This document shows, piece by piece, positions 1 through 38,640 of a stretch of DNA of 38,640 bases (its first letter is position 1; each line of letters opens with the position of its first letter). Made by a program: the position numbers and the translations under genes. The DNA lies in NCBI GenBank assembly GCA_913049915.1, contig CAJWZC010000032.1, positions 1-38,640 of the forward strand. The letters are read 5' to 3'. This DNA is from an uncultured Colwellia sp. Its GTDB lineage: Bacteria; Pseudomonadota; Gammaproteobacteria; Enterobacterales; Alteromonadaceae. The notes beneath the pieces are model-generated. The model saw only the letters and a program-made list of their open reading frames with translations. It had not been told where the DNA came from and did not search any database.

Positions 1-1
1 T

Positions 2-406
2 AATTTAAATGACTTAGCAGCCGCTCAAGTGAAACGTTACGATAAAGTGAACGGTGAAACTATTCAGCACTTTTTTATGGAATTACGTGCTAATAGTCAG
101 AGCGATAAACGTATTCATGTGATTTTAGATGGTGCGGGATATCATCGTTCACACGATGTCAAAAGTAAAGCTCAAGCACTTAATATAGCCCTTCATTATC
201 TTGTGCCATATAGTCCTAATTTGGATCCAATAGAGCGGTTATGGAAAGTGATGAATGAACATGTCAGAAACAATAAATACGTTGCAACAGCGAAAGAGTT
301 TAGAGATAAAATTGATGAGTTCTTTAGCGAAACACTTCCCACAATAGGTGATATTTTAGCTACCCGAATTAATGACAATTATCAGGTATTAAAATCTATA
401 TCTTGA
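2..406 (+). CDS. IS630-family transposase, C-terminal part (cut by window edge)
   Basis: The reading frame is open to the left edge of the window, so only the last 134 codons are visible and the GTG at 29 is not the true start. The visible part is the end of the DDE catalytic domain. ILDGAGYH carries the second acidic residue, and LVPYSPNLDPIERLW is the hallmark IS630/Tc1-like block with the catalytic glutamate. The protein would cut and paste its own element, usually at TA dinucleotides. The C-terminus looks intact. The left end of the element lies outside the window, so the terminal inverted repeats cannot be paired. Whether the full element is active cannot be judged. Confidence 0.85.
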   Translation, partial: NLNDLAAAQVKRYDKVNGETIQHFFMELRANSQSDKRIHVILDGAGYHRSHDVKSKAQALNIALHYLVPYSPNLDPIERLWKVMNEHVRNNKYVATAKEFRDKIDEFFSETLPTIGDILATRINDNYQVLKSIS

Positions 407-483
407 AGTGTGATGGGTATATGTACTTTTTAAGTTGCTTCAATAGTTATCTTTGCTTATTTACCACTATTCGTTCCTAAATA

Positions 484-2037
484 CTATGAACTATGAATCG
501 GTACTATCACTTTAAAACATGCACCTTTATCAACTGTAATATTATCTATTGTGCCGCCTAATTTAGCATCGACAAGATTAAAGACAATATTCAAACCTAA
601 GCCAGAGCCACCTTGACCACGTTTAGTGGTAATAAAAGGTTCAAAAATTTTATTCTTAACTTCATCACTAATGCCCTTACCATTATCTTGATATAACAAG
701 GTTAAATAGCCATTTTCTTGGATAAAGCGAATAGATATTTCACCCTCTCGGCTGTTTTCAAAACCGTGAATGTGTGAATTTACCATAAAGTTAGTTAAAA
801 TTTGATTCCAGGCGCTAGGGTAAGTGACCAAACATAAGGTTTCGTCTACCTCAATATTGATACGGTAATTTTTCGTTTTAAATATAGTTTTAACGGTATT
901 GACTACATTATTGACATGTTTCGCTAAATTTATATTTACTTCTGGATCTGTGTGTTGCTCAACAGCTACTGATTTAAAGCTTCGAATCAGATCAACTGAC
1001 TTAATCAAACTACGCTCTATAATTTGTTCATATTCTGTGAGTAAATTTAACTTACTGACTAGAAAAGATTTTGTTAGTGTTTCACTACTGATAGCTGCCT
1101 GTAAACTATCAACATGTTCCTTTAGTGCGGAAATTGAAGTGACACAAATACCCAATGGTGTATTAACTTCATGAGCAACACCAGCGACTAACTGACCAAG
1201 TGAAGCCATTTTTTCCGATTGTACTATTTTATCTTTAGCTAGCGTCAAATCATCAAAAGATTGCTGTAATTGATTATTACTTTTAGCAAGCATAGCGGTC
1301 CTATCATGCACTTTAACTTCAAGATCACCATTAAGTGCCAATAAAGCATTTTCAGCATCTCCTAACTTACTAATTTCACTGTTTAGATTCATCCGCATGA
1401 TATTGATCGCATCAACTAAGTCGTCTAATTCATCCTTAGTTTGATAACGATTTGATAGTGTCAACTCGTCTTCTGAATTATGACTACCCAGTTGCTGGGC
1501 GTACGTAGTAATAAGAAATAAATGTCGTGTAATAATTTGATTAACAATGAATAGAATAAAAAAAGTTAGTAGGAATATCTTTATCGACTCGTTCAATAAA
1601 ATAAAACCCGCTTGTTGGTATAACATTTGGTATATCTCTTGATAGTCTGCATAAACAGTCAGCTTACCAACAACATTATCTGAATAGTTAATTGGGTACT
1701 CGACTACTTTTTCTGCATCTATATCAGTTCGACCCAACTGACGCTGGTAATCAAAATCATTCGATATTTTAACTAAACGTATATCAGGTAAATCAACAAT
1801 ACCCTTTAACTGCACAGCAAGAAGAGGCTCATTAAAGTCCCATAAACTTGTGGCAATTGAAGGAATATAGCTTTGCTCAATATTATCAAAACGTTGCTCT
1901 AATAATCGTAAATCATTTTGAAAAGAACTATATAGTTGAATGAGTGTTGAACATATTGAAAAGAAAATGCTACACAATAAAATATAAGACAACAGGCGCC
2001 GATTTAGCTTATTAATAATGTTAAAGGCATTCATCAT
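484..2037 (-). CDS. Membrane sensor histidine kinase (orphan)
   Basis: A 517-residue two-component sensor kinase. A short cytoplasmic N-terminus leads to a membrane helix (about 15-37), a periplasmic sensing segment (about 38-148) and a second helix (about 152-168). A HAMP-like linker (about 170-225) and a coiled coil (about 225-275) follow. The phosphoacceptor motif is GVAHEVNTPLG with His289. The ATPase domain has an N-box (NSHIHGF), a G1 box (DNGKGIS) and a G2 box (GSGLGL). There is no receiver domain and no response regulator next to it, so the partner is unknown. Its kinase core strongly resembles that of the GAF kinase at 33829-35166, which does have an adjacent regulator. The gene sits between a transposase and decayed DNA. 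Confidence 0.88.
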   Translation of the reverse strand: MMNAFNIINKLNRRLLSYILLCSIFFSICSTLIQLYSSFQNDLRLLEQRFDNIEQSYIPSIATSLWDFNEPLLAVQLKGIVDLPDIRLVKISNDFDYQRQLGRTDIDAEKVVEYPINYSDNVVGKLTVYADYQEIYQMLYQQAGFILLNESIKIFLLTFFILFIVNQIITRHLFLITTYAQQLGSHNSEDELTLSNRYQTKDELDDLVDAINIMRMNLNSEISKLGDAENALLALNGDLEVKVHDRTAMLAKSNNQLQQSFDDLTLAKDKIVQSEKMASLGQLVAGVAHEVNTPLGICVTSISALKEHVDSLQAAISSETLTKSFLVSKLNLLTEYEQIIERSLIKSVDLIRSFKSVAVEQHTDPEVNINLAKHVNNVVNTVKTIFKTKNYRINIEVDETLCLVTYPSAWNQILTNFMVNSHIHGFENSREGEISIRFIQENGYLTLLYQDNGKGISDEVKNKIFEPFITTKRGQGGSGLGLNIVFNLVDAKLGGTIDNITVDKGACFKVIVPIHSS

Positions 2038-2417
2038 AATAGTTTTCTCATTAAACCTATGCTGTATTAAATGGGTATGAATTTATCATCAAAAACTAAA
2101 GTGAACGATATCTGCGACCAACAATACGTACTTAAAGACCGAAAATATTAATACTATTCGTTAAGTGGATATTGGTAAAGCTAATTTAGTTATAAAGAGC
2201 TATTATTATCTTAAAAACAAGCACAAAGAGCAGTTATAATTATCGTTCGCTACAGTTAAAGAGTTCTCATAAAAAGCTAAATGATTACTAGCTTGTCTTG
2301 CCAGTGCATATCAATCCCTTAGCAATGTCAGTTAGATAAAATATTACTCTCCCACTACGAATTAATATTTTAAATTTCTATTTCAAATATTGTCTCTAAA
2401 TTAAGTTCGTAAAAGTC

Positions 2418-2450
2418 AAAATATAATTAAAATATAATTAAAATATAATT
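2418..2450. repeat. Three perfect tandem copies of an 11-bp AT unit
   Basis: The unit AAAATATAATT occurs three times head to tail without a mismatch (2418-2428, 2429-2439, 2440-2450). Each copy contains TATAAT and an A-tract. The 11-bp period is close to one helical turn, so the tract should be curved or easily melted. It lies about 380 bp upstream of the histidine kinase start on the minus strand, in non-coding DNA. No function is shown. Confidence 0.75.
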
Positions 2451-2649
2451 GCGAGTCGACAAGTTTGTCTTATCTTTTTAGTAGTAAAACTGAATGATAT
2501 TTTTTATCAAGGAGATGAAATAAATAGTTGTAAGGATATATAATCATTATTTTTTGGTTGCAGGAACGTTATAACGATGATCTATCAAGTAACTTCTCAT
2601 ATAGTTCAAACAACTTGTTCAGCTTTATGGTCAATTGTTGATTGAAGTC

Positions 2650-3050
2650 CTATGGTAGGCTTTCGGTATTTACATTCAGAGAAAAGTAATCAAAAACCTT
2701 TTTATCTTCGTAATCAAGTAATTCAATCTGACCATTTTCAGGTACTTTATCGCTTATATGATAAACATCATTATAATCGGTCAATGTGTAAATATTATTG
2801 ACCTGTTTAGATTTTTTCGTCTTGATTAATAAGCTTTTTATGGTTCATATTTCTAATTCTTGAACATCTAAAAACAATGGCTCGAACCACTTAATACCTT
2901 GAGTAACTTGATGTGATAAATGATATTTTTCTCTACAAAATGATTTGCTAGGAAGGTGCTATCAACAAAGGTGAGAGTAGTTAAAAGTACAAATAACTCT
3001 ATGCATGTAGTTACTCGCAATAACAAACGAAGTTTTTTTATTGCCAACAA
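2650..3050 (-). pseudogene. Broken gene of unknown function (one frameshift, one internal stop)
   Basis: A lysine-rich start (MLAIKKLRLLLR) and a hydrophobic segment that could be a signal or membrane helix open in one frame, which closes at 2868. The coding signal moves near 2925-2945 to another minus-strand frame with protein-like composition (HQVTQGIKWFEPLFLDVQ). That frame is interrupted by a TGA at 2845-2847. It then runs on through YTLTDYNDVYHISDKVPENG to a TAG at 2650-2652. Joined, this gives about 130 residues: a small secreted or membrane-anchored protein with an acidic C-terminal half. The family was not recognised. No start codon with a good ribosome site was found; the first frame opens with TTG directly after a stop. 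Confidence 0.5.
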
Positions 3051-3206
3051 TTATTTAAAGCAAATGAAGAGTAAAATCACTAATGTATTTAGTAATAAGC
3101 TTATGACGAATACTGCCGAGTAAATAGATATGGTTAAGTTCCTTGGCAGTCTGATATACCTAGCTAGTAACTCGACCGTGGTACTAAATTTACAACAAAT
3201 AACCTA

Positions 3207-3290
3207 CTCTTTCAAATCAGAACTTTCTATATATTGTATCGCACGACTGATTTGAATTAACACGTCCTTCAAACAGTGTTTGCAAGCGAG
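3207..3290 (-). pseudogene. Decayed tRNA-Leu 3' half and terminator copy
   Basis: Positions 3207-3256 align without gaps to 3681-3730, the terminator and 3' end of the intact tRNA-Leu gene, with 42 of 50 bases identical by hand count. The match covers the terminator stem, the spacer, the acceptor 3' strand (TATCGCACGA against TACCGCAGGA) and part of the T arm. Weaker similarity continues to about 3290. Differences in the acceptor and T arm break the pairing, so no functional tRNA is expected. It reads as a remnant of a tandem tRNA-Leu duplication, or less likely an old integration (att) footprint. Confidence 0.65.
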
Positions 3291-3328
3291 TTTAAAAAAC
3301 GTACCGTCAAAAAAATCCTGATTATAAT

Positions 3329-3607
3329 TTAAGTCCTATAAAGTACTTTAATTACATGCCAACCAAATTTAGTTTTAACGAGATGAGGCTCTAGTATAGC
3401 GCCCTTAAAGGCTATTTTATCAAACTGAGGTACCATTTGACCTCGTTTAAACTCGCCTAAATCCCCGCCCTTTTTACCAGACGGACATGACGAATATTTT
3501 TTAGCTAATGTTTGAAACTTAGCACCTTTAGCTAACTGCTTAATTATATCTTCTGCTATTTCTTTGTGCTTAACCAATATATGGAGTGCGTGCGCTGTAG
3601 CTGCCAT
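3329..3607 (-). CDS. ppiC: Peptidyl-prolyl cis-trans isomerase C (parvulin)
   Basis: This 92-residue protein is a single parvulin domain of the same length and pattern as E. coli PpiC. It starts [19 protein letters not shown] and contains the typical blocks [19 protein letters not shown] and [12 protein letters not shown]. It speeds cis-trans isomerisation of prolyl bonds during protein folding, in the cytoplasm, since no signal peptide is present. It lies between the intact tRNA-Leu gene and its decayed copy, both on the same strand. The short gap downstream of the tRNA terminator suggests it is transcribed from its own promoter near 3610-3660. Confidence 0.95.
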
Positions 3608-3666
3608 GTAAAAACCTTTTTAATACTGTTTGATAACTAAGTTATTATAAACTTATTTTTCGGACA

Positions 3667-3701
3667 TAAAAAAGCCCCGACTCTTTCGAATCAGGGCTTT
3701 C
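3667..3701 (-). terminator. Rho-independent terminator of tRNA-Leu
   Basis: Read on the minus strand, an AAAGCCC arm and a GGGCTTT arm flank an imperfect stem (GATTC / GAGTC) and are followed by a run of six T. It begins just after the tRNA CCA end. Confidence 0.85.
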
Positions 3702-3707
3702 TATATA

Positions 3708-3792
3708 TGGTACCGCAGGACGGACTTGAACCGTCACTTCTTTCGAAACCGGATTTTGAATCCGGCGTGTCTACCAATTCCACCACTGCGGC
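3708..3792 (-). tRNA. tRNA-Leu (anticodon CAA), CCA encoded
   Basis: On the minus strand the gene begins GCCGCAG and ends CTGCGGT-A-CCA, so the acceptor stem pairs 7 of 7 and the CCA tail is encoded. The D arm has TGGTGGAATTGGTAGACAC. The anticodon stem-loop is CCGGA-TTCAAAA-TCCGG, giving anticodon CAA, which reads UUG leucine codons. A long variable arm and a T loop with GTTCAAGTC follow. The length of 85 nt fits a class II leucine tRNA. A terminator follows directly. Confidence 0.97.
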
Positions 3793-4108
3793 TTAAAATT
3801 TCGTGTTAAGAGTATTATATCAACTTCTAACTTAAATACTTAATAGTCAGCGACTTACTTGTAAAATGGCAACTTTTCAATCGCCATATATACTAATTTC
3901 ATCACGCTGATATTAACTTTTATAACTTAAATATTTATGCTTTCCATGCAGAGGATTATAAATCCGTTGAGCTCAACAATTTAGTGACTCACTAACTTTC
4001 GCTATGAGCTAAAGAAGAGCATTATACGAAACTTATTGCAGTAAGCAACAAGTTTTTCACTCGTTCACTATCCTCAGGCATCAAGTGTCGTTTATTTATG
4101 CAATCGTC
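3793..4108. other. Intergenic stretch, nothing recognised
   Basis: About 316 bases between the tRNA-Leu gene and the end of the TetR gene. It should hold the tRNA promoter at its left side. No convincing reading frame, hairpin terminator or repeat was seen. Confidence 0.5.
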
Positions 4109-4729
4109 TTACATTCTGTGCGCATTTAAAAAAATATCTACAGCCTGAGTTACTTGATCCATGATTTCTTCATTGCTGACTTTTTGATTTGGTAATAATA
4201 AACTTCGAGTATGTAATGGACCTTTGGCCATTTCAAGCAACATTTGTGCACTAAAGTGATAATTTTTAATTTTTATTATTTTTTTATCAGTCAACCATGT
4301 TAAATAATTAACTAGTGGTATAACACCCGCCATCGGCCCTTTTTGATAAATCATCTCACCCAGTTCAGGGAACTTCACTACTTGTTGTACCACTAAACGA
4401 AACAGTGACATCAAATCCGCTGATAACATGCCTTGTACAAACTTGTAGCACACTTGAATAAGTGCTTGCTTAGCATCCAGCTCTCGATTTATCAAAGTCA
4501 AAATTTCAGACTGTACTTTGACTTGTCTTTGAACAACAGCCATCAACAAGCCTCGTTTATTGCCAAACTCATTATAGATAGAGCGTCTTGAGCCGCCTGC
4601 TTCATTAATGATCATTGCTAAAGATGTTTCATCAAACCCTTTATGATAAAAAAGATTTTTGGCTGCATCTAAGATCAAAAGGCCTCTTGGGCTGAGTTTC
4701 ATTAGTTCTAAAGTACTGTCTTTAACCAT
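4109..4729 (-). CDS. TetR/AcrR-family transcriptional repressor of the RND pump
   Basis: A 206-residue regulator. The N-terminal helix-turn-helix (about residues 15-62) has the family pattern ILDAAKNLFYHKGFDETSL, then INEAGGSRRSIYNEFGNKRG. The rest is a helical ligand-binding domain typical of the family. The gene is divergent from the RND efflux genes starting at 4892, with two near-identical palindromes in the 160-bp gap. The likely role is repression of the pump and of itself, relieved by a compound the pump exports; the ligand is unknown. The ATG at 4729 is well placed for the domain and was kept. Confidence 0.9.
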   Translation of the reverse strand: MVKDSTLELMKLSPRGLLILDAAKNLFYHKGFDETSLAMIINEAGGSRRSIYNEFGNKRGLLMAVVQRQVKVQSEILTLINRELDAKQALIQVCYKFVQGMLSADLMSLFRLVVQQVVKFPELGEMIYQKGPMAGVIPLVNYLTWLTDKKIIKIKNYHFSAQMLLEMAKGPLHTRSLLLPNQKVSNEEIMDQVTQAVDIFLNAHRM

Positions 4730-4763
4730 TTAAGATTGCCGTTATTATAAATATATTGTTGAC

Positions 4764-4785
4764 TTTGGTACTATATAGTACCAAA
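4764..4785. promoter_or_regulatory. Perfect 22-bp palindromic operator (TetR site 1)
   Basis: TTTGGTACTAT is followed immediately by its exact reverse complement. The site lies between the divergent tetR-type gene and the efflux genes, the usual place for a TetR-family operator. A TTGACT sequence at 4759-4764 abuts it and could be a -35 element for the efflux genes, so binding would block the promoter. Confidence 0.75.
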
Positions 4786-4788
4786 ATA

Positions 4789-4810
4789 TTCGGCACTATG
4801 TAGTACCAAT
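4789..4810. promoter_or_regulatory. Imperfect second operator (TetR site 2)
   Basis: The core GGCACTATGTAGTACC matches the core of site 1 (GGTACTATATAGTACC) except at two positions. Its centre is 25 bp from that of site 1. Two similar palindromes at fixed spacing suggest two repressor dimers bound side by side. Confidence 0.65.
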
Positions 4811-4891
4811 TATAAATTTCAGTCAAAATGAACTTTACTCATAGGGATATCCCTGCATTTTGCTTAGCCAAAAGAACCTAAAGGAAGACGT

Positions 4892-6004
4892 ATGCGCGCG
4901 CTCTTATTTACATTTTTTTTTACAGTTACTGCCCTATTACTCGTTGGGTGTAATGAATCAGCTAAAGAAATTACTAAACCAATTCGTCCAATAATGTGGA
5001 CAAAGGTAGCAATATCTCCTTTTGAACAAATCCGTACTCTGTCTGGTATTGTTGCCCCCGTTGAAGCAACCAAACTTAGTTTTGAAGTACAAGGAAAAAT
5101 TCAAAGTATTGAAGTAAATTTAGGTAATGATGTCGTTAAAGGGCAAGAACTTGCCCGCTTAAATCAGCGAAATTTTAATTTGGGACTTCAATCTGCACAA
5201 GCGCAATACCAACAAGCTAAAGCAACCTTGATTGATGCTAAAAATAGTTATAATCGTTATGAAAAACTACTTAAACAAGGCGTTGTGTCACAATCGGGTT
5301 TTGATAATGCTAAGGCTACTTTTGATGCTAGTAAAAGTGCTGCCGATGTTGCCCAAGCGCAGCTAGATATTGCCAGTAAAAATTTACAAGATAGTATTTT
5401 ATTAGCACCCTATGACGGCATTATTACCAAACGTTTATTTGAACCGTCTCAGCAAATATCACCAGGAGAATCTCTTTTTGAAATTGAAGGTAATCATGGC
5501 TTAGAGGTTCATATCTTAGTACCTGAAACCCTTATTCGAGAATTACGATTGCACACTATTCTTTCTATTAATTTTCCAGCTTTACCTGAATTAGCTATGC
5601 AGGGCCAAATTACAGAAATAGGTACTCGCGCTGAATTTGCTAATGCTTTTCCAGTAACGGCAGTATTACAAGGTGATAATCCCTTACTGCGTGCAGGCAT
5701 GACAGCAGAAGTAGAGTTCTCCTTTTTAGGTACTGGCAGAACAGGCCATAAAGGTGACGTTCTTCTTATCCCGGCAACCGCATTAAGTGCTGGCTTAGCA
5801 CAAAAAGCGTATGTTTTTGTATATAATCCTGAAACACAGCAAGTGACTAAAACTCAAGTACAGACAGAAAATATTTTCAAAAATGAAGTGTTCATATCAT
5901 CAGGCTTAAAGCACGGCGATATTATTGCTACAGCGGGTGTTAGCTTCTTACGTGATGGACAACAAGTCAGTTTAATAGATAACAGCATACAGCGTTTTAA
6001 TTAA
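4892..6004 (+). CDS. RND efflux periplasmic adaptor lipoprotein (membrane fusion protein)
   Basis: A 370-residue adaptor that should bridge the inner-membrane pump encoded next to it and an outer-membrane channel. The signal peptide ends in a lipobox (LLLVGC, Cys20), so it is probably a lipoprotein. A biotinyl-lipoyl-like half (about 60-95) leads into a helical hairpin (about 95-165, SAQAQYQQAKATLIDAKNSY). The second lipoyl half (DSILLAPYDGIITKR) and beta-barrel and membrane-proximal domains follow. AAGGAAG just upstream is a good ribosome site for this ATG. It is 11 bp from the pump gene. No outer-membrane TolC-type gene is adjacent, so one must be supplied from elsewhere. Confidence 0.93.
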   Translation: MRALLFTFFFTVTALLLVGCNESAKEITKPIRPIMWTKVAISPFEQIRTLSGIVAPVEATKLSFEVQGKIQSIEVNLGNDVVKGQELARLNQRNFNLGLQSAQAQYQQAKATLIDAKNSYNRYEKLLKQGVVSQSGFDNAKATFDASKSAADVAQAQLDIASKNLQDSILLAPYDGIITKRLFEPSQQISPGESLFEIEGNHGLEVHILVPETLIRELRLHTILSINFPALPELAMQGQITEIGTRAEFANAFPVTAVLQGDNPLLRAGMTAEVEFSFLGTGRTGHKGDVLLIPATALSAGLAQKAYVFVYNPETQQVTKTQVQTENIFKNEVFISSGLKHGDIIATAGVSFLRDGQQVSLIDNSIQRFN

Positions 6005-6015
6005 GTGGAATTTTG

Positions 6016-9000
6016 ATGAACATTACTCAACTAGCTTTTACCTACCGAAAAAGCGTATTATTAATTATTACGGTATTACTTGTTAATGGCCTTTTTGCCT
6101 ACTTCACATTACCAGCACAAGAAGATCCAACTATTACCATTCGTGAAGCGATTGTTAGTACCTCCTTTCCGGGTATGGCACCCGATAGAATAGAACAGTT
6201 AATCACTAAAAAATTAGAAGAAGAAATACGAAAAATACCGCAAGTCAAAGAAATAAAATCTAGCTCTGCTACTGGTATATCTATCATTCACGTTAAAATT
6301 TATGATCGTTATTTTAACCTTGATGATATTTGGCAAAACCTACGTAATAAAGTAACCGCTGCACATAAAAAGATGCCCTCAGGTACACATACTCCTTTTG
6401 TTAACGATGAGTTTGGTGATGTATCCGTTGTTACTTTAGCGCTAACCGCTGATGGTTTTGATCTGGGTGAAATGTATGATATTGCCCAGCATATTCGCGA
6501 TACATTGTATGGTGTAGAAGGTACCAAAAAAATTGAAATTTTAGGTCGACAAGAAGAGCGTATTTTCTTAGAAGCATCTAATGCGAGGCTTGCTCAGTTA
6601 GGCATTTCTCCACAATCACTTATCAGTGAATTACAAAAACAAAATATTGTCCGCTCTGGTGGCCAAGTGAACACAGGAGCAATCAGTTTTATTGTTGAAC
6701 CCTCTGGTAATTTCAACAGCTTAGCGGATATTGGTGATACCTATATTAGTATTCCTAATACTGAAGATTTTATCGCACTAAAGGATGTTGTTTCTTTACG
6801 CCGTGATTTTATCGATCCACCAGATAAAACTGCCTACTTAAATGGTCAATCAGCGATATTCTTTGCCATCTCGATGTTGCCAGAAAATAATCTTTTAGAA
6901 TATGCTCCTCAAGTATTAAGTAAAATCAATGAAATCGAATCAAGTTTATCTATCGGCTACAACCTTGAAATTGCCACTTATCAAGCAGACCAAGTAGAAA
7001 AGACTATTAATGGTGTTTCTGTTAATGTATTACAAACGTTGGCGATTGTATTAGTAGTTGTCATTTTATTTTTAGGTTTACGCACCGGTCTTATTGTTGG
7101 TGCTATCGTGCCTTTTGTTATGCTCACCACACTAAGTATAATGCAATTTAGTGACATGAAACTCGAACGAATGAGTTTAGCGACACTAATTATATCGCTG
7201 GGTTTATTAGTTGATAATGGTATTGTTATCGCTGAAGACTTCAAACGTCGATTAGAAGATGGTGTAGATCGCTATAATGCCATGTTGCAAGGTAGTAAAG
7301 AACTCGCTATTCCGTTACTGAGCTCATCGGTTACGACTATTCTATTTTTCTTACCATTGATGTTGGCTGAACATGTTGCTGGCGAATATACTCGCTCTAT
7401 TTCACTCGTTATTCTTATTACCTTACTAACAAGCTGGATATTAGCTTTATGTGTTACCCCGCTGTTATGTTACTTCTTTATTATACTCCCTAAAGATAAA
7501 GGGACTAAAGTTAGTAAATCTGAAAAGCCAGACCCAAGTAAACTCTATCGTTGCTATGAAACGTTTTTACATTGGTTACTCAAACATAAAGCCCTATTTA
7601 TGACGACTATGTTAGCGTTGTTTATTGGCTCAATCATCTCGATGGAGTATGTCGCCAAGCAATTCTTTCCTGATTCAGATCGTACTCAAATCCTAGTTAA
7701 TATTGACTTGCCTAATGGCACTTCATCAACAGAAACTAATCGCCAGATGAAGGATATTTTCACTTGGTTAGAGGATGATGAACGTTTTAATTATATTGAT
7801 AGTTATTCCGCCTATGTTGGCTTTAGTGGCCCAAGATTCGTGATGTCGCTTAACCCTGAAGATCCAGCACAAAACAAAGGTTTTATGGTATTAAACGTTA
7901 AAGATAATACTGATATCAGTGCCACAGTACTAAAACTTGATGAACAGATTGAACATGATTTTCCAAACGTATCTGCACGCGTAAAAAAAATGTTTTTAGG
8001 TCCGTCAGACTCAAGTACTATTAAAATTCAAGTAAAAGGACCAGACAAAGACGTTATCTATAAAAAAGCACAGCAGATAATGGCCGTATTGCACGATGTC
8101 CCTAATACTATCGATATTCGGACTGATTGGGAAAACTTAATTACTAAAATTGATGTACAAATAGATCAACATAGGGCCAAGCGATCTGGCCTTACCTCTG
8201 AAGAAATTGCACAAGCGTTAGAGGCTTATTTCTCTGGTTCGAAAATTACTGAATTTCGAGAAGATGATAATGTTATTCCCATAGTACTGCGGGCAGAGCA
8301 AGCAGAACGTCAAAGCTTAGATAGGCTTAGAACCCTCAATATTTATTCAAATAAGACAGGTCAAACAATCCCTTTATTTCAAGTGGCTAACTTAGCACCG
8401 TACAATCAATTTTCGATTATTCATCACGAAGATTTGTTTCGTACTATTAGTATTCAAGCAAGAAACTCTGATGTAGCTGCTGAAGATCTTAAGCAAATTA
8501 TTGATGAAAAAATTCAGGCATTAGCCGCTGACTTACCGTTAAACCATAGTATTGAATATGATGGCGTAATTAAGGAGTCTCGTGCTGCTCAAAAAGCTTT
8601 AGGTGCTAGTATGCCGATAGTATTAGGTTTAATCTTAATATTATTAGTCGCGCAATTTAATTCTTTTAGACAAGCGGCGGTGATCGCCTTAACCATTCCA
8701 CTATCATTTATCGGGGCAGTGTTAGGACTATTTTTGATGCAAGCTCCATTTGGTTTTATGGTAACCCTAGGGCTATACAGCTTAGCGGGTATCATTATCA
8801 ATAACGCCATTGTATTGATTGATAGAATTAAAATTGAAACTGCATCAGGAAAATCTGACTATCAAGCTGTGGTTGATGCCTGTTTAACAAGACTACGTCC
8901 AATAACTATGACAACAATCACCACAGTGATGGGCCTATTACCCTTAATTATTGGTAAGGACCCCTTGTTTTACGGTATGGCTAATGTGATTGCCTTTGGT

Positions 9001-9087
9001 CTAGGTATTGGCACTATTTTAACCTTAGCGGTAGTTCCTGCCCTGTACTGTGGCTTTTATAAAATCACCAATACTTATAACAGTTAA
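6016..9087 (+). CDS. RND-family multidrug efflux permease (HAE1 type)
   Basis: About 1,023 residues, the normal length for an inner-membrane proton-driven RND pump. A first helix (SVLLIITVLLVNGLFAYF) is followed by a large periplasmic porter domain, a bundle of helices including LATLIISLGLLVDNGIVIAE, a second periplasmic domain and a final bundle with GLYSLAGIIINNAIVLIDRI. These helix-4-like and helix-10-like blocks are family hallmarks. A TTG at 6013 precedes the ATG at 6016; the ATG is preferred because it is the stronger codon. It is co-transcribed with the adaptor. Substrate is unknown; drugs, bile-like detergents or dyes are typical. Confidence 0.94.
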   Translation: MNITQLAFTYRKSVLLIITVLLVNGLFAYFTLPAQEDPTITIREAIVSTSFPGMAPDRIEQLITKKLEEEIRKIPQVKEIKSSSATGISIIHVKIYDRYFNLDDIWQNLRNKVTAAHKKMPSGTHTPFVNDEFGDVSVVTLALTADGFDLGEMYDIAQHIRDTLYGVEGTKKIEILGRQEERIFLEASNARLAQLGISPQSLISELQKQNIVRSGGQVNTGAISFIVEPSGNFNSLADIGDTYISIPNTEDFIALKDVVSLRRDFIDPPDKTAYLNGQSAIFFAISMLPENNLLEYAPQVLSKINEIESSLSIGYNLEIATYQADQVEKTINGVSVNVLQTLAIVLVVVILFLGLRTGLIVGAIVPFVMLTTLSIMQFSDMKLERMSLATLIISLGLLVDNGIVIAEDFKRRLEDGVDRYNAMLQGSKELAIPLLSSSVTTILFFLPLMLAEHVAGEYTRSISLVILITLLTSWILALCVTPLLCYFFIILPKDKGTKVSKSEKPDPSKLYRCYETFLHWLLKHKALFMTTMLALFIGSIISMEYVAKQFFPDSDRTQILVNIDLPNGTSSTETNRQMKDIFTWLEDDERFNYIDSYSAYVGFSGPRFVMSLNPEDPAQNKGFMVLNVKDNTDISATVLKLDEQIEHDFPNVSARVKKMFLGPSDSSTIKIQVKGPDKDVIYKKAQQIMAVLHDVPNTIDIRTDWENLITKIDVQIDQHRAKRSGLTSEEIAQALEAYFSGSKITEFREDDNVIPIVLRAEQAERQSLDRLRTLNIYSNKTGQTIPLFQVANLAPYNQFSIIHHEDLFRTISIQARNSDVAAEDLKQIIDEKIQALAADLPLNHSIEYDGVIKESRAAQKALGASMPIVLGLILILLVAQFNSFRQAAVIALTIPLSFIGAVLGLFLMQAPFGFMVTLGLYSLAGIIINNAIVLIDRIKIETASGKSDYQAVVDACLTRLRPITMTTITTVMGLLPLIIGKDPLFYGMANVIAFGLGIGTILTLAVVPALYCGFYKITNTYNS

Positions 9088-9504
9088 ACCAAAGTAAAGT
9101 TACCCTAGTTAGCGAATATCTACTGAACCAATCAGTTAATTAATTAATTCAGTAGATATTCGCATTACTTTAAATACAGCATAGACAAAATAGCCAACGT
9201 TTAATGATAGGAAGGTTAGATTTTTATTTAATTTCCTTTCCCTACATATCCTCCCCATTTAAATCCGTTGCTTTACGTTAACTAACAGGGATACTCAATT
9301 GAGATAAACTTTGTTAAGCTACTGAAATTATTTTACGCCATTCTTATACCATTTTTCTTAATTTAGTGATCAAGATTCAATAAGGATAAATGGTCAAGTT
9401 CCAGGCGCGCTCAACGCAGAGATTGTAGATTAAAGTCATTTGCAGATGAACAATTAATTAGTACAATTTTTATTAAACGTAAAACTCAATATAAAGAAGA
9501 TTAA
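9088..9504. other. Intergenic stretch with one long hairpin
   Basis: 417 bases between the RND pump gene and the RDD gene. Apart from the inverted repeat at 9112-9163, no reading frame or repeat was supported. The right half should contain the promoter of the RDD gene. Confidence 0.5.
9112..9163. repeat. Long perfect inverted repeat, possible terminator
   Basis: Arms of 16 bases (GCGAATATCTACTGAA and its exact complement) flank a 20-base loop rich in TTAA. It lies 25 bp after the stop of the RND pump gene and would form a strong RNA hairpin. The following sequence, ATTACTTTAAA, is not a proper T-run, so a classical terminator is uncertain. An mRNA 3'-end stabiliser or a protein binding site are alternatives. 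Confidence 0.6.
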
Positions 9505-10017
9505 ATGACTGATACTATCCCTCACACAGCCTCAACCAGTTTCCCTCGCGCTGGCTTTCGACGTCGCTTTGGCTCATGGATTTACGACCTATTGATCGTT
9601 ATCGCTATTTTTATGCTCTCAGGCTATGTCTGTGTGGCGCTTTTTGTCGCTTTAGATGCGGCAGGATTAATAGCAATCACACGCAGTGGCTTTGGTATTG
9701 ACTGGAATGCTTCACATAGTGCTTACAAAGTAGCCTTTAATAGCTGGTGTGTTGCTTGGGTTTGCATATTTTTTGTTTATTTTTGGGCTAAAAAAGGTCA
9801 AACATTAGGTATGAAAGCGTGGCGGTTACGCGTGCAAAACCAAGACGGTTCATTAATAAGTAAAATGTCAGCCATTAAACGTTTAGTACCAACTCTACTT
9901 GGTTTAGGTAGTTTGATTGTACTGTTCGATAGAAAAAACAAATTAAGTCTACAAGATAGACTAACCAATAGTGAAGTGGTGGTGCTTTCATTAGAAGCCA
10001 ATAGAGGCCGTTTATAG
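9505..10017 (+). CDS. RDD-family membrane protein
   Basis: A 170-residue inner-membrane protein of the RDD family. The N-terminal helix begins with the family's arginine and aspartate signature (RAGFRRRFGSWIYDLLIVI, about 16-40). A second helix (about 70-93) is followed by the conserved GQTLGMKAWRLRV, and a third hydrophobic segment (about 130-140) by the conserved SLQDRLTNSEVV. RDD proteins are small multi-pass proteins, some linked to sodium/proton exchange in halophiles, but most have no assigned role. It is the only plus-strand gene before a shared terminator that also serves lptG. Confidence 0.85.
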   Translation: MTDTIPHTASTSFPRAGFRRRFGSWIYDLLIVIAIFMLSGYVCVALFVALDAAGLIAITRSGFGIDWNASHSAYKVAFNSWCVAWVCIFFVYFWAKKGQTLGMKAWRLRVQNQDGSLISKMSAIKRLVPTLLGLGSLIVLFDRKNKLSLQDRLTNSEVVVLSLEANRGRL

Positions 10018-10031
10018 CCTTATTGATTATC

Positions 10032-10066
10032 AAAAAATGCTATTCATTTTATGAATAGCATTTTTT
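10032..10066. terminator. Bidirectional terminator between the RDD gene and lptG
   Basis: AAAAAATGCTATTCAT pairs with ATGAATAGCATTTTTT around a very short loop. T-runs on both strands make it usable from both converging genes. Confidence 0.9.
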
Positions 10067-10108
10067 GTGGTAGGTTTAGATTGTATTATTTTACTAAGTT
10101 AAAAAGCC

Positions 10109-11176
10109 CTAAGCGCCCTTCTTGCCAATGATATACCAAGCAACGCTCACAAAAACTAGGCTTGGCATCATTGCCCCTAACACCGGTGGTAGTTGATAAA
10201 CTAAACTTAATGAACCCAGTACTTCGTTAGAGATAAAAAATAAAATCCCTGTGAATACTCCCATCATAATACGTGCGCCCATAGAGACTGAACGTAATGG
10301 ACCAAAAATAAACGATAAAGCGACTAATAACATGACAGCCACAGTTAATGGTTGCATGATCTTTCGCCAAAAAGCGAGTTCGTAACGACTAGAGTCTTGT
10401 TCATTAGCTTCTAAATAATCTAAGTAATCAATCAAACCTCGCAAAGAAAGTGACTCAGGAGTAACAGTTACTACGCCAAGTTTTTTCGGTGTTAGTGATG
10501 AGTTCCAAATTTTCTTTTCATGATTTTTAGTAATAATTACATCATCAGTTAACAAAAATTCCTCAACATCAGTCAAGAGCCAGCTTTTGTCTTGATAAAT
10601 TGCACTTTTCGCAGAAAGCCAACTATCAATTTTTAACTTTTCATTAAAGCCATAGATTTGTATTTTCTTCAACTGACCTTTGTCCAATACTTCACCAATA
10701 TTAACAAAGTAATCTCCATCTTTAGCCCAGACACCATTTTTAGAGGTAATTAAACTACCACCCGAAATGGCTTGCGCACGAATTTCACGTGCTTTCGCTT
10801 CACCACTGGGCGCCAGCCATTCACCAATGGACATACTGATAATAATTAATAAAATAGCAGTTTTCATCACCGATTTAATAATATCTAAGCGTGACAAACC
10901 CGCAGCTTGCATCACAATAAGTTCACTATTACTCGCTAACATACCTATAGCGATTAAACCGCCAATGAGTGCAGACATAGGAAAGAACACTTCTACATCA
11001 CGCGGTACAGCATACAATACATATAATGCTGCATGGGCTAAATCGTAATTACCTCGTCCTATAGCACGCATTTGTTCAACAAACTTAATTATGCCACTGA
11101 CACTAACAAAAACCGCTAAGGTAACAAAAGTAGTCGAAGCAATAACACGACCAATATATAAATCAAGAATACGCAT
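10109..11176 (-). CDS. lptG: LPS export permease LptG
   Basis: This 355-residue inner-membrane subunit of the LptB2FG complex uses ATP to extract lipopolysaccharide and pass it to LptC/LptA. The N-terminal helix (about 11-33) and helices near 55-75 and 95-120 are followed by a periplasmic beta-jellyroll domain (about 130-265). Three C-terminal helices follow, including PLTVAVMLLVALSFIFGPLRS. It follows lptF, the usual order. Its ATG overlaps the stop of a 44-codon duplicate of its own 5' end (11176-11310) in a TAATG arrangement, so its translation is probably coupled to that mini-frame. A shared terminator lies downstream. Confidence 0.95.
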   Translation of the reverse strand: MRILDLYIGRVIASTTFVTLAVFVSVSGIIKFVEQMRAIGRGNYDLAHAALYVLYAVPRDVEVFFPMSALIGGLIAIGMLASNSELIVMQAAGLSRLDIIKSVMKTAILLIIISMSIGEWLAPSGEAKAREIRAQAISGGSLITSKNGVWAKDGDYFVNIGEVLDKGQLKKIQIYGFNEKLKIDSWLSAKSAIYQDKSWLLTDVEEFLLTDDVIITKNHEKKIWNSSLTPKKLGVVTVTPESLSLRGLIDYLDYLEANEQDSSRYELAFWRKIMQPLTVAVMLLVALSFIFGPLRSVSMGARIMMGVFTGILFFISNEVLGSLSLVYQLPPVLGAMMPSLVFVSVAWYIIGKKGA

Positions 11177-11310
11177 TAATTACCCCTAACGTGTGCAATA
11201 AATGTAATACCACCACTCAAACAGCTACTAACAGAAACAGCTAAGGTTGTAAAAGTCGTCGAAGCGCTACTATAAGTAAATCGACCGATATATAAATCAA
11301 GAATACGCAT
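11176..11310 (-). pseudogene. 44-codon partial duplicate of the lptG start, coupled between lptF and lptG
   Basis: An open frame starting MRILDLYIGR, identical to the first ten residues of LptG. After an apparent five-residue insertion (FTYSS) it continues SASTTFTTLAVSVS, against IASTTFVTLAVFVS in LptG, and ends VRGN against GRGN. The duplicate therefore spans about the first 43 codons of lptG, diverged but in frame. Its ATG overlaps the lptF stop (TAATG) and its own TAA overlaps the lptG ATG (TAATG), so translational coupling is kept at both junctions. It may be a decaying duplicate or a retained coupling peptide. The predicted peptide has a hydrophobic core. Confidence 0.75.
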
Positions 11311-12485
11311 TAATGTTTCTCGCCATGATCAGAACCATCAGCAGACTTATGCTTTTTATTCCTAAAACTTGGCAATTTAGCTTTGATAATTCGGCCACTA
11401 CTTCGCCCTTTCATTAACAACATAACCCCGACAAATAAAGCACTTATGTGTATGGGCCAAAGCCCAATCACACTTGGAATAGCATTCTTTTCAATAGCGG
11501 AACGCATTGACGTTAGCAATAATAAATACCCTAAAAACAACATCAAGGCTGGTAGCATTTTGGCAAATTTCCCTTGCCTTGGGTTAACCACACTTAATGG
11601 CACAGCTATAAAAACAAGAATAATACAAGCTAGAGGAAAAGCGATTCGCCATTGAATAGTAGCGCTATAGGCTGAATCTAACTCGGGAGGAATATTGGTA
11701 TACAACTCCAGCGTTGTTAAGGCGCTTAATTTTCGGTGCTGATGTTCAATTTCTTGATCTTTAATTTGTATATAATATTTGTCGAACGCCACTGACTGGA
11801 ATTCTTTACTATCAATATCTCTGTGGTAACGAATACCATCACCAAGCACTAACTGTTGAGAGCCCTGCTCATCTTCAAAAACCTTACCTGTCTTAGCGTA
11901 CACTAAACTCGAATTGATAATACTTGCCCCAGTATTGTCACCTTTAGGTAACTGCGCTACAAATACCTTATTGAAGCTATTGGTTTCTCGGTCTTTATCA
12001 TGAATAAAAACTACCGCATCTTGATTACCCGTTTGTTGAAACCGACCAGAAACTAACGCACTTAGCCCTGAATCGGCTGCGAGCTCTTCTTTAACCGTAT
12101 ATTGGTATTCCGAAGCTAGTGGCGCAAGATATAAAGTGAAAATTCCCGTAAGAATAGCAGTAATAACCGCCAGTACTAAAGTTACTCGCACAACATACCA
12201 TTCACTAACACCACAAGCATGTAACACCGTCATTTCACTGTCCGCATAAATACGGCCATAAGCAAGTAAAACGCCTAGAAATAGACTCAACGGTAAAATA
12301 AACGAAGCTAGATCAGGGATTTTTAAGGCAATAAAAGTCATCACAAGTTGTCCAGGAATACTTCCTTCTGAAGCATCCCCAAGTACACGGACAAATTTTT
12401 GACTGATAAAAATAGTCATCAACACTAAAAACACGGCTAATTGTGTTTTGGCGACTTCTTTTAATAAATAACGAAAAATGATCAC
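11310..12485 (-). CDS. lptF: LPS export permease LptF
   Basis: LptF pairs with LptG in the inner-membrane LPS transporter. The GTG at 12485 is preferred as start: it gives VIIFRYLLKEVAKTQLAVF, aligning with the usual MIIxRYL start of the family, and has GGGAT about 7 bases upstream. The longer frame to 12530 needs a TTG and adds an atypical 15-residue tail. The protein has about 391 residues. It has N-terminal helices, a periplasmic beta-domain (about 125-260) and C-terminal helices with the family motif VPLSVVNPRQGKFAKMLPA. A charged lysine-rich tail follows. It is divergent from pepA, the common gammaproteobacterial arrangement. Confidence 0.94.
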   Translation of the reverse strand: MIIFRYLLKEVAKTQLAVFLVLMTIFISQKFVRVLGDASEGSIPGQLVMTFIALKIPDLASFILPLSLFLGVLLAYGRIYADSEMTVLHACGVSEWYVVRVTLVLAVITAILTGIFTLYLAPLASEYQYTVKEELAADSGLSALVSGRFQQTGNQDAVVFIHDKDRETNSFNKVFVAQLPKGDNTGASIINSSLVYAKTGKVFEDEQGSQQLVLGDGIRYHRDIDSKEFQSVAFDKYYIQIKDQEIEHQHRKLSALTTLELYTNIPPELDSAYSATIQWRIAFPLACIILVFIAVPLSVVNPRQGKFAKMLPALMLFLGYLLLLTSMRSAIEKNAIPSVIGLWPIHISALFVGVMLLMKGRSSGRIIKAKLPSFRNKKHKSADGSDHGEKH

Positions 12486-12734
12486 AAAAAGATCCCGTAA
12501 AAACTTAGTTTTTTTCTGACATATTGGCAAATATTGAGTAAACTTGTCGTTTTCATAAGTAAACTATATAGTCAGTGTCTAACTAATATTGATGAGTGCT
12601 AGTATAATTATAGCCCTTAGCGATATCAATTGAATAGACAAGAGTGCTATTTTTTATTTATTTTAGCAAGTTATAGCAAACAGATTGTTATATATTCTAA
12701 ATAAACACCTTATTAAATTGTAAAAGGAAAAGTC

Positions 12735-14240
12735 ATGGAGTTCAGTGTAAAAAGCGGTAGTCCCGAAAAACAACGTAGCGCTTGTATTGTTGTTGGTGTT
12801 TTTGAGCCACGCAGACTTAGCGGTACAGCCGAACAGCTTGATGAAATCAGTGAAGGCTACATTAGCAACCTTTTGCGCAAAGGAGATTTAGAAGGTAAAT
12901 CAGGACAGATGTTGTTATTACATCACGTGCCTAATATCTTAAGCGAACGCGTTTTATTAGTCGGCTGTGGTAAAGAAAGAGAGCTTGATGAACGTCAATA
13001 TCGTCAAATAATTACCAAAACAATTAATACATTAAATGAGACAGGTTCAATGGAAGCTGTATGTTTCTTATCTGAATTACATGTTAAAGGTCGTGATATT
13101 TATTGGAAAGTTCGCCAAGCAGTAGAAGCCGCACAAGATGGTTTATACAGTTTCGACAGCTTAAAAACACGTAAAGCTGAGGCTCGTCGCCCTTTACGAA
13201 AAATTATTTTCAATGTACCAACTCGACGTGAATTACCTATTGGTGAACGTGCCGTAACCCATGCTTTAGCAATTTCTGAAGGTATTACTACCTGTAAAAA
13301 TGTTGCTAATATGCCGCCGAACATTTGTAATCCGGCCTATCTTGCTGAACAAGCGAAGATTCTTGAAAATGATTATGACAATGTTACAACGACTATCATT
13401 GGCGAAAAAGAAATGGAAGAGCTGGGTATGGGTTCATACCTAGCTGTTGGTCGAGGTTCAGTCAATGAGTCACTAATGAGTATCATTAAATATGATGGTG
13501 CCGCTGATGATTCAAAACCACTAGTATTAGTGGGTAAAGGTTTAACATTTGATAGTGGGGGTATTTCATTAAAGCCTGGTCTAGGCATGGATGAAATGAA
13601 ATATGACATGGGTGGTGCTGCTGGTGTATTAGGTGCAATGCACGCACTTGCTGAGCTGCAATTACCTATTAATGTTATTGGTATTTTAGCTGGCTGTGAA
13701 AATATGCCAAGCAGTAACGCCTATCGTCCAGGTGACATATTAACGACTATGTCTGGTCAAACCGTTGAAGTGCTTAATACCGACGCTGAAGGCCGTTTAG
13801 TATTATGTGATGCGCTTACCTATGTTGAACGTTTTAACCCTGATGCGGTTATTGATGTAGCTACCTTAACTGGTGCTTGTGTTGTTGCTTTAGGCGCACA
13901 TGCAACAGGCTTATTAAGTAGTCATAATCCTCTTGCCCATGAGTTATTGAATGCTTCGGAACAAAGTGGTGATAGAGCATGGCGCTTACCGTTATGGGAT
14001 GACTATCAAGATCAACTTGAAAGTCCATTTGCTGACTTTACCAATTTAGGTGGCAAAGAAGCGGGTACTATTACTGCCGCTTGTTTCTTATCTAAATTTA
14101 CTAAGAAATATAACTGGGCTCACTTAGATATTGCCGGTACCGCATGGCGTGGTGGTAAAAACAAAGGTTCAACAGGTCGCCCTGTAAGTATGCTAACGCA
14201 GTTTTTACTTAACCGTTCTGGTCAAGAGCAAGGCGAGTAA
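12735..14240 (+). CDS. pepA: Leucyl aminopeptidase (cytosol aminopeptidase, M17)
   Basis: A 501-residue M17 metallo-aminopeptidase that removes N-terminal residues, leucine preferred, from peptides and normally forms a hexamer with two metal ions per active site. The N-terminal macro-like domain covers about 1-165. The catalytic domain contains [29 protein letters not shown] and the signature [14 protein letters not shown]. In E. coli, PepA also binds DNA in cer recombination and carAB control; whether this one does is not visible. An AAGGAAAAG site precedes the ATG. A TATAAT at 12603-12608 could be its -10 element. holC follows after a hairpin. Confidence 0.96.
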
Positions 14241-14264
14241 TTGTAGGGGAGAATTTATTCTCGA

Positions 14265-14298
14265 TGATTAAGCTCATACACAAGTATGAGCTTAATCA
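14265..14298 (+). repeat. Perfect 15-bp hairpin between pepA and holC
   Basis: TGATTAAGCTCATAC and its exact complement flank a four-base loop (ACAA). It starts 25 bases after the pepA stop. No T-run follows, so it is more likely an mRNA stabiliser, processing site or weak attenuator than a full terminator. Confidence 0.65.
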
Positions 14299-14335
14299 CG
14301 GTTAAAGCCGCTACTACAAATTAAATTAGGCAAGA

Positions 14336-14806
14336 ATGATGCAAACCCAAGTAATGTTTTATCTACTTAAGGATGAGGTTAAAGTTGAAAGGATAAACGA
14401 GAAAGAAGAAGATACTCGTTCTGCGATTTATCATGCTTGTTTGCAAGCCAGTCATTTCTATCGTCAAAATCAGCGTGTCTATATTTATGCACAAGACCAG
14501 CAACATGCTGAACAAATTGATGAGATGCTTTGGGCATTTGATAGTGACAGTTTTGTACCACACAACCTCGTAGGTGAAGGTCCAAAACAGGGTGCTATGG
14601 TTGAGATAGGTTATCAAGCACCACAAGGGCATCGTCCTGTGCTTATTAATCTAAACATTGAAACACCTACTTTTGCCAATCAATTTCAATTCATCGTTGA
14701 TTTTGTACCCTGCGATGAAACACGTAAACAACAAGCGAGAGAACGCTTTAAAACCTGCCGGCAATGGGGATTTCAAGTTGATAATCAAGCGATAACCGTT
14801 GTATAA
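14336..14806 (+). CDS. holC: DNA polymerase III chi subunit
   Basis: This 156-residue protein fits the chi subunit, which links the clamp loader (through psi) to single-strand binding protein on the lagging strand. The start QTQVMFYLL and the pattern ACLQASHFYRQNQRVYIYA, then DEMLWAFDSDSFVPHNL, are characteristic. The C-terminal FVDFVPCDETRKQQARERF also fits. Two ATG codons (14336 and 14339) are both possible. Its place between pepA and valS is the classic gammaproteobacterial order and supports the call. Confidence 0.93.
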   Translation: MMQTQVMFYLLKDEVKVERINEKEEDTRSAIYHACLQASHFYRQNQRVYIYAQDQQHAEQIDEMLWAFDSDSFVPHNLVGEGPKQGAMVEIGYQAPQGHRPVLINLNIETPTFANQFQFIVDFVPCDETRKQQARERFKTCRQWGFQVDNQAITVV

Positions 14807-15050
14807 AAAGCGACTAGTTAGTAGCTTCTGTTGACATAAGCATTAGTACAATAGCTGGCACCAAGATAAATTCTAACAATAGAAAAGACTCAATAAACAC
14901 AAAACAGAAACCTAATTCAATAAACGTTGCATTTACTTTGCTACAATTTTACTTTGTTGCGCCTTCGCTGGTAAAAAGTACTGATAACTTTACTAATGAA
15001 TAGTATGGCAACAAAATATCGAACAACTATTAAAACTATTACCGGATAAA

Positions 15051-17912
15051 ATGATGGAAAAAACCTTTAACCCTACCGAGATTGAACAGTCCCTTTATAC
15101 TAGCTGGGAAGAGCAAGGATACTTCAGCCCAACGGGTGAAGGTGAGAGTTACAGCATTGCTATTCCACCACCAAATGTTACGGGTAGCTTACATATGGGT
15201 CATGCTTTTCAGCAAACCATCATGGATACGCTTATTCGTTACCAACGTATGCAAGGTAAAAACACCTTATGGCAAACCGGTTGCGATCATGCGGGTATAG
15301 CAACACAAATGGTCGTTGAACGTAAAATTGCCGCAGAAGAAGATAAAACGCGTCATGACTATGGTCGTGAAGGGTTTATCGATAAAATTTGGGAATGGAA
15401 AGAGGAATCTGGTGGTACTATTGGCAAACAAATGCGCCGCTTAGGTAACTCTATCGATTGGACTCGTGAACGCTTTACTATGGATGATGGTATGTCTGAA
15501 GCAGTACAAGAAGTATTTGTACGTTTATTTGAAGATGACCTTATTTACCGTGGTAAACGCTTGGTAAATTGGGATCCAAAATTCCATACCGCTATTTCTG
15601 ATTTAGAAGTAGAAAACAAAGATAAAAAAGGCCACATGTGGTACTTGCGTTACCCATTAGCTGACGGTGCAAAAACAGCAGAAGGCCTTAATTATTTAGT
15701 GGTTGCCACAACACGACCTGAAACAATGCTTGGTGATACCGGTATTGCAGTAAACCCTGAAGATCCTCGTTATAAAGACTTAATTGGCAAACAAGTATTA
15801 TTACCGCTAGTTAACCGATTAATTCCAATTGTTGGCGATGATCATGCCGATATGGATAAAGGCACGGGTTGTGTAAAAATCACTCCTGCTCATGATTTTA
15901 ACGATAATGAAGTAGGTAAGCGTCATGCGCTACCACAAATCAACATTTTTGATAAAGACGCGGCGGTATTAGCAAACGCTGAAGTTTATGATACCAAAGG
16001 TGAAGTATGTAACGCTTACGATACTGAATTACCAAGCGACTTCGCTGGTATGAATCGCTTTGTTGCCCGTAAAGCTATCGTCGCTAAATTTGACGAATTA
16101 GGTTTATTGGTTGAAGTAAAAGATCATGATTTAGTAGCACCCTACGGTGATAGATCTGGCGTTATCATTGAGCCGCTGCTAACAGACCAATGGTATGTAC
16201 GTGTTGAAAAATTAGCAGGCCCTGCGGTTGAAGCGGTTAAAGATGGTCAAATTGAATTTGTACCTAAGCAATATGAAAATATGTATTTTTCTTGGATGAA
16301 TAACATCCAAGATTGGTGTATTTCACGTCAACTTTGGTGGGGACACAGAATCCCAGCCTGGTATGACGAAAATGAAAAAGTCTATGTTGGCCGTACTGAA
16401 GAAGAAGTTCGTGCAAACAATGATATTGCTATTGATATGAAGTTAAGACAAGATGATGATGTACTTGATACTTGGTTCTCATCAGCCTTATGGACTTTCT
16501 CTACTTTAGGTTGGCCAAAAGAAACTGAAGATTTAAAAACCTTCCATCCTACTGATGTATTGGTAACAGGTTTTGATATCATTTTCTTCTGGGTTGCGCG
16601 TATGATCATGATGTCGATGCACTTCAACAAAGATGAAGATGGTAAAGCACAGATACCTTTCAAGAAAGTCTACATGACCGGTCTTATTCGTGATGAAAAT
16701 GGCGATAAGATGAGTAAATCAAAAGGTAATGTTACTGATCCATTAGATATGATTGACGGTATTTCTCTTGAAGATTTATTGAAAAAACGTACCGGTAATA
16801 TGATGCAGCCTAAGCTGGCCGCTAAAATTGAAAAACTGACCAAAAAAGAATATCCAGAAGGTATTGAAGCTCACGGTACTGATGCTTTACGTTTTACTCT
16901 AACGTCTGTTGCGACAACAGGACGTGATATTAGCTGGGACATGAAACGTTTAGAAGGTTACCGTAACTTTACTAATAAGTTATGGAATGCTAGCCGATAC
17001 GTAATGATGAACACCGAAGAGTTTGATTGCGGTCAAGCCTCTGGTAGTCAAATGGAGCTATCACTTGCGGACCGTTGGATCATTGGACAATTCGAGCAAA
17101 CAGTAAAAACAGTTCATGAAGCCTTTGATACTTACCGTTTCGATCTTGCCTCTCAAGCGTTGTATGAATTTACCTGGAATCAATTCTGTGATTGGTATTT
17201 AGAGCTTACTAAGCCAGTATTATTTAAAGGTAATGAAGCGCAACAGCGTGGCACGCGTCATACCTTAGTAAACGTTTTAGAAGGATTGTTACGCTTAATG
17301 CACCCTATCATGCCGTTTATTACTGAAACTATTTGGCAGCGTGTTCAGCCATTAAGTGATTTTAGTAAAAAGGGTGATTCAATCATGATTCAGGCTTTCC
17401 CACAATTTAACGAAAGTAATTGTGACCTGCAAGCGATTGACGATTTAGAATGGGTTAAACAATTTATCATTGCTATTCGAAATATTCGTGGTGAAATGGA
17501 TATATCACCAAGTAAAGAATTACCGGTATTACTTAAGAATGTCAATGAAAACGATCAACGTCGTTTAAATGAAAATCAGCAATTCTTAAGTTCACTAGCA
17601 AAACTTGAAAGCATTACCGTGTTAACTGACAGTGAGCAAGGTCCCGCATCAGCATCCGCTGTAGTAGGCGATTTATCTGTGCTTATACCAATGGCAGGTT
17701 TAATTGATAAAGAAGCTGAACTAGCTCGTTTAGATAAAGCGATAGACAAGCTTGAAAAAGATGCTGCGAGAACACGTGGCAAGCTTGGCAATGAAAATTT
17801 TGTTGGTAAGGCACCCGCAGCTGTTATTGATAAAGAAAAAGCAAAACTAGCAGACGCCGAATCAGCACTGGCTAAAATGCAAGAACAAAAAGATCAAATA
17901 GCTGCGCTTTGA
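15051..17912 (+). CDS. valS: Valyl-tRNA synthetase
   Basis: A 953-residue class I synthetase that charges tRNA-Val and edits mischarged threonine. The HIGH-type motif is [15 protein letters not shown] near residue 40-55. The editing (CP1) domain contains [12 protein letters not shown], and the KMSKS loop is [15 protein letters not shown]. The anticodon-binding helical domain follows. A C-terminal coiled coil (about 885-953, [20 protein letters not shown]) is typical of bacterial ValS. Two adjacent ATG codons (15051, 15054) are possible starts. The gap from holC is about 240 bp, so valS probably has its own promoter. Confidence 0.97.
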
Positions 17913-17935
17913 TTTAAAGAAAGAAGCTAAAAACT

Positions 17936-17970
17936 AAAAATGACGGCTACATTAAATAGCCGTCATTTTT
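17936..17970 (+). terminator. Rho-independent terminator after valS
   Basis: AAAAATGACGGCTA pairs with TAGCCGTCATTTTT around a 7-base loop, with a T-run at the end. Confidence 0.92.
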
Positions 17971-18383
17971 ATTACCCACGTCCCCATACCTATTGAAAAC
18001 TCTACTTAATTGATTATTAACCCTACCTTTGATGGTTACTCTCATTTAAACAAATAAAATTTGAACTAATCTGTTTTTTTATAAAGCAAATTAAAATCAA
18101 CTATGCTAGACTACTTTCGCGTTGAGTTCTTGCGTTGCAGATGAAGGTTTATACTGACTTTTGTTGTAGTTTTCTATCTGATGCACATAGTGTATTGATT
18201 ATTCTACACAGGCAGATTTAAACAATGCAAACTATTGTTTGAAGCAATGATTGTGTCGAATATGGTTTGTTCCTTCCTCTTCCTGTACTTTTTGGTAGAG
18301 GGCACTTACTCGGGTGAAAACGGTTTCTACCTATTTTGGGATAGAGCCACAATATTATTTTATGATTACAGGAAAATGTTAGT
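17971..18383 (+). promoter_or_regulatory. Long leader and promoter region of the cold-shock gene
   Basis: About 410 bases without a supported gene. Possible promoter elements lie near 18061-18107 (TTGAAC at 18061, TATAAA at 18080, TATGCT at 18102); none is ideal. If transcription starts near 18110-18115, the mRNA would carry an untranslated leader of about 270 bases. Long structured leaders are known for cspA-type cold-inducible genes. No match to the E. coli cold-box sequence was recognised. The ribosome site is AGGA at 18370-18373. Overlapping short frames on both strands in this leader look like chance. Confidence 0.45.
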
Positions 18384-18593
18384 ATGTCTGATACAGTTAC
18401 TGGTAAAGTTAAATTTTTCAACGAAACTAAAGGTTTCGGTTTTATAGAGCAAGAAAATGGTCCTGACGTGTTTGTTCACTTCAGCGCTATCTCTGGAGAC
18501 GGTTTCCGTACTCTAGCTGACGGTCAAGCAGTTACTTTTACTGTAAAACAAGGTCAAAAAGGCCCTGAAGCAGAAAACGTACTAGCTGTATAA
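18384..18593 (+). CDS. Cold-shock protein, CspA family
   Basis: A 69-residue single cold-shock domain that binds single-stranded RNA and DNA and melts mRNA structure, acting as an RNA chaperone. [16 protein letters not shown] carries the RNP1 motif and DVFVHFSAI the RNP2 motif; the end is GPEAENVL. Length and composition are normal for the family. The long leader suggests control by temperature at the RNA level (inference). A terminator follows directly, so it is a single-gene transcript. Family members are numerous in cold-living bacteria, so no specific csp letter is assigned. Confidence 0.96.
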
Positions 18594-18614
18594 GTTTAAC
18601 TTATAAGCTAATCT

Positions 18615-18655
18615 AAAAAAACGAAGTATGAGTTTATATCGTCCTTCGTTTTTTT
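18615..18655 (+). terminator. Terminator after the cold-shock gene
   Basis: AAAAAAACGAAG and CTTCGTTTTTTT pair around a 17-base loop, ending in seven T. Confidence 0.88.
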
Positions 18656-18735
18656 GTGTCTACTATTTAATAAAATAAAAACAGAGAAAAAAGTCAGTTT
18701 AAAATAACTAGTGAATTCAACCTGCGTCAATAACA

Positions 18736-19506
18736 TTATAAACCAAACTTGTAGTGTCCCTTTCTTAGCAATTCAATTACCCAAATAAAACCTGTTAGGC
18801 AAAAGGCTAATGTTAATAAGGCAAAGAATGTTATTTGGCCATTATTAAAACTACCGACAGAGCCCTTACCCAAAAAAGGATAATCCATAAAGTGAAGCAT
18901 AAAGAAGAAATCAACAAAACGTTTATCTTCATTACTATGGCCAACTAACCGACCTGAACTCGCATCTACATAAACACTCGTCTCTAAGTCATCTAAAAAA
19001 TTAATCTGCCAAACAGTATTTTTTTCTTTGAGCATATCAGCAATAGGCGGCTCAAGTATAACTACACTACTGATGTCACCTACTCCTTTATAGCTTGCTT
19101 GCGCTAACTGACTTGCGACATTACTATCAACGATTAACTCTGTTCCTGTATAAGCATCTAACAAGCTGTAATCACTCTTAAAGTGGCTATAAAGTCCTTT
19201 TTCATGGGTTAATAAGTAGTAAGGATGACCTAGTCGCTGTACCAAAGTAACTTCACTCACTGGTACATGACTCATTGCGATAATTAAATTGGGGTTAAGT
19301 AAACGCTGATTATTAATTTCTTGGACTACAACCGCCTGCTTATTATAGTTACCACGGGCTTTATTATGATCCATCAAATTAAAAAACAACCCAGTACCTA
19401 GCCAAATTAATAGTTGTATAAAAACTAATAACGATAACCATTTATGCAATGATTTAACGGTTGAAAACTTAAATAGCTTCGATTTATGCTGATTAACTTG
19501 TCTCAT
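18736..19506 (-). CDS. PepSY-domain membrane protein (second of a tandem pair)
   Basis: A 256-residue protein with a cytoplasmic N-terminus and a first helix (about 24-44) entered by the motif SLHKWLSLL (His21). A PepSY-like domain faces the periplasm (about 55-190; the block DASSGRLVGH is typical). A short membrane-entry segment with FFMLHFMDYPF (His205) and a last helix (about 225-247) follow. It is a paralogue of the gene just upstream (19530-20252), with the same HKW and LHFMDY-like positions. PepSY/PepSY_TM proteins occur with iron or flavin redox systems and with peptidases. The paired histidines could bind haem or metal, but this is inference. Last gene of a three-gene operon. Confidence 0.75.
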   Translation of the reverse strand: MRQVNQHKSKLFKFSTVKSLHKWLSLLVFIQLLIWLGTGLFFNLMDHNKARGNYNKQAVVVQEINNQRLLNPNLIIAMSHVPVSEVTLVQRLGHPYYLLTHEKGLYSHFKSDYSLLDAYTGTELIVDSNVASQLAQASYKGVGDISSVVILEPPIADMLKEKNTVWQINFLDDLETSVYVDASSGRLVGHSNEDKRFVDFFFMLHFMDYPFLGKGSVGSFNNGQITFFALLTLAFCLTGFIWVIELLRKGHYKFGL

Positions 19507-19529
19507 TAGCTATCTCCGTCTTAGCACCT

Positions 19530-20252
19530 TTAATATTTTTCTACTTGGTTTGGTTTAGGACTATAGTGCTTAGGAGTAAGGCGATAATACGTTAGTACTA
19601 AGCCAAATATGCTGCCAATAAAGGCAAGCACAGTAAATAAAAGTAATAACTTATTATCAGCTTCACCATCGATATAATCCATAACATGAAAGACAAACAT
19701 CCAATCAAATATTCGCCAGTAGTTATGTCGCTTCGTTACTAATTGTCCAGAGTTAGCACTAATATAAAAGCTAGGACTGGAAAAATCATCAAAATCAACT
19801 CGCCATACTGGTAAATGTCTACGATTTAATTCACTAGGAGAGTCACCAGTAAGTAACAACACTTTTTCAATATTTACACTGTTATCGTGATAGTTCTCTT
19901 TCGCGATAGAAACCGCTAACTGCTGGCTGATTGGCGATAATTTTTGACCATTAAACGCAGAAATTAGCATTTTGTTTTTATTAAGATTAAAACGATAAAC
20001 TACTTTTTTTAACATAAAGCCAAGTTCGATATTTGATGCCTGTGGGTAGGTTACCAGTAACTCTTTGAAAGAGTACATAACTTGATCTGCGGCTAGGTTT
20101 TTCTGTTTATTAATAACAAGTGTATCTCCATGAATATAGTCAATATCCATTAACACCATATAGGCTCCAGTTATAGACCAGGTTAACAGTTGAAAACCAA
20201 CAAATAACATAAACCATTTGTGATATTTTCGACTTTCTTGATACAAAGGCAT
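19530..20252 (-). CDS. PepSY-domain membrane protein (first of a tandem pair)
   Basis: A 240-residue protein with the same plan as its downstream paralogue. KYHKWFMLFVGFQLLTW (His11) opens the first helix (about 12-34), then comes a periplasmic PepSY-like domain (about 40-180, with SANSGQLVTKRH near its end). FDWMFVFHVMDY (His189) and a final helix (about 201-222) follow. The gap to the upstream C15-like gene is 14 bp and to the downstream paralogue 23 bp, so the three are almost surely co-transcribed. The function of the pair is not known. Conserved histidines at both membrane borders are the only obvious candidate ligands. Confidence 0.75.
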   Translation of the reverse strand: MPLYQESRKYHKWFMLFVGFQLLTWSITGAYMVLMDIDYIHGDTLVINKQKNLAADQVMYSFKELLVTYPQASNIELGFMLKKVVYRFNLNKNKMLISAFNGQKLSPISQQLAVSIAKENYHDNSVNIEKVLLLTGDSPSELNRRHLPVWRVDFDDFSSPSFYISANSGQLVTKRHNYWRIFDWMFVFHVMDYIDGEADNKLLLLFTVLAFIGSIFGLVLTYYRLTPKHYSPKPNQVEKY

Positions 20253-20266
20253 AACAACATCTCCCT

Positions 20267-21457
20267 TTAAATCTCAGCTAATGCTTGTACTAACATCGCT
20301 TCAATTTGGGTAATAATGGCTTGGTTTATTTCAGCATCAAAATGACTAATACGTGGGGTATGAATATGTCCTGTTGGAATTGTTGAACCAAGTCGGTTGC
20401 GCAATACAATACTACGGTAAGAAATTTCGTTCGATAAATAACCCCCACCACCACCTTGTACGGAGACCTTATCTACAAGTTCGGTTATGCTATTACTGGT
20501 AATATATTTGGGGGTACCATTTTCGAGTATAGTTACCCCGCGATTATTATTAATTTTGTAATTACCTTTAGCTTTCATCATCGCTTTATAAGGTAAACTA
20601 AACCGTACGAATTCATCACCTATTAATGGTACTGCCAATAAACTAGGTACTAAAGGATTTGTTTTATTAGCGCCTGTATAGACATTTATATTATCTGGTA
20701 CCGTTGCACTGCGCCTTAAGCCAGGGAAATGTTCTAAATCAAAATCACTTCGGCCCATTGAGAGAGTAGAAATTAAGTCAACGCTATTGAGGGCATAAAA
20801 AGGTGCAAGTAAATTTTCAATTTCACCTTGATCAAAGTCGCTATAACGCACCGGGACCATAACAGTATTAATTTCTGCGGTAATTGTTTTTTTAACCCCA
20901 GCGACCACTGTATGATATTTAATGACAGTACCATCAAGTAATAGCGCGGCTAAACCTGATGGATTAGACTGTTTTAGGTTGCGATCAAGTAAAAAGGGAT
21001 CAAAACCCGTTAAAAATATGCGTTTATCGGTCGATTTTATATAGTCCATATCGCTGTAACCACGAGAGCTTTTTTCAAAAACTTCTAGTAAGCTTTCTAA
21101 CTCGATTTGAGTAAAGCTATTTTGCGTTGATTTAATAAAATAATGAATCGCTAATCTAGTCCAATATAAAGGCCTATCATCTACCATTCCTCCTAATTGG
21201 GCTTGCTGCTTACTATGCTGCCACAGTTCATCGCCCAATTGGTTCATCGCACGTTGCGCTATGGGGAAATCACTAATATTCGACCAACTACGATTAAAAG
21301 TAGACCAATCAAAATAGCTTTTTAACATCGGCATAGCTTGCTGCGCTTTGTCTACACGCTGCTCTTCAATAGTTAGCTTAACTTGCTCGTTAGCATTAAG
21401 GTTTGTTGTGCTTATTATAAGCCACAAAAAAGTAAATATTGGAACAACGTGTTTCAT
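20267..21457 (-). CDS. Secreted pyroglutamyl-peptidase-like (C15 fold) protein with serine at the nucleophile position
   Basis: A 396-residue protein with a signal peptide (about 1-22, cut after LNANA-like NANE). An extra region of about 120 residues comes before a domain resembling pyrrolidone-carboxylate peptidase (C15). The matching blocks, in family order, are RIFLTGFDPF (146-155), NTVMVPVRYSDF (197-208), MGRSDFDLEHF then ATVPDN (234-256), GGGGGYLSNEISYRSI (335-350) and PTGHIHTPRI (361-370). By alignment Glu242 and His366 match the catalytic Glu and His. The catalytic Cys position (family pattern GTxVCN) is Ser342. An insertion of about 60 residues lies between the second and third parts. 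Either an altered peptidase or a binding protein. First gene of an operon with two PepSY proteins. Confidence 0.7.
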   Translation of the reverse strand: MKHVVPIFTFLWLIISTTNLNANEQVKLTIEEQRVDKAQQAMPMLKSYFDWSTFNRSWSNISDFPIAQRAMNQLGDELWQHSKQQAQLGGMVDDRPLYWTRLAIHYFIKSTQNSFTQIELESLLEVFEKSSRGYSDMDYIKSTDKRIFLTGFDPFLLDRNLKQSNPSGLAALLLDGTVIKYHTVVAGVKKTITAEINTVMVPVRYSDFDQGEIENLLAPFYALNSVDLISTLSMGRSDFDLEHFPGLRRSATVPDNINVYTGANKTNPLVPSLLAVPLIGDEFVRFSLPYKAMMKAKGNYKINNNRGVTILENGTPKYITSNSITELVDKVSVQGGGGGYLSNEISYRSIVLRNRLGSTIPTGHIHTPRISHFDAEINQAIITQIEAMLVQALAEI

Positions 21458-21578
21458 GTTAAGCCTTAATTTATTGACGTTTTAATATTTTTATAAATAA
21501 CTTTATTAATACGCCATAATGTTCTTAAACAATATTTAAGTAAACCAGTTATATGACATTAAACAATAGTCATAACAA

Positions 21579-21615
21579 AAAATGACGGTATATTTTTATA
21601 AAACATACCGTCATT
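21579..21615 (-). terminator. Terminator after ribBX
   Basis: AATGACGGTAT pairs with ATACCGTCATT; on the minus strand a run of six T follows the stem. It closes the rib transcript and separates it from the C15/PepSY operon. Confidence 0.88.
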
Positions 21616-21670
21616 CAAAATGTATTTCAAAGCTATTAGCTAATCAGTAAGGAACTAATCAATAAAACAG

Positions 21671-22780
21671 TTAGTCCGCAATATATTCAACTACTTCTAA
21701 ACCAAAACCTGATAGTGAATGGTATTTAGTTTGAGAGCTTAGTAAACGCATTTTACTAACACCTAAATTCGCTAATATTTGTGAGCCTACACCAACATTA
21801 CGAGAACCGACATGACGATTAATTTCTTTTACCGTTTCACCCGCATCAATCTTGGCATACTTTTCTACTAAGTTAATTAATTCATTAGGAGATTCATGCT
21901 TACCAAGTAAGACAAGTACGCCGCCTTCTTTAGCAATCTTTTCCAATGCATTAGCCATTGGCCAAGTCGCCACACTTTCACGTTGGCTAAATAATAAATC
22001 TCTAAAAGTATTTTCTAGATGGACACGTACTAACGTTGGCTGGTCAGCTTTAATTTCACCGTTAGTTAAAGCAAAGTGTGCTTGACCATCAATAGTATCT
22101 TTAAATACAGTTAAATCAAACTCACCAAAGGCAGTTGGTAATTTGCATTGAGAAACGCGTTTAATCGTTGTTTCGGTCGCATTTCTAAATTCAATTAAAT
22201 CAGCAATAGTACCCATTTTAATATCATGCTTTTCTGCGATGATTTCTAAATCAGGACGGCGTGCCATAGTGCCATCTTCATTTAAAATCTCAACAATAAC
22301 AGCAGCTGACTCAAAACCCGCCATACGAGCTAAATCAACACCAGCTTCAGTATGACCGGCACGATTTAATACACCGCCATCTTTAGCAATTAATGGGAAA
22401 ATATGACCTGGTTGTACGATATTAAGATGTGTAGCTGTTTTATTTGCCGCAGCAAGCACTGTCGTTGCACGATCAGCAGCAGAAATACCTGTAGTTACAC
22501 CTGTGGCCGCTTCAATTGATACGGTAAAATTAGTACTAAATTGTGCATCGTTTTTATCGACCATCAAAGGTAACTTTAATGTTTCACATTTTTGACGACT
22601 CATTGGCATACAAATTAAACCACGGCCGTGAGTTGCCATAAAATTAATCGCTGTAGGGGTCACTTTTTCCGCAGCCATAATGAAGTCACCTTCATTTTCT
22701 CTGTCTTCATCATCCATTAAAATAACCATCTTACCTAAGGCGATGTCTGCGATGATTTCTTGTGGGGTATTTAAGTTCAT
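21671..22780 (-). CDS. ribB: RibB-RibX: DHBP synthase fused to a degenerate GTP cyclohydrolase II domain
   Basis: A 369-residue protein. The N-terminal part (1 to about 203) is 3,4-dihydroxy-2-butanone 4-phosphate synthase, which turns ribulose 5-phosphate into a riboflavin precursor. It keeps [10 protein letters not shown] (23-32), [10 protein letters not shown] and [12 protein letters not shown] (139-150). The C-terminal part resembles GTP cyclohydrolase II (RibA) but its three zinc cysteines appear replaced: [20 protein letters not shown] (251-270) has Asn257, Glu268 and Val270 where RibA has Cys. It should therefore not hydrolyse GTP. Such RibB-RibX fusions are known in proteobacteria; a separate ribA is expected elsewhere. 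It follows ribE by 131 bp. ribH and nusB do not follow, unlike in many relatives. Confidence 0.9.
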
Positions 22781-22911
22781 TTCGGCCTCTTTAATGGCTA
22801 GCGATTTTGTTAGCCTATCTTAACTATTTTTAATTCGTTTATTTTACGAGTTCATAATTAGTATGCACTCATCATCTAATCTCGTACTTATTCTTACTTA
22901 TTTGAAGCAGA

Positions 22912-23598
22912 CTATTTAATAAACCCGGCTTTCATTAACATAGATTCACTAACACTTGATTTTGGAGAATATTCATTATTATCACTTTTAGTCAATAAAC
23001 GCTCTAAGTAACGCGCAATTAAGTCTACTTCGATATTAACTTTACTACCTACTTGATAGTCTGCAAAAATTGTCTCTTTTACCGTGTGTGGCACTATCGT
23101 TAATCTAAACTTACCACTTGAGCCATTTCCAGCCAATGCATTGACCGTTAAGCTAGTACCATCAATAGTCACTGAGCCTTTTTCGGCAATATAATGCGCT
23201 AAATCATCTGGCATACTTAACCAGTACTCCCAGCTATTACCGTTATTATTGATAGCGAGTATTTCACTGACACCATCTACATGTCCTGAAACCATATGTC
23301 CGCCAAAACGGGTACTGGCCAACATTGCTTTTTCTAAGTTTACTTTACTACCAACCTGATAACTTGCAAAACTAGTACGCTGCAGGGTTTCATTGGATAC
23401 ATCTGCGCTATAGCTGCCATTACCTTTAACGTTATCGAAATCAACTACTGTAAGACAAATACCGTTTGTTGCGATCGAGTCACCTAGTTGGACGTCACTC
23501 ATACTCAAGCTATCGGTAGCAATAACTAAACGAGCACCTTGGGTATTAACATTGATAGCTTTTATTGTACCAACAGCTTCGATAATTCCTGTAAACAT
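22912..23598 (-). CDS. ribE: Riboflavin synthase alpha chain
   Basis: A 228-residue enzyme that converts two molecules of 6,7-dimethyl-8-ribityllumazine to riboflavin plus the pyrimidine precursor. It shows the two tandem lumazine-binding barrels of the family. The first starts MFTGIIEAVGTI and contains SIATNGICLTVV. The second follows MVSGHVDGV and contains KGSVTIDGTSLTVN. The N-terminal MFTGI fixes the start. Length is normal. It lies 28 bp after ribD in the same transcript. The gene is called ribC or ribE depending on the species. Confidence 0.96.
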   Translation of the reverse strand: MFTGIIEAVGTIKAINVNTQGARLVIATDSLSMSDVQLGDSIATNGICLTVVDFDNVKGNGSYSADVSNETLQRTSFASYQVGSKVNLEKAMLASTRFGGHMVSGHVDGVSEILAINNNGNSWEYWLSMPDDLAHYIAEKGSVTIDGTSLTVNALAGNGSSGKFRLTIVPHTVKETIFADYQVGSKVNIEVDLIARYLERLLTKSDNNEYSPKSSVSESMLMKAGFIK

Positions 23599-23626
23599 AG
23601 AGTTCTCAATTTGATTTTATGTGTGT

Positions 23627-24868
23627 TTATTTATTCGATATTAGTTGGCTAGTAATACGAATATCTTTACCAACCATACGAATGTCATTAATGATTAATG
23701 CCTTGGCCTGATTCAGCTTTGATATAGCGGGCATTTCAACTAAACTTTTACCATCACCACCTATTAATTTGGGCGCTTGATAAAGGACAAGTTCATTAAC
23801 TAAATCTTGCTCAATAAAGGCACCCGTTAATTGTGCGCCTGACTCAATTAAAATATCATTAAGCCCTCGCGTAGCAAGATACTCTAGCAACGCCTTTAAA
23901 TTTATTTTCAATTTACCTTGAGAGTTTTTAGCCAAAGGTAATTGTACATGTTTTACGAAATGAGGCCATTTTGGTAAGTTTTCAAGATGTGACTCAACTT
24001 TATTTTTAACTTTACCATTATCTACACCATTAATAAGTAATATTGGCGACTCATGTTCAAATAACGCTAGATCTGGCGTTATTCTGTTTTGACTATCAAT
24101 AACAACACGTAAAGGTTGGCGAACTTCTTCTTCTGGGTAAGTATGTTTTAACTCGCCAAGTTCAGACCAACGAACCGTCATTTTAGCATTATCGAATAGT
24201 ACTGAATCTGCACCGGTAATAATAGCGCAACTTTGAGCACGTAAGCGCTGCACATCTTGTCGCGCTTCGCTTGAGGTGATCCATTGACTTTCACCACTCG
24301 CCATTGCGGTTTTTCCATCAAGGCTGGCCGCTAATTTACAACGTACATAAGGAAGATTATTTATTCTTTGATGAATAAAGCCGACGTTAAGTAACCTTGC
24401 ACTTTGTTCTAACAAACCAGATTGCACTTTGATACCAGATTTTTCTAATAGCGATAAGCCATTACCAGAAACACGTGAGTCAGGGTCAACCATAGCCGCA
24501 ATAACATGGCTAACACCGGCATCAATTAATGCGTTGGCGCAAGGTGGAGTTCGTCCAAAATGGCTACACGGCTCTAAAGTAACGTAAGCGGTAGCACCGA
24601 CAATTAAGTCGGTATTTCTTATTTTCGCTTCCGCTAAAGCATTAACTTCAGCATGCGACTGCCCTGCCTTTTCATGATAACCTTCACCAATAACTTGACC
24701 AATACCTTCTTTATAGCTCACTAATACACAGCCAACACTAGGATTAGGTGAAGTCGTGAAATGTCCTTTTTTAGCTAAATTAATAGCCTGTGACATAAAG
24801 AGATGATCTTGTGCAGTAAACTCTTGACCCGGTAGATTTTTTTTGTGGTTACTCACTTTATATTGCAT
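23627..24868 (-). CDS. ribD: Bifunctional riboflavin deaminase/reductase RibD
   Basis: A 413-residue enzyme for the second and third steps of riboflavin synthesis. The N-terminal deaminase domain has the zinc motifs GQSHAEVNAL (His, Glu) and TLEPCSHFGRTPPC (two Cys). The C-terminal reductase domain begins near LPYVRCKLAASLDGKTAMAS and includes GESQWITS and IESGAQLTGAF. The start at 24868 gives an unusual 24-residue lead before FMSQAINLAKKG. The Met at residue 25 would match the common family start, so the true start may be downstream. The nrdR stop is one base upstream, so the genes are tightly coupled. Confidence 0.95.
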   Translation of the reverse strand: MQYKVSNHKKNLPGQEFTAQDHLFMSQAINLAKKGHFTTSPNPSVGCVLVSYKEGIGQVIGEGYHEKAGQSHAEVNALAEAKIRNTDLIVGATAYVTLEPCSHFGRTPPCANALIDAGVSHVIAAMVDPDSRVSGNGLSLLEKSGIKVQSGLLEQSARLLNVGFIHQRINNLPYVRCKLAASLDGKTAMASGESQWITSSEARQDVQRLRAQSCAIITGADSVLFDNAKMTVRWSELGELKHTYPEEEVRQPLRVVIDSQNRITPDLALFEHESPILLINGVDNGKVKNKVESHLENLPKWPHFVKHVQLPLAKNSQGKLKINLKALLEYLATRGLNDILIESGAQLTGAFIEQDLVNELVLYQAPKLIGGDGKSLVEMPAISKLNQAKALIINDIRMVGKDIRITSQLISNK

Positions 24869-24869
24869 A

Positions 24870-25367
24870 TTACTTAACTACTTTCGTTACTTTGATTTTT
24901 TTGGTCTTACCGCTTTTCTCTTTACCTAAACGGGTTATTTCATCAGCAAATTCACTGATATCTTCAAAAGACAAATAAACGGAGGCAAAACGTAAATAAG
25001 CAACTTTATCTAATTCTTTTAACTGCGCCATAATTAAATCACCTAACATTTCGCTACTGATTTCTCGTTCACCTGTCGCGCGTATTTGAGATTTGAGTTT
25101 ATTAACAGCAAGTTCAATTTGTTCCATACTCACCGGACGTTTTTCTAAAGCGCGTGTTAGTCCACTCAGCATTTTATCTTCATTAAAAGGCTCTCTACTG
25201 CCATCTCGTTTGATAATACGTGGCATAAGTAGTTCTGCACTTTCAAAGGTAGTATAACGTTCATGACAAGCTAAACATTCACGACGTCGTCGTACTTGAT
25301 GACCATCAGAAACTAAACGTGAGTCGATGACTTTAGTGTCATTTGCTGAACAGAATGGACAATACAT
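24870..25367 (-). CDS. nrdR: Transcriptional repressor NrdR
   Basis: A 165-residue repressor of ribonucleotide reductase genes that senses ATP and dATP. The N-terminal zinc ribbon has [10 protein letters not shown] and [14 protein letters not shown], with two CxxC pairs. An ATP-cone domain (about 49-139) contains [11 protein letters not shown] and [14 protein letters not shown] lysine-rich C-terminal tail (about 148-165) follows. It is placed directly before ribD, as in E. coli and many other gammaproteobacteria. A terminator separates it from glyA upstream, so its promoter should lie in 25368-25402. Confidence 0.97.
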
Positions 25368-25402
25368 GCTTTACCTACGGTAATGAAGGGTAGTTTACGG
25401 AC

Positions 25403-25433
25403 AAAAAAAATGGCCGCTCAAGGCGACCATTTT
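25403..25433 (-). terminator. Terminator downstream of glyA
   Basis: AAAATGG-CGC arms pair with one mismatch around a short loop, and a run of eight T follows on the minus strand. It lies about 205 bp after the glyA stop, just before nrdR. Confidence 0.82.
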
Positions 25434-25467
25434 AATATAAAACAAGTAATTAAGCTAAGGAAAGTAG

Positions 25468-25492
25468 ATTCCCGATAAGAAACTTCGGGAAT
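25468..25492. repeat. Small palindrome resembling dispersed REP-type repeats
   Basis: ATTCCCGA and TCGGGAAT flank a nine-base loop. The surrounding AGATTCCCG...CGGGAATGACG has the look of the GTCATTCCCG-type repeats dispersed through many proteobacterial genomes. Only one copy is seen in this window, so its repeat nature is not proved here. Confidence 0.4.
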
Positions 25493-25639
25493 GACGCTAA
25501 TTCCTCTATCAACTGATTCAGACAAGTAGGTATTTAACTTTAAGCTGTGCTATTCAATTTAAAGAAAAAAGCACGTCGTTGACGCTAGTCAATGAATACT
25601 GCTGGGCATAAAGTCAGCTTGACAGCGACAAGTTAATAG

Positions 25640-26899
25640 CTACTTTTGGTATACTGGGAAGTTATCACATAGCGTTTTAACTTGACCTTGGACACGCGTA
25701 ATCACATCTTCATTATTGATGTCATCAAGGATGTCACAAATCCAGCCAGTTAAGGCATTTGTTTCTTCAATACCAAAACCACGACGAGTAATCGCTGGCG
25801 TACCTAAACGCAAACCTGATGTAACAAAAGGAGACCGTGGATCGTTTGGTACTGAGTTTTTGTTCACTGTGATGTGTGCTTTACCTAAAGCGGCATCAGC
25901 ATCTTTACCGGTAATATCTTTATCAATTAAGTCAAGTAACAATAAGTGGTTTTCAGTACCGTTAGATACAACTTTATAACCACGTTCTTGTAATACTACC
26001 ACCATCGCTTTAGCGTTATCTAAAACAGCTTGTTGGTAAACTTTAAACTCTGGCTCTAATGCTTCTTTAAATGCTACTGCTTTAGCAGCAATAATGTGCA
26101 TTAATGGGCCACCCTGACCACCTGGAAAAACTGCACTGTTAAGTTTTTTATAAATAGCTTCGTCATCACAAGCAGAAACAATTAAACCGCCACGTGGACC
26201 CGCTAATGTTTTGTGCGTAGTTGTTGTAACTACATGCGCGTGCGGTAATGGGCTTGGGTAAAGACCTGCAGCAATTAAACCAGCAACGTGAGCCATATCA
26301 ACGAAGAAGATAGCGTCAATTTTATCAGCAATCGTACGCATACGTGCCCAGTCAACAACACCTGAGAATGCTGAGAAACCGCCAATAATCATTTCTGGTC
26401 TGTGTTCTAAAGCTAAGCGCTCTAATTCTTCATAATTAATATCGCCTGTTTCCGGGTGAAGACCATATTGGAACGCTTCATAAGACTTACCAGAGAAGCT
26501 TACATGTGAGCCATGAGTTAAATGACCACCGTGAGCTAAGCTCATACCTAATATTTTACCGCCCGGTGTAACTAACGCTTGAAAAACAGCAGCATTAGCT
26601 TGTGAACCAGCATGTGGTTGAACGTTAGCATACGTAGCACCAAACAATTCTTTTGCACGGTCAATCGCTAATTGCTCAGCAATATCAACGTACTCACAAC
26701 CACCGTAATAACGCTTACCAGGGTAACCTTCGGCGTATTTGTTAGTCAGTTGAGAACCCTGTGCTTCAAGAACGCGTGGGCTACAGTAGTTTTCAGAAGC
26801 AATTAATTCAATGTGCTCTTCTTGACGAACAACTTCATTACTTATTGCTTGAGCAAGTTCTGGATCAAATTCAGCAATATTCATATCACGAGTAAACAT
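25640..26899 (-). CDS. glyA: Serine hydroxymethyltransferase
   Basis: A 419-residue PLP enzyme that interconverts serine and glycine while loading one-carbon units on tetrahydrofolate. Hallmarks are [48 protein letters not shown] and the PLP-lysine motif [16 protein letters not shown]. The length matches the family. It is a single gene: a terminator lies downstream, and an AT-rich upstream region of about 500 bp must contain its promoter. The link to the rib/nrdR genes is conserved in many relatives but is not an operon here. Confidence 0.98.
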
Positions 26900-27297
26900 G
26901 GTTTATTCCTTAAGTATTTCAGCCCAAGGCTGCAAACGGTACCCTAATTATCTACTGAGTAAACTTAACTACATAGTAAGATAATGAAGACATACAAAAA
27001 TTAATGGCAGTATTTTGCCTGATTTTTGCCTATATGTACACGGCAAAAAGGGCTAGCGTTAGTGCATTTTGTACTGTGCTATAGCGTAATTTATTAAGCA
27101 ACAGCACTTAACAGTGTTATAAAATTTTTCATTAAAACAAGTAAACAAACTATAACTAATAAAAAAGCAACTTACAAAGAATATAAAACAAAAAAAAGAT
27201 AGTAAACCGAATAATAGACAGAATAAAGGTGGTATACAAATTATTAGTTTGGCTAATGAATAGTAATACCTATAAATATGAATAGTAAAATATAAAC
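26900..27297. other. Long upstream region of glyA, nothing recognised
   Basis: About 400 very AT-rich bases between the terminator at 27298-27333 and glyA. It should hold the glyA promoter. A GCAAACGG sequence just upstream of glyA is only a partial match to half of a PurR-type site. No reading frame or riboswitch was seen. Confidence 0.45.
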
Positions 27298-27333
27298 AAA
27301 AACGGCATCACCATAAGTCTAGATGCCGTTTTT
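27298..27333 (-). terminator. Terminator after the sigma factor/membrane protein genes
   Basis: AAAAACGGCATC pairs perfectly with GATGCCGTTTTT around a 12-base loop, with T-runs on both strands. Confidence 0.92.
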
Positions 27334-27410
27334 ATATATATAGCGTTTATAGCTTTATTTTAAAGTAGAAATTAGCTTTATTTGCTAGCACGAACTAGAC
27401 CATTGATAGA

Positions 27411-28148
27411 TTAGGCTGCGCTAAGCTGAGACAACTCTTCATTACGCTTTTTATGAAACCAATGAGTTACCAACCACATACTTAAAACAAAAAAATTGAT
27501 AAAGATGAAGGCTAGCAATGGCGATTTTTCTGATTCATCAATCATGGCATAAATATAGAAATTCACTGCGGGCAGCAGCAACCAACATGACCATTTGATT
27601 AATTTAATATACTTTATTGACGACTCGACTCCTGCAATCGCATTATCTAAGGCTTTATCTGGACTATCACAACTTCGTTGCCAAATACGTAAGCGTATTT
27701 TTATTTCATAATAGACAAAAACGATCGATCCTAAAGCGCCGAAGGTAAAGTAAGCTATGGTAGCCGTGCCCCAACCCCCTTGATATAGAGCAACTGTAAG
27801 GGCAATGATAAGCCCAAGTGTCGCAATGATATCGATGGCTAACAAAGACTTTGCCCATAAGGTGCGTCTTTTTGTTTGTTTAAGTAATTTTTTAATATCA
27901 GTTTTTTTAAAAGGCTGTGCTTGCCAGTCTCGAGAAAGTATTAACCAATTTCCATCTAATGGTTGCTCATCTAAAGGTGGGGGTTGATTGTCTTTATCTA
28001 ACTCTTTTTCTGAGTCTACTGAACTATTTTTATGGGGTAATGAAACGACATTAATCTGTTTTGCTTTAACAGTAATTGAATGATCAGTTGTTATTTTACT
28101 GGGTTCTATCGTCGATGCATCTTCATTGTCCAATATTGATTTATCCAT
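27411..28148 (-). CDS. Four-helix membrane protein, putative partner of the ECF sigma factor
   Basis: A 245-residue protein without a recognised family. A soluble, charged N-terminal part of about 95 residues (with GNWLILSRDWQAQPFKKTDI near 66-85) precedes four predicted membrane helices: about 99-121, 127-147, 182-202 and 209-230. Its start overlaps the end of the sigma factor gene by 8 bases, so the two are translationally linked. Sigma factors of this class are usually held by a membrane anti-sigma factor encoded just downstream, and the cytosolic N-terminus could do that. No zinc-binding anti-sigma (ZAS) motif is visible. The role is inferred from position only. Confidence 0.7.
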   Translation of the reverse strand: MDKSILDNEDASTIEPSKITTDHSITVKAKQINVVSLPHKNSSVDSEKELDKDNQPPPLDEQPLDGNWLILSRDWQAQPFKKTDIKKLLKQTKRRTLWAKSLLAIDIIATLGLIIALTVALYQGGWGTATIAYFTFGALGSIVFVYYEIKIRLRIWQRSCDSPDKALDNAIAGVESSIKYIKLIKWSCWLLLPAVNFYIYAMIDESEKSPLLAFIFINFFVLSMWLVTHWFHKKRNEELSQLSAA

Positions 28149-28773
28149 GTTCTACTTCCCCCAACAACTGCGCTAATAATGTTTTCGCACGCTGTAATCG
28201 CACCCCTACTAAATTAGTAGTTATAACTAAAACATCAGCCATCTCTTGATAACTCATACCTTCTAATGCAAGTGTTATCACTTGTCGTTGTTCAATTTTA
28301 AGTTGTCGAATCGCTTGCGATAAACGAACTTGGCGCTGTGCTTGGTTGAGCTCTTGATAAGGTGTATTTTGTATCGCTGTTATATTTTCAACTTCAGCAC
28401 AACTGTCTATGTCAGAGGTTTTAACCATTTTAATTGCTTTGGCAACATGAGTGGCTAAAACATTATGAGCAATACGAGCGACAAAGGTTTTCACCGCAGA
28501 ATCTTGACGAAACTTAGGTAAAGCACGCCAAATGTTTAGCGCTATTTCTTGAAAAAGTTCATCTTGAATAGCGGACTTTGCTTCAAAACCAGTAATGATA
28601 TGACGTAGCAATTTTTCATGTTCCGTCATCCACGCGGTAAATATCGTTTGATGATCACCCTGAAGTTCTTTGGTATACGAGCGATCCAAGCGACTATCCT
28701 TGTGTTCAACTTTATTTGCTGCCGCATAAGAAAATTGAGTTATTGAAGTTATTAATTGAGTAGAATTTAACAT
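28141..28773 (-). CDS. ECF-type RNA polymerase sigma factor
   Basis: A 210-residue sigma-70 family factor with only regions 2 and 4. Region 2 holds QDELFQEIALNIWRALPKF (about 70-88) and TFVARIAHNVLATHVAK, which bind core polymerase and the -10 element. Region 4 holds QLKIEQRQVITLALEGMSY and an HTH (MADVLVITTNLVGVRLQRAK). The first 45 residues are unlike other ECF factors, so translation may begin later; Met49 (MTEHEKLLRHI) is an alternative. It overlaps the downstream membrane gene and follows the ABC permease gene by about 80 bp. An inverted repeat lies in that gap. Confidence 0.88.
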   Translation of the reverse strand: MLNSTQLITSITQFSYAAANKVEHKDSRLDRSYTKELQGDHQTIFTAWMTEHEKLLRHIITGFEAKSAIQDELFQEIALNIWRALPKFRQDSAVKTFVARIAHNVLATHVAKAIKMVKTSDIDSCAEVENITAIQNTPYQELNQAQRQVRLSQAIRQLKIEQRQVITLALEGMSYQEMADVLVITTNLVGVRLQRAKTLLAQLLGEVEHG

Positions 28774-28809
28774 GTTAATTACTTTAATATCATCTCTTAT
28801 TCTTTTCCT

Positions 28810-28829
28810 GTTCTGTTCGTATTCAGAAC
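28810..28829. promoter_or_regulatory. Short inverted repeat upstream of the sigma factor gene
   Basis: GTTCTG and CAGAAC flank 8 bases, about 35 bp before the sigma factor start. It could be an operator or promoter element for the sigma gene, but the arms are short and chance is possible. Confidence 0.25.
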
Positions 28830-28856
28830 TGAGATGGCTAAGCTGCTCTTCTTAAT

Positions 28857-30047
28857 TTAGCTTAACGCCATCACTACTTTTTCTGACTTAAGCTTTTTAG
28901 CTAACCCTAAAACTAAAGCTGCCGTGATAGCTATGGTTACAGAGCTAGTCGCAAAAACAGCTAGCCAATCGACGTCAACACCCTTAAAGATATTTTCAAT
29001 GATCATTGATTGACCCGAAATTGGCAACCAATTCAACCATTCAGGGCGGTCATCCATCATTGAAACAACAAAAGGAATAAAGGCAGGAATACCAATAAGC
29101 ATGCCTACCGTAGACTGAGCTTCTTTAAAACTCTTTGTTTGAAAGGCTACAAATAACTGACATGCCGTGGCAAAAAAACAAATAGGTAAAAGCAGTAACA
29201 ATAACACTAAGGCTGTTGATAAATCTAAACTGAAGGTAGCGCCAATTTTTGTTAAATCAACAAAACCCACAGAGATTGAAGTCAATACTAATATTAATAA
29301 CACACCAATTACAGAGACGGTTGAAGCACTGATCAATTTAGCGAATACAATTTTAAGCGTACTGACAGGTTGACATAACAACATTTCAAGCACATTTCGT
29401 TCACGCTCTCCTGCACTTGAATCAATAGCTACCGACAAACCCGACATAAAAGCAGCTAACATCAAATAAATACCAAGCATCATTGAAATCAACATAAAGG
29501 TCGCGTCAGGCTTAGCCGTGTCTTGCTCAACTAATTTTACAGGATTAAGTAATCGTATATCGACACCACGAAGTAACAAACGTTTATAACCAATCGACAT
29601 TGAAAATTCACGCACCGCATTATTAATACGCCTAACAGGTGGTTGAACAGCCTTGTCAGTATAGTCAGCTTGTAGATGCAATTTTATTGGTTTACCTGCA
29701 GCCATATCAACAGCATAATCTTCTGGGATTTCAATGGCTATATTTCGTTGTTCCCAAATAGAGCGTTCATCTTCAGGCACATCAGAAAAATCAAATAAAT
29801 TTTTATCTGCAAAGTGCGTTATCAACTTAGGGGCATGCTCCGCACCAACAAACTTAACGTAAACTGGCGGCTCATCAACCAACTTTTCAATCATTATTTT
29901 TGACATAACCATTATGCCAATAGGGGCTAAAATGGCCATCCCAAGCGCAACCATCAACGCACGTTTATCACGAAAAGCTTCCCTATACTCTTTCATTAGC
30001 AAGGCTTGTAACTGAATTAAATGTAGATTCAACTTTGAAGTAATCAT
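28857..30047 (-). CDS. ABC transporter permease, NatB/ABC-2 type
   Basis: A 396-residue inner-membrane permease. A first helix (about 32-52) is followed by a large extracytoplasmic region (about 55-180). A bundle of about five helices follows, including FMLISMMLGIYLMLAAFMSG, the stretch from STVSVIGVLLILVLTSISV and LDLSTALVLLLLLLPICFF. The cytoplasmic SSAGERERNVLEMLLCQPVS between helices is characteristic of NatB-type exporters. Its start overlaps the ATPase gene by 4 bases, so the two form a unit. The substrate is unknown; NatAB systems export sodium in Bacillus but the family is broad. Confidence 0.9.
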   Translation of the reverse strand: MITSKLNLHLIQLQALLMKEYREAFRDKRALMVALGMAILAPIGIMVMSKIMIEKLVDEPPVYVKFVGAEHAPKLITHFADKNLFDFSDVPEDERSIWEQRNIAIEIPEDYAVDMAAGKPIKLHLQADYTDKAVQPPVRRINNAVREFSMSIGYKRLLLRGVDIRLLNPVKLVEQDTAKPDATFMLISMMLGIYLMLAAFMSGLSVAIDSSAGERERNVLEMLLCQPVSTLKIVFAKLISASTVSVIGVLLILVLTSISVGFVDLTKIGATFSLDLSTALVLLLLLLPICFFATACQLFVAFQTKSFKEAQSTVGMLIGIPAFIPFVVSMMDDRPEWLNWLPISGQSMIIENIFKGVDVDWLAVFATSSVTIAITAALVLGLAKKLKSEKVVMALS

Positions 30048-30799
30048 GCTGCAACCCCTTCATCTGAACCAATTAACTTAACAAAGGCTTCTTCTAAATT
30101 CTTTTCACCTGCTAACTCACATAATTCTTGTGGTGTACCTTGTGCTGCAAGCTTGCCATTGGCAACAATAATTACCCGATCACACAAGGCAGCAACTTCT
30201 TGCATCACATGTGATGAAAATAAAATACAATGTCCTTTAGCTTTAAATTTAGCCAAATGATTACGTAATATACGAGTGCTCATAACATCTAACCCACGGG
30301 TAGGTTCATCAAGCACAAAATTTTGAGGCTGATGCACTAACGCCTGAGCTAAGGTTACTTTCATGCGTTGCCCTTGAGAAAAACCAACCGTTTTACGATG
30401 CGCTAATTCGCCCAACTCTAAATCTTGGATTACTTGCCCTATCGCTTGTTTTTTTGTTTTACCTGACATGCCATGAAGACTGGCAAAATAATCAATTTGC
30501 TCATAAGCAGTAAGACGTTCATACAAACCAAATTTGTCAGGAAAAATACCTAACTTGGCACGCGCTGCAAGTGGATCTTCAGTAACACTGATACCATCAA
30601 TGGTGGCAAATCCCTCATCAGCAGAAAGCAAACCGTAAAGTGTACGTAAACAGGTAGTCTTACCTGCGCCGTTTGGTCCTAAAATACCGGTGATTTCACC
30701 ATCTTTTGCAGTGAAAGAAAGTCCATCAAGGGCCTTGACGCTGTTTTTCTTATCTTTTTTATTAATAAAACTTTTATGTAAATTATTTACTTCAATCAT
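30044..30799 (-). CDS. ABC transporter ATP-binding protein, NatA type
   Basis: A 251-residue ATPase that powers the permease encoded just downstream. Walker A is GPNGAGKTT (about 41-49), the signature is GFSQGQRMKV, Walker B is FVLDEPTRGLD, and the switch histidine is in LFSSHVMQEV. The gene order hydrolase, ATPase, permease is compact: a 38-bp gap upstream and a 4-base overlap downstream. Confidence 0.95.
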   Translation of the reverse strand: MIEVNNLHKSFINKKDKKNSVKALDGLSFTAKDGEITGILGPNGAGKTTCLRTLYGLLSADEGFATIDGISVTEDPLAARAKLGIFPDKFGLYERLTAYEQIDYFASLHGMSGKTKKQAIGQVIQDLELGELAHRKTVGFSQGQRMKVTLAQALVHQPQNFVLDEPTRGLDVMSTRILRNHLAKFKAKGHCILFSSHVMQEVAALCDRVIIVANGKLAAQGTPQELCELAGEKNLEEAFVKLIGSDEGVAA

Positions 30800-30837
30800 T
30801 TCTATTTCCTTATTACCCTGTTAATCAATGAATGGCT

Positions 30838-32280
30838 CTATTGAATACCATTAACGCTGGTCATGAACGTTTCTTCAGGGATGTCATCAAGACAAGTTTC
30901 ATCAAGTACTTTTGGATCTTTTTTTGTTAAAAATTCATTCACAATCTCATTAGCACAAGTACTCGTAGCAACAATATGTGCAGTATTTTTAACAACTATG
31001 TGGTGGCTATTAGGTAAACTCTTAGCTGCGTATTCACCATTACTAGGCGGTGTTACGGGATCTAAATTGCCAGATAAAATAAGGGTTGGAATATTAGCCG
31101 TTACACTTTGATAAAAATTATTACTCGGGCGATATTTTGGAATCAATGGACAAATATTATCAAAGATGAAATGACCGGTATCACCATCAAAATTATTATT
31201 TGCATCAACTGCTTTCATTTTTTCTGATATTCTCGGCACATCTTCATTACACACAATATTAAAGTGCAAACCGGTATAAACTTGTTGTTCCCCTTCAGTA
31301 CTTGCCATTAAACCAATGAGTGGTTGGTAGTTACCTAAATATGCTTGATTAATAACTAGAGGCATCAATGAACGACCATTGGTACTATATAATTGCATAC
31401 GTAAGTTATTAATAAATTTTTCATCATCTAGAATAAATTTAATCGGCTTACCTAAACGAGGGTGCTGAATATCAATAGAGACCGGAGCGCTTGCTAAACG
31501 TAACTTAACTTTTTGAAATTCTTCAGCTAGGTCTGGGAAAGCTTGATGACAAGGTTCACTTTTTTGACAGTTTTCAACTAATAAATTAAATGCTCGGTCA
31601 ACACTTTGTCCAAATAGCCCAATGGGTACTTCAATTGGGCCTACTCCATCTAATACAACACTTTCAAGCGATTCTGGGAACATTCGCATATAAACTAAGC
31701 CCGCACGGGTACCATAAGAACCGCCATAGATATTTATCTTTGCATGACCTAATGCTTCGCGCACAGCATCAAAATCACGAATCGCATTTTCAGAATTGTA
31801 CTGGCTTAAATCTCCTTCAAATTGACTTACACATTCATTTACATCACTTGCTTTAAAGTCTTTAGTTAGCATGTTGTACACACTTCCTTCTTCTTCTAAA
31901 TCACAAGACAATGGGTGACTTTTACCGGTACCACGCTGATCAACTAAAATAATATCTCGCGTTTTCCGTACTTCACGGAAAGCTCTATTTAAAAGCATTG
32001 CTAACTCAGTCGCCGCTTGTCCTGGGCCACCTGCTAAAAACATTAGCGGTGTTTTGTACTCACTATCATCAATAGCAGGCAGTACTGCAAAATTAATTGA
32101 TATCTTCTCACCTTCAGGTTTTTGGTAATTTTCTAGTACTTTAAGCTTGCCACATTTTACTTGTGAGCGTATTTCACCTAAATGGCAGTTTTCTAACGTT
32201 AATTTATTATCATTTGCCAAACTCATTGTAGTCATTAACCATAAGCTTAGCGTCAAAAACGTTTTCCACGTTACTTTCAT
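30838..32280 (-). CDS. Secreted alpha/beta hydrolase, peptidase S33 (TAP-like)
   Basis: A 480-residue hydrolase with a signal peptide (about 1-22, ending LAND) that should act in the periplasm or outside. The oxyanion segment LAGGPGQAA, the block DIILVDQRGTGKSHPLSCD and the nucleophile elbow GGSYGTRAG (Ser188) are typical of prolyl/tripeptidyl aminopeptidase-like S33 enzymes. The remaining triad is probably Asp407 (LSGNLDPVTPP) and His435 (NTAHIV). Cysteines in the lid region fit a secreted protein. It probably trims N-terminal residues from peptides; specificity is unknown. First gene before the NatA/NatB-like exporter, suggesting a shared peptide- or toxin-related task. Confidence 0.88.
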   Translation of the reverse strand: MKVTWKTFLTLSLWLMTTMSLANDNKLTLENCHLGEIRSQVKCGKLKVLENYQKPEGEKISINFAVLPAIDDSEYKTPLMFLAGGPGQAATELAMLLNRAFREVRKTRDIILVDQRGTGKSHPLSCDLEEEGSVYNMLTKDFKASDVNECVSQFEGDLSQYNSENAIRDFDAVREALGHAKINIYGGSYGTRAGLVYMRMFPESLESVVLDGVGPIEVPIGLFGQSVDRAFNLLVENCQKSEPCHQAFPDLAEEFQKVKLRLASAPVSIDIQHPRLGKPIKFILDDEKFINNLRMQLYSTNGRSLMPLVINQAYLGNYQPLIGLMASTEGEQQVYTGLHFNIVCNEDVPRISEKMKAVDANNNFDGDTGHFIFDNICPLIPKYRPSNNFYQSVTANIPTLILSGNLDPVTPPSNGEYAAKSLPNSHHIVVKNTAHIVATSTCANEIVNEFLTKKDPKVLDETCLDDIPEETFMTSVNGIQ

Positions 32281-32626
32281 ATTATTTTTCCTTAATAAAG
32301 CGTTGAACAGTTAGTCTTAGCGTTTACATATTTATTACAGAAAAATAAAATAAAGTACAAATAAAATATAAGCCTATGATTTATAATAATATGACATAAC
32401 TTTATTATTTTCTTTAACCACATTAAGTACCATTATAAATATATAAATGGGGTTAGCACTATTGGAATCCGACAACTTCAGAAAGCAATCAACAACTAAA
32501 AACTAAGTAAGCAATAAGCTCTTCAATCCATCACAAGACTAAAAAAGTTGAAATAGCCATTCACAAACACCTGAATAAGCGATATGGTTTAGTTATATCT
32601 TTTTTAATGAGTGATTAGAATTACAT
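32281..32626. other. Divergent intergenic region, nothing recognised
   Basis: About 346 AT-rich bases between the S33 hydrolase (minus) and the EF-hand gene (plus). Both promoters should be here. No clear operator, terminator or reading frame was seen. Confidence 0.45.
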
Positions 32627-32845
32627 ATGGACTTAAATCAGTGGGTAGATGAATTATTTGAAGTGTTTGATGAAGATAAAGACGGTGTAATTAGTCGTTC
32701 TGAATTTGTTGAACTTATTGACGTTTTATTACAAGACAAAGGTATTCGCATGTGCGAAACCATATTTAACCGTTTTGATAAAAATCATAGTAACTCTATT
32801 TCTAAAGATGAATTGAAAGATATGGTTATTGAGTTAGCACTGTAA
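32627..32845 (+). CDS. Small EF-hand calcium-binding protein
   Basis: A 72-residue cytoplasmic protein made of two EF hands. The first loop is DEDKDGVISRSE (15-26) and the second DKNHSNSISKDE (51-62). Both have an oxygen ligand at positions 1, 3, 5, 9 and 12, and isoleucine at position 8, as in canonical calcium loops. One cysteine (Cys43) lies in the linker. No signal peptide. Calcium binding is expected; targets are unknown. The ribosome site upstream of the ATG is weak. Confidence 0.85.
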   Translation: MDLNQWVDELFEVFDEDKDGVISRSEFVELIDVLLQDKGIRMCETIFNRFDKNHSNSISKDELKDMVIELAL

Positions 32846-32975
32846 GTAAAGTCAGCTAATATACGTCACCAAGGCTAACAGTACATTTAGCCTTAGATAA
32901 ACTCTATCTTTACTTTGCTTTGTATTGACACTCAGCGTAAATTCGCACACTAAACTTATTAAATCAGCACATTAT

Positions 32976-33635
32976 ATGACTGAAAAAAAAGATCTTTCTT
33001 CAGCCAATTCTCAATCTAATCCCTATAGCTATAATGAAGAAAGGCTCAATGCTATAAGTCATACTTTTGGCCTAATATTAAGTTGTTTCGCATTCTTTTT
33101 ATTATTAAAAATTAGCCATGGCGATCCTACCAGAATCGTTAGTTTTAGTGTTTTTGGTATCAGCGGAATTCTACTCTTTCTCGCATCAACAATTTACCAT
33201 AGCTTAACTAATAATAGAGCTAAGCAGCTATTCAAACTACTTGACCATTGCGCCATATACTTACTTATTGCAGGTACTTACACTCCCTTACTTGCTATCA
33301 CATTAGCCGGTTCGCTTGGATATACTCTACTGGCTTTTATTTGGCTATTTGCTATTGCAGGTATTCTGTTCAAAGTAAAATTTGGTAATAAATACAAAAA
33401 GATATCTTTAGGTACTTATTTAGGTATGGGATTTATTTCGTTGAGTATTTTGGGAGAATTATATGAAAAACTCCCTGAACAGGCTATTGGTTTGTTGGCA
33501 CTAGGTGGACTAATTTATTCTCTAGGGGTATTTTTCTATGTTAAAAAAACAGTACCCTATACCCACGCTATTTGGCATCTTTTTGTATTAGGTGGCGCGA
33601 CTTGTCACTTTTTAATGATTTATTGGTACGTTTAA
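32976..33635 (+). CDS. Hemolysin III / TrhA family membrane protein
   Basis: About 219 residues from the ATG at 32976; a TTG at 32925 would add 17 residues and is less likely. Seven predicted helices and the family signatures are present: EERLNAISHTFGL at the start, ASTIYHSLTN and LLDHCAIYLLIAGTYTP in the middle, and HAIWHLFVLGGATCHF near the end. The conserved Ser, His and Asp residues are those of the PAQR/HlyIII zinc-dependent fold. Bacterial members (YqfA/TrhA) are linked to membrane-lipid homeostasis; the haemolysin name is historical. It follows the EF-hand gene by about 130 bp. Confidence 0.92.
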   Translation: MTEKKDLSSANSQSNPYSYNEERLNAISHTFGLILSCFAFFLLLKISHGDPTRIVSFSVFGISGILLFLASTIYHSLTNNRAKQLFKLLDHCAIYLLIAGTYTPLLAITLAGSLGYTLLAFIWLFAIAGILFKVKFGNKYKKISLGTYLGMGFISLSILGELYEKLPEQAIGLLALGGLIYSLGVFFYVKKTVPYTHAIWHLFVLGGATCHFLMIYWYV

Positions 33636-33828
33636 TTAAAAAACCATATCCAAGCAATATTAAACAAGCTGTTTAGGCATTAAATTAGAAGTACTACAGC
33701 GCTTACTTTGCCCACAAAGCCGAGCTCATATATGCATGACTTTGTCTTTACAAATAGTTCGCTTTGCCGTCTTAGCGGTCGTTCAAGTAATTGTATAACT
33801 TCAAAGTAGTATTAATAAACAGTTATAA

Positions 33829-35166
33829 TTAGATTAGCGAAGGAAATTCCAAATTAAAAGAAGTTCCTTGCCCTACTGTTGATTCAACTTCTAATTTACC
33901 GCTTAAATTATTTATAATAAGGTTATGAACAATACTTAAACCTAAACCTGTGCCACCTTCACCCCGTTTAGTGGTATAAAATGGTTCAAATATATTATCT
34001 TTAACTTCATCGGTCATTCCTTTTCCATTATCGCTAATTTTAATTGATAATATATCGCTACAAACTTTTGCTGAAATAATGACTTGATGATCACTAATGT
34101 CATCATTCGCTTCAAAAGCATGTGCTGCAGAATTTGATATGATGTTTGTGATCACCTGTGACATTTTGGCTGGACATGTTATAAAGTTTGGGGGATTCTT
34201 ATCTACCAATAACTCAATGGTTATACTTTTCTTATGCAGCATAGGTCTTAAGCTACCTATTAATGAGTTTAACCATAAATGAACATTAATGCTCATTAAG
34301 TCATCCGTATTAATACCTACAGCCATTTCTTTAAAGTTATCAACTAAATTTGCTGCTCTAGTTAAATTAAAAGATAGTGACTTTTCAGATTGATTAAGAA
34401 TTGAAATTAGGTGTTCTAATTCTGATTTTTTTAATGAATTAGATTTAACTTTAGAATTTAATTTTTCTAAGGCATCTTCAATATTAGAACCACACAATAC
34501 GGCAACACCAAGTGGTGTATTGATTTCGTGAGCAACGCCTGCAACTAAATTACCCAATGATGCCATTTTCTCTTGTTCTATTAATTTATCTTGAGTAAAG
34601 CGTAATCTATCGAGAGCACTCGATAATTCAGTGGTTCTTTCATTTACTTTATCTTCAAGCGAAAGGTTTAACTCTGTTAATTTTTTTTCTTTGTCTTCGC
34701 GCTCAATTTCGGCAGAAATACGGCCCGAAAATAGCTCGAATAGAGCTACAATTTTTTCACTATTGATGATTGTACTTTCATATAAAGCAACAATTAAACC
34801 AATAACCTCTCCATTTGAATCATGCAAAGGAGTACCTAAATATCCTTCTATTTTCATATCAATGAGTAATTGGTCGTTTGGATATAACTGGCAAATTCTT
34901 TCAGGATAAATACAAACCGAGTCGTCACTTACATCTGCACAAGGGGTATCGTTTAAAGAATATTCAAAGTTATCACCAATTTTACCTTTAGCAACAAGAC
35001 TAATCGTTTGTGATATATACCTTTCTTTATCTATTTTAGCGATAAATGTATAATCAGCATTAATAAGTTGATGTAATTGAAGCGTTAAATTATTAAAAAA
35101 CGCTAGTCCATAGCTAGACTTTAAACTTTTAATTACACTGGTTAAATTGTTGTCAAAAGCTTGCAT
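33829..35166 (-). CDS. Soluble GAF-domain sensor histidine kinase
   Basis: A 445-residue kinase without membrane helices. A GAF-like sensor domain (about 15-155) contains a cysteine-rich stretch (PCADVSDDSVCIYPERIC, Cys76, Cys85, Cys92). A coiled coil (about 155-200) leads to the phosphoacceptor motif GVAHEINTPLG (His213). The ATPase boxes are NSAAHAF, DNGKGMT and GGTGLGL. The response regulator gene is immediately upstream (20-bp gap), so they should form a signalling pair. The kinase core is very like the one at 484-2037 (EKMASLG-LVAGVAHE-NTPLG), suggesting a recent paralogous family. Confidence 0.9.
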   Translation of the reverse strand: MQAFDNNLTSVIKSLKSSYGLAFFNNLTLQLHQLINADYTFIAKIDKERYISQTISLVAKGKIGDNFEYSLNDTPCADVSDDSVCIYPERICQLYPNDQLLIDMKIEGYLGTPLHDSNGEVIGLIVALYESTIINSEKIVALFELFSGRISAEIEREDKEKKLTELNLSLEDKVNERTTELSSALDRLRFTQDKLIEQEKMASLGNLVAGVAHEINTPLGVAVLCGSNIEDALEKLNSKVKSNSLKKSELEHLISILNQSEKSLSFNLTRAANLVDNFKEMAVGINTDDLMSINVHLWLNSLIGSLRPMLHKKSITIELLVDKNPPNFITCPAKMSQVITNIISNSAAHAFEANDDISDHQVIISAKVCSDILSIKISDNGKGMTDEVKDNIFEPFYTTKRGEGGTGLGLSIVHNLIINNLSGKLEVESTVGQGTSFNLEFPSLI

Positions 35167-35186
35167 TACTACTCCTTGTAATTGAC

Positions 35187-36113
35187 TTATTTAATAAGTA
35201 AATTTTCTAGTGTTAAAACTACTTGAATAGAAAATGCGTGTAATAACTTTTTACTCTCTTTTGTTAATTTTTGTTCAGTTTTCAATAAAAATATGGTTTC
35301 AGTACCACGCTTAGATTGATAATAATTAACATAATGAGGGGACTGGTAAATACTTTCTTTTTTGCTCAGTGCTTCATTAAATAAGTCTATATATTGACTA
35401 GGTTTATTAAGCTTATCAGTTTTATTTAACATTACTGATTTTTCGGCATCAATTATAATTCGCCATGTTTCGTTACCACTCTGTGTTAGGGAGAATATAT
35501 CAGTATTTTGAATAACAAACTCGGCTTGTTCTGCATTCAGAACACAGCCTAGTTGGGTGATAACAGCTTGAGCTAAATCTAAAACTTCATCAATTTGAGT
35601 TAAATTAGCTATCGCATTGATAACAGCTTCTAAACCTTTTTGATATGTTTGAATACGAGTTAAATCACGATAAGAGCGAAGTGCGATATAACAAGTATGA
35701 TTTAATTTGTATTTAGTAATTTCAGTTTTGGCTAAGTATCCATCAATATCATAATCTTGCATAACATCATTGATTGGTGCAAAACCTGGCTGTCCTGTAC
35801 GAAGGACAACACGCGTAAAATAGTTTTCAAGTTCGTTACGAATATATTTCGAAACCTTCAAACCAGCATCATCAGACTCCATTACAACGTCAAGTAACAC
35901 TAATGCAATATCATTACGTTCACTTAATATTCTTTTAGCCTCGTTACCCGAATATGCGCTAATAAAGTCGATACTTTTTTCTTCAAACGAGAAATCTGAC
36001 AAAGATAATCGAGTCACTGTGTGTACTTCATCATCATCATCAACTATAAGTACTTTCCATGTATTAGTTGCTAGCGTTGGCAATAAATTCTCTTCTTCGC
36101 TTAACCAATCCAT
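35187..36113 (-). CDS. Response regulator with DUF3369-like output region
   Basis: A 308-residue protein. The receiver domain covers about 18-140, with the acidic cluster VDDDDEV (25-28), phosphoacceptor Asp75 (LVLLDVVM), Thr106 (LRTGQPG) and Lys129 (YLAKTE). The remaining part (about 145-308) has no DNA-binding motif and looks like the DUF3369 region found after receivers in many marine gammaproteobacteria. A longer relative would add an HD or GGDEF output domain; none is present here. It therefore may act by protein contact with the kinase or another enzyme. First gene of the two-gene operon with the GAF kinase. Confidence 0.85.
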   Translation of the reverse strand: MDWLSEEENLLPTLATNTWKVLIVDDDDEVHTVTRLSLSDFSFEEKSIDFISAYSGNEAKRILSERNDIALVLLDVVMESDDAGLKVSKYIRNELENYFTRVVLRTGQPGFAPINDVMQDYDIDGYLAKTEITKYKLNHTCYIALRSYRDLTRIQTYQKGLEAVINAIANLTQIDEVLDLAQAVITQLGCVLNAEQAEFVIQNTDIFSLTQSGNETWRIIIDAEKSVMLNKTDKLNKPSQYIDLFNEALSKKESIYQSPHYVNYYQSKRGTETIFLLKTEQKLTKESKKLLHAFSIQVVLTLENLLIK

Positions 36114-36915
36114 ACCTGATTTATACTCTTATTATTTTAAGTTTATTTCTTTAATACTATCCATAATTTAAAGCTTTAACAACAGGATAGTTAGAGTATA
36201 TAAAATTATAAGTAATCTAATTCATAAAAATTGGCCTTACTTGGCAAGAAAATGAAGCTAAGTAGTATCAAGGCGACAATTGTAATAATTTAAAATACAC
36301 AATAAACGTTAACTTATCGAAGTTAATATCAACAGCAGAAATGAGCTTTGTAGTAGTCATAGATTCGGTTCTCATTCTATAACTGTATTTGATCTTTTGA
36401 GCATAAGGTTAGTCTCAAAAGCGATTTTGAAGCGTCCGCTATACTAATAGTTGTTCATTCCGCTGTCGACTTACTTAGGCCAACTAAATGATATTCAGTT
36501 GACCTCGACAAGTACTAAAAATTTCAAAACCTTATTTCTTCTTTATGTACCAAGGAGACATTAGCATTTGATAGTTTATACTGAAAACCTTTGTATATTT
36601 TGACCTACAGCAGACATTGCTGAACAACAACTTTATACTAACTGTTTGCTGATAGCAGACCCTCCCTATAGATTACAATATGAGTCTCTTGATGATATTT
36701 TTTGTCAATGGGTCATTCAGCTTGATTATGAAATAAGCCACCATAGCGGTCATTTATCATCTAATAATTAATACTTACTTTGGGAAGTATTGTAGAAGTT
36801 AGCCGTTGGCTTTTATTTAGGTCAACGGCTAATAGTGGGACAGTTATTGTCATGCTAAGAGCCAAAATCATTACCTTTAATGTGATATTAGCCTAAATAA
36901 TATATCCTTTCATAT
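36114..36915. other. Long intergenic region, possibly with a gene remnant
   Basis: About 800 bases between the response regulator gene and the acyl-CoA synthetase gene, both on the minus strand. The right part (36780-36915) should contain the end of the synthetase transcript, but no clear hairpin terminator was found. The left part should carry the regulator promoter. A plus-strand frame open from about 36610 to a TAA near 36772 (including YESLDDIFCQWVIQLDYEI) has protein-like composition but no start codon, and could be the tail of a lost gene. Confidence 0.35.
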
Positions 36916-38553
36916 CTATCTTTGTACTATAATTTTATCTTCAACTATCTCAGGTAGTAACTTCAGATAATGTTGTTCGATGCTATCGCGCTTTAGTTTC
37001 AGTGTTGGTGTTAATAGTTCATTCTCACATGACCATGGCTCCGCGCAAATAAAGATATAATCAAGTCTTTGATGACTTTCTACTTCGATATTGACCTCTG
37101 TTAGAGTAGCTAATATATCCTGATGTATACGGCTATCTAAACGATCTTTCCCCTCACCTAAGACGACTAAAGCAATAGGTTGTTTCATACCTAATCCCAT
37201 CACACATACTTGCTCAATATCGCTATTACGACATAACATTTGCTCGATTGGGCCTGGCGCTACATATTTACCTTTTGAGGTTTTAAACTCTTCTTTGATT
37301 CGACCAATAACTTTATACGCACCATCGATAGTTAATTCCCCTTTATCGCCAGTATGGAACCAACCATCGGTAAATGCGACTTCAGTTAAATCGGCATTTA
37401 AATAATATTCTTGAAATACAGCTTCCCCACGGATCATTACTTCTTGTTGCTCTGACAATTTCATTTCAACACAAGCAATAGGTTGGCCTATAGTTCCTAA
37501 ATAATCAGCATTAAATGGAAAATTTCCGCATGATAAACCAGAGGTTTCACTCATGCCCCAACCTTCACCAATATTAACGCCAATTCTTTGAAACCATTGC
37601 AATAGTGATAATGAAATGGGAGCTGACCCTGATGCAAAAACTGTGGCACTATTAAGTCCAAGCTTTGTACGGATTCTATTCGCGACAATACTACCGATAA
37701 AAGGTAATTTTAATAAGAAATTTAATTTTTTCTCTGGTATTTGATGTAAAACTTGCGCTTGAAATTTTGCCCATAAACGCGGAACAGACATAAAAAGAGT
37801 AGGCGATGCATAGCGCAAGTCATCAATAAAAGTTGCTAAATTTTCAACAAAGTAAATTTGGCATCCTGAATAGTAGGCAAAATTTTCAACTACAGAACGC
37901 TCAGTTATATGAGCTAGGGGTAAATAAGATAAAATTTTATCGTTGCGGGTAGTTTTATTGATACGGGCAGTGCATTGACCTGCCGATGTTAAATTTAAGT
38001 GACTGATCACAACCCCTTTAGGATTTCCTGTAGTACCTGAGGTATAAACAATAGACATACAATCGTTAAGTTTAGGCTGATGTAGAGTTACTAAGGGTTG
38101 ATATTCAGTTAGCCACGATTGCCATGTGTGTGAACAAGTAATCGTGGGATATGGAAAAGCGATACTTAGCACGGAAGATGGAATACTTGCCGTTACTGCG
38201 TCTAACGAGTCTAGCTTACCAACAAAAATAGCCTTCATTTTGCTATGCTCAATAACATAGCCAATCGTGTTTTTACCTGCGGTTGCATAAATAGGAACAC
38301 TTACCATTCCAACCATCATTATTGCTAAATCAGCGATAAACCATTGCGCACAATTTTTGGAGAGTATTCCGATTCGATCGCCTTGTTGATAGCCTTGAGC
38401 AAGTAACCCTGCCGCTATAATTCGTGCTTGTTGCTCGACATCAGTAAATGAGAATACATGCCATTGACCATCGACGGGTTGATGTAGAAAAGGCTGCTTT
38501 TGATATTTAGCACTATTGACAATAAAGTTTTGCAGTGTTGTTTGATAACCCAT
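36916..38553 (-). CDS. Long-chain fatty acid--CoA ligase (AMP-binding)
   Basis: About 545 residues from the ATG at 38553 (MGYQTTLQNF). Upstream starts at 38571 and 38616 would add a hydrophobic lead of 6 or 21 residues; no start has a clear ribosome site. The enzyme activates fatty acids to acyl-CoA through an acyl-AMP. The AMP-binding motif is SIVYTSGTTGNPKGVV. Later blocks are EGWGMSETSG, the adenylate-binding GWFHTGDKGEL and the hinge GRIKEEFKTSKGKYVAPGPIE with its catalytic lysine. These are typical of eukaryote-like long-chain acyl-CoA synthetases rather than short E. coli FadD. Complete within the window; no close partner gene. Confidence 0.93.
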   Translation of the reverse strand: MGYQTTLQNFIVNSAKYQKQPFLHQPVDGQWHVFSFTDVEQQARIIAAGLLAQGYQQGDRIGILSKNCAQWFIADLAIMMVGMVSVPIYATAGKNTIGYVIEHSKMKAIFVGKLDSLDAVTASIPSSVLSIAFPYPTITCSHTWQSWLTEYQPLVTLHQPKLNDCMSIVYTSGTTGNPKGVVISHLNLTSAGQCTARINKTTRNDKILSYLPLAHITERSVVENFAYYSGCQIYFVENLATFIDDLRYASPTLFMSVPRLWAKFQAQVLHQIPEKKLNFLLKLPFIGSIVANRIRTKLGLNSATVFASGSAPISLSLLQWFQRIGVNIGEGWGMSETSGLSCGNFPFNADYLGTIGQPIACVEMKLSEQQEVMIRGEAVFQEYYLNADLTEVAFTDGWFHTGDKGELTIDGAYKVIGRIKEEFKTSKGKYVAPGPIEQMLCRNSDIEQVCVMGLGMKQPIALVVLGEGKDRLDSRIHQDILATLTEVNIEVESHQRLDYIFICAEPWSCENELLTPTLKLKRDSIEQHYLKLLPEIVEDKIIVQR

Positions 38554-38640
38554 GCTATTTATTTTAATCATTAGGAACAATAAAATCAGAATGGACGTAA
38601 TTTTACTAATTAGCAAATATATATGCTGACTTTCATTTTT

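Follow-up and report, generated by a model that had tools for sequence, protein, structure and literature searches.

Clan CF of the MEROPS classification holds C15 as its sole family, the cysteine-type family of pyroglutamyl peptidase I, with a catalytic triad of Glu, Cys and His (PMC12445089). The PepSY_TM proteins FoxB and CrpH bind haem and have histidines at the membrane borders (PMC13038864). PepSY-like genes also form clusters with flavinylated proteins and NAD-binding domains, and 1077 of them occur with PF00175 (PMC8238504). In the open-licence literature, we found no paper combining any two of peptidase C15, PepSY and Colwellia, and a search for serine together with pyroglutamyl peptidase gave no serine-type C15 enzyme among the matches listed.

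The window, the whole 38,640-nucleotide stretch of Colwellia DNA analysed here, carries three minus-strand ORFs at 18736-21457, with the intergenic gaps of 14 and 23 nt given in the original prediction. The C15-like gene (20267..21457) encodes 396 residues, comprising a predicted signal peptide, an N-terminal part (~25-140) and a C15-like domain (~142-396). PepA (19530..20252, 240 aa) is a PepSY/PepSY_TM protein and half of a predicted haem reductase, while PepB (18736..19506, 256 aa) is a PepSY_TM protein that lacks the C-terminal 2Fe-2S/FAD/NAD reductase domain. The site used for locus comparison is bordered by the genes at 21671..22780 on the minus strand and 15051..17912 on the plus strand, which we take to be ribBA-like and valS-like from their sequences. 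A terminator-like hairpin on the minus strand (21580..21616) lies between the ribBA-like and C15-like genes, and the trio may be a transcription unit of its own; the hairpin is a weak candidate because the region holds 3 such sites where shuffles predict 2.1, and promoter-like sites stand at the shuffled level (13 versus 14.1). On balance we favour an account in which two modules of different origin, a putative serine C15-like hydrolase and a predicted split haem reductase for copper, share one operon. The natural Cys-to-Ser C15 family is the unusual part, and the PepSY pair would be a known kind of reductase module.

By profile comparison, the C-terminal ~250 residues of the 20267-21457 product are homologous to peptidase family C15. 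Pfam PF01470 matches residues 146-188 at E=1e-4, its 22.9 bits lying 0.2 above the cut-off of 22.7, and NCBIfam PRK13197 matches residues 309-376 at E=4.7e-4, where its 20.2 bits fall far short of the cut-off, 199. Aligned by hhalign, 31 relatives and 17 Pcp sequences match over 193 columns with probability 98.3 and E=1.1e-14. The 13 PDB sequences that the family profile reaches at E<=1 are all pyrrolidone-carboxylate/pyroglutamyl peptidases (best E=0.0097), none of them through a single stretch that passes by itself; a phmmer search of PDB with the protein alone gave one chance-level match (E=0.08). A PF01470 search of the window's own genome at E<=0.001 returned nothing and missed the window protein too, and this null therefore speaks against a canonical Pcp only. 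The protein shares with pyroglutamyl peptidase I the motifs TGF.PF, NPS, GR....E, (G)YLxN and GxIHxP. It differs in being exported and, as predicted, longer: the extra N-terminal region of ~115 residues has no Pfam or NCBIfam match over ~25-140.

What has become of the active site? The Glu and His of the C15 triad are present and the catalytic Cys is absent: Ser342 (codon 20432..20434, minus strand) aligns with Cys145, invariant in 17/17 Pcp sequences, Glu242 with Glu82, and His366 with His169. These three residues were correctly read from the window alone, and Ser, whose conservation had been put forward for survey, holds the nucleophile position throughout: each of Ser342, Glu242 and His366 is kept in 78/78 different relatives, of which 25 belong to other families of the order. 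In the alignment with Pcp, 32 columns are fixed on both sides; 23 of them hold an identical residue, among them those of TGF.PF and NPS, and the nucleophile position is one of the 9 that differ. H364 replaces the invariant Phe167 of Pcp, S233 replaces the invariant Gly71, and the stretch from Glu242 to Ser342 spans 100 residues versus 63; the protein may therefore act on a different substrate, or may bind its ligand and do no more.

The latter reading, a secreted pseudoenzyme that binds N-terminal pyroglutamate or some comparable ligand, is quite possible, though we lean away from it. Putting Ser in place of Cys normally kills C15 enzymes, and engineered Cys-to-Ser Pcp variants are reportedly inactive. 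The site as altered by H364, by S233 and by the lengthened segment that leads up to Ser342 fits a binder as well, as does the retention of TGFDPF in 78/78 relatives and NPS in 77/78. In a pure binder, however, one would expect drift at one or more of Ser, His and Glu, and none of them has drifted. In the serine-hydrolase reading, which we favour, Ser342-His366-Glu242 would most likely form a serine-hydrolase triad acting in the periplasm, in a family that presumably descends from the pyroglutamyl-peptidase fold and is exported and scattered over the order. Its putative substrate would be an N-terminal pyroglutamyl or similar lactam/cyclic amide. A C15 family that always has Ser and retains Glu, His and the pocket residues would illustrate the conversion of a thiol enzyme of the cytoplasm into an oxidation-proof exported one, and it offers a clean natural test of the Cys-to-Ser exchange. 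Were the serine peptidase active, clan CF would become a mixed cysteine/serine clan.

Export, also part of the original prediction, is supported by a simple rule that finds a strongly hydrophobic N-terminal stretch in 31/31 aligned rows, the window included, with one row (L052) beginning upstream of its likely start; a lipobox occurs in 3/31. Structure models were too poor to yield a usable active site. The full-chain model, built with 13 sequences, reached a mean pLDDT of 50.8, and the domain-only model with 14 sequences reached 58.2, with the catalytic part mostly below 50. Foldseek with the low-pLDDT model gave weak nucleoside-phosphorylase, nucleosidase and PAC2 matches, none at E<=0.001; these agree with the C15 fold class but are no proof of it. 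Two scans of viral contigs for a deeper alignment yielded no relative.

The two downstream genes had been described as PepSY membrane proteins. This stands for PepB, which scores 34.6 bits against PF03929 (cut-off 28.8). PepA, at 19.3 bits, falls below the same cut-off, yet both have homologues in other genera that are likewise encoded as a pair. A search of PDB with PepA gave no match. Invariant histidines are His11, His41, His176 and His189 in PepA and His21, His190 and His205 in PepB; H11/H189 occur in 42/42 rows and H21/H205 in 50/50, several rows being copies of the same strain. These last four fit the predicted histidines at the membrane borders, where their placing on the two faces would give the pair two His per face. 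FoxB and CrpH are single chains with at least four membrane helices, whereas PepA and PepB are each about half that length and encoded by two genes; a crude hydropathy cut recovers two helices in PepB but misses one of the two that PepA should have. The invariant histidines suggest that PepA and PepB are a split haem reductase of the FoxB/CrpH type, that is, the two halves of a di-haem membrane enzyme.

Where would the electrons come from? Among PepB homologues at 20 sampled loci, 12/20 carry a full NADH/2Fe-2S/FAD reductase domain, which FoxB and CrpH do not share, and 3/20 carry its first part only; the window PepB has no such electron-input domain. The joining of PepSY to an NAD-binding reductase domain recalls the clusters of PMC8238504. 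The available part of that article discusses iron and does not mention Cus pumps, whereas the relatives analysed here pair PepSY with Cus. CusA lies directly upstream of the PepSY pair in 17/20 hand-picked loci from other genera and is continuous with PepA as one ORF in six of these 17; across all loci read, seven have the one-ORF form (L072, L090, L091, L093, L095, L096 and L100). One relative's CusA exceeds the curated cut-off of TIGR00914 (HME-RND), a copper-binding CusF domain is part of the CusB of Colwellia G155, and a TolC-like protein is also encoded upstream; one example of each Cus gene was identified by profile and the rest by BLAST to those examples. DUF411-like genes precede CusC in L074, L077 and L078. 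The upstream genes thus match the described CusCBA/CusF systems, from which these operons differ by the extra PepSY pair and the one-ORF CusA-PepA. No match in the open-licence literature, among those listed, tied PepSY to a Cus pump. PepSY and CusCBA do appear together in a uranium study, and PepSY, CusA and copper co-occur in four papers, in one of which the available passages place the PepSY and CusA loci apart.

We infer that PepA and PepB came with a DUF411-CusC-CusB-CusA copper-efflux operon. They would probably carry electrons across the membrane, taking them up on the cytoplasmic side and reducing periplasmic Cu(II) to the Cu(I) that the Cus pumps could handle. Alternatively, the pair could reduce ferric siderophore or haem iron, its place beside Cus genes reflecting general metal redox balance. 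Known PepSY_TM members catalyse ferrisiderophore reduction (PMC13038864). Each of the three out of 20 pairs that are not next to Cus genes has a TonB-receptor-like ORF within the DNA read around it, in one case directly upstream, and a TonB receptor stands directly before PepA in L087 and in two Colwellia, where it takes the slot of the C15-like gene. Against this, the predominance of pairs behind CusA, the one-ORF joining to CusA, the CusF domain on CusB and the DUF411-like genes before CusC all point to copper, and we consider an iron substrate rather unlikely. The copper reading makes a testable proposal: a split PepSY haem reductase fused to CusA or to an NADH domain could serve Cu(I)-specific Cus pumps that face Cu(II) in an oxidising periplasm.

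Does the pair act on its C15-like neighbour? The C15-like gene occurs in 84/295 genomes of the family and 56/295 of the order, and a class-wide draw found it in 2/369 genomes, namely the window's own and one other of the same family. Among the matches listed, it adjoins the PepSY pair in 9/84 genomes, all 9 in Colwellia. The pair is absent beside it at 19/19 loci from 18 other genera and at 25/25 order-level loci of 2.9-4.2 kb, and five Colwellia (G109, G191, G235, G281 and G292) have the C15-like gene with no PepSY neighbours. Conversely, the stretches read around the 20 hand-picked PepSY pairs contained no C15-like gene. The three-gene linkage proposed from the window thus holds within a Colwellia lineage and fails at the other loci read. 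The original prediction further proposed a regulatory or anchoring role of the PepSY proteins towards the peptidase, in the manner of protease propeptides, in keeping with the close, co-oriented genes and with the presence of both PepSY genes beside the C15-like gene in 10/13 named loci. This proposal is not supported by the comparison and is very improbable: a propeptide or inhibitor should co-occur with its peptidase, the TonB receptor can take the same slot, and the pair has Cus-operon membership, haem-type histidines and NADH-reductase tails instead.

How, then, did the modules meet? Colwellia G155 and G174 have intermediate operons of the order DUF411-CusC-CusB-CusA-C15-PepA-PepB. In the tree of PepA and PepB, from which G174 is excluded since its PepA piece is too short, all 15 C15-linked rows group together in a single clade (99/96), and the C15-like tree places the C15-like proteins of the ribBA-valS site in a single clade as well (100/98). 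G109 and L040, which have no pair, nest among the pair-linked rows and require two changes; therefore the C15-like tree leaves room for two gains. The C15-like gene probably joined the Cus operon once, in a Colwellia lineage, entering between CusA and PepA. That many members of this mostly marine order send a natural, active serine peptidase of the C15 fold to the periplasm, and that Colwellia recruited it to a copper-efflux operon whose pump is served by a dedicated haem copper reductase wired to it, is a strong possibility, if short of probable.

A copper role for the C15-like protein, such as maturing or degrading a periplasmic copper-binding peptide, would explain its retention in the operon. 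Its position between CusA and PepA in G155 and G174, its place beside DUF411 in G109 and the single clade (100/98) agree with such a role. At the 19 loci of the 18 other genera, however, the ~12 kb read contains no Cus-cluster member, and L040 and L066 keep the C15-like gene with no adjoining PepSY or Cus genes, making this role improbable. We regard the link between the C15-like gene and the PepSY pair as historical, and a functional tie as no more than possible. In L035 the C15-like gene stays beside a remnant of PepA, and no PepB was found; G191 and G235 have a CusA close to that of the window's genome, with no PepA or PepB among the matches listed. The window's gene neighbourhood looks like a lineage-specific outcome of operon rearrangement. 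CusA, CusB and CusC are absent from its locus, whereas G155, G174, G281 and G292 have them at the corresponding site, so that in the window's branch CusCBA would have been lost from the site, leaving C15-PepA-PepB. The window's genome carries a close CusCBA set on another contig (C40).

On the minus strand of the window, from 21457 down to 18736, three genes follow one another, C15-like (20267-21457), PepA (19530-20252) and PepB (18736-19506), separated by 14 and 23 nt. On one side the locus is bordered by a ribBA-like gene on the same strand (21671-22780) and on the other by a valS-like gene on the plus strand (15051-17912); between PepB and the latter lies an ORF of 69 residues (18384-18593, plus) that is presumably cold-shock-like. 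A terminator-like hairpin at 21616-21580 parts the three genes from the ribBA-like gene; such hairpins are just slightly commoner here than in shuffled sequences. The closest relatives of the window are named Colwellia genomes.

Is the 396-residue product of the first gene related to the pyroglutamyl peptidases (Pcp) of family C15? PF01470 is matched barely above its cut-off (residues 146-188, Pfam), and a Pcp match to residues 309-376 (NCBIfam) is sub-threshold. A PDB-wide search with a profile of 31 relatives returned 13 distinct sequences at E<=1, all 13 named pyrrolidone-carboxylate or pyroglutamyl peptidases, with a best E of 0.0097 and no single stretch significant by itself. Profile-profile comparison with 17 Pcp or Pcp-like proteins, drawn from 17 of 30 loci, aligned 193 columns with a probability of 98.3 and E=1.1e-14. 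In this comparison and in a joint alignment, the catalytic Cys column (Cys in 17/17 Pcp rows) falls on Ser342, the catalytic Glu on Glu242 and the catalytic His on His366, bearing out the original prediction of a C15 relative with Ser where Cys is expected and with Glu and His retained. The two groups have 32 strongly conserved columns in common, with fixation of 90% or more among the 31 C15-like rows and of 80% or more among the 17 Pcp rows. In 23 of these the residue is identical, TGF.PF and NPS among them; the nine differences from Pcp include Ser for Cys, His364 for Phe167 and Ser233 for Gly71. The stretch from Glu to nucleophile spans 100 residues in the C15-like protein versus 63 in Pcp. 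The N-terminal part, of about 115 residues, carries conserved motifs of its own (EE.R, DDR.LYW.RL, SRG) and has no match in Pfam or NCBIfam. By rule-of-thumb prediction, a hydrophobic N-terminus is present in all 31 aligned rows and a lipobox in three, which suggests that members of the family are exported and that some carry a lipid. AlphaFold2 models reached a mean pLDDT of 50.8 at full length and 58.2 for the domain, whose catalytic part is mostly below 50. Pcp enzymes of family C15 have a phosphorylase/hydrolase-type fold. The best Foldseek matches of the domain model (nucleoside phosphorylases, MTA nucleosidases and one PAC2 protein, none at E<=0.001) are compatible with that fold and no proof of it.

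Is the serine an oddity of one sequence? A profile search of the collected loci gave 99 rows, 78 of them different as judged by the last 250 residues, and Ser342, Glu242, His366, Tyr340, Leu341, Asn343 and His364 are each present in 78/78. These sequences come from searches in the window's own family, Alteromonadaceae, and from named loci (53) and from order-level loci of four other family codes (25, L145-L169); the set is confined to rows no weaker than E=1e-30 from genomes whose match was retrieved as a locus, so that family codes f186 and f252 are not represented. Serine at the nucleophile position is thus a real family trait, as read from the alignments. Because they lack the Cys that defines C15 cysteine peptidases, the proteins are better classed as a new C15 variant than as members of that group; among the papers listed by searches of open-licence literature, no serine C15 family was met. 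Members of the family were found in 84 of 295 Alteromonadaceae genomes (19/52 genera) and, in a draw across the order Enterobacterales, in 56 of 295 (16/99 genera, seven family codes). A draw across the class returned just two of 369 genomes, the window's own and one of the same family.

The original prediction treated the three genes as a unit, and their co-occurrence proved not to be general. Among the matches listed, the PepSY pair (PepA and PepB) stands beside the C15-like gene in 9 of the 84 genomes, all nine in the window's genus, which supplies 14 of the 84. The pair was found in none of 19 C15-like loci from 18 other genera, where asnB-like, mltD-like, gloB-like and ABC-transporter-like genes are common neighbours, and 25 order-level loci (2.9-4.2 kb) yielded no match to PepA, PepB or Cus genes at a threshold of 1e-5. 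The link is lineage-specific. Thirteen named loci, some from the same strains as genomes in other draws, include ten with both PepSY genes, two with neither and one, Colwellia sp. TT2012, with a PepA remnant (L035:7180-7434) beside an intact C15-like gene and no PepB match; the pair can therefore decay while the C15-like gene remains.

Where, then, does the pair belong? Matches at E<=0.001 among the 295 genomes number 212 for PepA and 207 for PepB, commoner than the C15-like gene, although the queries are paralogues, so that the counts overlap and take in more distant PepSY proteins. In 20 pairs, one per genus and hand-chosen among the best matches outside the window's genus, the copper-efflux gene CusA lies directly upstream in 17, accompanied by CusB and, in all but L092, a labelled CusC. 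The three exceptions (L084, L087, L099) each contain a TonB-receptor-like ORF, directly upstream in L087. A single ORF of about 1280-1295 residues unites CusA with PepA in L072 and in six of the 20 loci (L090, L091, L093, L095, L096, L100). A CusF copper-binding domain is part of CusB in genome G155, and L074, L077 and L078 have DUF411-like genes ahead of CusC. In most of the loci sampled the pair forms the tail of a copper operon, so that members of an already known superfamily are found next to a copper pump.

The site between ribBA and valS records how the C15-like gene came to be there. In G155 and G174 the order is ribBA, a small ORF, DUF411, CusC, CusB, CusA, C15, PepA, PepB, valS; in G281 and G292 it is ribBA, CusC, CusB, CusA, TonB receptor, PepA, PepB, valS, with the C15-like gene elsewhere. 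The window and its kin have ribBA, C15, PepA, PepB, valS; G109 has ribBA, DUF411, C15, valS, with its Cus-PepSY operon elsewhere; and G191 has ribBA, C15, valS. A Cus-PepSY operon also adjoins valS in G048, of another genus. Each of the 14 genus genomes checked retains a CusA with 79-100% identity to the G155 protein. It lies at the ribBA-valS site in G155, G174, G281 and G292 and elsewhere in nine, its place having been compared with the site in all but G235. The window's genome has a CusC-CusB-CusA set on contig C40, where no PepA, PepB or C15 matches were found. In a joined PepA and PepB tree, 15 C15-linked rows (the window counted twice, G174 left out) form one clade (99/96), whose neighbours are two TonB-receptor rows (98/94) and, one step further out, G048 (94/94, under the mark for firm support). 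The C15-like proteins of the site likewise form one clade of 15 rows (100/98), inside which G109 and L040, without the pair, nest among linked rows. The link label thus changes twice on the C15 tree, which also allows two gains of the link; both trees are best explained if the C15-like gene was inserted once, between CusA and PepA, and losses came later.

In two Colwellia (L070/L071 with L079/L080) a TonB-dependent receptor occupies the CusA-PepA slot held by the C15-like gene in sister lineages. Large ORFs (L032:1824-5564, 1246 residues; L037:1534-5319, 1261 residues) and 376-residue ORFs stand between ribBA and the C15-like gene in two loci. In G281 the C15-like gene, away from the site, is followed by a short ORF (L063:6570-7073) resembling a REP-associated transposase.

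What might the pair do? His11, His41, His176 and His189 of PepA are present in 42/42 rows and His21, His190 and His205 of PepB in 50/50, counting rows of at least 180 residues, with the window in twice (query and locus) and several strains twice. According to PMC13038864, the reductase FoxB binds two haems through four conserved His, a pair for each haem and a pair on each membrane face, and exchanging the periplasmic His pair of CrpH for other residues has the same effect as deletion. FoxB holds both haem sites in one protein, whereas PepA and PepB are half-size proteins with one His per face each; because together these would give the FoxB set, we propose that the pair may be a FoxB/CrpH-like reductase split over two genes, which would serve the pump of the copper operon, with haem, partner and metal all presumed. 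In 12 of the 20 sampled loci PepB is fused to a complete NqrF-related 2Fe-2S/FAD/NAD-binding domain, and in three (L092, L101, L102) to just its first 60-80 residues; the domain, recognised in L072 and L073 by a family search and in other loci by BLAST, was not found in five. Nine of the 12 full fusions stand after CusA-PepA. The PepSY_TM-NqrF-like fusion is apparently an NADH-fed periplasmic metal reductase.

Full fusions of PepSY_TM to the NqrF-like domain were seen in L073 (3433-5283), L072 and L075 as well as in the 12 among L084-L103. The CusA-PepSY_TM single ORF, at L072:5160-9044 and in the six loci named above, joins a pump to a predicted haem electron carrier; no description of such an ORF was met among the papers listed by literature searches on PepSY with Cus pumps. 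At 6019-9069 the window also has a gene for an RND transporter from a different subfamily (TIGR00914, E=4.3e-101, under its cut-off). Elsewhere in the window's genome (L172, G000:C153:1217-2290) a 390-residue frame encodes a full-length PepSY_TM protein, scoring 157 bits against a cut-off of 28.8, which is a one-chain relative of the FoxB type.
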